From positions 49,640 through 113,639 of the IMG/VR virus record IMGVR_UViG_3300010885_026047: DNA of 64,000 bases; one strand, given 5' to 3'. The notes under the pieces are model-generated. The model was not told the DNA's origin, searched no databases, and worked only from the letters and a program-made list of their open reading frames with translations. Made by a program: the position numbers and the translations under genes. This DNA comes from a virus. Shown in pieces: positions 1-64,000 of this stretch (positions are counted from its first letter, which is position 1; each line of letters begins with the position of its first letter).

Positions 1-1346
1 GCACCATCAGTGTTAGCTGAGAGTACATCTATACCAGCATCACACATCCACTCTATCAGCATCAGTATCTCAAACTGGTTACCGATAGTACACTGAAAGT
101 GAACCCACGGGTCATACTGTACACTGTAAGTACTGTTGGTCATACCAAAACCACCACCGTTAACGGAGACTTTCAGTGTCTCGGCTATACCTTTGTACCG
201 GGCATCTGTCTTGCCTCTCTTCTTAGCATCTAACCGTTTCTCTATCAACCGTTTGTAGTTTACCAACCACTCTTTACCAAGATGTGCCGGATAGAGACCA
301 CGTTTTACGATACTTGACGGATACTGACTACCTGCATCAAACTCTATTAACTTGTAGCTATCTGTTGACTGTAGTAGTACTGCAGGGTTTTCTGTGTGTA
401 TACCACCTTTAGCTATCATATACTGCAGACCTTGGTACACAAACGGAAACTCCTGTTTTGCACCTCCCAGGTTCACTCTCTCCTGTTCTACCTGTTTACG
501 AATACTTTGCATCTCTGCAGACTTGAACCTAATATAACTGGGTATACAGTCCCCAAACGTAAACTCTTTCTTCTTCCGGCTCTTTTTAGCTGCATAGAGA
601 TCGTTCCAGTTCTTACCGGACTCTTTCATATACCCTAACAAGTTTACCTGTTCACCAAGCTTTACATCTGAGTAGCTGATAGCTTCTTTTGCCAGACCAA
701 ACTCTTCCATAGCGTCTAACCGTTCCTGTATCTTATCCTTACCTTTATACAGTTCGTTATCACAGTTACCCACTGTGTAGTTCCAAAGTGTCTCTGTTGC
801 TCTGATATCGTGCTCACAGTACTCTTGTACCATCTTACACTGTTCTTCAGTCAGATAAGGTTCTGTATGGTCAAACGGCATCTCATCTACTATCTGGTCA
901 GTCATAAACTCTATCCATTTCAAACTGGTCCGTTTGTTTTCGTTGAAAAAGTTGTGGATAGTTCCAAGGTCTATCTGAGCTATATCCATATACTTTTGGT
1001 TATATGGAGGCTTTATCTCATAGTCCTGGTTATTTATAATGTTTGACGCAAAACCAGCTATAAACCCAACTATCTCCATAGCAGAACAGTTACTCCATAC
1101 ATGAGCTGTATCTAACACGTACTGTATAACCTGGCCATCAAACGATATGTTGTTAAAACCACATATGTAGTCTTTTGGCATATCTACAAGCCACTTAACC
1201 AAACTGTCCAGTTCGTTCTTGTACTCGGATATCTCAAACCAGTACCACTCTTCTTTACCAACCTTCTTGAACCCGAAAAGGCTTACAGCTTGAAAGGTCT
1301 CGATGTCATATAAGAAGGTTCTATCTGCTATGTCTTTAGTCGTCAT
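1..1346 (-). CDS. Family B DNA polymerase, partial (C-terminus outside window)
   Basis: Replicative DNA polymerase with proofreading domain; 448 residues are inside the window and the reading frame leaves through the left edge. Exonuclease motifs are intact: ExoI D-I-E (D14, E16), ExoII N-x4-D (around N65-D70), ExoIII Y-x3-D (Y176, D180). Polymerase motif A is DAGSQYPS (D337), motif B is K-x3-N-G-x2-F-G (K392-G401), and motif C reads SANTDG at 443-448, so the first of the two usual catalytic Asp residues is Asn. ATG chosen at 1346 because it starts right before the conserved exonuclease core. It is the last gene seen of the minus-strand early block and has a strong hairpin in its leader. Identification is firm; the Asn in motif C may be a lineage variant. 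Confidence 0.93.
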   Translation of the reverse strand, partial: MTTKDIADRTFLYDIETFQAVSLFGFKKVGKEEWYWFEISEYKNELDSLVKWLVDMPKDYICGFNNISFDGQVIQYVLDTAHVWSNCSAMEIVGFIAGFASNIINNQDYEIKPPYNQKYMDIAQIDLGTIHNFFNENKRTSLKWIEFMTDQIVDEMPFDHTEPYLTEEQCKMVQEYCEHDIRATETLWNYTVGNCDNELYKGKDKIQERLDAMEEFGLAKEAISYSDVKLGEQVNLLGYMKESGKNWNDLYAAKKSRKKKEFTFGDCIPSYIRFKSAEMQSIRKQVEQERVNLGGAKQEFPFVYQGLQYMIAKGGIHTENPAVLLQSTDSYKLIEFDAGSQYPSSIVKRGLYPAHLGKEWLVNYKRLIEKRLDAKKRGKTDARYKGIAETLKVSVNGGGFGMTNSTYSVQYDPWVHFQCTIGNQFEILMLIEWMCDAGIDVLSANTDG

Positions 1347-1366
1347 ACCTCTTTAGCTTTTATATA

Positions 1367-1407
1367 GGTGCTGATAGGGTTTGTTTGTCCTACCAGCACC
1401 CTTTTTG
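1367..1407. terminator. Strong hairpin in polymerase leader
   Basis: GGTGCTG (1367-1373) pairs with CAGCACC (1394-1400), and TAGG/CCTA extends the stem inside it. The T-run (CTTTTTG) follows the stem on the plus strand, so as an intrinsic terminator it would act on rightward transcripts. For the leftward polymerase message it is a leader hairpin without a U-tail. Confidence 0.5.
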
Positions 1408-1629
1408 TTAGTCTTGTTTCTTTTCTAACTTTCCCCACTTCTCCAGGTTATAATCTTTGTACTCCATAACTACCATCTTCCATACATCAGAGAACGTACC
1501 TATAACTATCCTTACGTTGACTGTTAGCTGTTCCCGTTCTGTGTCGTTTGAGAGCACATCCATCTCTCTGTACTCTGACCCGTATCTTGCTACTATCAGG
1601 TCTCCGGTCTTTAACTCGTTTAACTGCAT
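1408..1629 (-). CDS. Small hypothetical protein (73 aa)
   Basis: Not recognised. The sequence begins with a short beta-like stretch (MQLNELKTGDLIVARYG) followed by alternating hydrophobic segments, which suggests a small SH3/KOW-like barrel, and ends in a lysine-rich tail. It lies directly upstream of the polymerase in the same minus-strand series, and an A-rich leader precedes the ATG. Codon use matches its neighbours. Real gene likely, function unknown. Confidence 0.6.
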   Translation of the reverse strand: MQLNELKTGDLIVARYGSEYREMDVLSNDTEREQLTVNVRIVIGTFSDVWKMVVMEYKDYNLEKWGKLEKKQD

Positions 1630-1644
1630 CTTTCTGTTTGGTTT

Positions 1645-1860
1645 TTACTGTTTGTCTTCAGTTGGTTTTATCGTTTGTTGTTGTGGAGCCGATGTTATCA
1701 CTACACAGTTGGCATGTGTCTTATCTCCTACTGGCATAGTTGCTACCTGTGTTGCTTCTACAGGTAACCTGAAGAGTTCTGTAAGTAGCTGTTTCTCCAG
1801 CTCTGTTTCTGGAGTACATATCAGCTGCAGCTTTCCGTTACATATAAACGTTGTTTTCAT
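1645..1860 (-). CDS. Small hypothetical protein (71 aa)
   Basis: Not recognised. No membrane segment; a Thr/Pro/Gln-rich C-terminal tail (around residues 57-71). It is followed after 15 bases by the 73-residue gene and so is probably co-transcribed with it. A plus-strand open frame covers the same region but has atypical Ser/Cys/Val-rich composition and is taken as a shadow. Confidence 0.55.
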   Translation of the reverse strand: MKTTFICNGKLQLICTPETELEKQLLTELFRLPVEATQVATMPVGDKTHANCVVITSAPQQQTIKPTEDKQ

Positions 1861-1929
1861 ATCTTCTTGTGTTTAAAGCTACACGGAGAGTACTTATCCC
1901 TCAAACATAGCTGGTTGTGAAAAGTACTT

Positions 1930-2283
1930 TTATACTTCTGACAGATGCTTCATTGCTGTGTTTATCAAACAACTTGCCCTGTACAATGTTTTCTTTTCCT
2001 TATAGTTGTTGTAACTTTCGGCATCTGTTACATACTTTTTTCCTCTTTCCGATACTTCAGCTACTTGCTTTCTAATATCTATACGAATACTATTTATCCG
2101 GGCCAGTATCTCTAACTTCCTGTTTTCACTATAGTTCCAGTTCAACCTGGTTCCTTGCAGATAGTTAGCTACTGTCTCTGTAGAAGGTTTGTGTTTTGGT
2201 GCAGGTACATGTGTTTGTACTGTCTTCATGTCAAGTGTACTACCTGCCAAGTAGAGAACACTTACTACTAGTTTTTTGCTCAT
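1930..2283 (-). CDS. Hypothetical protein (117 aa)
   Basis: Not recognised. The first 17 residues (MSKKLVVSVLYLAGSTL) are hydrophobic and could be a signal peptide or anchor. The middle (about 50-100) is charged and helical, with an R-K-rich amphipathic stretch. The start is preceded by the 14-base leader motif CTAAAACAACCAAA found before other genes of this block, which supports this ATG. It could be an exported or membrane-tethered small protein. Confidence 0.6.
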   Translation of the reverse strand: MSKKLVVSVLYLAGSTLDMKTVQTHVPAPKHKPSTETVANYLQGTRLNWNYSENRKLEILARINSIRIDIRKQVAEVSERGKKYVTDAESYNNYKEKKTLYRASCLINTAMKHLSEV

Positions 2284-2285
2284 CG

Positions 2286-2299
2286 TTTGGTTGTTTTAG
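2286..2299 (-). promoter_or_regulatory. Leader motif CTAAAACAACCAAA before a start codon
   Basis: Reads CTAAAACAACCAAA on the minus strand, two bases upstream of the ATG at 2283. The identical 14-mer precedes the starts at 3927 and 7985, and a 12-base version precedes 4246. There is no Shine-Dalgarno sequence, so it may be a translation-enhancing leader (inference). Confidence 0.5.
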
Positions 2300-2323
2300 T
2301 TGTTTTGTGAACTGTTTGTTTGT

Positions 2324-2965
2324 TTAACATCCTTCTCCAGGTTCTCTTCGGTCTGGTACTTTTCCATATACACTATCCAGAAACTCGTTCTCTTTTAACA
2401 TCGTTTCAAACTCTTCATAAGACCCTTTCTTTAGTCCTGTTGTGTGGTTATAAAGGGGCAAGTCTTCTGATGGTACAGGTTCTCCAGATAACCATCTTGC
2501 ATCTGTTTCTTGTTTTCCTTTTAGCCAGTTTACTAGTTCTTCATCAGTAGTTTCGGATAACAGTTTGTCTATATCCTTTTCTAACTGTATAAGATCAACG
2601 TGAGGTCTTTCTGTCTCTTCGTGTGTTTCGTGTACTGAGCACTCTATCTCTTTCTGTAGAGCTTTGTACTTCTGTTTTAGTTCTTCATAGCCAGTGTCCA
2701 ACATATCCCGTTGTTTTTTCATATACTTCAAAGTCTCTTGCGAAGTTTCGTACTTCTCTACCCACTCATCTCTTTGTTTAAGTAGCATGTTTCTGTGCTT
2801 TGAAAGTATATCTAACAACTGTTGAGCTTTTGTTGCTTCTGTTATAGCGTTTTTAGCTAACGGTTCCCATCTTTTTGCAGCATGTAAATATCCCCACAGA
2901 TATCCAAGACCTGTAGTTACAAGAGAGATAGCAATGTATATCAGTACTATAGTTTGTGTTGTCAT
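2324..2965 (-). CDS. Membrane-anchored coiled-coil protein (213 aa)
   Basis: One N-terminal transmembrane helix (about residues 6-26, IVLIYIAISLVTTGLGYLWG) is followed by a long charged coiled coil (about 40-125) and an acidic C-terminal region. The architecture is that of a type II membrane protein with a coiled-coil stalk, as in inner-membrane spanins or phage membrane scaffolds. No Rz family motif is recognisable, and it sits in the early block rather than a lysis cassette. Function unknown; the topology call is reasonable. Confidence 0.65.
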   Translation of the reverse strand: MTTQTIVLIYIAISLVTTGLGYLWGYLHAAKRWEPLAKNAITEATKAQQLLDILSKHRNMLLKQRDEWVEKYETSQETLKYMKKQRDMLDTGYEELKQKYKALQKEIECSVHETHEETERPHVDLIQLEKDIDKLLSETTDEELVNWLKGKQETDARWLSGEPVPSEDLPLYNHTTGLKKGSYEEFETMLKENEFLDSVYGKVPDRREPGEGC

Positions 2966-2999
2966 ATCTGTTTTGTTTTTAATTTGGCTATCGATAGAA

Positions 3000-3041
3000 A
3001 AAGAGAAACAAGCAACTGGTTACCCATAAGATACACCAGTT
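3000..3041 (-). terminator. Possible leftward terminator
   Basis: On the minus strand AACTGGT pairs with ACCAGTT (plus 3014-3020 and 3035-3041) across a 14-base loop and is followed by GCTTGTTTCTCTTTTTC. It lies in the gap between the genes starting at 3431 and 2965, consistent with separating two leftward units. Confidence 0.4.
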
Positions 3042-3089
3042 ACTGTTCTCCGTTCACATGCACAACCAAACGTACATATCTTTTTTTCC

Positions 3090-3431
3090 TTAACTTAACC
3101 ACTCTGCAGGTGCTGGTGTTGTTTTCCGGTTATAGCAGATAAGTCCTATCCAGTGTTCTCCAGTGTCTGTAACAAAGTGCTGTGGTTTCTCTACTTTCTC
3201 TGCATATCTCGGTTTTAAAACTCCTAGAGAACCAAGTAGTTCCTGAGACCTTATCCAGTCAGCGTACTGTGGATCTTCTCTACAGACATATCCCCAGGTC
3301 TTGTGTAGGTACTTTCCGAACGAGAGTAAACTTTCATACGACTCTCTGTGAGTAGACATACTGTACGGTATTTTCTTCCACTCCTTCTTCTGTGTATCTG
3401 GTTTCTGTTGGACCTTCTTACTTATCTGCAT
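3090..3431 (-). CDS. Hypothetical protein (113 aa)
   Basis: Not recognised. Lys/Gln-rich N-terminus (1-22), then an aromatic-rich body (for example W47, Y49 and a C-terminal HWIGLICYNRK stretch). No membrane segment. Its start overlaps the last base of the upstream membrane-protein gene, so the two are translationally coupled. A possible terminator follows its stop. Confidence 0.6.
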   Translation of the reverse strand: MQISKKVQQKPDTQKKEWKKIPYSMSTHRESYESLLSFGKYLHKTWGYVCREDPQYADWIRSQELLGSLGVLKPRYAEKVEKPQHFVTDTGEHWIGLICYNRKTTPAPAEWLS

Positions 3432-3760
3432 CAGTTTTGTTGATCTTCAGTGACTTCCAGTTGTTTGCTTTTCTCAACTCTTACAAATGGTTTTGTGTAC
3501 CCATGTTCTTGCAGCCATATCTCCGGTCTTCTAACACGTAACCTCTGTCTGTAGAAGTGTTGCCCTGGTCTCGTAAACCACGAGAGAGCTATACCTACAA
3601 GACCTCCTACGTTTAACAAACCTGTCCATATAGCTCCCATAACGTGACTTGGTATCAGTTCTGAACGGTTCCATAGCTCTATAGCGGAGATATCTATACA
3701 GACTAACATAACTGTTATAGCTGTTCTATACGGTAGTGTGTATATCCATCTTTGTTTCAT
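3431..3760 (-). CDS. Small membrane protein, two predicted helices (109 aa)
   Basis: Hydrophobic segments at about 13-28 and 42-62 flank a short loop, followed by a basic cytosolic-looking C-terminal half (RQRLRVRRPE). Overlaps the stop of the 56-residue gene upstream (ATGA) and the start of the next gene downstream, so it belongs to a tightly packed operon. Size and topology would fit a holin-like or superinfection-exclusion protein, but no family is recognised. Confidence 0.6.
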   Translation of the reverse strand: MKQRWIYTLPYRTAITVMLVCIDISAIELWNRSELIPSHVMGAIWTGLLNVGGLVGIALSWFTRPGQHFYRQRLRVRRPEIWLQEHGYTKPFVRVEKSKQLEVTEDQQN

Positions 3761-3927
3761 AACTGTTGTGGCTTTAAGTCGTTGTGAACAGATAGTTCTG
3801 AAACATATACATCTATCAGAGCACTTGGAGTATCATCTTCTATCCACATCCACTTGTTGGGATCGTGTACTGGTTGTGTCCACTCTGCTACTGGTATCTT
3901 TCCTGAAGTTTCTTGGTTGTTGTACAT
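3757..3927 (-). CDS. Small hypothetical protein (56 aa)
   Basis: A short reading frame starting MYNNQETSGKIPVAEWT and ending in LKPQQL. Trp- and Asp-rich, soluble. Supported by the upstream CTAAAACAACCAAA leader motif next to its ATG, the 4-base ATGA overlap with the following membrane-protein gene, and the lack of any other gene in this interval. Function unknown. Confidence 0.6.
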   Translation of the reverse strand: MYNNQETSGKIPVAEWTQPVHDPNKWMWIEDDTPSALIDVYVSELSVHNDLKPQQL

Positions 3928-3930
3928 AGT

Positions 3931-3944
3931 TTTGGTTGTTTTAG
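3931..3944 (-). promoter_or_regulatory. Leader motif CTAAAACAACCAAA before a start codon
   Basis: Second exact copy of the 14-mer, three bases upstream of the ATG at 3927. It overlaps the stop of the upstream 101-residue gene. Confidence 0.5.
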
Positions 3945-4246
3945 TGTGGTAACAATAGCTTACAGACCGGAGCTGAGATAAACCCTGAAGATACTCTACG
4001 TAGTTCTGGTCCTATATGTCCGGCTTTTAACATCTCTTCATAGATACCTTCGTTTTCACTGTAGTCTTTTACGATAACTTCATCGGCTTCTATCTGTTCT
4101 TCAGGTATGTTGATAGTAGCTACACACTCTGACTCTGGCCCAAACTGTTCATCTTCTGTAGAGATATACACTACAGCAAGTCGTTTGTTGTTATATCTGT
4201 GAACAGTCGGTGTCCACTTGTGAAAGTTCTCTTGTATATAGTTCAT
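3941..4246 (-). CDS. DUF4313-like small protein (101 aa)
   Basis: Acidic protein with the pattern ATINIPEEQI ... VIVKDYSENEG ... SGFISAPVCKL. From memory this pattern is shared by a family common on Bacteroidota conjugative elements and phages (DUF4313-like); no function is known. Start supported by the AAACAACCAAA leader at 4248-4260. Family assignment is from recognition only and should be treated as tentative; the gene itself is well supported by coding character and context. Confidence 0.6.
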   Translation of the reverse strand: MNYIQENFHKWTPTVHRYNNKRLAVVYISTEDEQFGPESECVATINIPEEQIEADEVIVKDYSENEGIYEEMLKAGHIGPELRRVSSGFISAPVCKLLLPH

Positions 4247-4247
4247 G

Positions 4248-4260
4248 TTTGGTTGTTTTG
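4248..4260 (-). promoter_or_regulatory. Leader motif AAACAACCAAA (12-base version)
   Basis: Minus strand CAAAACAACCAAA ends one base before the ATG at 4246; differs from the exact 14-mer copies only at the distal end. Confidence 0.45.
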
Positions 4261-4277
4261 TATCGTTTAGTTTGTTG

Positions 4278-4757
4278 TTATCTGTACATCTTCATGTTGT
4301 TGTACTGGCTGTTTACTTCTTGCATGATCTTCTCGTTTCCTGTACCTGTGTCCGGGTGATACATCTTGCAGAGTTGTCTATAACGTTTCTTCACTTCCTC
4401 TGCTGTTCTACAGCTAGAGAAGTAGTCAGTTTTACTTCTTACCCAGTCACTATAGTCTCTGCTGTTATAGCTCCTTGACTTTCTCTGACGAGGTTCAACC
4501 TTCAGCATAGTCAGACAGAACAGGTTTGTTACCCACTTCTGACCAAACTGTACACTCTTAACACTGAAAGAGCCAGACACTTTATCGTTTAACTCTACAG
4601 GTCCTAACAGCTTCTCTATGTTATCGTCAAAGATAACCATATACAGGTCACGTTTGTCATCGGTGTGTATAACGATGTTGACCTTTCGTTTGATCTTACC
4701 GGTACACTCTTCAGACTCACCTACCCAGGTTATCCTGCCTATATAGTCGTATGTCAT
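4278..4757 (-). CDS. OB-fold (DUF3127-like) plus J-domain fusion protein (159 aa)
   Basis: Two parts. Residues 5-88 have the strand pattern and the FDDNIEKLL ... LNDKVSGSFSV ... WVTNLFCLTMLKV series of the Bacteroidota DUF3127 single-stranded-DNA-binding-like OB fold. Residues 110-157 are a J domain: D-Y-F, helix II with KKRYRQL, the diagnostic HPD at 134-136, and a helix III N-x2-Y. J domains recruit Hsp70/DnaK and stimulate its ATPase. A fusion would bring host DnaK to phage DNA or replication complexes (inference). Overlaps the gene upstream by 4 bases. The J-domain call is strong; the OB-fold call is moderate. Confidence 0.75.
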   Translation of the reverse strand: MTYDYIGRITWVGESEECTGKIKRKVNIVIHTDDKRDLYMVIFDDNIEKLLGPVELNDKVSGSFSVKSVQFGQKWVTNLFCLTMLKVEPRQRKSRSYNSRDYSDWVRSKTDYFSSCRTAEEVKKRYRQLCKMYHPDTGTGNEKIMQEVNSQYNNMKMYR

Positions 4758-5008
4758 ATAGCTGTTATCTGAACGTCTTCATCTTCTGGTAAAACTCCTA
4801 TAACTTCTAACAGGTTGTGGTCTACTTCTGTATCTATCGGATAGTGGATAAACTCATCGAAGAACTCCTCTTGTGTATACCCTAACTGTTCCATAGTTAC
4901 CATATCTCCATCTTCTGTGTCAGTTCTTACTTTCAACTCTTTGTTGATCTCTGCAGAGACACGAAACTTGTAGTTACTTGCATCTCTATACTGTAGTTCA
5001 TACTTCAT
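4754..5008 (-). CDS. Small acidic protein (84 aa)
   Basis: Strongly acidic in its second half (EEFFDEFIHYP, DEDVQITAI), with an N-terminal beta-like segment. Possible DNA-mimic or inhibitor by charge, but this is only a compositional hint. Lies between the RepL-like gene (4 bases upstream) and the OB-J gene (ATGA overlap), so it should be co-transcribed from the controlled promoter at 5529-5560. Confidence 0.6.
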   Translation of the reverse strand: MKYELQYRDASNYKFRVSAEINKELKVRTDTEDGDMVTMEQLGYTQEEFFDEFIHYPIDTEVDHNLLEVIGVLPEDEDVQITAI

Positions 5009-5012
5009 ACTT

Positions 5013-5513
5013 TTAGTCGTTTTTAACCCATTTGCTTTCTCCTACTACCACTCTCTTTGGGTACTTTCTTATCCGGTTACCGTTAAAGAACAACTGCGGG
5101 TTTATCCAAAACACATCTTTGTACTCTGCTGTAGGTGTCATAAACTCATATCTGCAGAGTTCCTTCATAGCCTCTTTGTACGTGTTTATAGACTTTATAG
5201 TGTTCTTCTTCATGTACCACTCACGGTTCAGATATATCCAGTCTTTGTTGACTTCCACGTTATAGAGTAGATATAGATAGAGAGACTTAGCTGCTGCTGA
5301 TAAGTTATAGACCCTGTCTTTACACCCTGCTGACTGGTATATCCGTGTTGACTTAGCTTTTTCTACCAAACGTTCTACAGGTATATCTTCACCTGTTTTC
5401 TCATCTCTGACGAACATCTTACTCTCTACAACAGCAGTAGCTTCTATACACAGTTTACTGGCAAACGGGTTGTTTATCAGCTTGGTTTGGTCTATCTCTT
5501 GTCGTTTCTTCAT
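5013..5513 (-). CDS. RepL-like winged-helix DNA-binding protein (166 aa)
   Basis: The central part (about 69-150) matches the RepL/replication-initiator winged-helix layout: LSAAAKSLYLYLLYNVE, then a helix-turn-helix ending IKSINTYKEAMKELCRYEFM, then the WINPQLFFNGNRIR strand typical of the wing end (yNP-x-FFnGdRi in the family). The first 60 residues are a variable arm. RepL-type proteins initiate plasmid replication, and phage relatives may act as regulators. The promoter immediately upstream is overlapped by palindromic TGTCA-N6-TGACA sites, fitting autoregulation or an origin-binding role (inference). Confidence 0.7.
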   Translation of the reverse strand: MKKRQEIDQTKLINNPFASKLCIEATAVVESKMFVRDEKTGEDIPVERLVEKAKSTRIYQSAGCKDRVYNLSAAAKSLYLYLLYNVEVNKDWIYLNREWYMKKNTIKSINTYKEAMKELCRYEFMTPTAEYKDVFWINPQLFFNGNRIRKYPKRVVVGESKWVKND

Positions 5514-5514
5514 G

Positions 5515-5530
5515 TGTCAGTCTTTTGACA
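5515..5530. promoter_or_regulatory. Operator site 1, TGTCA-N6-TGACA
   Basis: Perfect dyad TGTCAGTCTTTTGACA starting two bases from the start codon of the RepL-like gene and touching the -7 element at 5529-5536. Position fits repression at the transcription start. Confidence 0.65.
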
Positions 5531-5560
5531 AAGTTACAAACTCTTTTTCAACTTGTCAAA
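5529..5560 (-). promoter_or_regulatory. Bacteroidota-type promoter for the RepL-like operon
   Basis: On the minus strand: TTTG (5560-5557), 20 bases, TAACTTTG (5536-5529), matching the -33 TTTG and -7 TAnnTTTG consensus. Predicted start of transcription is near 5523, giving a leader of about ten bases before the ATG at 5513. The -33 box lies inside operator site 2. Confidence 0.75.
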
Positions 5561-5569
5561 TTTTTGACT
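5554..5569. promoter_or_regulatory. Operator site 2, TGTCA-N6-TGACT
   Basis: TGTCAAATTTTTGACT, one mismatch from the dyad at its last base; covers the -33 box. Spacing from site 1 is 39 bases, close to four helical turns. Confidence 0.6.
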
Positions 5570-5591
5570 ACTTTTATCTTGTTTTTGAAAC

Positions 5592-5607
5592 TGTCAACCA
5601 GTTGACA
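5592..5607. promoter_or_regulatory. Operator site 3, TGTCA-N6-TGACA
   Basis: TGTCAACCAGTTGACA; the dyad extends to seven bases per arm (TGTCAAC/GTTGACA). It lies 38 bases from site 2, so sites 1-3 are evenly phased on one DNA face. Confidence 0.65.
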
Positions 5608-5771
5608 CCGATCCTGACAACTTTGTCCTCTGAAACCCTTGTCTGTACTGTCATACAACTACTTTTTACCATACAACACTTTTCCGCCCTTCTTGTTACT
5701 ACGATAAAGTACGACCTACGTAAACACTCTTCATAGCAGCCATAGGTATAGGTTTCAGCAGTTTTTAGCAC

Positions 5772-5787
5772 TGTCAACCTACTGACA
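5772..5787. promoter_or_regulatory. Operator site 4, TGTCA-N6-TGACA
   Basis: TGTCAACCTACTGACA, 180 bases beyond site 3 and distal to the promoter. Could allow looping, or mark the other end of an origin-like region. Confidence 0.55.
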
Positions 5788-5910
5788 ACTATCTACAGCC
5801 AGTTAACCCACCAGATATAACTACTACCTGCAGAGAGTTGTTTCTAGCAGGGTTTCGTGTTTCTTCTACAGGTTGTTGTGTTCTGGGTATAGCTATACTT
5901 CTTCAGGTAG

Positions 5911-6237
5911 TTACTTGCTAGTATAAACCCTCTGCTGATACCAGTTGTGGAACTCTACAGGGTCTTTCATCATGTCTGACAGTGTCTGTGCTTTTGGCTC
6001 AACTCTGTCATAGGCAGGTCTTGTCTTCGGAAACTCTACATATCGACCACTTTCTTTGCCTATAGTCAGTTCCTGTAGACCTAACAGAGTACCTACTTCT
6101 ACACAAACCAGAACGTTATCTGTATCGCTGATAACTGGTATATACTGATCTGCAGGGTAAAACCTGGGCCGGAACAAACCTATGACCCTGTCTTGCATTT
6201 GTCTGAGAGCTTCACTCAGTTGCTTTGTGTCTTGCAT
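5911..6237 (-). CDS. Hypothetical protein (108 aa)
   Basis: Not recognised. Soluble, mixed alpha/beta by pattern: an N-terminal helix (QLSEALRQMQDRVIGLF), central strands (NVLVCVEVGTLLGLQEL) and a C-terminal helix ending HNWYQQRVYTSK. An A-rich leader (AACACAAAAAC) precedes the ATG. It is the last gene before the control region at 5514-5910. Confidence 0.6.
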   Translation of the reverse strand: MQDTKQLSEALRQMQDRVIGLFRPRFYPADQYIPVISDTDNVLVCVEVGTLLGLQELTIGKESGRYVEFPKTRPAYDRVEPKAQTLSDMMKDPVEFHNWYQQRVYTSK

Positions 6238-6318
6238 GTTTTTGTGTTTTAACTGGTTAACTTATCTTGGATAACGCTTCACTTCTGTAGAAAGGGTGTA
6301 TAGAGCAGAACATCGAAC

Positions 6319-6558
6319 TTACTCTATATGGCTTAGGAGAAAGTTTGCCAACTGTTTTGCCTGTAGACTATCTATACCTACATGTAGCTCTCTTTCCAGG
6401 TCTTCATCCCATTTACAGATGTCCAGAAACGCACCATTACCATGTTCTGTAGAGTCTATACTGAGCCTTTCAGCAACTTTATCATCACCATACTCTGCCT
6501 GTTGACCTTCTTTGTACTCGGTCAGAAACATCTCTAACTTACTGTAGCTGAGTTTCAT
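6319..6558 (-). CDS. Hypothetical protein (79 aa)
   Basis: Soluble acidic protein, MKLSYSKLEMFLTEYKEG onward. I chose the ATG at 6558 rather than one 15 codons further upstream because the extra residues (MQVFFVSHKVKKSRY) are unlike the rest and the 6558 ATG follows an A-rich leader. No family recognised. Confidence 0.55.
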   Translation of the reverse strand: MKLSYSKLEMFLTEYKEGQQAEYGDDKVAERLSIDSTEHGNGAFLDICKWDEDLERELHVGIDSLQAKQLANFLLSHIE

Positions 6559-6649
6559 ATATCTAGACTTTTTAACTTTGTGTGAAACGAAAAACACCTG
6601 CACAGAACTATATCCATGCAGATGTTACTTAAACGAACAAGGTGTGTTA

Positions 6650-6784
6650 CTACTCCTCAACTGGAGAAGGAACGTACACGAGAAGTGCTGTAGGGTACTG
6701 ATCTTCGAACTGTGACCACGTTCCAACAAACTCTCTTATCTTGGCTGACTTAGACGACAGCAGCTTAAACATAAACAAAAACAT
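6650..6784 (-). CDS. Very small hypothetical protein (44 aa)
   Basis: Reading frame MFLFMFKLLSSKSAKIREFVG ... YVPSPVEE. A second ATG four codons in is an alternative start. It has a protein-like mix of hydrophobic and charged residues and sits in line with the minus-strand genes. Too short for certainty. Confidence 0.4.
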   Translation of the reverse strand: MFLFMFKLLSSKSAKIREFVGTWSQFEDQYPTALLVYVPSPVEE

Positions 6785-7113
6785 AATATCTACAGACGCG
6801 GCATTACCCTGCTGTAGACCCTGTACTTAAACACTTATAAACTACCCTGAAGAGAGAGAGTAGTAACTACAGGTAGATGATGTGAGTGAGAGTAGGATTC
6901 GGCACCTACAACAACTTTAGCTATGAACTTGACCCTATCAGTAGCCCAACCGTACTTCAGCCTGTTACAGCATGTACATATGCACTATCCTTCGTGCCGT
7001 TTATTCACTATAACGGAGCATCTGTTGCATCTTGCTTGACCTCACCCACACCACCTATCTATACTACTACCCTTCTATCCTCTACTACAGGTAAAACTAA
7101 CTTAAAACAACTA
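6785..7113. other. Stretch without a confident gene; possible gene remnant
   Basis: No intact minus-strand gene. Reading leftward, protein-like fragments occur in sequence but are broken: ..GEVKQDATDAPL stop, then NGTKDSAYVHAVTG stop, then in another frame LKYGWATDRVKFIAKVVVG ending near 6838. This looks like a decayed gene (or one interrupted by a -1 shift near 6960). An overlapping plus-strand open frame (6886-7215) is Thr/Ser/Cys-rich and probably a shadow. Not called as a gene. Confidence 0.35.
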
Positions 7114-7284
7114 CTAGTTATAGTAAGACCCTTCCTCACCATCCCACTCTTTACAGCAGAGTATCTGATAGTTCGGGTTATTGGCATATGCTTTTGTCCT
7201 TGCTTCAGTATCTGAAGTAGCATTGATAGTAATCCACCAAGGTCTATCTGTGTGATGACACGTAACTTGTAACTTATACAACAT
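7114..7284 (-). CDS. Small hypothetical protein (56 aa)
   Basis: Reading frame starting MLYKLQVTCHHTDRPWWITI and ending GEEGSYYN. It has a convincing protein composition (Trp-Trp, Cys-Cys, acidic tail), unlike the overlapping plus-strand frame. The content suggests a compact, perhaps metal-binding, beta-hairpin protein (C-x-H-H and a C-C pair), but no family is recognised. Confidence 0.55.
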   Translation of the reverse strand: MLYKLQVTCHHTDRPWWITINATSDTEARTKAYANNPNYQILCCKEWDGEEGSYYN

Positions 7285-7585
7285 AACCTAGTAGCCACTG
7301 AAGTAGGCCCACACTATAAACATATGAACTTAAAAACAACTACACACACTACAAGAAACAACAACTATACCCTTCAAACTACTACAGAGATAACCATAAG
7401 CTATACAAAACCACTGCAGAAACACCACAAAACCAACCAATATACCCTGAAGATACACCATAACCCTACAAGAGAGCATAACCATACACCACTCTACCAA
7501 GCTAACAGTAGTACAGATAGCACTATAAGTAGGTCAAAAGGACACCAGTAAGGTCAGTTTGCGACAAAAAAGAGAGAAAATACTG
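7285..7585. other. Stretch without a confident gene
   Basis: Plus strand is very poor in G and rich in A/C. A minus-strand frame of about 51 codons (MVMLSCRVMVYLQGILVGF onward) would be a hydrophobic Cys-rich peptide, and a plus-strand frame of 75 codons is Thr/Asn/His-rich low complexity. Neither has a convincing start region. I leave both uncalled. Confidence 0.4.
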
Positions 7586-7717
7586 TTATGTGGAGTAGTA
7601 TAATACCCTCAAATCCCCTCTTTCACACACAAAGTAGCAGTTATATATCTTCGGTGCCGCAATATGACCTTGAGAGTGGGTGTTTTTTGGTGTCAACCCC
7701 GCTATAGGCGATAACAT
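7586..7717 (-). CDS. Very small hypothetical protein (43 aa)
   Basis: Reading frame MLSPIAGLTPKNTHSQGHIA ... ERGDLRVLYYST. Balanced, protein-like composition, soluble; lies between the 49-residue and 56-residue genes on the same strand, with a hairpin upstream separating it from the former. Confidence limited by size. Confidence 0.4.
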   Translation of the reverse strand: MLSPIAGLTPKNTHSQGHIAAPKIYNCYFVCERGDLRVLYYST

Positions 7718-7768
7718 TTGACCTATAGTAAAACCAGCTTATACGTAACTCACCACAACTTAGAGAAG

Positions 7769-7805
7769 TATAGAGAGCACCCTAACTTGTAGGATACTCT
7801 CTATA
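7769..7805 (-). terminator. Hairpin, probable leftward terminator
   Basis: TATAGAGAG (7769-7777) pairs with CTCTCTATA (7797-7805), with inner CCTA/TAGG pairing. Lies 31 bases past the stop of the 49-residue gene. The leftward tail is TACTTCTCT, only modestly T-rich. Confidence 0.45.
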
Positions 7806-7835
7806 AACTCTTTATACATAACAAGGAATACTACT

Positions 7836-7985
7836 CTATGCTACTTTGAAGTGACCTTTGAACAGTCCTGCTCCAAGTGGTATCATAGTAAAAGAAACAC
7901 TCCTACGATACCTGTTACGGAGCAGTTGGTAAGCAGCTATAAGCTGTACGTAGGTCCTGGCTGAGAACGATATAATCTTTTTCAT
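7836..7985 (-). CDS. Small basic protein (49 aa)
   Basis: Reading frame MKKIISFSARTYVQLIAAYQ ... GAGLFKGHFKVA, rich in Arg/Lys with hydrophobic patches; it could associate with membrane or nucleic acid. The start is well supported by an exact copy of the 14-base leader motif (7987-8000) that precedes two other genes of the block. Function unknown. Confidence 0.6.
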   Translation of the reverse strand: MKKIISFSARTYVQLIAAYQLLRNRYRRSVSFTMIPLGAGLFKGHFKVA

Positions 7986-7986
7986 C

Positions 7987-8000
7987 TTTGGTTGTTTTAG
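7987..8000 (-). promoter_or_regulatory. Leader motif CTAAAACAACCAAA before a start codon
   Basis: Third exact copy of the 14-mer, one base upstream of the ATG at 7985; more than 4 kb from the others, so it is not a local duplication. Confidence 0.5.
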
Positions 8001-8045
8001 ATATGAACTGATGTTTTGTTTGTTAACCTTTAACGATAAGAGTGT

Positions 8046-8074
8046 AGAGAGTTACCCTTAACGGATAACCCTCT
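8046..8074 (-). terminator. Strong hairpin after the 223-residue gene
   Basis: AGAGAGTTACCC (8046-8057) pairs with GGATAACCCTCT (8063-8074) over 12 positions including wobbles, loop of 5. It lies just past the stop at 8088 in the leftward direction. No T-run follows, as is common for hairpins in this genome. Confidence 0.5.
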
Positions 8075-8087
8075 ATCTCTCAACTGT

Positions 8088-8759
8088 TTACGCTACAACA
8101 GGTGCTGCTGAAGTAACGGCTGGTGTAAACGCCTTGTTACGTGCAAACCATGCATCAGACAGCTGCTGTTTGTTGTCATGTGCTACATAGCTGTCCATAG
8201 CTTCGGGCTTATAAACACCGTTGTTGTTGGCAAAATGTGCCATAACCCTACGATATATCGGAGTTGCTACTGCCTCACCCTGGGCATTTGGTTCATACTT
8301 CAGCAACTGGATACCGTCTGGTGTCTTCTTCAGGTCACGACCTGGGTTAGTCTTGCTGAAAGGTATCGTACTTTCATGTACACATACCCGAACACGTTTA
8401 ACGGGTTCACCTACCTTAGCACCTAACAGTACCAAACGGGTTTCGATATCATCCCCGTCATCACCAAACACATTGGTATATACCGGAACAGGTTTCCCGC
8501 TGTCCGATAAATCCATAACACCAAGCCGCATAAATGCAACTTCTTTACCATTTGTACCCGGTTGGATACGTGCACCATTACCCTGTACTGGAGTCCATGC
8601 TCCTGAAGGGTCTTCCACAAACTCCGGTAACAGGATTACTGCACCGTCACCATACATAGCCGTCTTCTCTGCAAGATACCTGCGGATGGCTGAACGGTTA
8701 GCCTTTAACTGTGTGTCACTAAGTGACTGTCTTGCTGCAACATTAGCTGCTGTGCTCAT
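8088..8759 (-). CDS. Conserved-looking hypothetical protein (223 aa)
   Basis: Not recognised with certainty. Soluble; an N-terminal helical part (AARQSLSDTQLKANRSAIRR), then strand-rich segments (RLVLLGAKVGEPVKRVRVCV) and an Ala/Pro/Val-rich tail. Size, position near replication genes and good codon bias would suit an abundant DNA-binding protein such as an SSB, but no motif proves that. The leader TAAAAACAATTCTT before the ATG is nearly identical to that of the gene starting at 9408. Opposite-strand frames of up to 291 codons here are judged shadows. Confidence 0.65.
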   Translation of the reverse strand: MSTAANVAARQSLSDTQLKANRSAIRRYLAEKTAMYGDGAVILLPEFVEDPSGAWTPVQGNGARIQPGTNGKEVAFMRLGVMDLSDSGKPVPVYTNVFGDDGDDIETRLVLLGAKVGEPVKRVRVCVHESTIPFSKTNPGRDLKKTPDGIQLLKYEPNAQGEAVATPIYRRVMAHFANNNGVYKPEAMDSYVAHDNKQQLSDAWFARNKAFTPAVTSAAPVVA

Positions 8760-8826
8760 AAGAATTGTTTTTAGTATAAAAGAAATGCCTACTCTGTTAC
8801 AGGTTTTCGGCTTACCCTGTTTATCT

Positions 8827-9171
8827 TTAACCAGCTATATGGGCTATCCAGTTATTGATGGCTCTGGACATGCTGATGTTATCAGTAGCCTTAGCTTGGA
8901 TTTCCTCTATGGACATAACTGTGACATCACCATATGTCTGGATGGAATTGTTCGGATTACTGGTATACACATCAACAATACCATTCTCACCATAGTACTC
9001 ATCACACAACTGTTGTACAACAAACTCATTGTTATATGTATAATACTGGATACTACCATAACACCTAAGGCATGTGAGGTAGATGTAACCGTCTGATGAT
9101 TTCTCTAACTGGTTACGTAGATTGGCTACAAGTGCTGAAGCCTTTTTATACTGCTGGATTAACTCTTTCAT
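8827..9171 (-). CDS. Hypothetical protein (114 aa)
   Basis: An N-terminal coiled helix (KELIQQYKKASALVANLRNQ), then a Cys/Tyr-rich part (TCLRCYGSIQYYTY), perhaps half of a zinc-binding site, and a C-terminal helix. It uses AAT and ATT codons that most of this phage avoids, so the segment 8.8-9.4 kb may have been acquired separately. No family recognised. Confidence 0.55.
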   Translation of the reverse strand: MKELIQQYKKASALVANLRNQLEKSSDGYIYLTCLRCYGSIQYYTYNNEFVVQQLCDEYYGENGIVDVYTSNPNNSIQTYGDVTVMSIEEIQAKATDNISMSRAINNWIAHIAG

Positions 9172-9204
9172 TGCTGATATATATTTAGAAGATGAGGAAT
9201 AGAT

Positions 9205-9408
9205 TTAATGTGCTGCAAGCATTGCTATATCAGCATGGTGATTACACATGGCATAGCTACCAATATACTGTACTGCTGGATTAGGACAATCCATTTGGCA
9301 TTTGCATACAGGTATTGCCTCTGACCAGTCTAACAGGTTATCAGTAGACAGTTGTTCATTAGCCATTTGGCTCAATGTTTGCTTTTCAGATGAAGTGAAG
9401 CCTTCCAT
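9205..9408 (-). CDS. Small Cys/His-rich protein (67 aa)
   Basis: Residues about 34-58 carry C-K-C-x3-C-P and, later, C-N-H-H, a plausible single zinc site. Starts MEGFTSSEKQTLSQMANEQL. First gene of the leftward block, with the TAAAAACAATACTT leader shared with the 223-residue gene. Function unknown; a small regulator would fit the position next to a divergent promoter region. Confidence 0.55.
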   Translation of the reverse strand: MEGFTSSEKQTLSQMANEQLSTDNLLDWSEAIPVCKCQMDCPNPAVQYIGSYAMCNHHADIAMLAAH

Positions 9409-9446
9409 AAGTATTGTTTTTAAGATGTTAACAATGGTTTAACTAC

Positions 9447-9495
9447 CGGGGTTCCCCCGCTTTTGGTAAATGAACATGAAACGAGTAGGGTACTC
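9447..9495. other. Two compact hairpins in the divergent intergenic region
   Basis: CGGGG/CCCCG with a 3-base loop (9447-9459, followed by CTTTT) and GAGTA/TACTC with a 3-base loop (9483-9495). They lie between the leftward gene starting at 9408 and the rightward gene at 9587 and may insulate the two units. Confidence 0.4.
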
Positions 9496-9572
9496 CTAAC
9501 CACTCACGAACACAAACAAAAAATAGCCAGGAAGTTTTTGGGGAAAAAGTTTTTATATGTGAACTCTGTTTG

Positions 9573-9580
9573 TATCTTTG
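9573..9580 (+). promoter_or_regulatory. -7 element TATCTTTG
   Basis: Matches TAnnTTTG and ends six bases before the ATG at 9587, so the transcript would be leaderless or nearly so. No clear -33 TTTG at the usual distance. Confidence 0.55.
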
Positions 9581-9586
9581 TGTTAT

Positions 9587-9976
9587 ATGACTATAGATGA
9601 GAGGTTAGCTATACAGATAGAGTTACCGTTGTTTAGTCTGAAGTATGACAAGATAGCTGAACCTCTTATACATAGTTTAGAACTACATAGTACGTATCTG
9701 ATTTATGACTTTGAAGCTTACATGGATAAGTTCCCTGATGATGAAGATGAGTCTAAGGGATGGGTAGTACCAAAGGAGGGGGTTTATCAGAAGATACGTC
9801 TGCAGGTTAGAAAAGATCGTATCTGTTCCATGGAGAGTTCTTGGATAGAGGATAGTCAGATGTGGACACTTGTTATAACTTACCTATCTACAGACGAACA
9901 TATACGGATAAAGTTCAATACTGAGAAAGAGCTGAGAGAAGTGGAACTGAAACTATCAGAGTGGTTGTTTTCTTAG
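9587..9976 (+). CDS. Hypothetical protein (129 aa)
   Basis: Not recognised. Acidic, soluble, with a central DDEDESKG loop and a C-terminal amphipathic helix (TEKELREVELKLSEWLF). The ATG at 9587 is preferred over an upstream TTG because the TTG lies within the -7 promoter box. Flanked downstream by a convergent gene on the other strand. Confidence 0.6.
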   Translation: MTIDERLAIQIELPLFSLKYDKIAEPLIHSLELHSTYLIYDFEAYMDKFPDDEDESKGWVVPKEGVYQKIRLQVRKDRICSMESSWIEDSQMWTLVITYLSTDEHIRIKFNTEKELREVELKLSEWLFS

Positions 9977-9985
9977 CAGAGAGTA

Positions 9986-10693
9986 TCACAAAGGACTTAC
10001 ACATAGTTCTCTCATCAAGTCTGCTATATGTTTAGCCATACGGTGATAGTGGAACTTATCAAAACGAACTAAGTTGATATCGTTATCTACACAGAACTTA
10101 GTCTTGATCTTGTCTACTTCTTTCCTATCAGGCCTGTCGTGGTAGAAGCTGTCGTACTCAACTATGGTGTTGTGATCTGGCAACCAGAAGTCAAAGCGAC
10201 CCCAACCACCTGTAGAGAGCCGGAGACCTGGAAAGCTTATCTCTCTTTCCCACTTGATATCATACTTCTGCAGTTCATCTATGATCATCTGTTCAGGTAC
10301 AGAAGGTTTGAGTGTATCTCCAAAGTTACTATCAAACCACTGCAGATCAGGACGAGGTCTGTACTTGTTATCTGGTAGCTTTTTCCACACTGTAGTTGTG
10401 CAACCTAAGAACTCATCTATCTGTTCGTGTATAGCTTTCTTGTACTCGTAAGAGGTCTTGTCTACAGGTGGTGCAGGTTTAGACAACTTCACTACGGGTT
10501 CCTGAAAAGTAGCTTTAACCGGAGTTTTCAGAGACCTATCTACCTCATGTGGTTTAAGTAACCATATAAGAAAACAAACTACTGCAAGAACAACTATACC
10601 CATAGCACACAAGATACAACAACACTTCCATCTGTGCAAGTGGTAGAGCGAACTTTTTTCACGGTATAGTTTTTGTACAACTACTCTAAACAC
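9986..10693 (-). CDS. Membrane-anchored PD-(D/E)XK / Vsr-like nuclease (235 aa)
   Basis: An N-terminal basic Cys-rich segment and one transmembrane helix (about 27-46, CILCAMGIVVLAVVCFLIWL) are followed by a Pro-rich linker and a nuclease-like domain (about 130-230). That domain has EQMIIDEL (E134), RFDFWLPD (D168), TIVEYD (E179, D181), D-K-I-K-T-K-F and LVRFDKF, the layout of Vsr-like/PD-(D/E)XK phage nucleases. The domain would face the cytoplasm if the N-terminus is outside. It stands alone on the minus strand between rightward genes, like an accessory (moron) gene. A role in cutting DNA at the membrane, for example excluding superinfecting phage, is inference. Confidence 0.7.
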   Translation of the reverse strand: MFRVVVQKLYREKSSLYHLHRWKCCCILCAMGIVVLAVVCFLIWLLKPHEVDRSLKTPVKATFQEPVVKLSKPAPPVDKTSYEYKKAIHEQIDEFLGCTTTVWKKLPDNKYRPRPDLQWFDSNFGDTLKPSVPEQMIIDELQKYDIKWEREISFPGLRLSTGGWGRFDFWLPDHNTIVEYDSFYHDRPDRKEVDKIKTKFCVDNDINLVRFDKFHYHRMAKHIADLMRELCVSPL

Positions 10694-10698
10694 TCTTT

Positions 10699-10887
10699 AT
10701 GTCTGTACTTACACTTATCCTCGTTATAGTTCTTGTTGGTGTCCTTCTGTGGGCAATAAACCGCTTTATACCTATGGATGCTACTATCAAGAACATCTTG
10801 TACTTTGTAGTCGTCCTTGTTCTGATACTTTGGTTACTCCAGGCTTTTGGTGTACTGGGAACTTTAGGTTCTGTACGGATCAGGTAA
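10699..10887 (+). CDS. Small two-helix membrane protein (62 aa)
   Basis: Two transmembrane helices (about 4-22 and 32-51) joined by a short loop NRFIPMDATIKN. The pattern GVLLWAINRFIPMD...IK is one I recognise from many phage and bacterial small membrane proteins annotated as hypothetical or holin-like. No lysis gene lies next to it. Starts 5 bases from the start of the divergent nuclease gene. Confidence 0.65.
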   Translation: MSVLTLILVIVLVGVLLWAINRFIPMDATIKNILYFVVVLVLILWLLQAFGVLGTLGSVRIR

Positions 10888-10896
10888 CATAAACTT

Positions 10897-10930
10897 TTTG
10901 TTGGTAGTGTTACTTTACTTTGTATCTTTG
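10897..10930 (+). promoter_or_regulatory. Promoter, TTTG-N22-TATCTTTG
   Basis: TTTG at 10897-10900 and TATCTTTG at 10923-10930. The ATG of the next gene is only four bases beyond the -7 box, so the message would be leaderless. Confidence 0.6.
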
Positions 10931-10934
10931 ACCC

Positions 10935-11198
10935 ATGCAGATAAATTTAACTAACATACTGCTCTTCTCTATAGCTGGAACACTGGGTTATATAGCTTAC
11001 TTACGTCACCACTCAAACAAACATAAAATGGCAACTTTTACAGACATCACTACAGCACTTGGTAACCTTACAACAGCAGTTAACGGAGCTACTGCAGCTT
11101 TGACAGGCTCTATCACTCCTGCACAGGGAGATCAGATCGTAACGGCTATAACTGACGCTACGACTACACTGAACGCAGCAGTTACTCCTGCACCTTAA
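10935..11198 (+). CDS. Small Ala/Thr-rich protein with N-terminal membrane helix (87 aa)
   Basis: A hydrophobic segment at about 6-23 (TNILLFSIAGTLGYIAYL) is followed by a Thr/Ala-rich helical repeat-like tail (TTALGNLTTAVNGATAALTG). An internal ATG at 11028 would give a soluble 56-residue form. The ATG at 10935 sits directly at the predicted transcription start. A terminator follows. Small structural or tape-like protein is possible; not recognised. Confidence 0.55.
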   Translation: MQINLTNILLFSIAGTLGYIAYLRHHSNKHKMATFTDITTALGNLTTAVNGATAALTGSITPAQGDQIVTAITDATTTLNAAVTPAP

Positions 11199-11226
11199 AC
11201 GTTTTCTCATAGGCTACACACATCAA

Positions 11227-11249
11227 CCTCAGTCTCTACTGGGGTTTTT
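11227..11249 (+). terminator. Intrinsic terminator
   Basis: CCTCAGT (11227-11233) pairs with ACTGGGG (11238-11244), loop CTCT, then TTTTT. Separates the 87-residue gene from the fibre gene. Confidence 0.65.
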
Positions 11250-11274
11250 GGTTTTTATCTCCTAACTTTGTCTG

Positions 11275-14200
11275 ATGTCTTTTCAACTGCTTGGTGTCTG
11301 GAACGCACAAACCAACTTGACCTCTACCGGTATACACCTTGCTGACGGTACTGGTACTACTGGAGACTGCTATACCTGCTGGACAAGTGGTACACAGAAC
11401 CTTGGACATGGGTTCTTTAACTATCAGCAAGGGCAAGTTATCTTATATACAAACGGTCAGTGGGTATGGCCTGGTTCTAACGGAGAGATAGACTTCTCTC
11501 TTATCTTTCCAACCTTTACTTTAGCCGGAACCTGGAACCCGAACACAAACACAACATCTCTTGGAACACATCTTACTGCAGGAGTTGGTACTGCTGGTAC
11601 TGTCTACACAGTTTCTACACCTGGTATCTGTGATCTTGGTTGGGGGCCTTTTAACTGGGCTACCGGGTTTAACGTTGTGTACAGTAACGGTAAGTGGTTG
11701 TGGATAGGTAAAGATCTTGTTTGTAACTATGGTAACACATCCGGTGGAACTGGTGGTGGGACCGGAACAGTTACTTACGTGAACATCCAAACATCTGGTT
11801 CTGGCCTATCTGTATCTGGTGGACCTGTAACATCTTCTGGAACTTTCCTACTGCAGAACACATTACCTGATCGTACTGTAGTACTCAACCAAGGTCCTGG
11901 TATATCTGTTACTGGTACTTACCCAAACTTTACAGTTTCTACTTCTGGTAGTACAAGCCAGACATCTGGTACTGTAACCTCTTTCAACACATCTGGTCTA
12001 TCCACACTCTTCACCACAAGTGTCAGTAACCCAACTACAACTCCATACCTTACCTTCTCACCTATAGCTGAGAACCAGAACTTGTTCTTTGCCAGTCCTA
12101 ATGGTTCTTCTGGCATACCCTTGTGGAGAGCTTTAACAGTCAACGACTTTAACAGTGGTACAAGTGCAAACGCTACAACTTTCTGGCGTGGGGACGGAAC
12201 CTGGGCAACTCCTTCCAGTACTACTTATACTGGTACATCAGGTGTAACTGTATCTGGTACATCCATCTACCTGGCACCTATAGCAGCTAACTCTGTACTA
12301 GCTAATGTTGGTTCCGGTTCAGGTTCGCCATTTAGTGCCCTGTCTTACTCTGCTGTAAGTGCTGTAAACAGTCTTGTATATAGAGACGCTAACCAAAATG
12401 CCTTTGCCAATAACTTTACATCTAAGGGAACTAATGTTGTATCTGCAGGAAGTACTACTATACTTACAGCAGCATCTACCCGGTTACAAAATCTCACAGG
12501 TTCAGCTAACCAGACATTTCAACTACCAGATGCAACAACACTGTCCATAGGGGCAAGGTTCACTTTCAACAATAACAGTACAGGTGTTCTAACAGTAACT
12601 AATAATGGAGGTATTACCATAGCGACTTGTCCTGCAGGAGGTGCTATAGAAGTTTTTGAGATAGCAGCATCTACACCAAATGGAGCATGGGACTATCACT
12701 TCTATATACCTGCCAATGTACAATGGGGTACAACTGCTCTTATCTATTCTGGTCCTATAACAGCTACAAAGTTTGTTACATCTGGAGGTACTTCCTCTCA
12801 GTTTGTAAAAGGGGATGGTACTCTTGACAGTACTATATATAGTACTACATCAGGTACAGTTACTTCTGTAAGTTTACTCTTACCAAGTTCTGTGTTCTCT
12901 ATATCCGGATCACCTGTTACTTCTTCAGGTACACTTACTGGAACACTTCAGACACAAACAGCAAACACTTTTTTTGCAGGACCTGTCAGTGGTTCTACAG
13001 CACAACCTACCTTTAGAGCTATAGTTGCTGGAGATCTTCCTTCCAGTACTGGAACAGTTGCCAGTTTCTCATCTGGTAATCTTGTACCTTTATTTACTAC
13101 AACTATAGCAAATCCTACTACAAACCCTGCACTTACTTTCAATCTTTCTTCTGCAGGAGCTAAGACTATCTTTGGTAACCAAACATCTGCCAGTACAACA
13201 CCTTCTTTCTTTATACCTATCTTAGCTGTGGGTCCTTTTGGTTCTGAAGGAGCAACAACGCAGGTACTACACGGTAATCCAAGTGGTAACCTATCTTGGT
13301 CCCAGGTCAACCTTGCTGCAGATGTTACTGGAAACTTACCTGTTACAAACCTTAACTCTGGCAGTAGTGCGGGAGCTACAACGTTCTGGAGAGGTGATGG
13401 TATATGGGCACAAACATCAGGTTCATCTATAACTCCTGGAGGATCATCTACACAGGTTCAGTATAACAATGCGGGTACTTTTGGAGGAGCTGCTCTAACT
13501 AACATTGCTACGGACGGCAATCTGTCCTTAGTTAGTACTTCCGGAGCTACAAATGCTATATCAGGATCACTAAAAGTATATAGTAATAACCAAACAGGAA
13601 TAGATGAGCTGCATGTAGTACCGTCTATAGGAATAGAAAGTATACTGCAAAACTCTTTAGGGCAAAATCAATGGGGTAGTTGGGATCTTAGTGGAGTAGT
13701 TACCACTGCTACACAAGGAGGTATATACAATCAGGCATTAGGATTTTCAGGAACACCAGTAGCTTCTACGAGAACTTATGATTCTACTAATCTTGTTCCT
13801 AATCATATGTACTTGAAATATCCTACGGGTTCAGGAAATAATTCTCAAGCAGAGTTATATTTTAGTTCTACTGCCAGGGCATCAATGATTGGTAATAATA
13901 CATATGGAGGTGGTTCAAAATGGGTTGGTAAATTTAACCTTCCACAATATACTTCTGCTAATAGAGTGTTTGTAGGATACGCATCTTCTGCTAGTGCATT
14001 AGGAACAACAGTTGACCCTTCCACATATACCAACATAATTGGTGTTGGTAAGGATGTTGCAGATACTACTTTACAGATAATGTTTAACGGTAGTGCAGGT
14101 ACAGCTACAAAAGTAAATACGGGAATAACACCAACTGCTAATGATGAATATAGAGTTACAATAATAATTTTACCTTCTGGTACAACATCCTATGTAACAC

Positions 14201-14367
14201 TAGAAAGATTTACAAAGTCAGCTGTGACAACATTTAGTTCATCAAACTCTGCTAAGATGCCGGCAGCAGGTACTCTAATGTACTTTCACATGGCTGTAAA
14301 TTCAGGTTCTGCATCTGTTGGTGTAACATCAATAGGTATTCTCCACATATTTGAAGAAATTTATTAA
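11275..14367 (+). CDS. Large receptor-binding / tail fibre protein (1030 aa)
   Basis: Two N-terminal repeats of about 70 residues, each starting with a GxWNxxTN-like pattern (GVWNAQTNLTS at about 7 and GTWNPNTNTTS at about 84), are followed by many Thr/Ser/Gly-rich fibre repeats. Those have the TVTSFNTSGLSTLFTT-type signature and the TTFWRGDGTWA motif (repeated near 299 and 702), known from phage fibre shafts. The C-terminal part (about 790-1030) is a globular beta-rich tip. Codon use changes: the first third avoids ATT/AAT, whereas from roughly 12.3 kb, and strongly after 13.5 kb, AAT and ATT are common, so the tip was probably exchanged recently. Confidence 0.8.
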   Translation: MSFQLLGVWNAQTNLTSTGIHLADGTGTTGDCYTCWTSGTQNLGHGFFNYQQGQVILYTNGQWVWPGSNGEIDFSLIFPTFTLAGTWNPNTNTTSLGTHLTAGVGTAGTVYTVSTPGICDLGWGPFNWATGFNVVYSNGKWLWIGKDLVCNYGNTSGGTGGGTGTVTYVNIQTSGSGLSVSGGPVTSSGTFLLQNTLPDRTVVLNQGPGISVTGTYPNFTVSTSGSTSQTSGTVTSFNTSGLSTLFTTSVSNPTTTPYLTFSPIAENQNLFFASPNGSSGIPLWRALTVNDFNSGTSANATTFWRGDGTWATPSSTTYTGTSGVTVSGTSIYLAPIAANSVLANVGSGSGSPFSALSYSAVSAVNSLVYRDANQNAFANNFTSKGTNVVSAGSTTILTAASTRLQNLTGSANQTFQLPDATTLSIGARFTFNNNSTGVLTVTNNGGITIATCPAGGAIEVFEIAASTPNGAWDYHFYIPANVQWGTTALIYSGPITATKFVTSGGTSSQFVKGDGTLDSTIYSTTSGTVTSVSLLLPSSVFSISGSPVTSSGTLTGTLQTQTANTFFAGPVSGSTAQPTFRAIVAGDLPSSTGTVASFSSGNLVPLFTTTIANPTTNPALTFNLSSAGAKTIFGNQTSASTTPSFFIPILAVGPFGSEGATTQVLHGNPSGNLSWSQVNLAADVTGNLPVTNLNSGSSAGATTFWRGDGIWAQTSGSSITPGGSSTQVQYNNAGTFGGAALTNIATDGNLSLVSTSGATNAISGSLKVYSNNQTGIDELHVVPSIGIESILQNSLGQNQWGSWDLSGVVTTATQGGIYNQALGFSGTPVASTRTYDSTNLVPNHMYLKYPTGSGNNSQAELYFSSTARASMIGNNTYGGGSKWVGKFNLPQYTSANRVFVGYASSASALGTTVDPSTYTNIIGVGKDVADTTLQIMFNGSAGTATKVNTGITPTANDEYRVTIIILPSGTTSYVTLERFTKSAVTTFSSSNSAKMPAAGTLMYFHMAVNSGSASVGVTSIGILHIFEEIY

Positions 14368-14368
14368 T

Positions 14369-14656
14369 ATGCAAATACAAGCAATAGCACAAACCAATGA
14401 TCCCACAAAGATAGCTACCGAATTAGAGGTAACTACAAGAGATCCTACAGAGTTATCTATATACGCTGTCTGGAAGTTGACAGATGTTAATGGTGCTTAT
14501 GTAAATGACGGATCGTGTTTACTAACAGACGATGGCTCAGATCCAAACAATATTATAAATGACTACACAAAGTACTTATCGGATAACTCTTATTTATACA
14601 CTTATGTAGTAAACTTATTAGGATTAACAGTTGTAAGTTTCAATACTATTGTATAG
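14369..14656 (+). CDS. Small fibre-associated protein (95 aa)
   Basis: MQIQAIAQTNDPTKIATELE onward; beta-rich, acidic, soluble. It starts one base after the fibre stop. The upstream alternative TTG at 14351 lies inside the fibre gene and is not used. Shares the AT-rich codon use of the fibre tip, so tip and this gene probably travelled together; a tip chaperone or partner is a reasonable guess only. Confidence 0.55.
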   Translation: MQIQAIAQTNDPTKIATELEVTTRDPTELSIYAVWKLTDVNGAYVNDGSCLLTDDGSDPNNIINDYTKYLSDNSYLYTYVVNLLGLTVVSFNTIV

Positions 14657-14687
14657 ATTTGCATTGAACTAAACTAACAGTATAAAA

Positions 14688-15128
14688 ATGGCAAACGAAA
14701 AAGAACCACAGATGGACCCTTCGATGTTACCAGAAATATCGGATATCAGTAACTTCCAGGTATCGGGGCAGAGGACAGTTATCAAACCAACTAATGACTA
14801 TGCTATAAAGACCAAAGGTGGGGTGTACTTCCCGGAGAAGACTGCTGAACTAAGACGTAGGACAACACTCTCTAAAGGAGAAGTGATGTGTGTAGGCAGC
14901 GCAGTTACAGAGACAAAAGTTGGACAACATGTATACTTTTATTGGCATGAAGGAGATGGTATGATACGTGAGATCAACAAGACTGGTAAGACTACTGACG
15001 ATGATGTTATCTATGTGATACTACCAGAGTACTCTATACGCGGATATATAGTAGACAATGCTGTAGAACAAACTGCAAAAGAGCTTAGAGATAAGTTGGT
15101 ACAACCCTCTTCTATACTACTTGCATAA
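14688..15128 (+). CDS. GroES-like co-chaperonin (146 aa)
   Basis: Residues about 28-125 follow the GroES fold order: RTVIKPTNDYAIKTKGGVYF (first strands and start of the mobile loop), a basic loop, KGEVMCVGSAV, KVGQHVYFYWHEGD, then VIYVILPEYSIRGYI, comparable to the GEVVAVG ... VKVGDKVLF ... YLILRESDILAII series of GroES. Phage proteins of this type (T4 gp31 is the known example) cap host GroEL so that large capsid proteins fold. The 28-residue acidic N-terminal extension is unusual. Position next to fibre and structural genes fits. Family assignment is by pattern. Confidence 0.65.
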   Translation: MANEKEPQMDPSMLPEISDISNFQVSGQRTVIKPTNDYAIKTKGGVYFPEKTAELRRRTTLSKGEVMCVGSAVTETKVGQHVYFYWHEGDGMIREINKTGKTTDDDVIYVILPEYSIRGYIVDNAVEQTAKELRDKLVQPSSILLA

Positions 15129-15141
15129 AAAAGTTTTGTTC

Positions 15142-15173
15142 TTTTCATATATAGTTTATACCTTGCATCTTTG
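15142..15173 (+). promoter_or_regulatory. Probable promoter, TTTT-N20-CATCTTTG
   Basis: A -7-like CATCTTTG (15166-15173) with TTTT 20 bases upstream; starts the unit for the 46-residue basic peptide, whose ATG is at 15195. Confidence 0.4.
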
Positions 15174-15194
15174 TTAACAAAAAAACTAAACAAC

Positions 15195-15335
15195 ATGGCA
15201 ACAAGTCCAAAACCAAAACAGATGGCTGGAGACACTGCTAAAGCAGTAAAGAAAGTTCCGGTAGCTCCACCAAAGACACCTGCTTCTATGAAGAAAGGTG
15301 GAAAGATGATGAAGAAAGGCGGGAAGATGTGTTAA
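15195..15335 (+). CDS. Small basic peptide with KKGGKM repeats (46 aa)
   Basis: MATSPKPKQMAGDTAKAVKK followed by a Pro-rich linker and a C-terminal tandem MKKGGKM-MKKGGKM. Short Lys/Gly repeats of this kind recur in small proteins of Bacteroidota phages; binding to DNA or to another virion protein is possible. It has its own promoter-like sequence and a good terminator, so it is an independent unit and the gene is likely real despite its size. Confidence 0.65.
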   Translation: MATSPKPKQMAGDTAKAVKKVPVAPPKTPASMKKGGKMMKKGGKMC

Positions 15336-15361
15336 GCCACATACAGCCTTTTAAAGAGAAG

Positions 15362-15389
15362 AGAGTATCCACCAGGGTACTCTTTTTTT
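15362..15389 (+). terminator. Intrinsic terminator
   Basis: AGAGTATCC (15362-15370) pairs with GGGTACTCT (15375-15383), loop ACCA, followed by TTTTTTT. Strong. Confidence 0.8.
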
Positions 15390-15416
15390 ATGTGCAAAAA
15401 TAAACTTTTACAAACA

Positions 15417-15448
15417 CTTGGTTTTATCAGATGCACTTTATACTTTTG
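15417..15448 (+). promoter_or_regulatory. Promoter, CTTG-N20-TACTTTTG
   Basis: TACTTTTG at 15441-15448 matches TAnnTTTG, with CTTG 20 bases upstream as a -33 variant. Reads into the long rightward unit beginning at 15488; leader about 35 bases. Confidence 0.6.
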
Positions 15449-15487
15449 TTACATCAAACAACTTTAAAAGTTTAAAACACTAAGACG

Positions 15488-16264
15488 ATGGAAATACCAA
15501 TGATGGGACTAGGTAAGACAGAAACTGATATAGAGACTCAGTACGAACAAGGTCCTCCTCCTGTAACAGAAATGTCTATACCCGGACAACCTTCTTACGA
15601 AGAGTGGAAAGCTCAACAGTCTGAGATGGTTGCAAAGATGAAAGCTGAGATAGACGATCTCCGTCTTGTCAGTGAGTATAACCGTCTTATGGTTGAAGGA
15701 GAAGAGTTAACTCTTCGTCAGATGGAAGCCAAGGTTATGTTGGGTCAGGTAGACATCAGCACTTTACCTGAGTGCCCAAAGAAGTGGGAGCTTATGGTAA
15801 GGATAGATAAAGCTGCTGTTATGGCTGGAAGGAAACCTGTACGTAACGCAGAAGGACAACTTGTGATACAAGGTCTTGCTGGTTTAGAACTGGCAGTAAA
15901 CGAAACCCAGGCACAGGACTATCTTACCCGGAAACAGGTAGACATCCAACAGGTCGTACAGATGCACAAAGAGAAAGAACAAGCTCTACAAGAAGTTTCT
16001 CTGAAGACTGGTTTAGAACTTGTTATACTATATACACCTGATCCGAAAGTAGTAGGGCAGATAAACGCTCTTGTACAAGGTAAGGATATAGAGACTGCGG
16101 GACCTATGGAGTTACCTGAAGGTATAACTACTATAACTTTCCAGGTTCCTAACGGAGACAGGAAGAGTGATGTAAGTATGAACCCTGGGGACTATATAGT
16201 AAAGTGTAAAGACGGAGTTGTTTGTGTACTAACAAGTGAAGACTATCAGAAGTGGAACAAGTAA
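15488..16264 (+). CDS. Hypothetical phage protein (258 aa)
   Basis: Acidic, largely helical N-terminal two thirds (MKAEIDDLRLVSEYNRLMVE, charged coiled coil at about 38-75), then a beta-rich C-terminal part (about 190-258). First gene of the long rightward unit. Followed by a group of small genes that I associate with the same block in other Bacteroidota phages. Function not known; possibly a virion or assembly protein. Confidence 0.6.
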   Translation: MEIPMMGLGKTETDIETQYEQGPPPVTEMSIPGQPSYEEWKAQQSEMVAKMKAEIDDLRLVSEYNRLMVEGEELTLRQMEAKVMLGQVDISTLPECPKKWELMVRIDKAAVMAGRKPVRNAEGQLVIQGLAGLELAVNETQAQDYLTRKQVDIQQVVQMHKEKEQALQEVSLKTGLELVILYTPDPKVVGQINALVQGKDIETAGPMELPEGITTITFQVPNGDRKSDVSMNPGDYIVKCKDGVVCVLTSEDYQKWNK

Positions 16265-16296
16265 CACTTAATACATATAAGCGGGTTATAGGTGGT

Positions 16297-16647
16297 ATGG
16301 AACTAGCAAGTATCATACTCTTTCAGTTACGTGTACACTGTTATCTAAAGTCTATCCAGTTAACTGAGATGGAAGAGAAGTACACAGTGGAGATGGCTAT
16401 AACCGGTGGTACGTGGGACCTGAAGAAGTTCTGTGATCATGTAGTAGAGAAAGGTCTAAGTTACTCTACAGAAAGTTCAAGGACTATACTCGATCACTTA
16501 GAAACTAAAGGGTTAGTAGTTAAAGAAGGACACTACAGAAAGATGGTTAAGTTAAACCCGGAGATGGGTATACAGGTAGAGGGGACGGTGTTAGTGGATA
16601 TAAAACTTAGCAACTATATAGCAAATGGTTCCAAGGAAAGCAACTGA
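16297..16647 (+). CDS. Winged-helix-like phage protein (116 aa)
   Basis: The pattern STESSRTILDHLETKGLVVK followed by GHYRKMVKLNPEMGI is a helix-turn-helix plus wing of the MarR/RepL type (about residues 55-95). The N-terminal helical part (ASIILFQLRVHCYLKSIQL) could dimerise. I use the ATG at 16297; a GTG at 16252 would add 15 residues and overlap the previous gene by 13 bases. Could be a late regulator or a small structural protein with that fold. Confidence 0.55.
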   Translation: MELASIILFQLRVHCYLKSIQLTEMEEKYTVEMAITGGTWDLKKFCDHVVEKGLSYSTESSRTILDHLETKGLVVKEGHYRKMVKLNPEMGIQVEGTVLVDIKLSNYIANGSKESN

Positions 16648-16987
16648 GTTGGGTAATGAGTTTGCTGACAAGAAAGGTATACCGAGAGCACATATGTTAG
16701 ATATGCTCACGTTCTACTACAGGGATATCCGGACAGTCTGCAGTAAGTTACAACATCCAAACGTATCTATCAACGGACTAGGTTACATGAAACCCTCAGT
16801 ACCGAAGCTAAAGAAAGGAAGAGCAGGAGCTATAAAGTGGACTAAGGACTTTGACAAGACAGGTAAGGATAAAACTACACAGTACTATACCAAGAAAGAG
16901 AACGCTGCACTTATGGACAAGATGATAGATACTTGCATAGAGATACGTAAAGCACACAAGTTAGTTAAAAACCTAAGAAAGTCATGA
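16625..16987 (+). CDS. Conserved small basic phage protein (120 aa)
   Basis: Basic, helical, with the signature FYYRDIRTVCSKLQHPNVSI-NGLGY followed by Lys-rich stretches. A similar arrangement (helix, then N-V/I-x-I-x-GLG) recurs in small proteins of Bacteroidota phages near the terminase; no function is established. Overlaps the previous gene by 23 bases and the next by 4, so it is translationally coupled. Confidence 0.6.
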   Translation: MVPRKATELGNEFADKKGIPRAHMLDMLTFYYRDIRTVCSKLQHPNVSINGLGYMKPSVPKLKKGRAGAIKWTKDFDKTGKDKTTQYYTKKENAALMDKMIDTCIEIRKAHKLVKNLRKS

Positions 16988-17451
16988 TCTGGAGAGAGAA
17001 ACTAAAACTTGCATGGGATAACAGAGCACAGATAGCAGATGGTTTCTGGAACGTGTACATAGGTTGTAAACCAGAGATAGAAGCTGAAGCACTTAGGAGA
17101 AAGACTATCTGTGAGAGTAATGTCTGTGGATCCTATGACAAGGATGGTAAACCGGAGACATCTATGATACCAGGTCAACCAGCTTGTTCTATTTGTCACT
17201 GTAACATAAATGCTAAAGCTGCATGTACGTTTTGTTGGTGTGCTCTTCTTGACAAACAGATACTGAAGTTGAAAGAACTACGACCTGAGACAAACATACA
17301 AGATATAGATAGTTGTAGGGTACAGATCAAAGAGTTACAGGAGCAAGGTATAGATATGGGGCTAGATCCTTTGTGGGATGTGATGATGACAAAAGACCAG
17401 GACGATCTGATAAAGTCAAAGGAGTACACAGAGCAGTTTAAAAATAGGTAG
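16984..17451 (+). CDS. Cys-rich putative zinc-binding phage protein (155 aa)
   Basis: Central Cys cluster at about 71-85: C-S-I-C-H-C followed by CTFCWC, plus C36/C41 upstream, enough for one or two zinc sites. The first 30 residues (AWDNRAQIADGFWNVYIG) and the order of Cys motifs resemble small zinc-ribbon proteins found in the same position in other Bacteroidota phages. No catalytic motif. May bind nucleic acid or support packaging; inference only. Confidence 0.6.
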   Translation: MIWREKLKLAWDNRAQIADGFWNVYIGCKPEIEAEALRRKTICESNVCGSYDKDGKPETSMIPGQPACSICHCNINAKAACTFCWCALLDKQILKLKELRPETNIQDIDSCRVQIKELQEQGIDMGLDPLWDVMMTKDQDDLIKSKEYTEQFKNR

Positions 17452-17453
17452 TT

Positions 17454-17657
17454 ATGGAACCAAAGAAGTACTGGTGGATACACTACGATAGAGTTGGTAT
17501 ACAGATGTACCGTGAAAAAGAAACTGTTATAGATATACATCCGTTTCTATGGTTAAGTGAAACGAAAAAACAAATGAAGTGGGAAGTCTGGTTAGTGAAC
17601 TGGAAGTTGATAGACGTAACTGAGTATAACCTTTGGAAAGAACTAAACGATAAGTAG
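17454..17657 (+). CDS. Small Trp-rich protein (67 aa)
   Basis: Seven Trp in 67 residues, beta-strand-like alternation (KKYWWIHYDRVGIQMY ... WEVWLVNWKLI). Soluble. Immediately follows the Cys-rich gene and overlaps the start of the nuclease gene by one base (TAGTG). Not recognised. Confidence 0.55.
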   Translation: MEPKKYWWIHYDRVGIQMYREKETVIDIHPFLWLSETKKQMKWEVWLVNWKLIDVTEYNLWKELNDK

Positions 17658-18475
17658 TGCTAAAGTTTCAAGAACAAAACCATCTATACTTTTCTCCTGA
17701 TCAACCAGACAGAAAGTGGACTTCTATCACTGCGATAGTTGGGATGTTGCATGAACCGTTTAAGAGAGAAGATACTGCTTGGAAGTGTGCTCTGAGAAAA
17801 CCTACAGACAAGTACCCGAACAAATGGTGGGGTATGACACAAGAACAGATACTTGCTGCTTGGGATGGAGAAGGTAAACGTAGCCAGGAACTCGGAAACT
17901 GGTATCACAACAAACGGGAAAGAGAACTTTGTGAGCCTGATAACCAGTTGATGTGGGGAGTAAGACCTCCAATAGTTGAAGATGGTATAAAGATATCCCG
18001 TGATCAGAAACTTGAAGATGGTATATACCCTGAACACTTAGTCTATCTTGACACTGCAGGTATCTGTGGACAGAGTGACTATGTTGAGGTTAAAGAACAC
18101 TCACTGAGGATACGAGACTACAAAACTTCCAAAGAGATCAAAAGAAAAGGTTTTGAGAGTAGTTGGTCTGGAGAGAAGATGATGACTGGTCCGGTAAAAC
18201 ATCTTGGAGACTGTGAGTACTGGCACTATGCTTTACAACTTTCTCTCTATGCTTACTGTATACAGAGACATAACCCAAGACTTACACATGTAGACTTAGC
18301 TGTAGAACATATAAAGTTTGTTTTGGAAGGAGAAGATAAGTTTGGCTATCCCATTGTTCTTAGACATATCAACGGAGACCCCGTAGTTAAAGAGATAGAA
18401 CTTGTCCAACTCCCATACTTACTGAAAGAGGTCAAAGCAGTTTTAGAGTGGCTTAAAACAAAACAAAAGGACTGA
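17657..18475 (+). CDS. RecB-family PD-(D/E)XK exonuclease (272 aa)
   Basis: N-terminal strand and SITAIVGML typical of RecB/Cas4-type phage nucleases, then GQSDYVEV (motif II Asp), RIRDYKTSKEI (motif III, D-Y-K) and the downstream YALQLSLYAYCI helix, which is the hallmark QxxxY motif of the RecB family. Such enzymes process DNA ends in recombination or replication and may degrade host DNA. GTG start at 17657 overlaps the previous stop. Overlaps the glycosyltransferase gene by one base (TGATG). Confidence 0.85.
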   Translation: MLKFQEQNHLYFSPDQPDRKWTSITAIVGMLHEPFKREDTAWKCALRKPTDKYPNKWWGMTQEQILAAWDGEGKRSQELGNWYHNKRERELCEPDNQLMWGVRPPIVEDGIKISRDQKLEDGIYPEHLVYLDTAGICGQSDYVEVKEHSLRIRDYKTSKEIKRKGFESSWSGEKMMTGPVKHLGDCEYWHYALQLSLYAYCIQRHNPRLTHVDLAVEHIKFVLEGEDKFGYPIVLRHINGDPVVKEIELVQLPYLLKEVKAVLEWLKTKQKD

Positions 18476-19587
18476 TGAGGATACAAGTAGTAGCAAGACA
18501 TAAGCAGGGTTGCGACTGGTTCAGATGTGTTCTACCAGCTATATATCTACAGAAAGATATAGAGTGGTGTAAGAACAACTCTATAGAGATGCTATGGATA
18601 GCTCACGATGAACTGAAGATAGACTGTGACATACTTATCTACAACAAACTTATAGCTACTACTATAGAACGTTTAAAGCACCTGAAGAAGAACGGCATGA
18701 AGATAGTGGTAGACGTAGACGATCACTGGATACTTCCTCCCGGACATGCTCACTACCAACAGTGGATGACTTGTACAGAACCAGGACAAACCAAGAGTAA
18801 CTCTGAACTAACTGAAGAACACATGAGACTGGCAGATGTAGTTACTTGCACATCTATGAGACTGCAGGAAGTTATCAGGAAGTTCAACAAGAACACAGTA
18901 GTTATACCAAACGCTCTCCCCTTCGGTCATGGGTTATACCAGCAGGGTATCAGGGAACCAAACGATAAGATGGTGTTTCTCTATGCCGGAGGGGTTAGTC
19001 ACTTACCTGATGTAGAACTACTAAAGGGGAAGTTTCAACGCATAGGCACTGACCCCTACTTAGTACAGAGAGCAGAGTTCGTACTTGCCGGATACGAGAA
19101 AGAGAAACAGAAGTTATACAAAACCAAACAGGACTACGAACAGAGAAATAGTAACTTTACAACCAAAGATATACATGGCCTCTATGACGATATGGTAAGT
19201 ATCTTTAAACAGACCAATAGTTACAAAGTTATAAATTCAGAACCTGTAAACAAGTATATAAGTTGTTATGATCAGGCAGATGTAGTACTTGCACCTCTGG
19301 TAGAAAACACCTGGAACTCGTTCAAGAGCAACTTAAAAGTTCTTGAAGCAAGCTCAAGAGAACTGCCGATCATATGTTCTGCAGTAGCTCCATATTCTGA
19401 CCTTAGACCTTGTGAAGGGATCATGTTTGTAGAAAAGTCATCTGACTGGATAGACTATATCAGAAAGTGTGTGAAAGAACCACAGTGGACAAAAGATATG
19501 GGTTTACAGTTAGCAAGTTGGATAAGAGAAGAGTACAACCTTGTAAGGTGGAACTTAGTAAGACAACAGTTATATAGTACTTTATAG
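18475..19587 (+). CDS. GT4-like glycosyltransferase (370 aa)
   Basis: GT-B type pattern: VVVDVDDHW in the N-terminal half, DVVTCTSMRLQEVI and VVIPNALPF before the linker, and a C-terminal half with VVLAPLVENTWNSFKSNLKV followed by LEASSRELPIICS, the GT4 donor-binding region with the E-x-x-x-x-E/P-like order. Transfers a sugar from an activated nucleotide donor to an unknown acceptor. First gene of the glycan island; coupled to the nuclease gene by a one-base overlap, so it belongs to the same late transcript. Confidence 0.8.
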   Translation: MRIQVVARHKQGCDWFRCVLPAIYLQKDIEWCKNNSIEMLWIAHDELKIDCDILIYNKLIATTIERLKHLKKNGMKIVVDVDDHWILPPGHAHYQQWMTCTEPGQTKSNSELTEEHMRLADVVTCTSMRLQEVIRKFNKNTVVIPNALPFGHGLYQQGIREPNDKMVFLYAGGVSHLPDVELLKGKFQRIGTDPYLVQRAEFVLAGYEKEKQKLYKTKQDYEQRNSNFTTKDIHGLYDDMVSIFKQTNSYKVINSEPVNKYISCYDQADVVLAPLVENTWNSFKSNLKVLEASSRELPIICSAVAPYSDLRPCEGIMFVEKSSDWIDYIRKCVKEPQWTKDMGLQLASWIREEYNLVRWNLVRQQLYSTL

Positions 19588-19588
19588 T

Positions 19589-19792
19589 ATGAACATGATA
19601 GCAAGATACAGACTAAGAGCAGCTATACAGTTCCATATCATCATGAGAGATAACGCTATCTATGCAACACATCATGGTATATGTATAGGTTCTCCAAGTC
19701 ACGATGTCTATGTTAAGATGCAAAGTGATACTGCAGAAAGAGAACAGAGATGTATAAACCGTATAGAGAAACTTTTAAAACGATATAAGTGA
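19589..19792 (+). CDS. Small hypothetical protein (67 aa)
   Basis: Basic, His/Arg-rich (MNMIARYRLRAAIQFHIIMR), no known motif. Starts two bases after the glycosyltransferase stop and overlaps the next gene by 4 bases, which supports it as real. Function unknown. Confidence 0.5.
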   Translation: MNMIARYRLRAAIQFHIIMRDNAIYATHHGICIGSPSHDVYVKMQSDTAEREQRCINRIEKLLKRYK

Positions 19793-20349
19793 TAAAACTG
19801 TTTGACATAAGTGGAGGTAAAGTGATCCCAAGTGAGCATGTGTATGTCATACCTCGGCTAAAGAAGATCATGGAACTATACCCAGATCAGTACCTGGAGA
19901 TATATAGTTACTTGTTCTACACTACATGTCCTGATAGTACTATGAACCCATATGTCAACCAACCTGAAGATATGAGAGAAGAGGTTATCATAGCAGACCT
20001 TGGACCATCTTTCTCTCTTGACGATAAGGTTATAGAAGAGACAAGAAAGTGGTGTGAGAAGATGTACGAGACACCTACACTACGATCCTGGAGAGGTGCC
20101 AAGAAGATGCTGGATAAGGTTGGTATATACCTGGCAGATAGCGAGATAACAGACGGTAAGGACACTAATGGTATGTTGATAGACAGGTTTATGAGCAAGC
20201 TTGGAGACTATCATGACATCTACAAGAAGATGGATAACGAAGTAAAAGAAGAACAAGCCAAAGTCCGAGGCAATGTAAAAATACCGTATTTCCAGCGACC
20301 AGGGTACATAGATAAAAAACAAGAAGACGATGATAACACTGAAGGATAA
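19789..20349 (+). CDS. Conserved Bacteroidota-phage protein (186 aa)
   Basis: Pattern FDISGGKVIPSEHVYVIPRL, then LFYTTCPDSTMNPY and EVIIADLGPSFSLDDKVIEE, and a C-terminal charged helix. I recognise this order from uncharacterised proteins of many Bacteroidota phages, where it lies near terminase genes. GTG start with a 4-base overlap to the previous gene. It is the only clear core-phage gene embedded in the glycan island, which argues that the sugar genes were inserted around existing core genes. Confidence 0.6.
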   Translation: MIKLFDISGGKVIPSEHVYVIPRLKKIMELYPDQYLEIYSYLFYTTCPDSTMNPYVNQPEDMREEVIIADLGPSFSLDDKVIEETRKWCEKMYETPTLRSWRGAKKMLDKVGIYLADSEITDGKDTNGMLIDRFMSKLGDYHDIYKKMDNEVKEEQAKVRGNVKIPYFQRPGYIDKKQEDDDNTEG

Positions 20350-20378
20350 ACATCCCGTAACCGGAGAACAACTTGACG

Positions 20379-20966
20379 ATGAGTGAACCACTAGTAACTT
20401 TTATAGCTGTCTGTCACAACGAGGTAAGACATAACAGACCCTTCATAGACTCTATGCTCAGTCAGATAGACACTAACTGGAAAGCTATCGTATATCATAA
20501 TGGTCCAAACGAAAGGATGAAAGAATGGGTAGAGAGTTACCATGACGAAAGACTTATCTACATGGAGAGTGCTGTAGATGAAGGTAACTGGGGTACTGCT
20601 AACCGACAGAGAGCTATAGATACCTGTACCACATCTTATATAGTACAAACTTCTATACAAGACTACTGGCTACCCCAAGCCGTGAAGTATATCAACGAGA
20701 CTATAGTAAAACATGACCCGCAGATAATGGTATGGGATAGCATCAACCACTTAGTAGGACCTTGTCTGAAGTTGGATGGTCAACTTGCATGGAGTAAGTG
20801 TGACTGGGGTCAGTTTGCTTTAAAGACATGGATAGCTAAGAAGGTAGGTATAAAAAGAGGCGATGTGTATTGTGGAGACTGGGCTTTTGTAGAAGAGGTA
20901 CTGAAGTCAGGATATATAAGTAAACAACCTATAAAACTCGGAGCAATCCTGACATGTCATAACTAG
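20379..20966 (+). CDS. GT2-type glycosyltransferase (195 aa)
   Basis: LVTFIAVCHNEVRHNRPFID at the N-terminus is the GT2 nucleotide-binding beginning (V-S/A-C/Y-N), with a NWKAIVYHNGPNERM segment and a D-x-W acidic region later (CGDWAFVEEVL). The canonical DxD is replaced by SIQDYW near residue 90. Short for GT2 (195 residues), so only the catalytic fold is present. The ATG at 20379 is used; a TTG two codons upstream is an alternative. Confidence 0.7.
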   Translation: MSEPLVTFIAVCHNEVRHNRPFIDSMLSQIDTNWKAIVYHNGPNERMKEWVESYHDERLIYMESAVDEGNWGTANRQRAIDTCTTSYIVQTSIQDYWLPQAVKYINETIVKHDPQIMVWDSINHLVGPCLKLDGQLAWSKCDWGQFALKTWIAKKVGIKRGDVYCGDWAFVEEVLKSGYISKQPIKLGAILTCHN

Positions 20967-20971
20967 AAACT

Positions 20972-21109
20972 ATGAAAGAAGTAGGAGATACTATAACTAT
21001 AAAAGCTGATGATGGAAGTCAGGAAACTGGAACTATCTATGCAATAGTTTCTGGACACTACTGGGTAAACTTTTCTTTTGGTTCACTTGCAATACGGATA
21101 GACTTATGA
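20972..21109 (+). CDS. Small beta-rich protein (45 aa)
   Basis: MKEVGDTITIKADDGSQETG ... SFGSLAIRIDL; the GDTITIKADDG and GTIYAIVSGHYWV segments look like a miniature SH3/KOW barrel. Overlaps the next gene by 4 bases (ATGA), strong support for translation. Function unknown. Confidence 0.5.
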   Translation: MKEVGDTITIKADDGSQETGTIYAIVSGHYWVNFSFGSLAIRIDL

Positions 21110-21780
21110 AGAACATACCATGTATACTTATAAATCGTGACCGACTTTCTTGTACAGAGAAGTTAGTTGATCAGTTACTCTTACTAGGTTACACAAACTT
21201 GTATATCTTAGATATGGATAGTAGTTATCCGACTCTCCTGTCTTGGTACAAAGACAACAAAAACTTCACTCTTATACAGTCAGAGAACACCGGACACAAA
21301 ACTTTGTGGGAGAAAAACCTGTTACGTAACTTGTTTTCAGAACATGAGTGGGTTGCAGTTACAGACTCCGATATAGCTTTGTCTCCAGATACACCAAAAG
21401 GTTTTATAGAGCAGATGATAACTGTAGCTAAGGACTTCAGAACAGATAAAGTTGGTTTGGCTATAAAGTACAAAGACATAACAAACCCTCACTTGTTCAA
21501 GATCATAGAACCGATAGAGAGTAACTACTGGAAGAACAGGTTACCCCATCCAAGATATACTACATACTCGGCACCTGTAGACACCACTCTCTGTGTAGTG
21601 AGACCAAACAAACCTTTTCAGTACCAGGCTGTGAGGTTAGCTGACTGGTCTATACAACATCTTGACTGGTACATGGACTTTGAGAAGTTAACAGAAGAGC
21701 AGACTTACTACTTTGAACACGCAGATCCAAAGGTATCAACAACTAAACAACACTATCTGAAGTGGAAAAACAAGGGCTGA
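21106..21780 (+). CDS. GT-A-fold glycosyltransferase (224 aa)
   Basis: N-terminal CILINRDRLSCTEKLVDQL with LGYTNLYILDMDSSYP, and a DSD acidic motif in VAVTDSDIAL (about residue 86) that would bind the metal-nucleotide sugar. The C-terminal part has conserved aromatic and His residues (HLDWYMDFEKLTEEQTYYFEHAD). GT2-related; acceptor and donor unknown. Overlaps both neighbours. Confidence 0.7.
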   Translation: MKNIPCILINRDRLSCTEKLVDQLLLLGYTNLYILDMDSSYPTLLSWYKDNKNFTLIQSENTGHKTLWEKNLLRNLFSEHEWVAVTDSDIALSPDTPKGFIEQMITVAKDFRTDKVGLAIKYKDITNPHLFKIIEPIESNYWKNRLPHPRYTTYSAPVDTTLCVVRPNKPFQYQAVRLADWSIQHLDWYMDFEKLTEEQTYYFEHADPKVSTTKQHYLKWKNKG

Positions 21781-22430
21781 TAGTCATCACGTATAGAGAT
21801 AGAGCAACACATCTATCTTGTTTGTTATCCCAGTTACAAAAGTACTGGCCTCAGTTCGATGTCTGTATCTGTGAGCAGTTGGATAGTTCCACATGGAACA
21901 AAGGTCTGTTGTACAACGTTGGGTTTAAAGAACTCGGTTATAAGTATGACTATCTGATACTACACGATGTAGACTTTATACCTGCATGGGATGAAGTAGA
22001 CTATAGCTTTACAGAAGTACCCTGTATGATAGCTGGAGCAGCTTCACAGTTTAACTATCAGTTACAGTTTCCTACTTTCTTTGGTGGAGTACTTACCTGC
22101 AGTAAAGAACACTACGAACTTGTGAACGGTTTCTCTAACCAGTTCAAAGGTTATGGGGGAGAGGACTGCAGTTTCAGAAACAGTTTTGTAGAGAAAGGTT
22201 TACAGCCAGGGGTTAAGATGGGAAGGTTTGAGTGTTTCGCACATCCTAAGCCAGACATATCCATAGGTAGTGAGTTCTGGAAGTCAGAAGACTACCAACA
22301 TAACTGGAAACTGGTACATCAACCAAGAGACTTTAACGAGGGGCTTTCAACAGTAAGTTACAAGCTAACGGAACAAACTATACAAAACAACATCACACAC
22401 TTATATATAGACACATGTCAAAGAACTTAG
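21762..22430 (+). CDS. GT7-like (beta-1,4-galactosyltransferase-type) glycosyltransferase (222 aa)
   Basis: Order and spacing of motifs match the beta-1,4-galactosyltransferase family GT7: TYRDRATHL (11-18), WNKGLLYNVGF (45-55, compare FNRAKLLNVGF), HDVDFIP (68-74, compare HDVDLIP), FFGGVLTCSKEHY (106-118) and NGFSNQFKGYGGED (122-135, compare NGFpNxyWGWGGED). This family uses UDP-Gal or UDP-GalNAc/UDP-GlcNAc and is best known from animals; bacterial and phage members are rarer. GTG start overlapping the previous gene by 19 bases. Confidence 0.8.
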   Translation: MEKQGLIVITYRDRATHLSCLLSQLQKYWPQFDVCICEQLDSSTWNKGLLYNVGFKELGYKYDYLILHDVDFIPAWDEVDYSFTEVPCMIAGAASQFNYQLQFPTFFGGVLTCSKEHYELVNGFSNQFKGYGGEDCSFRNSFVEKGLQPGVKMGRFECFAHPKPDISIGSEFWKSEDYQHNWKLVHQPRDFNEGLSTVSYKLTEQTIQNNITHLYIDTCQRT

Positions 22431-23569
22431 GAGTTATCGGTATCGGCAAACTTGGACTATCTTTTGCACTACTTGCAGAAGAGTCAGGTTATACAGTTAT
22501 AGGTTGTGATAACCGACTGGACTATGTACACTCTTTGAACGAGAGAACTTACACTTGCTCAGAACCTTATATCAACCAGTATCTACAAACCTATCAGAGG
22601 TTTAGAGCAGAAGCTAACTTGTTCAATGTAGTAAACACCTGTGATATACTTTTCTGCTTTGTAGCCACACCTTCTTTACCTGATGGTTCTTATGACCACA
22701 GTGCTATAGAAAGTGTAGTAGCGGATATACAGAGACTTCACGTACAAGGTCTGCAGATGGACAACAAAGTACTGGTTATCGGTTGTACCACTATGCCGGG
22801 TTATACACAGACTGTAGCAGCTATGTTAGAGTCTACAGGTATGAAAGTAGCTTATAACCCGGAGTTTATAGCACAAGGTTCCATAGTAGACGGTTTGAGA
22901 AACGCAGATATGGTTCTGATGGGAGTGTCTGAAGACAGTACTTATCACTCCTTACAAGCTATCTATAGAACTATCATGACTAAAGAACCACTGATATCCA
23001 GGATGTCACCAACTGCTGCCGAGATAACCAAGATCTCCATCAACTGTTTTCTAACCATGAAGATAGCTTACGCAAACATGATAGGTGAGATAGCTATCAA
23101 CTCTAACTTAGAACCTGAAGTACCTACTATACTACAAGCTATAGGTTCAGATACACGGATAGGTTATAAGTATCTCAACTATGGTTTTGGATACGGTGGA
23201 CCATGTTTACCCAGAGACATGAGAGCTTTAGGTGTGTACATGGAAGATCTTGGTATCAAAGCACGTATACCTTCTGCAGTAGACAACACAAACGACTTTC
23301 ACTCTGAGTACCTGACACGATACTTTATAGCACAAAACCCAAACAAAGAAGTACCTTTCCAGTTCACACAACTTACCTACAAACGAGGTGTAGATATGTT
23401 AGTAGAGAGCCAACAGTACAAACTTTGTCTGAAGTTGTTACACATGGGATACTCAGTAGCTATAGACGAGAGCGATAACGTACTTATCCAAGTGAAACCG
23501 GAACTTGAACAGTACGGAGACAGAGTGATATATGGAGTAGTAGATAATGCATACAAGATAAGTATATGA
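22415..23569 (+). CDS. UDP-sugar 6-dehydrogenase (UGD/UDP-ManNAc dehydrogenase family, 384 aa)
   Basis: N-terminal Rossmann motif GVIGIGKLGL (about 5-14), C-T-T-M-P-G-Y-T, the conserved EFIAQGS, a helix with EITKISINCFLTMKIAYANM (substrate Lys region), and the catalytic Cys in GYGGPCLPRDM (C264). Oxidises a UDP-hexose to the uronic acid using two NAD+. At 384 residues it is somewhat shorter than the usual 430-450, mainly in the C-terminal UDP-binding domain. NAD+ demand links it to the NAD synthetase next door. Confidence 0.85.
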   Translation: MSKNLGVIGIGKLGLSFALLAEESGYTVIGCDNRLDYVHSLNERTYTCSEPYINQYLQTYQRFRAEANLFNVVNTCDILFCFVATPSLPDGSYDHSAIESVVADIQRLHVQGLQMDNKVLVIGCTTMPGYTQTVAAMLESTGMKVAYNPEFIAQGSIVDGLRNADMVLMGVSEDSTYHSLQAIYRTIMTKEPLISRMSPTAAEITKISINCFLTMKIAYANMIGEIAINSNLEPEVPTILQAIGSDTRIGYKYLNYGFGYGGPCLPRDMRALGVYMEDLGIKARIPSAVDNTNDFHSEYLTRYFIAQNPNKEVPFQFTQLTYKRGVDMLVESQQYKLCLKLLHMGYSVAIDESDNVLIQVKPELEQYGDRVIYGVVDNAYKISI

Positions 23570-23694
23570 TAGGATTTATTGCTACAAAGTACAATCTATA
23601 TGTGCTGAAACTACAGAGGAATTACAAACGAAAAATGAGACACAAACGACTGATATATGAACAGAATAACAGACTACAGCAAACTAGCAGATGA
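23566..23694 (+). CDS. Possible small basic peptide (42 aa)
   Basis: Starts in ATGA overlap with the dehydrogenase stop; MIGFIATKYNLYVLKLQRNY then a run of basic residues. Its last 38 bases overlap the start of the NAD synthetase gene in another frame. Could be real by coupling, or an accidental frame. Confidence 0.3.
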   Translation: MIGFIATKYNLYVLKLQRNYKRKMRHKRLIYEQNNRLQQTSR

Positions 23695-24445
23695 TATCAC
23701 GAACTGGATACGTGACTATGCAACAACCAACAATATCAAATCACTGGTAGTAGGTGTATCTGGTGGGATAGACTCTGCAGTAGTTTCAACTTTGTGTGCG
23801 AGAACAGGATTACCTGTATGGTGTTGTGTGATAGATATACATAGCAATCGGGATCATTTGGATCTTGCCAGAACTCATATAGACTCTATACGAGAAAAAG
23901 GGATAGTGTCTTATCTATATAGTAGTCTATCTTCTACATACAACAGTTTCCTAATGGATGGACCTGTTTCTAACAGTGCTCATACGAGAGCTAACCTGAA
24001 GAGTCGATTACGGATGATATTGCTATATGCTACTGCATGTACTGAACAAGGTATAGTAGTAGGTACAGGTAACAAAGTAGAAGACTTTGGTGTAGGTTTC
24101 TATACCAAGTATGGAGACGGTGGTGTAGATATATCACCTATAGCAGACCTGTATAAGACTGAGGTGAGAGAACTTGGTAGATATCTGGGTATATCACAAG
24201 AGATACTTGACGCTGCACCTACAGACGGACTATGGGGAGAGAACCAAAAAACTGACGAAGAGTGTCTTGGTGCAACTTACGAAGAGCTTGAGTGGGCTAT
24301 GGAAGAGTTTGTAGATACTGGAGAACCCTTACATAGTATGTACTATACAGACAGAGAAAATGAGGTACTTACTATCTACAAGAAACTTAACAAACAGAAC
24401 CAACACAAGATGTTACCTATACCTGTATATAAACTGAACCAATGA
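23657..24445 (+). CDS. nadE: Ammonia-dependent NAD+ synthetase (262 aa)
   Basis: Converts deamido-NAD to NAD+ with ATP and ammonia. P-loop SGGIDS at 35-40, then NLKSRLRMILLYATA, the GTGNKVEDFGVGFYTKYGDG signature and ISPIADLYKTEVRELGRYLG, APTDGLW, all diagnostic of NadE. No glutaminase domain, so it uses free ammonia; length is typical. Lies between a UDP-sugar dehydrogenase and a methyltransferase. May supply NAD+ for the dehydrogenase and epimerase of the island, or restore NAD+ drained by host defence (inference). Confidence 0.92.
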   Translation: MNRITDYSKLADDITNWIRDYATTNNIKSLVVGVSGGIDSAVVSTLCARTGLPVWCCVIDIHSNRDHLDLARTHIDSIREKGIVSYLYSSLSSTYNSFLMDGPVSNSAHTRANLKSRLRMILLYATACTEQGIVVGTGNKVEDFGVGFYTKYGDGGVDISPIADLYKTEVRELGRYLGISQEILDAAPTDGLWGENQKTDEECLGATYEELEWAMEEFVDTGEPLHSMYYTDRENEVLTIYKKLNKQNQHKMLPIPVYKLNQ

Positions 24446-24455
24446 TAAGGTTACT

Positions 24456-25163
24456 ATGAAATTAATATTCGACATAGGTGCTAATGTAGGAGATATGACT
24501 GATGTGTATTCTCAGAAGGCTGATACTGTAGTAGCCTTTGAACCTAATCCATCTATGGTAGAAGAGTTGACCAAGAGGTTTTTTGGTAATCCTAATATCA
24601 TTATAGATAGGAGAAGCTTAGATAATAAAGTAGGTACTAATATACTTATGACCTCACCTTATGCAGCTAGTTTATCTACTTTCTCCGAGGAGTGGACTAA
24701 GAATACCAGATTTTTAGGACAGCAGTGGAATGAGCATATCGTAGTTCCTACTATCACGATAGACTCTGCTATAGAATATTACGGTGTACCAGACTATATT
24801 AAAATAGATGTAGAAGGCTATGAGTATCAGGTTATTAAAGGACTAAGTATGTTACTACCTAATACAGTTGTATGTTTTGAATGGGTAGAGGAACAATTAA
24901 GTTCAATACTGTCTATCATTACTTATGTAAACACACTGGGATACAAAGCATTTTCCTATACCAATATGGATAATGTAATGTGGGAAGAAGACCTTACCTG
25001 GGGTTCCTGGGAGAAACTTAATTTCCAGAAGAATATAGTACCTGATAGACATCTTAGGTGGGGGATGATCTACTTTAAGAAAGAGAGAAAAGAAAGTGAT
25101 CGTCCTTTTCAGTTTGATGGGGATATATATAACTTAACAGATTTTATACACATAGAGAAATAA
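24456..25163 (+). CDS. FkbM-type SAM methyltransferase (235 aa)
   Basis: SAM-binding FDIGANVGDMTDVYSQKADT and VVAFEPNPSMVEEL at the N-terminus, and DYIKIDVEGYEYQVIKGL (about 105-122), the FkbM signature. FkbM enzymes O-methylate sugars and polyketides, so methyl capping of the glycan is the natural role. The gene is full of AAT and ATT codons that the phage otherwise avoids, marking it as a recent arrival; the atypical segment continues into the first about 150 bases of the next gene. Confidence 0.85.
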   Translation: MKLIFDIGANVGDMTDVYSQKADTVVAFEPNPSMVEELTKRFFGNPNIIIDRRSLDNKVGTNILMTSPYAASLSTFSEEWTKNTRFLGQQWNEHIVVPTITIDSAIEYYGVPDYIKIDVEGYEYQVIKGLSMLLPNTVVCFEWVEEQLSSILSIITYVNTLGYKAFSYTNMDNVMWEEDLTWGSWEKLNFQKNIVPDRHLRWGMIYFKKERKESDRPFQFDGDIYNLTDFIHIEK

Positions 25164-25172
25164 ACTACAAAA

Positions 25173-26714
25173 ATGGACAATAGAAAGATCTCCATATGTA
25201 TACCTTCATGGAATAGGTATCAACTTACTATTGATTCTGTCATTCAGGTAATAGATGATAGTAGAATAAGTGAGATAGTTATAGTTGATGACTGCAGTAC
25301 TAATGGTGAAGGTGTTAGGCTACAAGAGTCCTACAGTGGTAACCCAAAAGTGAAGTTCTACACAAACCCTGTTAACTTAGACTGTTACCGGAACAAACAC
25401 GAAGCAGTACACAAAGCAAGTAACGAGTGGTGTATACTATTTGATAGTGACAACGTTCTGACTACACAGTATATAGATACTTTGTTTGCTATATCTGACT
25501 GGGACAAACAGACTATCTATCAACCTTCTTTTGCAAGACCTCACTTTGACTTCAGACCACATGCAGGTATAACTTTCACTTACGAGAACATAGCTGACTA
25601 TATACATACCAATGTTATGACAGCTATGAACGCTATGAACTTCTTCATAAACAGAAGTGAGTATCTTAGAGTTTGGGACGGTTCTATAGACCCTGTTACC
25701 AGTGACAGTATCTACTTCAACTACTGTTGGTTACTGGCAAGAAACAAGTTCTACATAACACCGGGACTTGAGTACGACCACTTAGTACACAGAGGTCACT
25801 ACCAGGATAACGTACATAGAACCGGAAACTTTCACAACGAACTACTTGAAAAGATAAGACATATCAGAAACCATATGCCACAGATAGAAACAGTACAAGA
25901 ATCAGTTATAGAGCAAGTCACAAACGCTGTAGAAGTGTCAGACAAGATAAGTATGGATACTATCTACGCTGCTTATGTGAACCTATCTATCCGACCAGAC
26001 AGGAATGAGCACATGATACGAGAGTTGACAAGAGTAGGTTTACCTATAGAACGGTTTAACGCTTTTACACCTGACGAGGTCTACAAGTTTATACCTGCAG
26101 ACAAGTTACAAGCTATGGAACGAAGAGGTACGAGAGGTGCTATAGGATGCCACTACGGACAAGTAGCTATCATGGAAGAAGCACTGAAGAGAGGTCAGTC
26201 AGCTTGGGTTCAAGAAGACGATCTCGTTTACTGTGACGATATACAAGACCGGTTAAAAGTTATCTTCGACTATCTGAACACTCATGAATGGGATATCTTC
26301 TGGTTAGGTGGAACGTATCATAAAGACGCAACATGGCACAAGTCAGAGAACGGCAGACACACTCACCCTGATCTGCAGATGTGTACCTGTACGTTGAACA
26401 GAGACTGGGAACCTACAGATAACCAGGATATAGTTAGAACCTATGGAGCTTTTAGTACACATAGTTATATAGTAAACGTAAAGAGTTTACCAAAGATCCT
26501 TGACCTGTTAGACCAAAACGTTTACAGGAGCATGGGCATCGACTGGATCATGCTTTTGATACAACCAGAGCTACACACCTTTGCTCACAGTTACGGTTGT
26601 GCTAAACAGTTTGATAACCAGAGCAACATAGGTTCAGGTATAAGTTACTTTTCCGGCTTCGTTAACTTAGGCTCACATTGGTTTTTAAAAGATATGAAGG
26701 ATGCAAATAGATAG
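25173..26714 (+). CDS. Bifunctional GT2-GT25 glycosyltransferase (513 aa)
   Basis: Residues about 4-230 are a GT2 domain (ISICIPSWNRYQLTIDSVIQ, IVIVDDCSTNGE, LFDSDNVL with the DSD metal site). From about 265 a GT25 (LPS glycosyltransferase) domain follows: YAAYVNLSIRPDRNEHMIRE, GTRGAIGCHYGQVAIMEEAL, WVQEDDLVY with the EDD acidic motif, and SYIVNVKSLPKIL. Two sugars could be added in sequence by one chain. Codon use switches from AT-rich (ATT, AAT) to the phage norm near 25.33 kb, inside the GT2 domain, suggesting a recombination joint there. Confidence 0.85.
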   Translation: MDNRKISICIPSWNRYQLTIDSVIQVIDDSRISEIVIVDDCSTNGEGVRLQESYSGNPKVKFYTNPVNLDCYRNKHEAVHKASNEWCILFDSDNVLTTQYIDTLFAISDWDKQTIYQPSFARPHFDFRPHAGITFTYENIADYIHTNVMTAMNAMNFFINRSEYLRVWDGSIDPVTSDSIYFNYCWLLARNKFYITPGLEYDHLVHRGHYQDNVHRTGNFHNELLEKIRHIRNHMPQIETVQESVIEQVTNAVEVSDKISMDTIYAAYVNLSIRPDRNEHMIRELTRVGLPIERFNAFTPDEVYKFIPADKLQAMERRGTRGAIGCHYGQVAIMEEALKRGQSAWVQEDDLVYCDDIQDRLKVIFDYLNTHEWDIFWLGGTYHKDATWHKSENGRHTHPDLQMCTCTLNRDWEPTDNQDIVRTYGAFSTHSYIVNVKSLPKILDLLDQNVYRSMGIDWIMLLIQPELHTFAHSYGCAKQFDNQSNIGSGISYFSGFVNLGSHWFLKDMKDANR

Positions 26715-28734
26715 TAGAAAGCAGTTAGGAGACTTGATAAAGCACTTAGGTTTAACCAAAGGTGTTGCTGAGATAGGTGTAGCAGAAGGCTCGTTCTCAT
26801 CACAGATCATAGAGTGGGGGACTTTTCCACTTTACTTAGTAGACAGGTGGTTATCTGTGCCTGAAGACTATGGAGATAGTGGTTTTGACCAGGAGTGGCA
26901 CGATACAAACTACAGGTCAGTGCTTGAGAGAACGCAACCTCATGGAGGCAAGTGTATAGTCTTGAGAGGGGATAGTTCGGAAATGGCTAACTCTGTACCG
27001 GATAACTCTTTATCTTTAGTCTATCTGGATGCAAACCATACCTATGAAGGAGTTAAACGAGACATAGAAGCATGGTATCCAAAGGTTGAAGAAGGTGGTA
27101 TCATAGCAGGGCATGACTACTTCAGTCAGGACTACGGGGTGCATACAGCTATAAACGAGTTTGTGAACGGAAGGTTTGATATCATACCTATACCTGAGAA
27201 CGAACTAAACAACGCATCTTTTTACTTTATAAAACGACAAAAACAAAAAACAATGGCAGTAACATGTTACTTTTCAGGAAGATTGGGAAACATCTTTTAC
27301 AACATAGCGATGTTGATAGCTTACGCAAAAAAGCACAACTTACAGTACTATATACCCACAGAAGCTATAGCTTGTACTAACCGGGTTCCAACTATAACAG
27401 TTCCATCTACAGGACCTAAACCGGTGAACCCAAGTGTGTATAGAGAACCGAACATGTCTCAAGGTAACCCGTACTATCACGAGATACCTTATATGGACAA
27501 CGTGCTCTTTGATGGCTACTACCAGTCCTTCAAGTACTTTAACTGGTGCAGACAGGATGTACTGGATGCTTTTAACCTGCCACATGTAACAGAGTATGGA
27601 GTAGTGGGTGTATCTGTACGGAGAGGTGACTGTGTAGGTTCTGAACCGTTCCCCATGGCCCCTACTATCTACTATCACAGAGCTATAGAGCACATGCAGA
27701 AACTAGGACATAACCACTTCCGTTTGTATAGTGATGATATACCTTGGTGCAAAGAAGAGTTTACAACAGTCAACTATCCAGGAGCAACCTTTGAGTTTTC
27801 TGAAGGTAGAACAGAACTGGAAGACTATACATCACTTACACAGTGCGAACATAACATAACTGCACGAAGTACGTTCTCTCTGACGGCAGCATGGATGAAC
27901 CAGAACCCGGACAAGATAGTACTTGTACCACAAGAGAACATGTGGTGGAAGAGCCAGAACAGAAACCTGTTAACAGACAGTGGGTTTACACAGATCTTCT
28001 TTCCGCAAGAGTATCATCCTCACATGCTGAAGTACACTTACACTTATAAGGACATCAGTTTCAAGCTTATCATACAGAACTACTGGAAAGACATCTATAG
28101 AGGTGTGGAACAAGAACCTTTGTACCCGGACTACTGCAAGATGTTAGACCTTGTACAGCAGTGTAGTAAAGACAGATATGTGTTGGATATAGGTGCAAAT
28201 CACGGTATCTTTGCTGTACCTTGTTCTCTGTTAGGATATAAAGTGTTAGCGTTTGAACCAGTAGAAAGAAACGTAAACAGTATACAGTTAGCAGCTATAG
28301 AAAACAAACTTACTAACTTTACCATATGCCCATATGCTCTTTCTGACAAGACTGAAACTATAGATATCTACGTACCGGAGTGTTCAGATAACGCCTCTTT
28401 GAGTAAAGACGCTTCTATCTCAAACATGATAAAGAAAGACTACAGTACAGAGACTATACAGTGTGTAAGGTTTGATGACTGGATAAAAGAGTACGAAGTA
28501 TATAAAGATATAGGCTTTATCAAACTTGATGTACAGGGAGCAGAGTACAAGATAGTAGAAGGTATGAAAGAGTTCCTGGAACAAGCACATAACCTTACTG
28601 TAGTGTGTGAGTATGAACACCATTTAGTTACTATGGGCCACTCTTTTGAACAGATGGACAACCTGTTTACTTCTTTAGGTTTCGAGTACAAAGGACATTT
28701 AACACCAAACGATAAGATCTTTTACAAAGCATAA
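26701..28734 (+). CDS. Three-domain protein: class I methyltransferase, GT11 fucosyltransferase-like, FkbM methyltransferase (677 aa)
   Basis: Residues 1-180: SAM methyltransferase (GVAEIGVAEGSFSSQIIEWG, LVYLDANHTYEGVKRDIEAW, IIAGHDY). About 185-440: GT11 (alpha-1,2-fucosyltransferase type), with GRLGNIFYNIAMLIAYAKKH, VSVRRGDCV and a late S-T-F-S-L motif. About 470-677: FkbM methyltransferase (VLDIGANHGIFAVPCSLLGY, LAFEPVERNV, FIKLDVQGAEYKIVEGM). A single chain that may transfer a deoxyhexose and methylate sugars. An internal ATG at 27253, exactly at the GT11 start and preceded by AAACAAAAAACA, might give a separate GT11-FkbM product. Confidence 0.82.
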   Translation: MQIDSRKQLGDLIKHLGLTKGVAEIGVAEGSFSSQIIEWGTFPLYLVDRWLSVPEDYGDSGFDQEWHDTNYRSVLERTQPHGGKCIVLRGDSSEMANSVPDNSLSLVYLDANHTYEGVKRDIEAWYPKVEEGGIIAGHDYFSQDYGVHTAINEFVNGRFDIIPIPENELNNASFYFIKRQKQKTMAVTCYFSGRLGNIFYNIAMLIAYAKKHNLQYYIPTEAIACTNRVPTITVPSTGPKPVNPSVYREPNMSQGNPYYHEIPYMDNVLFDGYYQSFKYFNWCRQDVLDAFNLPHVTEYGVVGVSVRRGDCVGSEPFPMAPTIYYHRAIEHMQKLGHNHFRLYSDDIPWCKEEFTTVNYPGATFEFSEGRTELEDYTSLTQCEHNITARSTFSLTAAWMNQNPDKIVLVPQENMWWKSQNRNLLTDSGFTQIFFPQEYHPHMLKYTYTYKDISFKLIIQNYWKDIYRGVEQEPLYPDYCKMLDLVQQCSKDRYVLDIGANHGIFAVPCSLLGYKVLAFEPVERNVNSIQLAAIENKLTNFTICPYALSDKTETIDIYVPECSDNASLSKDASISNMIKKDYSTETIQCVRFDDWIKEYEVYKDIGFIKLDVQGAEYKIVEGMKEFLEQAHNLTVVCEYEHHLVTMGHSFEQMDNLFTSLGFEYKGHLTPNDKIFYKA

Positions 28735-28743
28735 ACAAACTAT

Positions 28744-30219
28744 ATGATACGAGAAGACAAGTTACACACAAAAACCGCTATACTGTTTTCAGGAAGTGCT
28801 TACAATGTGAAGTTCTCCCTGCAGTCACAACTGGAGAACTTCATCCTACCTAACAACGCTGATGTCTTTATACTGACAGAGAGACGTTGTAAGAACAGAA
28901 AAACGGTCCATGGAGTTATCCCTGATGGCTTTGACCCATACTGGCATGAGAAAGCAGCAACTATAACCCATGAAGAGACTGAACTATCTGATAACGATAT
29001 ACAGTTTATCAAAGACACTTTAGGGGACAGGTTAAAGGGTTTCTATCTGAAAGATGATATGTCTGACTATGTAAACTATCTCAGGAACCAGAGAAGTAAG
29101 ATGATGGAGATAGCTAACAACTACCGTCAGTATAACATAGACAACAACTTACCTAAGAGTTTTGGTTTTGCTATAGGTAACCCTGATGATGGTAACCTCC
29201 GGTGTGTAGTAGACCAGTATGGACATGTTCGTAAGTGCTTTGAGTTGATGGCAGAGTACGAACAACAGCACGGTTTTAAGTATGACTATGTAGTTCGTGC
29301 CCGGATAGACTTTATAGTACCTGACGTGATAGACGTAGAACAGTATACGCTCAACCACGACCAACAGTACTTGTATGTTATGGGCAGTGTTAACCGTGAT
29401 CCTTTTGAGTTTGCTGACGAGTTCTGTTGGTTCTGTAAACGACCTATGGCAGATAAGCTCTTTCCATATCTGGACAGGTTGGGTATGTTAGATGACCGGA
29501 AGTATAAGACTTACCTGGAAGAACAAGCTAACGACTTCAGGTTTGGAGCAGAGACACAGTGGGCTATCTTGTTGAAAGAGTTACAGTTACCTATCATAAA
29601 CGTAAAGATCTTTAGGTCAGCTAAGTTTACAGATGGACAAGACGGATATGACTACATGAACTATATGTATCGGTGGGACATGACCAACATAGAAGAGGAG
29701 TATAAGTTAGTTTGCGACTGTCCAAGTGATATCAACGAACACTTACCAAAACTACGTGAGTATGGAGAGCAGTGTACACATATAACTGAACTTGGAACAC
29801 GGTGGGGTAACAGTACTATAGCTTTTATGGCAGCAAAACCTGGTAAGTTTGTATCTTACGATGTGCAGTACAACTCCCGGATAGACTACCTGAAAAGAGT
29901 AGCTAAGGACAACGAGATAAACTTCCACTTCCGGTTAGAGAACGTAGAACAGGTAGAACTGGAAGAAACAGACCTGCTCTTTATAGACACAAACCACCAT
30001 GTAGAACAGTGCAGTGAGGAACTCAGACTACATGCAGATAAAGCAAAGAAGTTTATAGTTTTCCATGACACAACTACTTTCTGGGAGAAGGGACAAGGGC
30101 ATGAAGTCGGTCACGGTTTGAAGTATGCTATAGAACCGTTCTTAGAGCAACACCCAGAGTGGGTACAAGACTACCGAGCTATGAACAACAACGGTTTACT
30201 GATACTGAAGAGGATATGA
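28744..30219 (+). CDS. Putative glycosyltransferase-like domain fused to SAM methyltransferase (491 aa)
   Basis: The N-terminal 300 residues (TKTAILFSGSAYNVKFSLQS, NADVFILTE, YDYVVRARIDFIVPDVIDVE, CWFCKRPMADKLFPYL) resemble uncharacterised sugar-transfer proteins of capsule clusters with a Y-D-Y-V-x-R-x-R-x-D motif. Residues about 325-491 are a class I methyltransferase (ITELGTRWGNSTIAFMAAKP, LLFIDTNHHVEQCSEELRLH, FIVFHDTTTFWEKG), similar to sugar O-methyltransferases of the CmcI type. Overlaps the next gene by 4 bases. Confidence 0.7.
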   Translation: MIREDKLHTKTAILFSGSAYNVKFSLQSQLENFILPNNADVFILTERRCKNRKTVHGVIPDGFDPYWHEKAATITHEETELSDNDIQFIKDTLGDRLKGFYLKDDMSDYVNYLRNQRSKMMEIANNYRQYNIDNNLPKSFGFAIGNPDDGNLRCVVDQYGHVRKCFELMAEYEQQHGFKYDYVVRARIDFIVPDVIDVEQYTLNHDQQYLYVMGSVNRDPFEFADEFCWFCKRPMADKLFPYLDRLGMLDDRKYKTYLEEQANDFRFGAETQWAILLKELQLPIINVKIFRSAKFTDGQDGYDYMNYMYRWDMTNIEEEYKLVCDCPSDINEHLPKLREYGEQCTHITELGTRWGNSTIAFMAAKPGKFVSYDVQYNSRIDYLKRVAKDNEINFHFRLENVEQVELEETDLLFIDTNHHVEQCSEELRLHADKAKKFIVFHDTTTFWEKGQGHEVGHGLKYAIEPFLEQHPEWVQDYRAMNNNGLLILKRI

Positions 30220-30701
30220 TAGTGCAGTTTAAAGAACAGTTAGGGGACTTACTGAGAGAGCTAAACCTACCACTTACAGTACTGATGATAGGTGTGGGAG
30301 ACGGAACTTTCGCCAAACAAGTTATGGACTGGGGGACTACTAGGTTATACTTGGTAGATAAGTGGGAAGGTTACGAACTCGATGACTCTTATCTGGGTGA
30401 CTGGTTTGAAAACCCTTTGTTACAGGTAAGAGATAAACTGGCTATATACGACAAGAGACCAGAGCAGTATCTTATCCTGCAGGGAGACGAGAAAGAAACT
30501 CTGGAACATATACAGGACCAAAGTGTATCTCTGGTATATATGGATCAGGAAACCGTAGACAGAGAACTTATAGAACTATCTCTGGAGAAACTGGTAAACG
30601 GTGGTATCTTTGCATGTAAGTACAACGAAAGTGGTATAGAGCAACTATACAAGCTTATAGATATACCAAGAGATAGAAGTGGTTACTTTATAAAACAATA
30701 A
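30216..30701 (+). CDS. SAM-dependent methyltransferase (161 aa)
   Basis: VLMIGVGDGTFAKQVMDWGTTRLYLVD is motif I plus the acidic loop of a class I methyltransferase, closely parallel to the first domain of the 677-residue protein (both have the G-D/V-G-x-F ... W-G-T order and an L-V-Y-M/L-D motif later). They are likely duplicates. Start at 30216 (ATGA overlap) preferred over a start 19 codons upstream within the previous gene. Confidence 0.75.
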   Translation: MIVQFKEQLGDLLRELNLPLTVLMIGVGDGTFAKQVMDWGTTRLYLVDKWEGYELDDSYLGDWFENPLLQVRDKLAIYDKRPEQYLILQGDEKETLEHIQDQSVSLVYMDQETVDRELIELSLEKLVNGGIFACKYNESGIEQLYKLIDIPRDRSGYFIKQ

Positions 30702-30704
30702 CTT

Positions 30705-31853
30705 ATGAACATACTCATAACCGGATCTGGAGGTTTTGTTGGCGGTCATCTTTGTAAACGACTTTTAGAAGAAGGTCATACTGTTATAGGTGCAGATATC
30801 AAACCTATAACCGACTGGGATCAGTATAACTGTACAGACCATCACATAGTAGATCTTAGAGATCAGTCAGCTATCGTATCTTTGTTTGGTTTATATGGTG
30901 TTTTTGACGAAGTATATACTTTAGCAGCAGACATGGGAGGTGCCGGTTACATCTTTACTGGAGAGCACGATGCTGATGTTATGCACAACTCGGCACAGAT
31001 AAACCTAAACATAGCAAAAGCATGTGTTGACTATAAAGCAGGGAGAGTGTTCTACAGTAGTTCAGCTTGTATGTATAACCAAGACTATCAAGACGATCCG
31101 GCTAACCCTGGTTTAAAAGAGTATATGGGATGGCCTTTAAACCCTGATAGTGAGTACGGTGTAGAGAAAGGTTTCTCTGAACGTCTCTACAAAGCCTTTG
31201 AGAGAAACTACGGACTAACTGTACGGATAGCCAGGTTCCATAACATTTTCGGTCCACAAGGTACTTGGAAAGGTGGTAAAGAGAAAGCACCTGCAGCTAT
31301 ATGTAGAAAGGTTGCTGAGACACTTGAAGGTCCTCCAAAACACTACAAAAAGCTTACATGGGTAAAAGAGAATGGATCTACGGTACAGGACATAGTAAAC
31401 ACTAACTATACTATAACATATCCTCCTGTTTATAACACACTTATAAACGGTGAGAAAACTGCTGAAACTCTTGTACAAGGAGAACACTTAGACGATCTTT
31501 TTATACCGGGGACTATAGATATCTGGGGAGACGGTAAACAAACACGTAGCTTTCTCTACATAGATGAGTGTATAGATGGGGTTATAAAACTGATGAGATC
31601 TGACTGTACAGATATAGTCAACATAGGTTCTGATGAGATGATCTCTATAAATGATCTGGCAAAGATGGTTATAGATATATCAGGTAAGAACTTAACTATC
31701 AACAACATAGATGGTCCTACCGGTGTAAGAGGGCGTAACTCCAACAACGATCTTATCTTTGAGAAACTTAACTGGAAACCGACACAACCACTTCGTACAG
31801 GTATGGAGAAACTTTATAACTGGGTAAACGAACAGGTATGCAGCAACAAGTAA
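30705..31853 (+). CDS. GDP-mannose 3,5-epimerase-like SDR enzyme with portal-derived insertion (382 aa)
   Basis: Extended SDR: GSGGFVGGHL (Rossmann), AADMGGAGYI, SSSACMYN (C122, the GME catalytic Cys position), YGVEKGFSERL (Y151, K155), RFHNIFGPQGTWKGGKEKAP, WGDGKQTRSFLYIDECIDGV, NIGSDEMISINDLA and GPTGVRGRNSNN all match plant-type GDP-mannose 3,5-epimerase, which makes GDP-L-galactose/gulose. Between ETLEG (209) and IDIWGDG (271) there is an extra block of about 61 residues absent from the family; residues 217-266 of it match this phage's portal protein (24 of 53 identical, no gaps). The core without it is about 320 residues, the normal size. Confidence 0.85.
   Translation: MNILITGSGGFVGGHLCKRLLEEGHTVIGADIKPITDWDQYNCTDHHIVDLRDQSAIVSLFGLYGVFDEVYTLAADMGGAGYIFTGEHDADVMHNSAQINLNIAKACVDYKAGRVFYSSSACMYNQDYQDDPANPGLKEYMGWPLNPDSEYGVEKGFSERLYKAFERNYGLTVRIARFHNIFGPQGTWKGGKEKAPAAICRKVAETLEGPPKHYKKLTWVKENGSTVQDIVNTNYTITYPPVYNTLINGEKTAETLVQGEHLDDLFIPGTIDIWGDGKQTRSFLYIDECIDGVIKLMRSDCTDIVNIGSDEMISINDLAKMVIDISGKNLTINNIDGPTGVRGRNSNNDLIFEKLNWKPTQPLRTGMEKLYNWVNEQVCSNK
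31332..31514 (+). repeat. Portal-like segment inside the epimerase gene (paralogous copy at 36172-36345)
   Basis: Encodes a stretch containing QDIV, YNT, EK, ETL and GEHLD in the same order and spacing as the portal protein segment. Nucleotide identity is modest, so the duplication is old or came from a relative. It remains in frame and has the phage's normal codon use. Confidence 0.75.
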
Positions 31854-32059
31854 ACGATCCGATATGGCAAGTAGTTCTGCAGATAGAGAAGAACTACATG
31901 ATGGTTTACAAGGGGCAAGATGTAACTGAGTTTATATCTGCTCCAGACAAAGAAGCAGCTATAGACAAAGCACTTAGAGCTAACGATATGGAACGATCAC
32001 ATATACCTGAAGTAGCTACAGTAAAAGGAGTACGACAACTGGAAGAACATGAAGAGTAG
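31838..32059 (+). CDS. Small acidic protein before the terminase (73 aa)
   Basis: MQQQVNDPIWQVVLQIEKNY ... soluble, acidic, ending QLEEHEE. Overlaps the epimerase end by 16 bases and the terminase start by 11, so it is coupled to both. A small-terminase role would fit by position but the size and sequence (no helix-turn-helix seen) give no support. Function unknown. Confidence 0.55.
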   Translation: MQQQVNDPIWQVVLQIEKNYMMVYKGQDVTEFISAPDKEAAIDKALRANDMERSHIPEVATVKGVRQLEEHEE

Positions 32060-34304
32060 CTATAAGATACCCACTTGGAGTCCGGAGAAAAACTGGCACT
32101 ACACAAAGTTTCCTAACAAGGAAGCTTTTCGTGTTTATGTCAAGTCCTTGTTTAAAGAACCGGGTAAGTACAAGTTTGACGAGACCAGTTTCAAGTTTAA
32201 CGAACATAGTAGGTTTTTCACCAAGAACAAAGTATATACTATAGCACCTGAAGACTCACAAGACTTTTACGAGTACTGGGACACAGAAAAAGAGAAGTGT
32301 AAGAAGGGAGTTATTTTTCATAACGACAAAGGAGACAGTTGGTATCTGACTCGATGGTACTACCACTGGATAAACTTCCTGCAGATATACGACAAGAGAC
32401 CAAGTGTAAAGAGTTTCAACTTCCCGGATGTCATGGATCATCAGTATCATGTCTGTCTATACGAGATGTGTGCTATACTCCATGGCAAAGACGAAGCTGC
32501 GTTAAAGAAACGGCAAATGGCTTGGTCATATATGCATGAGGCTCGTATGTATAACTGTTACTTGTTTGATAGTGGTTTTGTTGGTAAGATGGTTGCTTCT
32601 GATAAGAAGTATATCAACGCTACTGGCGGTGAGTGGAAGTTCTTAGATGAGTATCATAACTTCAACAACACGCATACTGCATGGGCCTGTTCTAACAACC
32701 CTCACAAGGAGTTCTCCTGGAAGCAACAAGTAGAACAGAAAACAGTTGATGGTAGAAAGGTGTTTATAGGTTCAAAAGCAACTATCTCCGGGATAACTCT
32801 TGATAAAGACCCGATCAGTGGAGTAGGAGGTGCCTGTGACTTATGTATATATGTAGAAGGAGGTATAGCTCCAAGTGCAAACATCACACATGGGTTTATG
32901 AAACCAGCTATGAACTTTGGTGGGATAAAGACAGGTACGTTTAACATAGGAGGGTCTGTGGGTGATCTGGATCAGTGTGAACCACTAAAAGACATGATCG
33001 AAAACCCAGAAGGTCATGATATCTATGCTATAGAGTCTAACTTACTAGATGAGAACGGAACTATAGGTATGACTGGTTTGTTTATACCGGAACAGTGGGG
33101 ATATAGTGGAGAAACGGAAGAAACAAACTGTATAGACCAGTACGGTAACTCTCTGGTAGAAAAAGCACTGGAAGTACTTAACAAAAAGTATACTCAGGCA
33201 AAACTTACCAAAAAACACGAAGACTATCAACTGGCAGTATCACAAGGACCAAGAAACATAGCTGAAGCTTTTGCTATTCGTAAAGTATCTGTGTTCCCGG
33301 TAAGACACACTGCAGCACAAACAAAACGTATAGAAGACGGAGAAGTATATCTACGTTATGTAGAACTTGAAAGAGACGAAGATAACTCTATAAGTTTCAA
33401 GATAACTACAGATAGAAAACCCTGCCCATATCCGATAAAGTTGACTGAAGAAGACAAGAGAGGTGTGGTAGTTGTTCATGAGTTTCCTGGTAAGAGTCCT
33501 GAGTGGGGAGACTTTTACTTCTCTGTAGATCCAGTCGAAGTGGGCAAGTCCGAAACTTCGGACTCCTTAGCAGCTATCTATATCTATAAGAACCCGGTTA
33601 AGGTTACACAGATAGACGAAGAAGGTAACAGTACAACATATATAGAACGTGGTAAGTTGGTATGTGAGTGGGTAGGTAGGTATGATGACCCTAACGAAAC
33701 CAACGAACAGCTATCCAAGGTAGTGGAGTGGTATAACGCATGGGGTATAAGTGAGAACAACAAGACCTCTTTCAACAACTATATGATCCTCAAACGGAGA
33801 GTTAAACACTTAGCTCCTTCTACCGAGATGTTGTATGACAAAGAGATAGGAGTATCTCAGAACGTTTACCAGAAGTTTGGTTGGTCTAAAACAGGCAGTA
33901 ACGAAACAGGTATCTGGAAGAAGATGTTAACAGACGGTATCAACTATCTCTCTGAAGAGTTAAAAGAAGACAGAGATGAGGAAGATAAAGTTGTCAAGGT
34001 TCACTATGGAGTAGAACGTATACCGTTTATATGGCTTTTGAAAGAGATGCAAGAGTATCAGCCAAAGAAAAACTTTGACCGGGTTATAGCTTACTGTGCT
34101 CTTATATCTTTTGCTAAGATACAAGAAGCTGCCAGGGAGATCAAAGAGAAGACAGAGCGAGTATCGGATACGAACAAAAAGCATACCTTTACTAGGTCAA
34201 ACTTTTTAAAGTCAGTAGGTAGACAGCAACAAGCAACTCAACAAAGACCTATGCAGATGTACAGAAGTGTTGGCAAACAACAACTCACAGTTAAAAAGAA
34301 GTAG
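32049..34304 (+). CDS. Terminase large subunit (751 aa)
   Basis: DNA-packaging motor ATPase and nuclease. N-terminal half has KRQMAWSYMHEARM (Walker-A region in degenerate form, as is usual in Bacteroidota phage TerL) and DLCIYVEGG (Walker B plus catalytic Glu). The C-terminal RNase H-like nuclease contains DFYFSVDPV...GKSETSDSLAAIYIY (about 490-515) with the metal-binding acidic residues. Length 751 is typical of crAss-like and related TerL proteins. Followed directly by a GIY-YIG endonuclease gene and the portal gene. Confidence 0.88.
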   Translation: MKSSYKIPTWSPEKNWHYTKFPNKEAFRVYVKSLFKEPGKYKFDETSFKFNEHSRFFTKNKVYTIAPEDSQDFYEYWDTEKEKCKKGVIFHNDKGDSWYLTRWYYHWINFLQIYDKRPSVKSFNFPDVMDHQYHVCLYEMCAILHGKDEAALKKRQMAWSYMHEARMYNCYLFDSGFVGKMVASDKKYINATGGEWKFLDEYHNFNNTHTAWACSNNPHKEFSWKQQVEQKTVDGRKVFIGSKATISGITLDKDPISGVGGACDLCIYVEGGIAPSANITHGFMKPAMNFGGIKTGTFNIGGSVGDLDQCEPLKDMIENPEGHDIYAIESNLLDENGTIGMTGLFIPEQWGYSGETEETNCIDQYGNSLVEKALEVLNKKYTQAKLTKKHEDYQLAVSQGPRNIAEAFAIRKVSVFPVRHTAAQTKRIEDGEVYLRYVELERDEDNSISFKITTDRKPCPYPIKLTEEDKRGVVVVHEFPGKSPEWGDFYFSVDPVEVGKSETSDSLAAIYIYKNPVKVTQIDEEGNSTTYIERGKLVCEWVGRYDDPNETNEQLSKVVEWYNAWGISENNKTSFNNYMILKRRVKHLAPSTEMLYDKEIGVSQNVYQKFGWSKTGSNETGIWKKMLTDGINYLSEELKEDRDEEDKVVKVHYGVERIPFIWLLKEMQEYQPKKNFDRVIAYCALISFAKIQEAAREIKEKTERVSDTNKKHTFTRSNFLKSVGRQQQATQQRPMQMYRSVGKQQLTVKKK

Positions 34305-34305
34305 T

Positions 34306-34977
34306 ATGGATAACATAGTTGTATACAGATATCTGAGAAACGATACAGGTTATCCTGTTTATATAGGTATAGGTACTTTAAAACGTGCCAGAGATACAAA
34401 GAATGGACGGAGTGAGTTCTTTAAACGTATCAGAGATAAACATGGTATAGAGTTAGAGATAGTTGAAGAAAGGTTAGACTGGAACACTGCTGCTGAAAAA
34501 GAGAAGTGGTGGATAGCTTTATATGGTCGTATAGATAACGGTACAGGGATACTTTGTAACCTAACAGATGGTGGAGAAGGAAGGTTTGGTTGTAAATTAT
34601 CACCTGAGAGTATCCAGAAGGGAAAAGATACAAAAGCAAGAAATGGGTTTAAAGGGATGCTAGGAAGAACTCATACTGAAGAAGTAAGACAAAGAATGTC
34701 TAAAAGTAGGCAGGGTAGAGAAGTCACAAAAGAGACAAGAAGAAAGATAAGTGAGAGTGAGAAAGAAAAGCCAAAACGTAGGACTGAGAAGTTTATACAA
34801 GCTATAGCTAACAGGATAGGTAAGACACACAATGTCAGAGCAGTTATAAACACCACTACAGGACAAGTATTTCCATCAGTTCGTCAAGCTGCAGAAAGTG
34901 CAGGTATCAGGGATGCCACATTGGGCAGGAAACTAAGAGGGGATAGGACAAACAACACAAGTTTTAAGTTTATATAA
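34306..34977 (+). CDS. GIY-YIG homing endonuclease with NUMOD domains (223 aa)
   Basis: GIY-YIG domain at about 5-80: VVYRYLRNDTGYPVYIGIGT (variant of GIY-10-YIG), an R in KRARDTK, E64-K-W-W and NLTDGGEG (compare N-x-T-D-G-G-E-G of SegA/bacteriophage endonucleases). Middle Lys/Arg-rich NUMOD3-like repeats (GMLGRTHTEEVRQRMSKSRQ, RKISESEKE) and a C-terminal NUMOD1-like helix-turn-helix (VFPSVRQAAESAGIRDATLG). Freestanding, wedged between TerL and portal; starts one base after the TerL stop. Confidence 0.9.
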   Translation: MDNIVVYRYLRNDTGYPVYIGIGTLKRARDTKNGRSEFFKRIRDKHGIELEIVEERLDWNTAAEKEKWWIALYGRIDNGTGILCNLTDGGEGRFGCKLSPESIQKGKDTKARNGFKGMLGRTHTEEVRQRMSKSRQGREVTKETRRKISESEKEKPKRRTEKFIQAIANRIGKTHNVRAVINTTTGQVFPSVRQAAESAGIRDATLGRKLRGDRTNNTSFKFI

Positions 34978-34989
34978 AACATACAAGAC

Positions 34990-37746
34990 ATGAGTATAGT
35001 TAGCGGCTACGAGTTATATAAGGGTAAAAAACTACCGGAGAATGACTACCCTACAAACAGTTTCTTCCAACCCTTGCAGTTCTTACCGAGTAAGTCTAAA
35101 GATAGCAGTTGGTATTGCCAGTGTCTGAATTACATAGACTGGCAGTCACTTATACAGTTAAGACGAAACGCTAACTGGATGATGAAAAACTACAAGTTAG
35201 CTATAGGTGAGATAGAAAAGAGTGATTATATACAACAGGATAGTGAGTATGCAGACATGATAGAGTCCTTAGACCAAAGGGCTGGAGGTGTTCTGGAGTC
35301 TATGGAGATCAAAAACTATAGTTTTGCCAACACAGTTATCAACATACTTGATGACGAGTTTGCTAAAAGGGTTTCTCACATGTCCTTTTCTGATGGTAGT
35401 CCACAGTGGGCTAATGACATGCTTACCCAGAAAAAAGAGGACATAGAGCAAGTACTGGAGCAAAAAGCTATGATAAACCAGATGCTGCAGATGCAGAAGA
35501 TGGGTATCGCTCCAGACAGTGACCAGGGTAAGCAGATGGTTGATCCAAACACTATCAAGTCCCTACCAGAGATACAGAAGTACTATAACAAGAGTTACCG
35601 GGATATATATCAACAGTGGGCCGAGAAACAGATGGTCTACGATAACGAAAGGTTCTGTATGCCTGAGTTAGAACGTGTCCAGTTCAGGAACATGTTGATA
35701 ACAGATAGAGAGATATGGCACTTTCGTATGATGGAAAACGACTACAACCTTGAAGTCTGGAACCCTCCACAAGTAGCTTACAGAAAGTCACCTGATGTAA
35801 GATACCTATCTGATGCTGCATGGGTATGTCATGTTACCTACCTGACAGTACCTGACTGTATAGACAGACATGGTTGGAAGATGAGTGAAGAACAATTACT
35901 CTCTTTAAACACTATACACGGAGCAAGATCAGCTACTTATGCACTTGATGGTAAAGAACCAGATCAGTACTGGAGAGGTGACCAAAGTTACGACTGGAAC
36001 AGAACAGGACCAGGTATAGGTATGAGACAAGCTTTATCTGTACTTGATAACGTATCTGGTTCCGGAGGTGATATAACTAGGGCCATCTTAAACCAGGGAG
36101 AAGACGTAGTAAACATCAACGGAGAGTTTATGGTTCGTGAGTCTACTATCTACTGGAAGAGTGAACGAAAGTTCTTTCACCTGACCAAGATAGATGATCA
36201 GGGGAACCAGATACAGGATATAGTAGGTGAAGACTACAAGGTTACCAGTAAACCTATGTACAATACAGTTCTCTATCCTGAAAAGTGTAAAGAAACTTTG
36301 ATATACGGAGAGCACTTAGATCCTTTGTGGTGTAACGAAACATGGGGAGGTATCCGTATAGGTACAAACGTTCCATCTATAGGTTGGCAGGGAACTTCTG
36401 CTACTTTTGCACCTATCTATCTGGGAACTACAGGACCAGTTCCATCAAGACTTCCGTTTCAGTTCAAAGGAGACAAGAACTTGTACGGAGCAAAACTACC
36501 TGTAGAAGGACGCATCTATAACGATCACAACACTAAGTCCAGAGCTTTCTTAGATAACCTGAAACCGTGGCAGATAGGTGTAAACATGACCATGAACCTT
36601 ATCGTGGATACTATGGTTAACGATCTGGGAGTTATAGCTGGTATAGATCCTAATGCTATAGCTAAACACTCTTTGGGAGAAGACTGGGGACCTAACATCT
36701 GGTCTGCTGCTATAACAGTAGCAAAGAACACAGGTACTATGCCCATAAACTCTGCAGGTAGGGGTTCTGATGGACAACCTATAGGACATGATCCTTTACG
36801 AAGAGTGGACTTATCTCAGACAGACAGGTTGATGGGTCTTATGAAGATAGCTGACTGGTTCAAAACAAATGGCTTAGACAGTGTAGGTTTAAACCCAAGA
36901 CGTACCGGAACACCTATAGGACAAGAAGCAACAGCTACTGAAGTTAAACAAGATGTAGCCAGTTCTTATAGCCATACGGAGTATCTCTTTACACAACATA
37001 GCGATGATGTTATGCCAAGAGTTCACCAAATGAGAACTGATCTTGCCCAGTACTATAACAGCACAAACCCATCTTTAAGACTACAGTATCTGACAGCTTC
37101 TGACGAACAGGTACTTTTCCAGATAGATGGAACTAAGCTACTAGGAAGAGACTTTAACTGCAAGAGCACAACTACAGTAAATGCCCGGTCTATCATGCAG
37201 AAGATAGAGCAGTTACTGATGACCGATAACACTTCCGGAGCAGACGTTTACGATAAGATAAAAGCTATCCAGACACCAAACTTATCAGCTCTAAACCAGG
37301 TAGTAGAACAGTTAGGTAAGAAGAAAGAACAAGAACAACAGGCTCAACAACAGGCAGAACAGCAACAAGCACAGGCAGAACAGCAACATCAGATGCAGAT
37401 GCTACAAGAGAAACAGCAGTTTGAAGCTGAAGAGAATGCTAAAAAGATACAAGCAGAGAACTATAGAGCAGAAATAGCAGCAGCGGCTAAAGCGGCTACT
37501 GGAAAACCTGCAGATGAGAGTGAAGGAGCTTACCAGGAAGCAACCAAGATGCAGCAACAACAACAGATGCACACTGATAAGATATCCCTGGAACGTAGCA
37601 AAGAAGCCAACAAGAACTCTTTAGAGACACAGAAACTGGCACTTGGTAAACAGAAGTTACAGTCTGAGGATGCCAGAACCCGTCAGGAACTTCAGGTAGC
37701 GAAGATCAACCAAAAGACCAAGGAGAAAGAGAAGACAAAGAAGTAA
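34990..37746 (+). CDS. Portal protein (918 aa)
   Basis: Called from position (after TerL, before scaffold and capsid), length and the body sequence with RNANWMMKNYKLAIGEIEKS, WKSERKFFHLTKIDDQGN and DPLWCNETWGGIRIGTN, which resemble portal proteins of crAss-like and other Bacteroidota phages. The last about 145 residues are Gln/Lys/Glu-rich coiled coil (crown/barrel). Residues about 395-450 are the segment duplicated in the epimerase. Forms the dodecameric DNA entry ring. Confidence 0.8.
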   Translation: MSIVSGYELYKGKKLPENDYPTNSFFQPLQFLPSKSKDSSWYCQCLNYIDWQSLIQLRRNANWMMKNYKLAIGEIEKSDYIQQDSEYADMIESLDQRAGGVLESMEIKNYSFANTVINILDDEFAKRVSHMSFSDGSPQWANDMLTQKKEDIEQVLEQKAMINQMLQMQKMGIAPDSDQGKQMVDPNTIKSLPEIQKYYNKSYRDIYQQWAEKQMVYDNERFCMPELERVQFRNMLITDREIWHFRMMENDYNLEVWNPPQVAYRKSPDVRYLSDAAWVCHVTYLTVPDCIDRHGWKMSEEQLLSLNTIHGARSATYALDGKEPDQYWRGDQSYDWNRTGPGIGMRQALSVLDNVSGSGGDITRAILNQGEDVVNINGEFMVRESTIYWKSERKFFHLTKIDDQGNQIQDIVGEDYKVTSKPMYNTVLYPEKCKETLIYGEHLDPLWCNETWGGIRIGTNVPSIGWQGTSATFAPIYLGTTGPVPSRLPFQFKGDKNLYGAKLPVEGRIYNDHNTKSRAFLDNLKPWQIGVNMTMNLIVDTMVNDLGVIAGIDPNAIAKHSLGEDWGPNIWSAAITVAKNTGTMPINSAGRGSDGQPIGHDPLRRVDLSQTDRLMGLMKIADWFKTNGLDSVGLNPRRTGTPIGQEATATEVKQDVASSYSHTEYLFTQHSDDVMPRVHQMRTDLAQYYNSTNPSLRLQYLTASDEQVLFQIDGTKLLGRDFNCKSTTTVNARSIMQKIEQLLMTDNTSGADVYDKIKAIQTPNLSALNQVVEQLGKKKEQEQQAQQQAEQQQAQAEQQHQMQMLQEKQQFEAEENAKKIQAENYRAEIAAAAKAATGKPADESEGAYQEATKMQQQQQMHTDKISLERSKEANKNSLETQKLALGKQKLQSEDARTRQELQVAKINQKTKEKEKTKK
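36172..36345 (+). repeat. Portal segment duplicated in the epimerase
   Basis: Encodes the QDIV ... YNT ... EK ... ETL ... GEHLD series shared with the epimerase insertion at 31332-31514; here it is an integral part of the portal body and so probably the source copy. Confidence 0.75.
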
Positions 37747-37766
37747 GCTTTAATACAACTATGTAG

Positions 37767-37794
37767 AAAGGGTTCCTAAAAAGGAGCCTTTTTT
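37767..37794 (+). terminator. Intrinsic terminator after portal gene
   Basis: GGGTTCCT (37770-37777) pairs with AGGAGCCT (37782-37789), loop AAAA, extended by AAA/TTT and followed by TTTTT. Confidence 0.75.
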
Positions 37795-37852
37795 AGTTTA
37801 AAGTGTGTTGTATAAAGAAAAACACTTATGAACTGATATAACCCTAAGCTAT

Positions 37853-37884
37853 GGGATATTTCTATCTAGCCTCTGAAACATCCC
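37853..37884 (+). other. Hairpin upstream of scaffold gene
   Basis: GGGATATTTC (37853-37862 region) pairs with GAAACATCCC with one mismatch across a 12-base loop; no T-run. It could be a leader structure for the scaffold-capsid unit. The rest of 37795-37942 shows no gene. Confidence 0.35.
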
Positions 37885-37942
37885 TATCCGTATAGTTTGA
37901 TAGTTGTTCGATGTAGTTTTACATAGAACCAACCAATATCTT

Positions 37943-39268
37943 ATGTTTGACAACGTATTTGAAACTAATCAACAGTCAGCCGGTACAGATGTACTGGACG
38001 GTATCTTTGGTACAAGCGGTACTAATGATATCCTGATGGCTAAACCAGAGGATAAGAAAGCTCTTGAACAAAAAGAGATAGCTGCCAATGTTTTGAAAAA
38101 CGAAACACTGGACAAAGTTTTAGATAAGTCAGTTGAACAAGCTGCTGAAAACAAACTACTGAAAGAGAAAGAAGTAAAGACTGAACCTGTAGTAGTTGAC
38201 GATAAGAAAGTTAAAGATATACTGGACAGTGCTATAACTGAAACACTTAAAACTGTCGAAGTAGAAGAAACAGAAGAACAACCTACTGCAGGTCGTCCCA
38301 AGACTGAGAAGAACACACTGATCAGTTATCTGAAAAAGAAAATAGAAACAAACGACTACGGTCTTCCTGATACTATAGAGTTTGATGCTACCAAGCAGTC
38401 ACTTGATGATGTTCTGGCTAAACAGTCTGAAGAGTCTCTTCACTCTATACTAGATGCTAATTGGGCAGCTAAAGAGAAAGCTCTTATAGACCAGACACCT
38501 ACAGAGTTCTTTGAGTCACTTCCAGAGTCTTTACAGTATGCAGCTAAAGCAGTTGCTGCTGGTGCTGGAGAAGACCAACTACAGGATATATACAGGGCAC
38601 TTTTCTGGGTAGAACAAGTTAAAGCACTTGATGAACGTAACGAAGATCATCAACCTGCCATCATCCAGAACTATCTACAAGCTACTGGCTGGAAACAAGA
38701 AGCTATAGCTGAACAGATAGAAGAGTGGAAAGAGAACAACAAACTTGGAAAAAAAGCTGCTGAGTTCAAACCTATGTTGGACGAGATGCAGAAAGAACAG
38801 GTTGAAGGACAGATTCGTGCGCAGGAAGAACAGCGTAAACGAGAAGAACAACTAGCTAACTTCTACAGTGAAAACGTATATAAAACACTGGAAGGTAACC
38901 AGTTAGCTGGCGTAAAACTTGATAAAAAGTGGGCACGTCAACTGGCAGATAACATGACCAACACAGTTCAGTCTCCATGGAACGGACAACCTGTTAACTA
39001 CTTAGGTTATGGTTTACACAAGGCTCAGTTTGTAGAACCTGACTATGAAGCAGTTATGATAGCTGCCTGGGTTCTTAACGATAAGAAAGCAGCACTTGAA
39101 GCACTTGGTCAAAGATCAGCAAATGCTCAGGTAGAAAAAGATGTTAAACTGATAAAGGCCAACCAACCTGGTTTTGGTACATCCGGTCAACCTCAGATAG
39201 CAGAACCAAAAAAACAGATAAAACGTATCAACACTTCAAACGTACTAAAGCGTCCAAGTGTAGTATAA
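37943..39268 (+). CDS. Putative scaffold / head-assembly protein (441 aa)
   Basis: Highly charged, Lys/Glu-rich, mostly helical (DKKALEQKEIAANVLKNETL, EKEVKTEPVVVDDKK), low in aromatic residues except in the C-terminal third; directly upstream of the major capsid gene. Composition and position are those of a phage scaffolding protein. The C-terminal 100 residues are more globular. The ATG at 37943 is used: a further 13 upstream codons in the same frame lie in the untranslated leader and lack protein character. Confidence 0.65.
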   Translation: MFDNVFETNQQSAGTDVLDGIFGTSGTNDILMAKPEDKKALEQKEIAANVLKNETLDKVLDKSVEQAAENKLLKEKEVKTEPVVVDDKKVKDILDSAITETLKTVEVEETEEQPTAGRPKTEKNTLISYLKKKIETNDYGLPDTIEFDATKQSLDDVLAKQSEESLHSILDANWAAKEKALIDQTPTEFFESLPESLQYAAKAVAAGAGEDQLQDIYRALFWVEQVKALDERNEDHQPAIIQNYLQATGWKQEAIAEQIEEWKENNKLGKKAAEFKPMLDEMQKEQVEGQIRAQEEQRKREEQLANFYSENVYKTLEGNQLAGVKLDKKWARQLADNMTNTVQSPWNGQPVNYLGYGLHKAQFVEPDYEAVMIAAWVLNDKKAALEALGQRSANAQVEKDVKLIKANQPGFGTSGQPQIAEPKKQIKRINTSNVLKRPSVV

Positions 39269-39300
39269 CATAAAACATTCACAACTAAAACAAACACACA

Positions 39301-41040
39301 ATGGCAACTCCAGTCCAAAACCTCCAATCCACTTTCTTCGCAGATAAGTACTATGAGTTAGGTGGGTCACTAGACAGCTATCACCTCCGTAACATCCTGC
39401 AGAACGGTAAACCTGATGACTTGGGTATCATAGAGTACTGGTCACAGATGCAACAGACAGCAACTCCTCTCTACCTGATGAGTTCGTTTGGTGGTAAAAA
39501 CGTCCGTACTGTACAAGATGCTATGGGCAGGTATACGTGGAAGACTCCGGTTATAAATGACCTTCCACACATCACTCGTGACGTTAGTCCTTCTAATGTC
39601 AAGAAAGGTAAAGCCGGTCAACCTTTCCAGATAGCTCTTAACCGTAGAGCTTTTAGTTATACAGACGTTATCACTTACGATAAGATGTCCGGTCTGGAAA
39701 TGCGTGTATGTGACAATGAGATCATATCTCTTGGTAACAACGAGTTCCTATATACAGTACGGTTGATGAACAACAACAACGCTGCATACCTGGACAACAA
39801 GTATCTTGTACCTCAAACCTCTTTCTTCCGTAAGTACTCTGTCAAAGCCAATGACTATGGAGAGCGTTACAGTGAAGTGTATGTTCGTACAGGTCTCCGT
39901 GAGTACTACAACTTCGTAGGTGGAGGTGTGGCAACTGCTTCGTTCACAGTCAGTAACATGGCTGAGAGGATGATGAGGGCTACCTATAACGGAAAAACAG
40001 GTGGTATAGACCTTAAACCAAACAACAATGGTAAAAAAGGTATACCAGTTCGTGAGTTCTGGAAGATCAACGACTGGAAACAAGTATGGGCTAAAGACCC
40101 ATCTATCGTTTCTATACCTGATGCAGCTACCAAACTAGGTCAGGCTGGTATCATAGAAGGTCTGGAGAATGGTTGGTTGGATAGGTCTATAGTTACTTCT
40201 CTGGAACAGGCATGTATCACTAAACTTGTGGAAGATGTAGAGAACAACCTGATGTGGGGTCTTGGTGGACGTACCACTACAGATGGTCCAGATATGGTTC
40301 GTACTTCTGTAGGTCTGTGGAAACAGATGGATAACGCCTTTAAGACTGTTTACAACATCGGCACTTTCACACCAAACATACTGGAGAACCAGATATATAA
40401 CTTCTTCCGTGGGCGTGTTGACTTTGTGGGACCAGACCCAGAGCGTAAACTGATCGTACAAACAGGTCAGGCAGGTATGAGGCAGATGAACAACGCTATC
40501 AAACAGATGGCTATCAACTCCGGTCTTGTTATCAATGCTTCTGAAGTAGGGGCTATATCACATAACGGTGGTGGAGGCTCAGGTCTGATAACTAAGGGTG
40601 GAGACAGTCTTATACAGAGAGGTATGGATCTGGACTTCGGTTATGCTTACACCAGTTACACTATACCTTTCCTTGCAAACGTAAAGTTTGTCATCAACCC
40701 TGCACTTGACCCTATCCTGGCTAACGACATAGAAAACCCATGGGTAGACGGTTATCGCACAAGTTCTTACTGCTATATAGTATGGGACATCACCGATAAC
40801 CCTGAAGACAACATCTTCCTGATGAAAAAACAGACAGACGAAGATGACTTCCAGTGGTTCTACCAGAATGGTACAAGTGACTACATGGGTTCTACCAAGA
40901 ACTTCCAGTCAAGTGGTTTGTTCTCCGGGTTTAAAGTGTTCATGAGTATGGATCATAAGAGCCTACAAGTAATCGATAACACTAAATTACTTAAGGTGGT
41001 CCCATACAACGTTGTTACGAAATTGCCATTTGGCGGATAA
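39301..41040 (+). CDS. Major capsid protein (579 aa)
   Basis: Called by position (portal, scaffold, this gene, terminator), strong codon adaptation and the highly expressed look of the gene: well-formed leader (ACAACTAAAACAAACACACA before ATG) and its own terminator. Alpha/beta body with a long N-terminal arm and conserved-looking TWKTPVINDLPHI, NPWVDGYRTSSYCYIVWD segments, consistent with an HK97-fold capsid protein of a large Bacteroidota phage; 579 residues is large, so an inserted domain is likely. A GroES-like protein elsewhere in the window may assist its folding. Confidence 0.75.
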   Translation: MATPVQNLQSTFFADKYYELGGSLDSYHLRNILQNGKPDDLGIIEYWSQMQQTATPLYLMSSFGGKNVRTVQDAMGRYTWKTPVINDLPHITRDVSPSNVKKGKAGQPFQIALNRRAFSYTDVITYDKMSGLEMRVCDNEIISLGNNEFLYTVRLMNNNNAAYLDNKYLVPQTSFFRKYSVKANDYGERYSEVYVRTGLREYYNFVGGGVATASFTVSNMAERMMRATYNGKTGGIDLKPNNNGKKGIPVREFWKINDWKQVWAKDPSIVSIPDAATKLGQAGIIEGLENGWLDRSIVTSLEQACITKLVEDVENNLMWGLGGRTTTDGPDMVRTSVGLWKQMDNAFKTVYNIGTFTPNILENQIYNFFRGRVDFVGPDPERKLIVQTGQAGMRQMNNAIKQMAINSGLVINASEVGAISHNGGGGSGLITKGGDSLIQRGMDLDFGYAYTSYTIPFLANVKFVINPALDPILANDIENPWVDGYRTSSYCYIVWDITDNPEDNIFLMKKQTDEDDFQWFYQNGTSDYMGSTKNFQSSGLFSGFKVFMSMDHKSLQVIDNTKLLKVVPYNVVTKLPFGG

Positions 41041-41067
41041 TTATATATGTTCTGCTATAAAAAGACT

Positions 41068-41095
41068 AACCCTACCAAGTGTAGGGTTTTTCTTT
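41068..41095 (+). terminator. Intrinsic terminator after capsid gene
   Basis: AACCCTAC (41068-41075) pairs with GTAGGGTT (41081-41088), loop CAAGT, followed by TTTCTTT. Confidence 0.8.
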
Positions 41096-41125
41096 GTGTA
41101 CTTACTAAAAATATATAAGTAAATA

Positions 41126-41157
41126 CTTGGAAAGATAACAGAAAGATGCTAACTTTG
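41126..41157 (+). promoter_or_regulatory. Promoter, CTTG-N20-TAACTTTG
   Basis: TAACTTTG at 41150-41157 with CTTG exactly 20 bases upstream (41126-41129); serves the homing endonuclease gene. Same layout as the promoter at 15417-15448. Confidence 0.65.
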
Positions 41158-41178
41158 TTCAAACTAAAAACATTGAAC

Positions 41179-42096
41179 ATGGAAGAAGAAATAGTAAAGA
41201 AGCCAGTAAGTTCTCTAAAGAAGGTAAGCCAGGAAAGACGAGATAAAGTGATCGAACTACATGATGCCGGACACTCTCAAAACTATATCTCAACCGTACT
41301 ATCTATGACCTGCAGAACTGCTCAGGCTATCTTAGAAGCTAGTGGGAGAAAAAGAACGAGAAGTGAACAGAGTTACTTTCATCATAAAACATCTACACTA
41401 AAAGAAGATGCTTTTGATGTTATAGATACTGAAGAAAAAGCCTACTGGTTAGGTTTTATTTATGCTGATGGGTTTATAACTAACCCTAATGCCAAAAGTA
41501 GTAAAAAATATAATGTGGGCATACTTCTTAAAAAAGATGATATAGGACATTTGGAAAAGTTCAAACAGTTTTTAGATGCTCCTCAGAAGATAACACTTGG
41601 TACATCTACAATCAAGGGTATAGATAAGACTTACTATAACGCAAGGATAAACATAGGTTCTCAAAAGCTGCATAAAAAGTTGCAAAACTGGGGTATAACA
41701 TGGAACAAGAGTTATGATGCAAAACCTCCAGAGGAGATGAAGACTAACAGAGACTTCTGGAGAGGTGTAGTCGATGGCGATGGATACTTAGGTATAGTAA
41801 ACGATAAGAGTAGAGCGAAAGGGAGGAAGAGATTGCACTTATGTGGAACTATAGATATGGTACAAGGGTTTAAAGACTTTCTTGTAAGTAATGGTATAGG
41901 TACTACGTATGAAGTAGTTAGTGTAAGGGAGAGTATGCAGTATAAGATGGAAGTCAGTAGTACAATGGCTGAAAAGGCTGTAAAACTTCTTTATGAAGGG
42001 TCTACAGTTTACCTAGAGAGAAAATACCAACGCTATTTGGAGATCATAAAAGAAAACTCTAACTTTGAAACTCAAAAGGAACCATATGCCAGTTAA
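41179..42096 (+). CDS. LAGLIDADG homing endonuclease with N-terminal HTH (305 aa)
   Basis: Residues about 12-55 are a helix-turn-helix of resolvase/transposase type (VIELHDAGHSQNYISTVLSM). Two LAGLIDADG motifs follow: AYWLGFIYADGFI and FWRGVVDGDGYLG, each with the acidic metal residue. Start at 41179 chosen because 11 extra upstream codons in the same frame cross the -7 promoter box. Its 3' end overlaps the next virion gene by 11 bases. Freestanding between capsid and the next structural gene. Confidence 0.9.
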   Translation: MEEEIVKKPVSSLKKVSQERRDKVIELHDAGHSQNYISTVLSMTCRTAQAILEASGRKRTRSEQSYFHHKTSTLKEDAFDVIDTEEKAYWLGFIYADGFITNPNAKSSKKYNVGILLKKDDIGHLEKFKQFLDAPQKITLGTSTIKGIDKTYYNARINIGSQKLHKKLQNWGITWNKSYDAKPPEEMKTNRDFWRGVVDGDGYLGIVNDKSRAKGRKRLHLCGTIDMVQGFKDFLVSNGIGTTYEVVSVRESMQYKMEVSSTMAEKAVKLLYEGSTVYLERKYQRYLEIIKENSNFETQKEPYAS

Positions 42097-43711
42097 AGAG
42101 AAGGAAACTCCAGAGCAAAAAGCTGTACGTATAGAGAAGTGGAAAGCTGACATGAAGTTGGCTAAAGAGCGAAAGAAGTTAGAGAAAGAGACGGAACAAG
42201 TAGAAGTTAAAGAGATGGGTATACCTTTAGACGTAAACACAGGGCAGCCTATTGCAGAAGTAGTAGAACTCGATATACCTGCAGATCTAAACTTACCTAA
42301 AACAGACCCAACTAAACAGTATAGAGACTTTCAAAAACTTCATAGAGGGGATCAGACAACGATAAGTCTGCAGGAGTTGCCTATAGAAGATATGATAAAA
42401 GCGAAAAGTGACTTGAACCTTCGTGAGGCAGAAGAGAAGTTACCGGGAGAGTCACCCATTCCTTTTATCCGAAAAAAAGTAGAAGATGTACAAAAAGGTT
42501 TGTTACAGGAGACAGAGAAAGCAATGTTTAAGTTATCAGAAGACCCACCTGTACCTTTTGTAGCAAAAGAAATGATACCAGTAAAGGAACCAACCAAACA
42601 GAACCATATGTCAGAAACAGCAGTACTCGAAGTAACAAAACCGCTCCTTTCAGAGATAAAGGGTCGTATAGCTATAAAACCTTATGTATCCGGTGAGGAG
42701 AACATGGGCCTGGAAGATGAGAACCAACCAGGGGGAGCTATGGTCATATCTCCAGATAGTCGTCAGTTAGATCGTATAGGATGTGAAGTAGTTAACGGTT
42801 TTATCACCTACTTTACAGGACTTAACGAACAAGCCAAAGAGGTACAGCTCCTGCCAGAAGCTAAAAAAAGAGCTAAGATAGCAACTATACGTCAGGTAGT
42901 AGCTTACCTGGAAAACTCTATAGCCAGTAACTTTAAAGTACGTGTAGAGACCTGCATGGATAACTTCGGTACTAAAGACGATAACTTCTGGGAGAACGTA
43001 ACCAAGTTCAGGAGTAGTGGTATGATACAAGTTGATCAGAAAGGGTCTCGTATACCTACCTACTGGGATGGTGTAGAAGTAGAGCTAAACAACGCTACTA
43101 AAGTACTTGATAAAAGTAACCCGAAAGACCTGATCATATACTATGCTATACAAGGACAAGGTTTAAGCCTTATAGCTCCAAGTTTAAACGCTGCTATAGA
43201 AGCAAGAGGTGCTTATAAGTGGTACTTAGACCAACCTGAAGAGACAGCAAACATACAGACAGAAAGTATCAAACTAAAGTATCAGGCTGCTGCAGCTTTG
43301 GAGACTATGCGTACCAGTGACGAAAACCGGTTGTTCTTGGTAAGTAAAATGGTTGCACTTAACAACTCTTCCTACTACAAACGTGGAGGTCCCGGATATA
43401 CCCCTATAAACTTCATGTATAAAGACATGAGTGACTATATAGAGGGAAAACGTGGAGAAGTATCTATAGCTGCTGTAGATAGGTTCTTAGAGTTCTATAA
43501 GATGCCTATAGACGAACTGATGTGGAGAGCTATCCTTAAAGATGCTGCAGAGTATCACTTACTGGATACCAAGGGTGATGGCAGGACTTACTACAAGAAC
43601 GAAGCTTTGGGTAAAACCATAGAAGATATCGTAGAGTATCTAAGCAGGTCTATAAACGAAAAAACAGCAGCAGATCTATCAAATGCGATAGAGAACGTTT
43701 GGGCTGAGTAA
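42086..43711 (+). CDS. Structural/head-region protein (541 aa)
   Basis: The N-terminal about 190 residues are a charged, Pro/Lys/Glu-rich extended region, and the C-terminal 350 residues a globular helical domain (LPEAKKRAKIATIRQVVAYL, SNPKDLIIYYAIQGQGLSLI, DYIEGKRGEVSIAAVDRFLE). Position after the capsid suggests a virion-associated protein; the long disordered arm would suit a cargo or capsid-lining protein. No family recognised. ATG at 42086; it overlaps the endonuclease stop. Confidence 0.6.
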   Translation: MPVKEKETPEQKAVRIEKWKADMKLAKERKKLEKETEQVEVKEMGIPLDVNTGQPIAEVVELDIPADLNLPKTDPTKQYRDFQKLHRGDQTTISLQELPIEDMIKAKSDLNLREAEEKLPGESPIPFIRKKVEDVQKGLLQETEKAMFKLSEDPPVPFVAKEMIPVKEPTKQNHMSETAVLEVTKPLLSEIKGRIAIKPYVSGEENMGLEDENQPGGAMVISPDSRQLDRIGCEVVNGFITYFTGLNEQAKEVQLLPEAKKRAKIATIRQVVAYLENSIASNFKVRVETCMDNFGTKDDNFWENVTKFRSSGMIQVDQKGSRIPTYWDGVEVELNNATKVLDKSNPKDLIIYYAIQGQGLSLIAPSLNAAIEARGAYKWYLDQPEETANIQTESIKLKYQAAAALETMRTSDENRLFLVSKMVALNNSSYYKRGGPGYTPINFMYKDMSDYIEGKRGEVSIAAVDRFLEFYKMPIDELMWRAILKDAAEYHLLDTKGDGRTYYKNEALGKTIEDIVEYLSRSINEKTAADLSNAIENVWAE

Positions 43712-43723
43712 AACTGATAACAC

Positions 43724-44431
43724 ATGCTTAACCAGTTGTTGCGTTTAAAACTTAAAAACAGAGTCAACAAACTTGACTCCTTAGACTATGGTCTGGTTGA
43801 GCCATGGATACAAGCTGAAGTTTTAAACAAAGCTCAGAGCGACTGGGTTAGGAGACAGTTGGAAGGAGTTAACCAGGAGAAAACAGGTAACGAAGCATCT
43901 ATCAGACGTATAGATGACCTACAACAACTACTCTCTACCTGGACTGGAAGTTTTACAGATAGAGGGCAGTTCTGGCAATCAGAGACTTGGCCCTCAAACT
44001 ATATGGAGTGGTGTCGTATAGATGTACAAGGACAGGATGACTGTAAGAAATGTCCTCCTCGGAACATGACGATCTTCATGGGTAACGAAGCAGATGTCTC
44101 TATATACCTATCCGATAAGTACAGAACTCCAAACTATGAATGGGCTACTACTTTTGCAACTGTAGCTAACAACACTTTTAAGATCTGGACAAATGACCAG
44201 TTTGATCTGGTAGACCCTTTAGTTACTTTCTATAGAGCACCTCAAACTATAGTTTTTATTGGAACTTTAGACCCTTACACAAACACTGTAAGTCCTGTAG
44301 ATATACCCTGTGAGTTTCCAGATAACATAGCTGAGATTATAGTAGATGAAGCTGCTGCTATACTTATAGGAGATATAGACGATTACATGAAGAATAAACT
44401 ACTGGTAGAACGAGCAGAACATAACACATGA
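43724..44431 (+). CDS. Putative head-tail adaptor (235 aa)
   Basis: The C-terminal half contains PLVTFYRAPQTIVFIGTLDP followed by CEFPDNIAEIIVDEAAAILI. The order 'YRxPxxIxF ... xxPxxxxxEIVxxAAxxxL' is typical of small adaptor/neck proteins of Bacteroidota phages that sit under the portal. N-terminal part is helical. Overlaps the next gene by 4 bases. Confidence 0.6.
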   Translation: MLNQLLRLKLKNRVNKLDSLDYGLVEPWIQAEVLNKAQSDWVRRQLEGVNQEKTGNEASIRRIDDLQQLLSTWTGSFTDRGQFWQSETWPSNYMEWCRIDVQGQDDCKKCPPRNMTIFMGNEADVSIYLSDKYRTPNYEWATTFATVANNTFKIWTNDQFDLVDPLVTFYRAPQTIVFIGTLDPYTNTVSPVDIPCEFPDNIAEIIVDEAAAILIGDIDDYMKNKLLVERAEHNT

Positions 44432-45216
44432 CCATGGCAGACTTTAACTTTAACTTAAAACCACCTGACTCCATACCTGGACAAGCTGCTTATGGAGCTT
44501 ATGGAGTATATGCTCTATGGAGACGAGTTAATGGTATAAGTACTAGTGGCGGAGGTGGAGGAACACCTTCTCTTACATCTACCTATATAGGATATGGAAA
44601 TAGCAGTAATCAACTTACCGGTAGTAGTGATTTCTACTATGATCCCACAAAAGAATTTATAGTTGGTTTTTCAGGAAAGCGGGTAATAAAAGCAAGTAGT
44701 GACACAATAATATTAGGAGACGTAGACTCCGCAGGACATAGCACTACATTGAGTATTAGTGATGCTTCTCAAAGTATAACTGTGGGTACTGGTGCTAAAA
44801 ATGTTGTAACTACTTTATCTAATATAACAGGGATTAGAACAAGAACAGAACCAGACAAGGACGGTACATATGCAATGACTTCTGATCTTGTTGGAACTAT
44901 AACTACTCCTGCATATGGTACTACTGTAGACCTATCTGCTGTAACAATGGTTGCTGGAGAGATAAGAGACATAGAGTTTTCCAGTTCTACAGGAGCAACA
45001 AGTGTACTACTTCCAACAGGAACCAAGGCTGCTATAGGAGCTATAGTTATAGTAGGCGATCTTCTTGCTATATCAAACACTAGTAACATAACTGTAGACG
45101 CAGGTACAAGTAACACTTTAAACTCTAACGTGATAGCACAAACAAAAGTTATGAACCAGGCAGGTAACTGTTGGACCTTCAAAAAAGTGAGTGCAACTCA
45201 GTGGAAACTTCAATAG
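44428..45216 (+). CDS. Virion fibre or decoration protein (262 aa)
   Basis: Begins with a short Pro/Ala/Tyr-rich anchor (FNFNLKPPDSIPGQAAYGAY), then a Gly linker (about 41-45, GGGGG) and a Ser/Thr/Ile-rich beta-helix-like body ending in a compact tip (CWTFKKVSATQWKLQ). Typical of short phage fibres or head decorations. AT-rich codons (ATT, AAT) in the middle suggest exchange of the body. Confidence 0.6.
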   Translation: MTMADFNFNLKPPDSIPGQAAYGAYGVYALWRRVNGISTSGGGGGTPSLTSTYIGYGNSSNQLTGSSDFYYDPTKEFIVGFSGKRVIKASSDTIILGDVDSAGHSTTLSISDASQSITVGTGAKNVVTTLSNITGIRTRTEPDKDGTYAMTSDLVGTITTPAYGTTVDLSAVTMVAGEIRDIEFSSSTGATSVLLPTGTKAAIGAIVIVGDLLAISNTSNITVDAGTSNTLNSNVIAQTKVMNQAGNCWTFKKVSATQWKLQ

Positions 45217-45217
45217 T

Positions 45218-45628
45218 ATGGCATATACGACAACTCCAACAAGCAATCCCCAGTGGATCAAAGTAGCTACCAAAACCTTTACTGACTTCAGTACTGCAGG
45301 AGCTACAAACACTATAGCTTCTGGGTATCTGTTACCAGCTAACGGAGTTATAACAGGTTGTCAGGTTATACCTACAGTAGCATTTTCTGGTGGAACTATA
45401 GCTACTTATACAATATCTGTAGGTATAGCAAGTAGTCATCTGAAATATGCTATAGCAACTAATGTGTTTACAGGTTTTTCTCTATCAACACCTAACGTTT
45501 TACCAGGCATAGAGAGTACAAGTGCAACAACTTCTATTACACTTACTGCAACTGCCACAGTCGGACTTTTAAACGCTTCCACTGCAGGTTCCGTAGATAT
45601 CTGGTTGCTTGTAAGTGTCCTAAGTTAG
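45218..45628 (+). CDS. Virion decoration-like beta protein (136 aa)
   Basis: Ala/Thr/Ser-rich beta protein (ATKTFTDFSTAGATNTIASG ... VDIWLLVSVLS) like the jelly-roll heads of small phage fibres. Starts two bases after the previous stop; nine extra upstream codons in frame overlap that gene and are not used. Confidence 0.55.
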   Translation: MAYTTTPTSNPQWIKVATKTFTDFSTAGATNTIASGYLLPANGVITGCQVIPTVAFSGGTIATYTISVGIASSHLKYAIATNVFTGFSLSTPNVLPGIESTSATTSITLTATATVGLLNASTAGSVDIWLLVSVLS

Positions 45629-45669
45629 TGGCACTCTTTTACTACTTATAAACTATAAACATAAACAAT

Positions 45670-46002
45670 ATGCTACTATTAGATGTAGTAAGTATGAATA
45701 CCACAATAGCAGCTACATTAATGACAGCAGTTATAGGTTCTTTTACCTTTGTGATAACTTATTGGATAAAGTCTTCAGATGGTGATAAGAGACGTACTAA
45801 CGAACACATTATAAAGAAACTGGATGAGATAACCAGTAACCAGATACAGTTTGAACAAGAGATAAGACCTTTAGGTATACAGTTAGCGGAACATGCTATA
45901 GAGATAAAAAACATAAAGGAGAAAGTAGCTGAAACAAATAGATGGGTAGGTCTACATGACCAACAGATACAAGAGATACATAGAGCAGTAAAACGTACAT
46001 AA
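45670..46002 (+). CDS. Holin-accessory-like membrane protein (110 aa)
   Basis: One transmembrane helix at about 11-32 (TIAATLMTAVIGSFTFVITYWI), then a charged coiled coil (38-108). The architecture resembles phage haemolysin XhlA/holin partners and other holin-like proteins. First of three consecutive membrane genes, which together look like a lysis cassette. Confidence 0.6.
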   Translation: MLLLDVVSMNTTIAATLMTAVIGSFTFVITYWIKSSDGDKRRTNEHIIKKLDEITSNQIQFEQEIRPLGIQLAEHAIEIKNIKEKVAETNRWVGLHDQQIQEIHRAVKRT

Positions 46003-46003
46003 C

Positions 46004-46312
46004 ATGACTAAGCAAAACTGGTTTCAGGAGTTTGCCACAAGACTTGGGCAGAGTACTCCATGGTTCTTCCGTATAGCTATGAAGATAGGTCTCTGGTGTA
46101 CGGGTATAGGTACAGGTTTACTTGCTTTACAAGTAGTTCCGGGGTTTGTGCCCCATCTGTGGATGGCAGGACTTGGTTCTAACTTGTTAGTAGCAGGGGT
46201 TGTTTTATCAGTTATATCCAAAACTGCTACAACTACACCACAAGACTTACCTAACAACAAGCCGAACCCTATACCTAAAGAGGAAGAGATAGACAACAAA
46301 CAAACTTCATGA
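46004..46312 (+). CDS. Holin-like membrane protein (102 aa)
   Basis: Two hydrophobic helices (about 23-46 and 48-69) and a Pro/Lys/Glu-rich cytosolic tail (DLPNNKPNPIPKEEEIDNKQ). Size, topology and place between two other membrane genes suggest a holin. Overlaps the next start by 4 bases. Confidence 0.6.
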   Translation: MTKQNWFQEFATRLGQSTPWFFRIAMKIGLWCTGIGTGLLALQVVPGFVPHLWMAGLGSNLLVAGVVLSVISKTATTTPQDLPNNKPNPIPKEEEIDNKQTS

Positions 46313-47010
46313 AGAACTTACTTATAACTATACTTGTGATACTTCTCTTTTTACTGGCTCTTGGGTGGTGGAAAAGTTCCAGAGACTGGAACAGGGAGAA
46401 AGACACTTTTACTGTAGACCTGAAGAAAACGCAGAAACTCGTACAAGACACAAGAGACAGTGTCGGTAGAGAGATAACTGTCTTTCAGGTACAAGCTATC
46501 GGGAGAGATCAGTTACATAACATAGACTCTGCAGAAAGGGCCGAACTCAACTATCAGTTACAACAGGCACATCTGAAGTTAAAAAACGTCCATAACACAG
46601 TTACTTTCGGACAAACTACCCACGATACTACTTCTGTAGTTTTACACGATACTTTAAACCTCGGAGACTCTGCAGAGAAGCTCGTAAACTTTCAAGACCC
46701 TGGCACAGATACTTTCATCCGGTTTATAGGAGTGGCAGACTTCAAACCTATACCCGGAGCTTATATCTTCAAAGGACTAACCTTGGACTACACACTCAAG
46801 ACCGGAGCTACTGTTACCTGGGTAAACAGAAGTAAGTTTCTCCGAAGAGCACAACTTGAACTTCAACTGGTAGAAGCAAACCCAAAGTCAACTACTTACG
46901 GTGTCAGAAGTTACTATATCATACCTGATAAACACTGGTATCAAACCTGGTGGTTTCATGCAGGACTTGGAGTTGTTGGAACTCTTGTTGTTTTACACTA
47001 CTTACGATAA
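46309..47010 (+). CDS. Spanin-like bitopic membrane protein (233 aa)
   Basis: N-terminal helix (MKNLLITILVILLFLLALGW), a coiled-coil periplasmic region (about 30-105), a beta-rich domain and a second hydrophobic helix close to the C-terminus (FHAGLGVVGTLVVLHYL). A protein anchored at both ends and spanning the periplasm is the layout of a unimolecular spanin, although those normally have a lipoprotein N-terminus; here both ends are helices. Last gene of the lysis-like cassette. No endolysin gene lies beside it. Confidence 0.5.
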   Translation: MKNLLITILVILLFLLALGWWKSSRDWNREKDTFTVDLKKTQKLVQDTRDSVGREITVFQVQAIGRDQLHNIDSAERAELNYQLQQAHLKLKNVHNTVTFGQTTHDTTSVVLHDTLNLGDSAEKLVNFQDPGTDTFIRFIGVADFKPIPGAYIFKGLTLDYTLKTGATVTWVNRSKFLRRAQLELQLVEANPKSTTYGVRSYYIIPDKHWYQTWWFHAGLGVVGTLVVLHYLR

Positions 47011-47471
47011 GAGTTTATCCGTTCTACATGTTTACAAAACTGAGAGTGAGACATAGTATCTCTCATAACTCTGCATATCTTACAACAGGAAACTATCTTA
47101 CTATCTGACATAACTGGTTGGTTATCATCCATAAAACTACAGTACACACAAGGTTCTGAAACTATCTTCAACCACTCTGCTTTTGATAGTATTGAGATGG
47201 CAGACTTTTTATAGTCTCTATATAACTTTCCCTGCAGTTTCTCCTCAGCACTTTTCTGCAGAGACTTACCTCTTTCTATAGCAGCTTTTCTACCAAGGCA
47301 TCCACAACTATCCCTACTATGTAACTGATAACCTCCAAGTGTTATAGTTCTTCGACACTTGCACTTACATAACCAAAGACCTCCTTTATTTGTACCTGAA
47401 GAAGCTTCTACACACTCCATCACTTTGAGGAGGCCAAACGTTTTGTTTAGATAGTTTGCTTTTGCTTTCAT
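46998..47471 (-). CDS. HNH-type homing endonuclease, probably degenerate (157 aa)
   Basis: The N-terminal half has LWLCKCKCRRTITLGGYQLH and SCGCLGRKA, the Cys-rich recognition module that precedes HNH domains in phage endonucleases. The C-terminal half has CVYC and CCKICRVMRDTMSHSQFCKH, the zinc and terminal-His part of that HNH family. The middle N/D-R segment (G-I-D-R) expected between the two Cys pairs is missing, so catalysis may be lost. ATG at 47471 used: the upstream TTG lies in the promoter. Inserted on the opposite strand with its own promoter; its end overlaps the spanin-like gene by 13 bases. Confidence 0.75.
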   Translation of the reverse strand: MKAKANYLNKTFGLLKVMECVEASSGTNKGGLWLCKCKCRRTITLGGYQLHSRDSCGCLGRKAAIERGKSLQKSAEEKLQGKLYRDYKKSAISILSKAEWLKIVSEPCVYCSFMDDNQPVMSDSKIVSCCKICRVMRDTMSHSQFCKHVERINSYRK

Positions 47472-47480
47472 ATATAGAAA

Positions 47481-47512
47481 CAAAGATAGTTTTTTAAAAC
47501 CAAGTAACCAAA
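47481..47512 (-). promoter_or_regulatory. Consensus promoter of the HNH gene, TTTG-N20-TATCTTTG
   Basis: On the minus strand TTTG (47512-47509), 20 bases, TATCTTTG (47488-47481); the ATG is nine bases beyond. Identical spacing to the promoter at 5529-5560. Confidence 0.75.
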
Positions 47513-47610
47513 CTAACCATTAGCTATAGGATAGGACTTTGGAGATATAAGTTTGTTCTGTTTTGAAGTGGTCGTACTATTTTTACATCCGAACACAAAA
47601 CAAACTTACT

Positions 47611-48933
47611 ATGCTGCCAGATTCATTTCAGCCGTATCTACTTAACAAGCCAGTTGGTAATACGGTAAACTTCACAACTTCCGGTACTACAGATCTGCTT
47701 ACTGCAGGTCAGTTTGGTATCTTTACCTGTCCTCCATCTACAGGTTCTTATGGGTCAGCTATAGCTGCGGGTACATCTACTCCTTGTATCATAGCCTCTG
47801 GTTCGTGGTACAGTGCGGATCAGATCAACCCTTTGTGGGGAGGTTTACAAGAGCCTGACTATACCCAGATCATCGACTGGAAACTGGTAAATGCTTATAT
47901 CTTTACACAAGGAACTGCGGCAGTCAACCAGATAAGTGCTTTCGGATGGAACCAGACATCTGCATCTACTGTAGGTCCTGCTTACTTCTGTGGTACTACA
48001 TATCAGTTCCAGCTTATCGTACAGGGTAACCCTGCACTGAACTTCCTTGATAAACAGTACTACAAGAGCTTTACTGCTTTTGGTGGTTGCTGTGGAACTG
48101 GTTGTACATCAGGTTGCACTACTACTTATGCTGATGCTGCTTGTATACATCTTCAGTGGAAGGATGGTATGACACAAGATCCATACATGCCTTCGTTCAT
48201 ATATCCACAAGTGTTTATACAAACATCTGCAGGTACAGCAGTTGAGGTATATAGTGCTTATGACGTACAAAGGGCAACTGCTGGTACATACGGACTTGTT
48301 CCAGGGTCTACCGGGCCAGGTAACTCTGCACTACAGGCACAAGTTCTTGCTGCAGGAGCTTACACTTGTAACACATCTAATCCTCAAGCAGTAGTATCTT
48401 CCCTACAGATAACCTGTGCTTATATACAGACTGTCTTCGGAACATGTACGTTCTCACCAACAGATCACTTCGAGGTAGAACCTATCTATGTACAAGGTTC
48501 TCTGTTCACTCAGGATGCTAATCCTTGTGCAGTAAACACTACGATAGATACATCAGTACCTAACATGTGGGTTCAGATACAAGCACCTTTGCAGATGCGT
48601 GGTATAGGGCAGACAGTTGTACGTAACATGATCGAGTGGGGTAGGTACAAACAAGAAGACTTCCCTGATAGCCAGTGGGTAGGATCACTCAGGATGCGTG
48701 AGATAGAACTGTATCCATGGTTGACTGCTGTTAACCTTGCAGGTATCTATGACATGCTTTACCTGAAATATAATGTCTATAGGCCATACAACGATCAGCA
48801 GATACACAACAACAATGAGTATGCGCTGACTATGTACTTCCCTACAGGAACAGTAATAACAGCTTGGACTAACCTGATAAACTCTTGTTTGAGTGCTGCA
48901 GGAAACTACATCGTGTCACCAACTACTGTCTAA
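47611..48933 (+). CDS. Virion structural protein, Cys-containing (440 aa)
   Basis: Thr/Gly/Ala-rich with a cluster CCGTGCTSGC and further Cys residues (C-T-F, C-A-V) in the middle; the C-terminal 130 residues (MRGIGQTVVRNMIEWGRYKQ, LYPWLTAVNLAGIYDMLYLK) are more conserved-looking and globular. Followed by a terminator, so probably the end of a short unit. May be a tail tube/hub or neck protein; not recognised. ATG at 47611 preferred: 16 upstream codons in frame fall in the promoter-leader. Confidence 0.6.
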   Translation: MLPDSFQPYLLNKPVGNTVNFTTSGTTDLLTAGQFGIFTCPPSTGSYGSAIAAGTSTPCIIASGSWYSADQINPLWGGLQEPDYTQIIDWKLVNAYIFTQGTAAVNQISAFGWNQTSASTVGPAYFCGTTYQFQLIVQGNPALNFLDKQYYKSFTAFGGCCGTGCTSGCTTTYADAACIHLQWKDGMTQDPYMPSFIYPQVFIQTSAGTAVEVYSAYDVQRATAGTYGLVPGSTGPGNSALQAQVLAAGAYTCNTSNPQAVVSSLQITCAYIQTVFGTCTFSPTDHFEVEPIYVQGSLFTQDANPCAVNTTIDTSVPNMWVQIQAPLQMRGIGQTVVRNMIEWGRYKQEDFPDSQWVGSLRMREIELYPWLTAVNLAGIYDMLYLKYNVYRPYNDQQIHNNNEYALTMYFPTGTVITAWTNLINSCLSAAGNYIVSPTTV

Positions 48934-48937
48934 GTAG

Positions 48938-48970
48938 TGGGGAGAGTATCTGAAAAGTTTACTCTCCCCA
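48938..48970 (+). terminator. Long-stem terminator
   Basis: TGGGGAGAGTA (48938-48948) pairs perfectly with TACTCTCCCCA (48960-48970), loop of 11. The tail TATCATT is weak in T but the stem is very stable. Confidence 0.65.
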
Positions 48971-49013
48971 TATCATTACATACATCATACTAGTACTATG
49001 ATTTTGAAGAAAG

Positions 49014-49063
49014 TGTCTTACAGCAGTTTGTTATGTACTAGATAACTTACTTCCTGTAAGACA
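49014..49063 (+). other. Nested inverted repeats just upstream of HNH gene
   Basis: Outer arms TGTCTTACAG (49014-49023) and CTGTAAGACA (49054-49063), a perfect 10-base dyad, enclose inner arms GTTAT (49030-49034) and ATAAC (49042-49046). It ends 13 bases before the endonuclease ATG, where it could hold down translation or mark an insertion boundary. Confidence 0.5.
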
Positions 49064-49076
49064 TTATTACTTTACA

Positions 49077-49589
49077 ATGGAAAGGTTTTGGAAGAAAGTT
49101 GATATAAGAACAGAAGAAGAGTGCTGGAACTGGACAGCTTATAAGGACAAAGGAGGGTATGGGATATTTAAAGTAAAGAGTGGTATAAATGAAACTGCTC
49201 ATAGGTTCTCATATAACTGGTGTAAGGGAGATATAACAAACGGGTTACATGTATGCCATAAGTGTGATAACCCTTCCTGTGTAAACCCAAACCATCTATT
49301 TCTAGGTACTCCTGCTGAGAACCATGAAGATGCTACTCGAAAAGGGAGAAAGGATATGAAAGTTATAGCTGGTATAGGGAGAACTTTTACTAAGTTATTT
49401 GAACGAGGACATATACCTCATAACAGAACAGTATCTGATGAAACAGTACTATATGTTAAAAGGTTGTTGAGGGATTATCCAGATAAAACAGTAAAGAGTA
49501 TAGCTGAAGATACTAACGTATCTGTAGATATAGTAAACAAGATAAAGTCAGGAGTATCATATAGTTATTTACGACTAGAAGAAATATGA
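49077..49589 (+). CDS. HNH homing endonuclease (170 aa)
   Basis: Zinc-binding HNH of the NUMOD/HNH_3 group: W-x-K-V-D at the start, [33 protein letters not shown], then the core [20 protein letters not shown] (56-79 region) with H-N-H residues, and [12 protein letters not shown]-terminal helix-turn-helix ([21 protein letters not shown]) is the DNA-recognition tail. Overlaps the next virion gene by 4 bases. Core motifs intact, probably active. Confidence 0.9.
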
Positions 49590-50140
49590 GTCAGCATATC
49601 TTATCAGTACAGGTGGACGATACTTATAACCCAGGAGTTTTCTTGGTTCGAGATACGTCTATCTATACCTCATCACTTCCTGTTAGTTGTCAGAGTTTGC
49701 AGATAACACCTCCGGGTTTTACTACACCTACAGTTATAGTACCTACTACCCAGAACTTTCAGTATGTGTTAAATGCTTGTACACTTGGTATAGTTAACCC
49801 TACAGGTTGTTCTGATATGTGCCCAAACATACCTGATGGTATATATGGGATATGGTATAGTGTTTCTCCTAACGATAAAGTGTTTGTTGGATACCAGTAT
49901 CTACGGATAGTGCAAGCTATAAACAGGTTAAACAAGTATCTCTGTGCTTTACAACTTCCTAACTGTTTACCAGGCCAGGAGCTGACTTACGAGTTACAAA
50001 ACATAGACATCATCCGTAACTATCTGAGAAGTGCTCAGACTAACATAAACGAGTTACATGAGTTAACTGACGGTATCAACCAATATAGGTTTGCTATAGA
50101 CTTGATGAACAAAATGAGTAGAAAAAAACCATACTGTTAA
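49586..50140 (+). CDS. Virion protein with Cys pairs (184 aa)
   Basis: Beta-rich N-terminal half ([20 protein letters not shown]), with [20 protein letters not shown] in the middle and a helical C-terminal half ending in KKPYC. The D-G-x-Y-x-I pattern resembles small phage tail proteins. First of a run of overlapping genes with unusual Cys content. Function unknown, virion location inferred from neighbours. Confidence 0.55.
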
Positions 50141-50142
50141 CT

Positions 50143-50391
50143 ATGACTGTATGCAGGAACTGTGGGAACCCATGCTGTGCATGTAACTGTCCAGGATGTC
50201 ACTGTCAGATACTAACAGGACCAGGAGGAGTACAGTGTTGTACGATGTGCATAACAGGACTACAAAGACAAGAACAAGCACAACAGGTAGTAAATACACC
50301 TCTGGTACAAGGGGCACAGTCACCGGAGATAATGGAACAAATAGTAAAACAAAGGTTACAGCAAGTACAACTAAACAGGTTCAGAGTATGA
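50143..50391 (+). CDS. Cys-cluster mini protein (82 aa)
   Basis: Eleven Cys in the first 36 residues, in C-x2-C, CC, C-x-C and CC-x2-C spacing (C4, C7, C11, C12, C14, C16, C19, C21, C32, C33, C36), followed by a Gln-rich helix (about 43-78). The Cys block could hold two or three zinc ions or be disulphide-bonded outside the cell. Overlaps the next gene by 4 bases (ATGA). Confidence 0.6.
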   Translation: MTVCRNCGNPCCACNCPGCHCQILTGPGGVQCCTMCITGLQRQEQAQQVVNTPLVQGAQSPEIMEQIVKQRLQQVQLNRFRV

Positions 50392-50759
50392 CAGACTTCA
50401 GACTGGAACGAAAGAAAGTAAACAGTGACTACTGTTCCTCTTACCTTGCACTATACATGCTCGGCGAGTATGGTATAGAAGTGGGCTATAGCGTTCCTCC
50501 TGTACAAGTATCTACTATGAACAAAGAACTACTGGACTGGCAGGAAGGAAGTGACTGTTGTGCTTTATGCGGTAAGTCTGCTCTTAACCAAGGTTTTACT
50601 ATAACTTCTTATGCAGTTCTGTCACCAAACCCTTGTACACCACTTGTTCCTCTTTTTGCAGGAGATCAGTGTTGTCCTTGTTTTGTGAATCCTGCTTTAA
50701 ATAACCAGGCAACTAACTGTTGGCCACAAACCCCTATATATGGAACCTGTTGTAACTAA
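50388..50759 (+). CDS. Cys-rich virion-region protein (123 aa)
   Basis: Starts MTDFRLERKKVNSDYCSSYL; later CCALCGKSALNQ and CCPCFVNPALNNQATNC, ending in CC. The ATG at 50388 in the ATGA overlap is used; 64 more codons open upstream in this frame are out of frame with, and antagonistic to, the previous gene and are Thr/Ser/Arg-rich nonsense. The A-L-N-Q / A-L-N-N-Q echo suggests an internal repeat. Function unknown. Confidence 0.55.
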   Translation: MTDFRLERKKVNSDYCSSYLALYMLGEYGIEVGYSVPPVQVSTMNKELLDWQEGSDCCALCGKSALNQGFTITSYAVLSPNPCTPLVPLFAGDQCCPCFVNPALNNQATNCWPQTPIYGTCCN

Positions 50760-51285
50760 CTCAGCAAGTAACACTTGCGATAACCCGATATCCAGTAACT
50801 GTGTGTTAGTTTCAACACCTGTACCTGGAACTCAAGGACTATGTTATCCGACTACTCTTACACAGGTTATTACTAATCTTGGTAATATCATTACTGGGGG
50901 AAATGGTACTGGAACTGACGGTTTAGGAGGAGTTACTATCCCTGGTATAGATCTTGGATGTTTATACAGTACAACTGTAGGAACTTGTCCTGCAGGTTGG
51001 ACGTTTGTACCAGCTACTGCAACTGTAGCTGCTCACTGTTCTAATGGGTGTCCTCCCGGAAGCGTTCCTAATGGTACTAATCCGGATGGAACACTTTTAT
51101 GTGCTTTCTGTCCATCATTTTCACCTTGTCCCCCTCCTGCTCCTACTTACATAGCTAACTCTGACCCCTCACCTACAACACTTGCAGGTATCTTGCAACA
51201 GATCGTTGACTTTCTACAACCCTTTTGTACATGTAATCCTTGTGCCGCTGTTAGTGCTTCAGCGGGACCTAATCATACTCCATAA
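50740..51285 (+). CDS. Cys/Pro-rich virion-region protein (181 aa)
   Basis: EGF-like spacing of Cys in the middle (GTCPAGWTFVPATATVAAHC, then NGCPPGSVPNGTNPDGTLLC-x2-C) and again at the end (CTCNPCAAV). Gly/Thr linkers between. Starts 20 bases inside the previous gene. A disulphide-stabilised fibre or adhesin segment is a fair guess. Confidence 0.55.
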   Translation: MEPVVTNSASNTCDNPISSNCVLVSTPVPGTQGLCYPTTLTQVITNLGNIITGGNGTGTDGLGGVTIPGIDLGCLYSTTVGTCPAGWTFVPATATVAAHCSNGCPPGSVPNGTNPDGTLLCAFCPSFSPCPPPAPTYIANSDPSPTTLAGILQQIVDFLQPFCTCNPCAAVSASAGPNHTP

Positions 51286-51294
51286 ACAGATAAC

Positions 51295-52515
51295 ATGACC
51301 CCAGCAACTCCATACTTTCCTATACAACTCCCAGCTAATCTCAAGTTTATAAATGCGAGTGGTAACACTGTGTCCCAGTTACCTCCTGTAGCTGCTACTG
51401 CTCAACTTGATAATGCTCAAACAGGAGCTATATCTCTCAACCTTGCTGCTACAAACAATCTTATAAACCAAACTGCAGTTATAAACCAAACCCTTATAAG
51501 TTACAATACTCAACTTACTTCACTTCAGACTCAGATAACAGCCATCAACACATCTGGAGCAGTAGCTATACCTCAAGTTAACGGAGGTTGTTTAACAAGT
51601 CCTGTAGGTCAGGTGCTTCCTATAAACGTAGCAGTCACTAACCTTATATCTAATACTTGTGCTTATAACACAGTCCTTGGAACAACTACACAGTTAACTA
51701 ATGCTATACTTGCTCAGTGTAACAACTTAAACACTTTACAAGCTTATAGCCAGAACAGTGTCATGTCAGGACTTACTGGGTGGATATCTACAGTAACTAA
51801 CATAGCTCAGTCTTTTAACAACCTGTGGTTAGCTTACTGTGATATGAGAACTGGTGTCACACAAGCGTTAGCTCAGAGCAGCATCACTTGTGCAGATATA
51901 ACTCTGAACTACCAGGGCGTATATAGTATGAGTGCCAAGACTATCACGATGTACTTCTACACTAGTTCTATACCTTCTAACTTTAGCAGTTCCGGTAGTA
52001 GTAGTGGTACATTTACTATAACAGATACTTACGGTAATGTATACACACAAAGCTTTAACTTATACTCTACAGTAACTACAGGATCTATAGTACTGAACAT
52101 CGGAGCAAGTGCTTTGGCTCAGAACGTAACTTACGAAGCTGTTCTATCTTATAGTTTAACTAGTACAACACCATCACTTGGCTGTAGTGGTTCCATACCT
52201 AACACTATCATTAACAACACGTCTACATGTCCTGTAGTAGTTCTATCTGCCATTGCAGGACCTGCTATACAGTATATACTTACACCAACACTTATAAGTA
52301 ATGTTACTTACAACGTATCTTTGATAAACAGTTCAGGTTCAACATCTGGTGGAACAGTTTTAAGTACCAACAGTTATAACAATCCATCAACACCAACTAT
52401 AGGATCGTTTACAGGACTTACACCAAGTACTCTATACTTTGTAAGAGTGACAGTTATAACCAGTGAGAACACAACTATATGTCCGGCACAATCACAACTA
52501 ACAGGAGGATCTTAA
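51295..52515 (+). CDS. Tail fibre protein with FN3-like domains (406 aa)
   Basis: The N-terminal about 200 residues are helical (NAQTGAISLNLAATNNLINQ, a coiled-coil trimer-like stretch). The C-terminal 200 carry Ig/FN3-like beta domains, the last ending SFTGLTPSTLYFVRVTVITS, the classic fibronectin type III G-L-x-P-x-T-x-Y-x-V pattern. Likely a surface-exposed fibre that binds sugars. Confidence 0.65.
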   Translation: MTPATPYFPIQLPANLKFINASGNTVSQLPPVAATAQLDNAQTGAISLNLAATNNLINQTAVINQTLISYNTQLTSLQTQITAINTSGAVAIPQVNGGCLTSPVGQVLPINVAVTNLISNTCAYNTVLGTTTQLTNAILAQCNNLNTLQAYSQNSVMSGLTGWISTVTNIAQSFNNLWLAYCDMRTGVTQALAQSSITCADITLNYQGVYSMSAKTITMYFYTSSIPSNFSSSGSSSGTFTITDTYGNVYTQSFNLYSTVTTGSIVLNIGASALAQNVTYEAVLSYSLTSTTPSLGCSGSIPNTIINNTSTCPVVVLSAIAGPAIQYILTPTLISNVTYNVSLINSSGSTSGGTVLSTNSYNNPSTPTIGSFTGLTPSTLYFVRVTVITSENTTICPAQSQLTGGS

Positions 52516-52518
52516 CAT

Positions 52519-52983
52519 ATGTGTAACTGCAGCTCAACAACTTCGTGCTTAAACTGCCAACAGGGTATACAATGCAACTGCCCACCTACATACCCTGTAC
52601 CTCATGCAACTGTTCCTTGTAGCTGTTGTCCTCCTGGGTATACTCTTGTGTCAGGTTCCTGTGTAGATACTGCTACTGGAAAGATAAAGATATCACCTAT
52701 ACCATGTGTGGCTTGTGAAACATCACAGACTACCGACTGTGTGTTTTATAGCGGAGAGGTTCCTTTACTGTGTAACCCATCTGGTATAAACCCTGCAGAT
52801 AACCTAACTACGATCATAAACAAGTTATGTTTTAGCAGTCCTCAGAACATCATGGCTTTTTTGAGTGCTATATCTCTTAACCAAACTTTGTACGATGGTT
52901 TCTGTAACCTGGTTTCTGGTTGCACAGGTTTACCATCTCCCGTTGTCCCGGTGATCGGAACTTTGTCATGGAGCATACCATAA
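52519..52983 (+). CDS. Cys-rich adhesin-like protein (154 aa)
   Basis: The first 80 residues have dense Cys (C2, C4, C10, C13, C19, C21 and PCSCCPPGYTLVSGSC), an EGF/granulin-like arrangement; the rest is helical. Lies 3 bases after the FN3 fibre gene. Function unknown, probably part of the same fibre assembly. Confidence 0.55.
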   Translation: MCNCSSTTSCLNCQQGIQCNCPPTYPVPHATVPCSCCPPGYTLVSGSCVDTATGKIKISPIPCVACETSQTTDCVFYSGEVPLLCNPSGINPADNLTTIINKLCFSSPQNIMAFLSAISLNQTLYDGFCNLVSGCTGLPSPVVPVIGTLSWSIP

Positions 52984-52992
52984 AACTTATAT

Positions 52993-53541
52993 ATGTCAGT
53001 AACTACAACAGCATCATTTCCCATAACACTTACCAATACAGTTGGACATACCTACTATACGATACAGTCTCGTTTAAGTGGTACAAGTGCCTGGACCGAC
53101 TTTAACACAAGTGGTAGTACTGCTTCTATATCTGGTTTAGAGCCAAATATGTTGTATGACTTTCAGGTTATCAACGTGAACGGAACTACTAACCCAGCTT
53201 CTGCTATAGTTCAAAGTGCTAACATAACTGATCCTGATCCTAACTTCAGTCCTGTTAACAATGCTATATCTATGTCATGGATCAACCTAAGTTCTGATAT
53301 AACAGGTTATGGGACAACTATAGCTTTAGAAAGTAATCCTACAGTTATACTAGCTACTCATAATCCTACTATAAACCCGACTGTAACAGATACCTTTAGT
53401 GGCCTTGCTCCATTTACTCTATATAACATAACGGTAACTCCTGCTATAGGAAGTATAGCTAACACTTTTACTTATCCTGTACTTACTACAGCTACATCTA
53501 CTTGTCCGGCACCACTTAACGTAACAGCAACACTTGTATAA
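52993..53541 (+). CDS. Two-FN3-domain protein (182 aa)
   Basis: Two fibronectin type III domains: YYTIQSRLSGTSAWTDFNTS with ISGLEPNMLYDFQVINVNG, then AISMSWINLSSDITGYGTTI with FSGLAPFTLYNITVTPAIG. FN3 domains on phage tails commonly bind cell-surface glycans. In line with the neighbouring fibre genes. Confidence 0.7.
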   Translation: MSVTTTASFPITLTNTVGHTYYTIQSRLSGTSAWTDFNTSGSTASISGLEPNMLYDFQVINVNGTTNPASAIVQSANITDPDPNFSPVNNAISMSWINLSSDITGYGTTIALESNPTVILATHNPTINPTVTDTFSGLAPFTLYNITVTPAIGSIANTFTYPVLTTATSTCPAPLNVTATLV

Positions 53542-53543
53542 CT

Positions 53544-54497
53544 ATGTCACAGACACTTACAGTTTTATGGACTCCCCCTACACCTGATCCAGGATCATAC
53601 CAGTTATCTTATAGAGCGCAGGGAGGTGTTTCATATACTACAGTTAATACTTCAGGAAGTCCTACTAGTATATACTCACTTGTTCCTGCCAATTATGAAG
53701 GTTATATACAGTCAAACTGTTTAACACCAGATCCTCCTACACTTAGTAGTGCTGCTCCTTTTGGTGTAAATGGATGGCAACCTTTCTATGTAAACCTTAG
53801 TACATCAGGTAGTACCTGGACAGTTTACGGTACATCTGTCTATGGAAATCCTTATGCGACATTAGTTAGCGGTACTATATACTATCATGTAGGAGCTAGT
53901 AACCTTACAGTATCAGGATCAGGTACATATCCTGCAGGCTCTACATACGCTTCACTTCTGGTAACATCTGTACCCGGAGGAGCTGTAGTAGATAAAGTAC
54001 TGATTACTAATATGTCCCCTATCTTTGATAACGGAGGGGCGTTACAACAGTTTGATAGTGTTTCTACACCTAAGTACTTTTCTTTTTATAACACTTCTGG
54101 TTGTACAAGTGGTAATACTTCAGGATGTACAGCCCCTACATGGAACGGTTCACCTATAACACTTCCTTCTTTTTTCCTGAGAGGTTTTAACGTTACTTCT
54201 GTAGACGGTTCTGGAAATCCACTATCAGGTAACATACTTGTACAGTGGATACAGAGTGCTGTATATGGAGGAGGGTTAGGTATATATAGCCACATTACTT
54301 TTAATGTTTATGATCCGGATAAAACGCTTATGGGTACGGTTACTGTACCTTATGGACAACCTGGTCTCAATAATGCGACTATTCCTGTAAGTAAAGTAAC
54401 AGCTCCTTTAAGTATAACAAGTCAGTTTACCATGAAAACTTTATGGGCAGATACTTCAGTCTCTGCTACCAAGCTCTTTTACTTACCGAGTTTTTAA
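53544..54497 (+). CDS. FN3-containing virion protein (317 aa)
   Basis: An N-terminal FN3 domain (LTVLWTPPTPDPGSYQLSYR, IYSLVPANYEGYIQSNC) is followed by a Ser/Thr/Gly-rich beta body with SGCTSGNTSGCTAPTW, probably a carbohydrate-binding or jelly-roll module. Last gene before a terminator, so the end of the fibre unit. Confidence 0.6.
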   Translation: MSQTLTVLWTPPTPDPGSYQLSYRAQGGVSYTTVNTSGSPTSIYSLVPANYEGYIQSNCLTPDPPTLSSAAPFGVNGWQPFYVNLSTSGSTWTVYGTSVYGNPYATLVSGTIYYHVGASNLTVSGSGTYPAGSTYASLLVTSVPGGAVVDKVLITNMSPIFDNGGALQQFDSVSTPKYFSFYNTSGCTSGNTSGCTAPTWNGSPITLPSFFLRGFNVTSVDGSGNPLSGNILVQWIQSAVYGGGLGIYSHITFNVYDPDKTLMGTVTVPYGQPGLNNATIPVSKVTAPLSITSQFTMKTLWADTSVSATKLFYLPSF

Positions 54498-54532
54498 AGA
54501 TATCCCAGAGTGGTTCCCTGGTATAGGTGAGT

Positions 54533-54567
54533 AGGTTATCTTAACTGGATAACCTTTCACTTTTTAT
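54533..54567 (+). terminator. Intrinsic terminator
   Basis: AGGTTATC (54533-54540) pairs with GATAACCT (54548-54555), loop of 7, followed by TTCACTTTTT. Ends the fibre unit before the ring/tail genes. Confidence 0.7.
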
Positions 54568-54640
54568 AACTGTAAGAGTTTAGTAATTGCAATCGAAACT
54601 GTGTAACAAAACTTTTATACGAAAGAAATAACTTCGTACT

Positions 54641-55258
54641 ATGGCTGAAAAACCACCACGATATAAAACAGATACTTTCGATGTACTTGCCAGATACTAT
54701 CGGAAAGGTAACAGTGTTTGTAAGTCAGACAACGACTTTTACAAACGGATGAAAGAGACTTACCCTGATCTGTCTATATACCCAGATGTTCAGATACAAA
54801 AGCTATGTATAGAGTTCAACAAGTTTCTTTCTGAAGTTATAGTAGAACACAGGGATGGTGTACTCTTACATGCTAACCTGGGCTTTGTGATGGTCTGTAC
54901 TGCAGGTAAAAGAACTTGTGCTGTGAACTATAAGGAGTCCAAGAAACAGGGAGAGAAAGTGTTTTATAGAAATGAGCACTCTGAGAGTTATGGGGCCATG
55001 GTTTACTATAGTGGCTACTACAGAGAGCGTAACTCTAAACCACTAAGGATGTTTGCTAACTGTGAAGTGTGGTCTTTTTGTGCTGGTAGAAGGTTAAACA
55101 GACTTGTAGCACAGGGTTACAAAGAGTGCTATAAGAAGTACTGGAAGTTACCTAAGAGCAGACGGATAACAGACATGTTAAACAGTTACCAGAAACAGAT
55201 GAGAGTAAAGAGAAAGGTTAAAGCTATACCAGAGAACTACGATGAGTTTAAGTTTTAA
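54641..55258 (+). CDS. Conserved tail-region phage protein (205 aa)
   Basis: Basic protein with the central pattern QKLCIEFNKFLSEVIVEHRD followed by GVLLHANLGFVMVCTAGKRT, which I recognise as a conserved block (v-x-LP-x-x-lG-x-l) in Bacteroidota phage proteins located next to tail genes. The C-terminal third is Lys/Arg-rich. Possibly a virion protein that touches DNA. Function not established. Confidence 0.6.
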   Translation: MAEKPPRYKTDTFDVLARYYRKGNSVCKSDNDFYKRMKETYPDLSIYPDVQIQKLCIEFNKFLSEVIVEHRDGVLLHANLGFVMVCTAGKRTCAVNYKESKKQGEKVFYRNEHSESYGAMVYYSGYYRERNSKPLRMFANCEVWSFCAGRRLNRLVAQGYKECYKKYWKLPKSRRITDMLNSYQKQMRVKRKVKAIPENYDEFKF

Positions 55259-55273
55259 ACATATACAAAAAAG

Positions 55274-55951
55274 ATGTCAGATACTCGTATAGGAGATGTA
55301 ACTAGTCGTATCCGTAACTCAGTGAAAGCAGTCAGACAAGACTCCTTTTTAACCGACTACTACATATATGGTTTGTTTCTGAAGTATGCAGCAGTTCGTA
55401 TCAAACAACTAGATGAAAAGGGTAGGTTATATGCTTTCAGTTCTATCTTTGAAACACTGGACTTTGTAAAACTTGAAGAGACTGACTGGGTAGAAGCAGG
55501 TTGTTCAGGGATACAGAGTTACCGAACTATGAGAAAGACTTGTGACTCCTTACCTATGTTTATGGAAGGTAAGTTTGGACCTATGGTACGATCTATAACT
55601 TCTTTGGACGGCAGAACTCCTTTTCAGCTTACATCACTTGATAACTATGTTCTACTCTCTAAACAGGGAACTTTCAAGTACAACAGAACTAACTACTGCT
55701 GGTGGCTAAACGATCACTTGTACTTTCCAGATGCACCTTATCCTGCTATACGTATAGAAGGTATGTTCCAGGAAGACATCAGTAAGTTCAAGTGTAACTA
55801 CGATGACTGTTGTAAACGAAGACAAGACCAGTCACTTAACGTACCTGACTACATACTTTCAGATATCGAAAAGTTTGTACTTGCTGAGTTAAACGGTGAG
55901 GAACGTATACCTTCAGACATTGCTCACGATGCTATAAACCCCACTCGATAA
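55274..55951 (+). CDS. Putative ring/adaptor tail protein (225 aa)
   Basis: Begins SDTRIGDVTSRIRNSVKAVR-QDSFLTDYYIYGLFLKY, a pattern I associate with ring proteins of crAss-like tails (helix pair, then K-x-A-x-x-R-x-K). Later WWLNDHLYFPD and a YDDCC-KRRQDQSLNVPDYI stretch. Overlaps the next gene by one base (stop-start TAATG). Assignment is by context and partial pattern. Confidence 0.6.
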   Translation: MSDTRIGDVTSRIRNSVKAVRQDSFLTDYYIYGLFLKYAAVRIKQLDEKGRLYAFSSIFETLDFVKLEETDWVEAGCSGIQSYRTMRKTCDSLPMFMEGKFGPMVRSITSLDGRTPFQLTSLDNYVLLSKQGTFKYNRTNYCWWLNDHLYFPDAPYPAIRIEGMFQEDISKFKCNYDDCCKRRQDQSLNVPDYILSDIEKFVLAELNGEERIPSDIAHDAINPTR

Positions 55952-57165
55952 TGGCAAGTATCAAAGAAGTTACATACCGTCCTGTAGATGAGCTTATAGA
56001 TAGTGTAAGAATAGACCTTCAGTCATACCAAAGCAATGGAGATATAGATGCAGCTAACCTTATAAAAGTAGCTCTACGGATAAACTACGAGCTTGGTTTA
56101 CGGATACACCAGCCAAAAGAGACTATGGTTGAGATTTGTAAGGGGAGAGCTGCTTTACCTGCAGACTTCTACCAGATGCTTATAGCTCTATCTTGTTATA
56201 ACTACAGGGTTGTATCTGAAGCTCCATGGAACGGGGATGTTATACTTGAAGAGTACTGCCCTCCCGGAACTGGTGGGTTTAAACCTTCTAACTGTCCCTG
56301 TTGGAAAGTCACTGCAGGTTCTAATGGTTACCAGACAAAGTATGTTGACTGTGCAGGTATAGAACATGCTATATACTTTCCTGAAGGTGTAACAAACCTA
56401 TGTGCTACTAGTATAGATACGGTAAACGGACATGGTGGTCCTACTACAGCAACTACATCTTCTTTCTGTTATCCGGGAACAAACGGTGTTTATGACTGTT
56501 CTCCGCAGACTTGTAACATCTGTTCTGTAGAACACTCCGGGAACTGTCCGGAACTTGTCGTAAACCCTTATCCACTGGGTAAGTGCAGAACTATCTGTAG
56601 TGGTACAGAACAACAAGCTACTATAAGGATGTTGGAGTACTGTTCTACACAAGTGTTCTGTTGGGAGACTTTTGAGAGACTCTGGATAGTTCCTAACGTA
56701 CAAGCAAGTGGTTTTTCTACAGGAGCTATACCTTTTAACGGAAACCCTAACACAGCTTCTATAAACGGCAGGTTCTTAGAACTACATCAACCTAACTGTA
56801 ACAAAGTCTATATCCAGTACCTGGGAGCTATGGAGGACGAGAGAGGTAACTTACTGGTACTTGACCATCCGACCATAAACTTCTACTATGAGTGGGCCTT
56901 AAAGCATTACATACTAGAACTTCTGTACTTAAACGGAGAAGCAGATATAGAACGTAGGTTAGCACATGCAGAGAAGCAGATGCAGGAGTATAAACTACAA
57001 GCTTTAAACATAGTAAATACTCCTAATATGAGAGATGTTCTGAACACTAACTATGTTCTGAAGAGTAACCATAACCGTCAGTATTACAACACACTTAGTA
57101 AATGGTTTGGCTATCTTGGATGGGGAGGGTGGAGTTCAGGGACGGACCCTTATAACGTACATTAG
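55951..57165 (+). CDS. Tail tubular / ring-like protein (404 aa)
   Basis: N-terminal helical part (DELIDSVRIDLQSYQSNGDI, AANLIKVALRINYELGLRIH) and a C-terminal part with KVYIQYLGAMEDERGNLLVL-DHPTINFYYEWALKHYILEL and a long helix, matching the conserved end of the crAss-like tail-tube/ring protein. In between lies a Cys-rich insertion (about 100-215, CPPGTG, NCPCW, CNICSVEHSGNC), another instance of the unusual Cys use in this virion. Directly upstream of the muzzle-like gene. Confidence 0.7.
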   Translation: MASIKEVTYRPVDELIDSVRIDLQSYQSNGDIDAANLIKVALRINYELGLRIHQPKETMVEICKGRAALPADFYQMLIALSCYNYRVVSEAPWNGDVILEEYCPPGTGGFKPSNCPCWKVTAGSNGYQTKYVDCAGIEHAIYFPEGVTNLCATSIDTVNGHGGPTTATTSSFCYPGTNGVYDCSPQTCNICSVEHSGNCPELVVNPYPLGKCRTICSGTEQQATIRMLEYCSTQVFCWETFERLWIVPNVQASGFSTGAIPFNGNPNTASINGRFLELHQPNCNKVYIQYLGAMEDERGNLLVLDHPTINFYYEWALKHYILELLYLNGEADIERRLAHAEKQMQEYKLQALNIVNTPNMRDVLNTNYVLKSNHNRQYYNTLSKWFGYLGWGGWSSGTDPYNVH

Positions 57166-57182
57166 TTTTAACTTATATATAA

Positions 57183-60100
57183 GTGGCAGATAACCAAGAA
57201 CAACAAGGTAGACCAGAAACTAACAACGAGTTTGGTAAGGGACTTAACAAAGACCTTATAGATACCTTCATGCCACCAGGGTCCTACTTCCACAGTCGGA
57301 ATGCTACTATATCTCTTCCTGATGGTAACACTGGTCCAGTTCTCCACACAGAACCAGCAAACATACTTGAGGTTGTTCTTCCTTATACTCTTATAGGTTC
57401 TATACAACTAGAAGGAGACCGGTGGATACTTTTTACTACTAACAACACTTATAGTGAGATAGGTCTGTATATAGAGACAACTGGTACTTACACAACTTTG
57501 TTAAACGATGTAGCTACTATAACTGCTACTACTGTTCCTCCTACATACGTACTACCTGCACCTTTGCCTTTACCTGGTCTGAACTTTAACACAGCTAACC
57601 TTATAACTGGTCAGGCACGTAGAAACTTTGACTGTGGTTTTGATGTTTACTGGTCTGATGGTGGGAGAAATCCTGATAGGATGATAGATACAGCTTATCT
57701 CTATCCTAACCCTTGGGTACAAGACTGTTCTACAGTAGCTGCTTGTACTACTTGTACAAACACAAACCTTATAGATACAAACGCTATAAGGATGTCTCCC
57801 CAGTTTACCATACCTTGTCTGAACTTGTCCAAGTCTACCAACTCCGGTTTACTTTTAAACGGTTCTTATCAGGTTTGTCTAAGGTTTGCTATAAACGGTA
57901 TAGCTTGTACAGACTTTGTAGCACAGTCTAACGTGATGAGTGTGTTCTCACATAACAACCAGGCAGGAGCACTAACTTTGAAACTATCCGGTATATCTGC
58001 AGAGACTACAGTTATCTTCCCTGAAGTGGAGATAGTTGTTGTATCTATGGTAAACTTTCAAGTACAGGCTAAAAGACTTGGTATCTACAACAGTGATCTG
58101 AGTACTATCCACATAGATAACTTAGCACAGGAACTTGTAAACATAGACCTGAAGTTACTACCTCTTTCTACTCCTATCATAGATAGTTGTGATGCTATGT
58201 ACGGAGTTTCAGACTATCTGGTAAAAGTTGGTGTGAGAGAGAAACCAGACTTTAACTATCAGTTACTTGCTAACCAGATACAAGTGTGGTGGGTATGCAT
58301 AGAGTATCCGGATATCTACTATCACAACGGTGGAAACAACGGATATCCCATGAACGTTGGCTATATGCGTGGAGAGGTCTATAGCTTGTATAACCGTTGG
58401 GACTACACTACTGGAGACAAAACTGCTTCTTATCATATACCTGGTCTACCTGGTGGAACTCCTGCTACAGTGTTTTTAGGAGCACCTCCCGGAGTAACTA
58501 TAAACGATGGTGGTACTATAGTAGCTTATGGACGTATGGCTGGATATAGTTCTGATATAACTTATCCGGATAACGAAGCAGATATCTGGGGACCTTTGTG
58601 TGGGCAACCTATCATGCACCACAAGTTTCCAGACCAGACTGACTCTGCAGTACTTACACACTATACTGCTAACGGCACTATCAGAGTCATGGGTTTGTTC
58701 CTGACAAACGTTTTAGCACCTACAGATAACACCGGAGCACTTTTACCAAACATACAAGGTTACGAGATACTTAGAGATGTGCGTAATGGTAACGAGTCTG
58801 TACTTGCTAAGGGTATGATCAACAACATGCGTACCTATACTGATAGTAGTGGAGAACAAGGTATCTTCCAGAACTATCCGTATAACGACTTGAGGCCTGA
58901 TCCATATCTTTCTGCAAGTGTTACAACAGTAAACCACGGAGCACCTGGAGAAGGTTTAGATCACTCTAACATGTTAACTGGTTACAGAACAGATATACTT
59001 TCTTTCCACTCTCCAGATACAGTCTTTCAACATCCATATCTCGGTAACGGCTCCCTAAAGATACTTATGGGTATGGCCGGTAGTACACATGGTAGGTTCC
59101 ACGAACCATATAAACATCCCTTGTTTAAAGTACTTACTAACTTTGATAGTTTACTTGCTGACTTTATATCTCTACTTGAAGTAGCTTTAAACGTAGCAAG
59201 TGCTGTTTCAGTTGCAGCTGGAGGAAACCCTCCTGAGTGGCAGTTTGCATCTACAGAAGCTTTACCTCTTACAGTACCTGTGTTTGTACCACCTGCCCCT
59301 TCTTTAGATATAGACGGAACAGATATAAACATAGCACTTAACTACGTTATAGCTGCTCTGAACATAGCCACTTTAGTACTCCTTAGTGCTATAGAGATAG
59401 CAGCTTTAAGAGAGCAGATACTTGTTATCATAAAAGGTCTTGTACCTGGCAGACAGTATGCTGCTCAGTACGATAGTTCAGGTTTCTACAACCTTCCACA
59501 GACAGGAGTTGGGTCATCAGGTGCTTCTTATACGATAAACGACTATAGCTATATCAAGAGTCAGTTACAGACTTTCCAGGACTTAACTGTTAACAACATC
59601 TACAGAAACGACTTTGTAGCACTTAGTCTTAACGGAGGACCTTCTCCTTTGACTGGAGATACTAGTAGGTTCTTGATAAGTGATGTTAGCAATAACCCTA
59701 ACTGGTTGAAGTACAACGGAGCACAGTGGTTAAGTCCTACACAGGGTCTTCCTGCAGGTTTAGGAGATGTAGTCTCTTACTACGCAGCTTATAACATAGA
59801 CCAACCTTCTCAGTATGGAGGTATAGGTACTTGTAAACAGGTTCCGATAGGTTGTATGCAACCGACTGTACCTATATCAGCTCCTGCAAGTTATACATCA
59901 GCTATACAGTTTGGTGGAGATACTTATATCAACAGATATACAGAGAAGAACCCTTTTATGTTCTTTAACGACTGGTTAGTAAATGCACCTGAAGACTTTA
60001 TCTATGACTACCGTAACTATGTGAACGTTCCATATCCGATGTTCTGGATAGACAATGATGTGATAAACTACACTTTGTTAGGACTTGCTTCAGACAACAG

Positions 60101-61868
60101 GCGTTTAGATGGTCCTATAAACTTAGCTATACCGTTCTTTCCTGGTATGAGTGGCAAACTCTTTTACGTAAACACTGGTTACTTCTACCTGTTCTGTAAT
60201 GGTGTAAGAGACTTCTATGTAGAGAGTTCTGTAAACGTTGGTTATCGTGACTGGGGAGAACTTATACAAGAACAGTACTATAACCCATACGGTCTAACAC
60301 AAGATATAGCACAGATCTTCAGGTCAGATATCATTAAAAGTGATCCTGTCTATAAGTATGACTACAGTCTGTCTGCAGATAAGTTCTTTAACCAGTACTT
60401 GTCATGGTCACAGTGTCTTGACAGAGACTATAACCCTGTACTTGCTTATAGTTGTTTTGCTTACTATCCAAGGCGTATAGCTTACTCCTTACCACAGGAA
60501 GAAGAACTACGTAAAGACAACTGGAAAGTGTTCTTACCAAATAACTACAAAGACTTCCCTACTAATGTCATAGCTATAAAAGATATCCATAAAACAGGAG
60601 CACTTATACTACTGGATGACCAGGCCCCTCTTAGTTGGATTGGTGTTGAGAGCATCCCGTCTAAAAGTGGTACAGACTTTACAGTAGGTACAGGTGTTTT
60701 GTTCAAACAACAGTTACAGTCTTTAACTAACGTAGATAACTCTTATCAGTACGGCAGTTGTCAGAACAAGTTATCAGTTATCTCTACACCTCATGGAGTT
60801 TTCTGGTGTTCCCGAAACACAGGTAAGATCTTTCACTACAAATCATCCCAGCTAGACGACATATCCCAGTATGGACTGAAGTATGACCTATCACTCTTCA
60901 TGCCATCACAACTGCTTAAACAGTTCCCACAATATCCGTTAGCAGATAATCCTGTAGCAGGTATAGGTATGCAGATGTTATATGACTCTATAAACGAGAT
61001 AGTATATATCTGTAAGAAAGACTACCAGGTAAAAAGTGAGTATATAAGATCTGTATATCTATCTGGTAATAACTTTTACTATAGCGGAGGACCTTCAAAA
61101 CTTCAGATAACCTTGGGAGATCCTTTGTACTTCACAGACTGTAGCTGGACTTTAAGTTATGACCCAAGAAAGAGACAGTTCATCAGTCATCATGATTGGG
61201 TTCCGGCTTTAAACATACCTGCAAAAACGCACTTCTTAACTACAGATACTGTATACGGACCAGGTAACACACTCTGGAGACATAACCAGGCTACTAACTT
61301 GTTTTGTACCTACTATGACCAGTCCTTTCCTTTTGAAGTCGGCTATCCTGTTATAACTGGAGTTAACGTGACCACCTTAGAGTCGATAGAGGTTTACCTT
61401 GAGAGTTATCTATATAACATAGACCAAGTAGATCGCTTTCAGCAATATGACGGGTTCTTTGACTACTGTGTTCTCTGGAACTCAGAGCAAGGTTCTCTGC
61501 CCATGTTGTTAACCTTAAAACCTCGGGATGACCCATATGCAGAGTTTAACTATCCTATCATAACTGCTGCTGGGGCTGAAGTGCTGTACACCAAACAAGA
61601 GCAGAAGTACAGACTGGGGATGTTACTGAAAGACTTTACAAACGACAGAGGACAGTTTACACTTGATACTGAGCAGTTCATGCAGACAAGTTCTAAGTGG
61701 TACGTTTGGGATATCAACCCGTTATATCTCGACTTTTTTAAAGACGTAACACAACTGAAGAAGATAAGACACTACAAGTCCCGTATCTTCCTGAGAAAGT
61801 TCAACCCAAGTAACATGAGCATGAGTATATACTTCACAAAACAGAAACTTTTAAACAGTCCAAGATAA
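57183..61868 (+). CDS. Muzzle / tail stabilisation-like protein (1561 aa)
   Basis: N-terminal FGKGLNKDLIDTFMPPGSYF followed by SRNATISL...GN...ANILEVVLPYTLIGSI and WILFTTNNTYSEIGLYI matches the start of crAss-like stabilisation (muzzle) proteins, in which this region folds as a beta propeller with the 'G-x-N-x-D ... P-x-x-Y-x-x-A/S-x-N ... SEIG' series. Length is normal for the large tail-tip protein. GTG start at 57183. Probably forms the distal end of a short tail. Internal hydrophobic helices (about 655-690 and 720-760) are notable: they may insert into or cross the host envelope during DNA delivery. Confidence 0.75.
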   Translation: MADNQEQQGRPETNNEFGKGLNKDLIDTFMPPGSYFHSRNATISLPDGNTGPVLHTEPANILEVVLPYTLIGSIQLEGDRWILFTTNNTYSEIGLYIETTGTYTTLLNDVATITATTVPPTYVLPAPLPLPGLNFNTANLITGQARRNFDCGFDVYWSDGGRNPDRMIDTAYLYPNPWVQDCSTVAACTTCTNTNLIDTNAIRMSPQFTIPCLNLSKSTNSGLLLNGSYQVCLRFAINGIACTDFVAQSNVMSVFSHNNQAGALTLKLSGISAETTVIFPEVEIVVVSMVNFQVQAKRLGIYNSDLSTIHIDNLAQELVNIDLKLLPLSTPIIDSCDAMYGVSDYLVKVGVREKPDFNYQLLANQIQVWWVCIEYPDIYYHNGGNNGYPMNVGYMRGEVYSLYNRWDYTTGDKTASYHIPGLPGGTPATVFLGAPPGVTINDGGTIVAYGRMAGYSSDITYPDNEADIWGPLCGQPIMHHKFPDQTDSAVLTHYTANGTIRVMGLFLTNVLAPTDNTGALLPNIQGYEILRDVRNGNESVLAKGMINNMRTYTDSSGEQGIFQNYPYNDLRPDPYLSASVTTVNHGAPGEGLDHSNMLTGYRTDILSFHSPDTVFQHPYLGNGSLKILMGMAGSTHGRFHEPYKHPLFKVLTNFDSLLADFISLLEVALNVASAVSVAAGGNPPEWQFASTEALPLTVPVFVPPAPSLDIDGTDINIALNYVIAALNIATLVLLSAIEIAALREQILVIIKGLVPGRQYAAQYDSSGFYNLPQTGVGSSGASYTINDYSYIKSQLQTFQDLTVNNIYRNDFVALSLNGGPSPLTGDTSRFLISDVSNNPNWLKYNGAQWLSPTQGLPAGLGDVVSYYAAYNIDQPSQYGGIGTCKQVPIGCMQPTVPISAPASYTSAIQFGGDTYINRYTEKNPFMFFNDWLVNAPEDFIYDYRNYVNVPYPMFWIDNDVINYTLLGLASDNRRLDGPINLAIPFFPGMSGKLFYVNTGYFYLFCNGVRDFYVESSVNVGYRDWGELIQEQYYNPYGLTQDIAQIFRSDIIKSDPVYKYDYSLSADKFFNQYLSWSQCLDRDYNPVLAYSCFAYYPRRIAYSLPQEEELRKDNWKVFLPNNYKDFPTNVIAIKDIHKTGALILLDDQAPLSWIGVESIPSKSGTDFTVGTGVLFKQQLQSLTNVDNSYQYGSCQNKLSVISTPHGVFWCSRNTGKIFHYKSSQLDDISQYGLKYDLSLFMPSQLLKQFPQYPLADNPVAGIGMQMLYDSINEIVYICKKDYQVKSEYIRSVYLSGNNFYYSGGPSKLQITLGDPLYFTDCSWTLSYDPRKRQFISHHDWVPALNIPAKTHFLTTDTVYGPGNTLWRHNQATNLFCTYYDQSFPFEVGYPVITGVNVTTLESIEVYLESYLYNIDQVDRFQQYDGFFDYCVLWNSEQGSLPMLLTLKPRDDPYAEFNYPIITAAGAEVLYTKQEQKYRLGMLLKDFTNDRGQFTLDTEQFMQTSSKWYVWDINPLYLDFFKDVTQLKKIRHYKSRIFLRKFNPSNMSMSIYFTKQKLLNSPR

Positions 61869-62272
61869 TGACAGACATAAGACGTATACCCGGAACCGGA
61901 CTTACACCGGAGAAGATAGTAAGTACTTTGTTTAACTTTCACAACAAAGCGCACTTTTATCACTTACAGACAGATACTATAGGTAAGCACCTACTCTTAG
62001 ACGAGTTGTACAAAGCCCTGGTAGAGTTCAAAGATGAGATAGCAGAGTATCTGTTAGGAGTACAGGTTCCAAAACGTTTTGGACCTCTTACCATGGAACA
62101 GATACAACCTTATACAGATGCTAACATGTTAAGTTTTCTGAACGAAGGTTTTGACTTTTCTGTAGAACTCTGTGCTTATGCAGAGAAAAACAACGAAGAA
62201 GAGCTTTGTAACCTTAGTTCAGACTTACAAAAAGCGTTTAACAAAGCCAGACTTTTCACTACTTACAAGTAA
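61868..62272 (+). CDS. Ferritin-like helical protein (134 aa)
   Basis: Helical, with FNFHNKAHFYHLQTDTIGKH at about 20-40 and a following LDELYKALVEFKDEIAEYLL; this is the spacing of Dps/ferritin-like phage proteins (DUF5856-like) that have H/E pairs in a four-helix bundle. It overlaps the muzzle stop by one base. Possibly virion-associated; iron binding is not shown. Confidence 0.6.
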   Translation: MTDIRRIPGTGLTPEKIVSTLFNFHNKAHFYHLQTDTIGKHLLLDELYKALVEFKDEIAEYLLGVQVPKRFGPLTMEQIQPYTDANMLSFLNEGFDFSVELCAYAEKNNEEELCNLSSDLQKAFNKARLFTTYK

Positions 62273-62284
62273 AAACCTGTAACT

Positions 62285-62398
62285 TTGAAGATAGAGATAT
62301 GGTATATAGATCAAAGCAAGATAACTATAGAAGAAACTATAGATATCTGGTATGACTTACAACCGGATATGATGTTTTACGAAGAAGCTTATAACTGA
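62285..62398 (+). CDS. Possible small acidic peptide, TTG start (37 aa)
   Basis: Frame TTG-initiated, LKIEIWYIDQSKITIEETID ... EEAYN, ending in TGATG overlap with the following gene. Acidic with alternating hydrophobic residues. The coupling overlap is the main support; the start codon is weak. Confidence 0.4.
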   Translation: MKIEIWYIDQSKITIEETIDIWYDLQPDMMFYEEAYN

Positions 62399-64000
62399 TG
62401 AAGAAAAAGAACAGATATCAACAGGGTGGTTTATGGAACACTGATAAAAAGGGTTTCGTAGACAGTGTGTTTAACGCAAACAGTTCCAAGAACTTTGTAA
62501 AGCGTTATCAGAACCCTAGTGCTTATCCGGTTATAAACAACCCTGACGGAAGTTACTCTACACATCGGATGGCAAATGATGGAAATCGTGTATATCCTAC
62601 TATAGTACAAGATAAGTCTGGTAAGTTGATAAACTATGGAAACAACGATAATGCTTGGAACTACGCAGATAGCACTGGAGAGTACATAAACTTTGCAACT
62701 CCTGAACAAGCTAACTGGTTTGCTTCTTCTAAAGATAACACAAGTGGTTACAAGATGGGTACACAGAAGAAACAGCAGGGAGGATACGGTCCTCGAAAAG
62801 ATAAACAAAATATAATACCTGGACAACCTCCAGTACCAACTAGAAAAAATGGTGGTTGGTTAGATCAGTATCAAGATGGTGGACCTGTAGAGATGCAGAG
62901 TGGTGGCAGAGCACCTATCTATGTAACTGATCCGCATGATCCTAGGTTACAGGCATATCAGGATAGTCTATCTACTTACAATGCTATACCAGTCTTTAAT
63001 CAAGGGTTAAGAGACATTTTATCAAAGAATCCTTTTCCTGATGTATATAAGATAGAACTTAATGCTTTGATGGATAAAGTTCCGTATAATTCTGATCTTG
63101 TCAGAAGGGGAAATTGGATAGGAAAAACACAACAGGTAAATGGTTATCATCGTGATGTTTTTGAACAAATAGCTACTAATCCTGTACAACCAGTGGTATA
63201 TCAACCACAAAAACTTGTAAACAAACCAAAACCAAGACCAAAAACTCAAATACAATCACTATCTATATCAGACCCAAAACTATTACCTGTAACCAGACGA
63301 GAACCACAACCAGAACAAATCAATATCAATGATCTAAACCCAAATGAGGAACAATGGTTATTTCCACAGACTACTCCTTTCAGACCAGCAGGGTTCTACA
63401 AGAAGAGTATGATACCCGGAGGAGAACCAGTACCAACTAGAAAAAATGGTGGTTGGTTAGATCAATATCAGAAGGGAGGATATATACCAAAGGCTCAGTA
63501 TGGTAGGGCAACAGGAAGTCCTTCAATGGATAGTGTTCAACATCAAGCTGGTAATATGATGGATTTTGAATCCAGAAAAGGTTCTCCTGTAGGTACAGGA
63601 TTAAGTAACTGGGGCTATAATCAATCCCAAATGCCTTATAACCAAGTACCTTCTAATTGGACACAGCCTCAGACAAAAGACCAGGCTGTTGATTTGTACA
63701 TGAAGGAGATAGGCAATAGTGGTAAATTAGACTACTATCCATCAGCTATGGAAAAAGGAGAAGCTGGAGATTTCTTGTATAACACAGGGAGAGATCCAAG
63801 AGTATACATGCTTGATCAGTATCTAAAGTCTAAAGGACAAGCAGGTATTCCTAATAGAGGTTCTTATAATGTAGACACTAAGTCACCACAATGGACTTCT
63901 GATTTGCAAAACTCTTTAGACCAGCAATGGAATCAGCATCAAGGTGATATAATGAATTTGCCTACAAATAATAGAAGAATATTATTAAATAAAGGTAGAG
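62398..64000 (+). CDS. Large Gln/Gly-rich virion protein, partial (runs off right edge)
   Basis: 534 codons open to the window end, no stop. Carries repeated short [K/Q]-x-G-G motifs: RYQQGG near the start, KQQGGYGPRK, and two copies of PVPTRKNGGWLDQYQ at 145 and 344, each followed by x-GG. Middle is Pro/Gln/Lys-rich (about 270-330, VYQPQKLVNKPKPRPKTQ). From about 400 a globular part starts (KDQAVDLYMKEIGNSGKLDY, GDFLYNTGRDPRVYMLDQYL). Such K-N-G-G-W-L-D-x-Y-Q motifs recur in large proteins of Bacteroidota phages. AT-rich codons, including ATT, mark it as different from its neighbours. Confidence 0.7.
   Translation, partial: MKKKNRYQQGGLWNTDKKGFVDSVFNANSSKNFVKRYQNPSAYPVINNPDGSYSTHRMANDGNRVYPTIVQDKSGKLINYGNNDNAWNYADSTGEYINFATPEQANWFASSKDNTSGYKMGTQKKQQGGYGPRKDKQNIIPGQPPVPTRKNGGWLDQYQDGGPVEMQSGGRAPIYVTDPHDPRLQAYQDSLSTYNAIPVFNQGLRDILSKNPFPDVYKIELNALMDKVPYNSDLVRRGNWIGKTQQVNGYHRDVFEQIATNPVQPVVYQPQKLVNKPKPRPKTQIQSLSISDPKLLPVTRREPQPEQININDLNPNEEQWLFPQTTPFRPAGFYKKSMIPGGEPVPTRKNGGWLDQYQKGGYIPKAQYGRATGSPSMDSVQHQAGNMMDFESRKGSPVGTGLSNWGYNQSQMPYNQVPSNWTQPQTKDQAVDLYMKEIGNSGKLDYYPSAMEKGEAGDFLYNTGRDPRVYMLDQYLKSKGQAGIPNRGSYNVDTKSPQWTSDLQNSLDQQWNQHQGDIMNLPTNNRRILLNKGR
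62830..62867 (+). repeat. 38-base direct repeat, copy 1
   Basis: CCAGTACCAACTAGAAAAAA and the following 18 bases are identical to 63427-63464; encodes the first PVPTRKNGGWLDQ motif. In frame, 597 bases (199 codons) apart. Confidence 0.85.
63427..63464 (+). repeat. 38-base direct repeat, copy 2
   Basis: Identical to 62830-62867; encodes the second motif copy, followed by a Q-Y-Q-K-G-G ending where the first has Q-Y-Q-D-G-G. Confidence 0.85.

Follow-up and report, generated by a model that had tools for sequence, protein, structure and literature searches.

The stretch of DNA analysed here (the window) comprises 64,000 nt, bases 49,640–113,639 of a 113,639-bp virus record (IMGVR_UViG_3300010885_026047). 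Judged from sequence, the virus is a deep-branching crAss-like phage (Crassvirales) of Bacteroidota-type bacteria: its TerL is 22–26% identical to those of crAss-like phages, and PHROG matches were obtained for the portal (phrog_6547, 4e-69), capsid (phrog_11589, 1e-24) and terminase (phrog_6681, 2e-58). The gene of interest, repL (5013–5513, minus strand), encodes a 166-aa RepL-family winged-helix protein (Pfam PF05732) and is the first gene after a promoter that bears a set of dyads, here termed RepL-boxes. Elsewhere in the window, a homing-endonuclease-like ORF with a membrane-anchor-like start (9986–10693, minus strand; phrog_559, E 7e-13) lies between oppositely oriented genes. No tRNA or tmRNA was found in the record with ARAGORN.

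The assignment of the first gene of the unit as a winged-helix RepL-like protein, made in a preliminary description of this DNA, was upheld by the 166-aa ORF scoring 21.7 bits against PF05732 (cut-off 20.3; E 1.6e-4) over residues 77–148 and by a tblastn match to a plasmid RepL (36.5% identity, E 4e-4). Structure prediction with AF2 from a 10-row family alignment gave a pLDDT of 77, and the resulting model contains a winged helix at residues 73–137, built from helices at 73–87, 97–103 and 109–121 and wing strands at 125–127 and 135–137, with a pLDDT of 83–94 for this block. The top viral fold matches to the model were crAss-like phage proteins, one of them named RepL (E 0.009–0.016), and every match to the PDB was weak. 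A second RepL paralog is encoded in the same record (28947–29435, minus strand; 163 aa from its likely start) and is 39% identical to repL; a search of this paralog against Pfam gave no RepL match.

The repL promoter (5529–5560, minus strand) is of the sigma-ABfr type found in Bacteroidota and has the form TTTG-N20-TAACTTTG, which fits the consensus of TTTG at −33 and TAnnTTTG at −7 as quoted in PMC7366714. It had been described previously as a consensus promoter at these coordinates, correctly, and is here placed on the minus strand. If spacers of 18 to 22 are allowed, the window shows enrichment of the promoter pattern (five occurrences against 1.2 expected), and with spacers of 18 to 21 there are only five in the record, the repL promoter among them. 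As no other consensus promoter of this kind was found on the minus strand from 20.8 to 96.4 kb of the record, a long leftward unit, which would include the genes for DNA polymerase, a DnaB-like helicase and primase, may be transcribed from it.

Four dyads lie on and upstream of this promoter. Box 1 (TGTCAGTCTTTTGACA, 5515–5530) begins with the final TG of the −7 element and overlaps the predicted start point; box 2 (TGTCAAATTTTTGACT, 5554–5569) covers the −33 TTTG; box 3 (TGTCAACCAGTTGACA, 5592–5607), a perfect match to the consensus, precedes the −33 box by approximately 32 bp; and box 4 (TGTCAACCTACTGACA, 5772–5787) lies a further 180 bp upstream, at −274 to −259, where it has no obvious promoter role. 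The overlap of the first two sites with the core promoter elements, and the spacing of 38–39 bp between the first three, had both been noted before and are borne out by the coordinates, the start-to-start distances being 39, 38 and 180 bp. The statement that all four share the same 16-base dyad was slightly overstated, as boxes 1, 3 and 4 match TGTCA-N6-TGACA exactly but box 2 carries one mismatch. A count over the entire record, proposed as a check on whether the dyad is common elsewhere, revealed no exact copy beyond these three, whereas dinucleotide shuffles gave a mean of 0.42 copies per record and a maximum of two in 60 shuffles. Shuffles of the intergenic stretch 5514–5910 gave 0.00095 exact copies each, and two copies were seen in none of 20,000. 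The number of one-mismatch sites in the window is unremarkable (seven observed, 3.7 expected), so that the signal resides in exactness and clustering. One such site, TGTCTGGAAGTTGACA (14467–14482), is located ahead of a rightward gene at 14688, and the number of sites of this kind fits chance. When a motif model built from other phages alone was scanned over the 113.6-kb record, the four boxes took the first four ranks (box 3 first, box 2 second, boxes 1 and 4 third to fourth). The N4 site that ranks seventh in the record, TGTCAACGAGTTGGAA, belongs to the second paralog. It is a degenerate dyad separated from the likely start codon by 12 bp; the run of TATCTTTG followed by TGTCAACGAGTTGGAA stands at −34 to −13, and the position of the dyad relative to a −7 box matches that of box 1 at repL.

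We propose that the four dyads are putative operators of the adjacent RepL protein, which probably binds its own promoter and represses its own production. In this mechanism RepL, most likely as a dimer, would bind TGTCAA-N4-TTGACA; as boxes 1 and 2 cover the −7 element with the start point and the −33 box, respectively, occupancy by RepL should block RNA polymerase. Cooperativity may come from the upstream boxes 3 and 4, box 4 acting either in this way or by looping. RepL would thereby repress its own transcription, and perhaps also that of the leftward unit headed by repL, and such autorepression would cap the level of the initiator. What we observe are the sites, the promoter, the family of the protein, the link between such dyads and this clade of RepL in unrelated phages, and the way the boxes overlap core promoter elements; the identity of RepL as the binding protein, the repressive effect of binding and the assistance of box 4 by cooperativity or looping are inferred. 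RepL could additionally act in replication at the dyads.

The preliminary description had offered an autoregulatory circuit and an iteron-type origin side by side, and the comparison of loci set out below strongly favours the former, because the dyads travel with a clade of RepL proteins, overlap core promoter elements and are otherwise rare in each genome. For the origin, in which RepL would bind the repeats, open the DNA and start replication at the cluster, we found no support and consider it quite unlikely. RepL-family proteins are indeed plasmid initiators (PMC5703833), the stretch 5514–5620 is 66% AT, and at some of the related loci two sites stand 19–21 bp apart; however, the sites in the window are mirror dyads at irregular spacing rather than a regularly phased array of direct repeats, the cluster contains no DnaA-box-like site (the closest one being at 4672), and the origin of the P1 lytic replicon is thought to lie within repL rather than upstream of it (PMC9948254). 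GC skew around 5.5 kb, suggested earlier as a check for an origin, does not switch at the locus: the cumulative minimum is at 63.1 kb of the record (approximately 13.5 kb in the window), some 8 kb from repL at 55.1 kb, and coincides with a change of gene direction.

Relatives of RepL were collected by protein sequence, and at further RepL loci of unrelated phages related dyads of the general form TRTCAA-N3/4-TTGAYA cluster on the repL promoter. The locus designated L040 is on a 42.7-kb phage contig within a Bacteroidota MAG and encodes a RepL 39% identical to that of the window; here TGTCAAATAATGACA occupies the spacer of the repL-operon promoter, between its −33 and −7 elements, and TGTCAAATTTTGACA is found 196 bp beyond it, ahead of the first gene of the operon. 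At L051 (RepL 25% identical), TGTCAAATTTTGACA, identical to the L040 site, is located in the −33 region, just upstream of a −7 box. Degenerate dyads are present at L048 (three, N4), L062 (four) and L063 (two or three, weak), and L065 and L066 have three N3 dyads apiece, likewise degenerate, near repL. The dyads are on or beside the promoter at L040, L048, L051, L063, L065 and L066, no promoter being recognized at L062, and at repL and paralog 2 of the window phage, as at L065 and L066, the final TG of the −7 box is also the start of a dyad. Dyads of one locus mostly share a single spacer length (4 in the window, L048, L062 and L063; 3 in L065 and L066), with L040 and L051 having a spacer of 3 in their exact sites and degenerate sites with a spacer of 4 alongside. 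Distances between dyads at the other loci range from 17 to 196 bp.

The association was assessed in two ways. The first used the strict pattern TGTCA-N5/6-TGACA, which derives from the window and L040: in the 400 bp upstream of the gene it is matched exactly at L051 (shuffle P 0.002) and with one mismatch at L048 (P 0.02). In a leave-one-out scan, a PWM was built without the genome under test, and the 150 bp before repL (before the operon in L040) were compared with the other scan windows of that genome, each being scored by adding up its three best sites. The repL-upstream segment ranked top genome-wide in six genomes, its score being reached by none of the other scan windows in the window record (0/2264), L040 (0/845), L048 (0/522), L051 (0/1531), L062 (0/1443) or L063 (0/1503), the last of these being weak in that 29 of 1503 scored as high when two best sites only were summed. 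The same scan found nothing in L049 or in L027, a phage related to that of the window. Conservation of the sites in relatives, which had been suggested as a check, is thus seen in six genomes with these two exceptions. When weighing such results, it is important to consider that the matrix was made from sites in other loci that had already been chosen by eye, and that the general consensus was written after viewing L048 and L062–L066; the consensus is therefore post hoc, and near-independence is limited to the strict-pattern tests (L051 and L048) and, to some extent, the leave-one-out scan.

L049 encodes a RepL of the broad clade (33% identity over its length), and TRTCAA-N3/4-TTGAYA dyads are absent; a long inverted repeat before repL on this 226-kb contig (L049:2766–2816, GAAATAGTTTTGATT...AATCAAAACTATTTC) was considered and was not counted as a RepL-box. 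When 396 Bacteroidota genomes were searched for RepL there were five matches, of which one was the L040 contig itself and the others were without the dyad cluster, and the cluster was likewise not found in a Bacteroides fragilis RepA plasmid. RepL gave no match in an annotated phage collection. A scan of 14 records with PF05732 matched crAssphage only, an undercount, since the window's own RepL was missed by a first look.

The presence of like sites on the promoters of related genes in unrelated phages makes self-control by RepL the most likely function of the dyads, and it also bears on the identity of the binding protein. Phage switches often employ a separate repressor, and a second RepL (39% identical) is encoded in the same record, so we considered whether another phage protein, the paralog included, represses repL through the dyads. 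This seems unlikely. With ORFs of at least 45 aa compared by blastp (E 1e-4), RepL alone is common to the window phage and all five of the phages set against it, and the L062 and window phages share nothing else; no other protein is common to all dyad-bearing phages, within the sensitivity of blastp, below which divergent non-RepL repressors could fall. Nor can the paralog alone account for the other phages, where one RepL only was seen. CRP-type operators have the form TGTGA-N6-TCACA, a geometry like that of TGTCA-N6-TGACA, and a host regulator, either CRP/FNR-like or SOS-type, might thus be envisaged to read the dyads and make repL respond to the state of the host. We regard this as very improbable, as no host regulon is visible in the MAG: its 3.5 Mb contain four TGTCA-N3..8-TGACA sites, two of which are the TGTCA-N5-TGACA pair at the L040 repL promoter. 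Spacer length, moreover, varies between phages.

A further comparison is provided by the kin of the window phage. No close relatives emerged when RepL, DNA polymerase or terminase was used as a single-protein query, and a scan with the capsid protein identified four related records in IMG/VR (capsid 75–85% identical). In the kin phages examined, with a capsid 75% identical and, in the one carrying it, a DNA polymerase 48% identical, the RepL is 29% identical to that of the window and groups with the crAssphage RepLs, and no dyads precede it. Phages with such similar capsids but a RepL of another clade thus lack the dyads, which argues that the dyads follow the type of RepL and not the phage. 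Two of the kin, L034 (4064–4448) and L035 (5649–6033), carry a tmRNA with the tag ELYDGSFAESELIAA upstream of repL.

Autorepression by RepL, as favoured here, would be directly testable, as there is now a defined candidate operator of 15–16 bp, a candidate protein and a promoter, and the RepL-box offers a sequence signature for finding RepL replicons. More tentatively, RepL and its TRTCAA-N3/4-TTGAYA boxes might form a mobile replication-control module exchanged among unrelated Bacteroidota phages, with a spacer of 3 or 4 specified by each RepL, so that the operators would define compatibility groups; we hold this broader proposal to be rather doubtful. If true, it would give such phages plasmid-like control of copy number and superinfection, as the RepL of a resident phage could repress or admit another phage. 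RepL control may matter for the persistence of crAss-like phages in gut Bacteroidota, where they do not integrate; for crAssphage, itself a carrier of two RepL genes, a replicative state like that of a plasmid has been proposed, as reported in PMC11844821 and PMC12118408. In the literature searched, much subscription literature lying outside the search, we found no conserved operator family for RepL and no study of RepL control in phages.

Among known systems, the P1 lytic replicon (repL/oriL) also involves a phage gene called repL, acting in lytic replication; oriL is placed inside the P1 gene (PMC9948254) whereas the window dyads are upstream. CrAssphage (Carjivirus communis), like the window phage, has two RepL paralogs (PMC7551546), yet these belong to a different clade and their upstream regions are without these dyads. 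Shortly upstream of its second repL (L022, approximately 1240–1310), a direct repeat, TTTATACCATACATGGAATAGATTTCG, occurs twice, approximately 44 bp apart, and is a candidate cis element of the crAssphage RepL clade. The RepL plasmid initiators (PF05732, the staphylococcal pSN2 family) resemble the window RepL in having an HTH DNA-binding domain and a size of approximately 18 kDa, and according to a review of staphylococcal plasmids no copy-number control mechanism had been identified for them (PMC5703833). The window phage differs from the pSN2 family in having a conserved dyad set on the repL promoter. An autoregulated initiator is in itself an already-known kind of system. RepE of F and Pi of R6K are autorepressed winged-helix initiators with inverted-repeat operators overlapping the promoter of the initiator gene. 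They belong to an initiator family unrelated to RepL, and no direct-repeat iteron array was seen in the window, but the arrangement is alike in that the window dyads overlap the promoter of a gene for a predicted winged-helix initiator.
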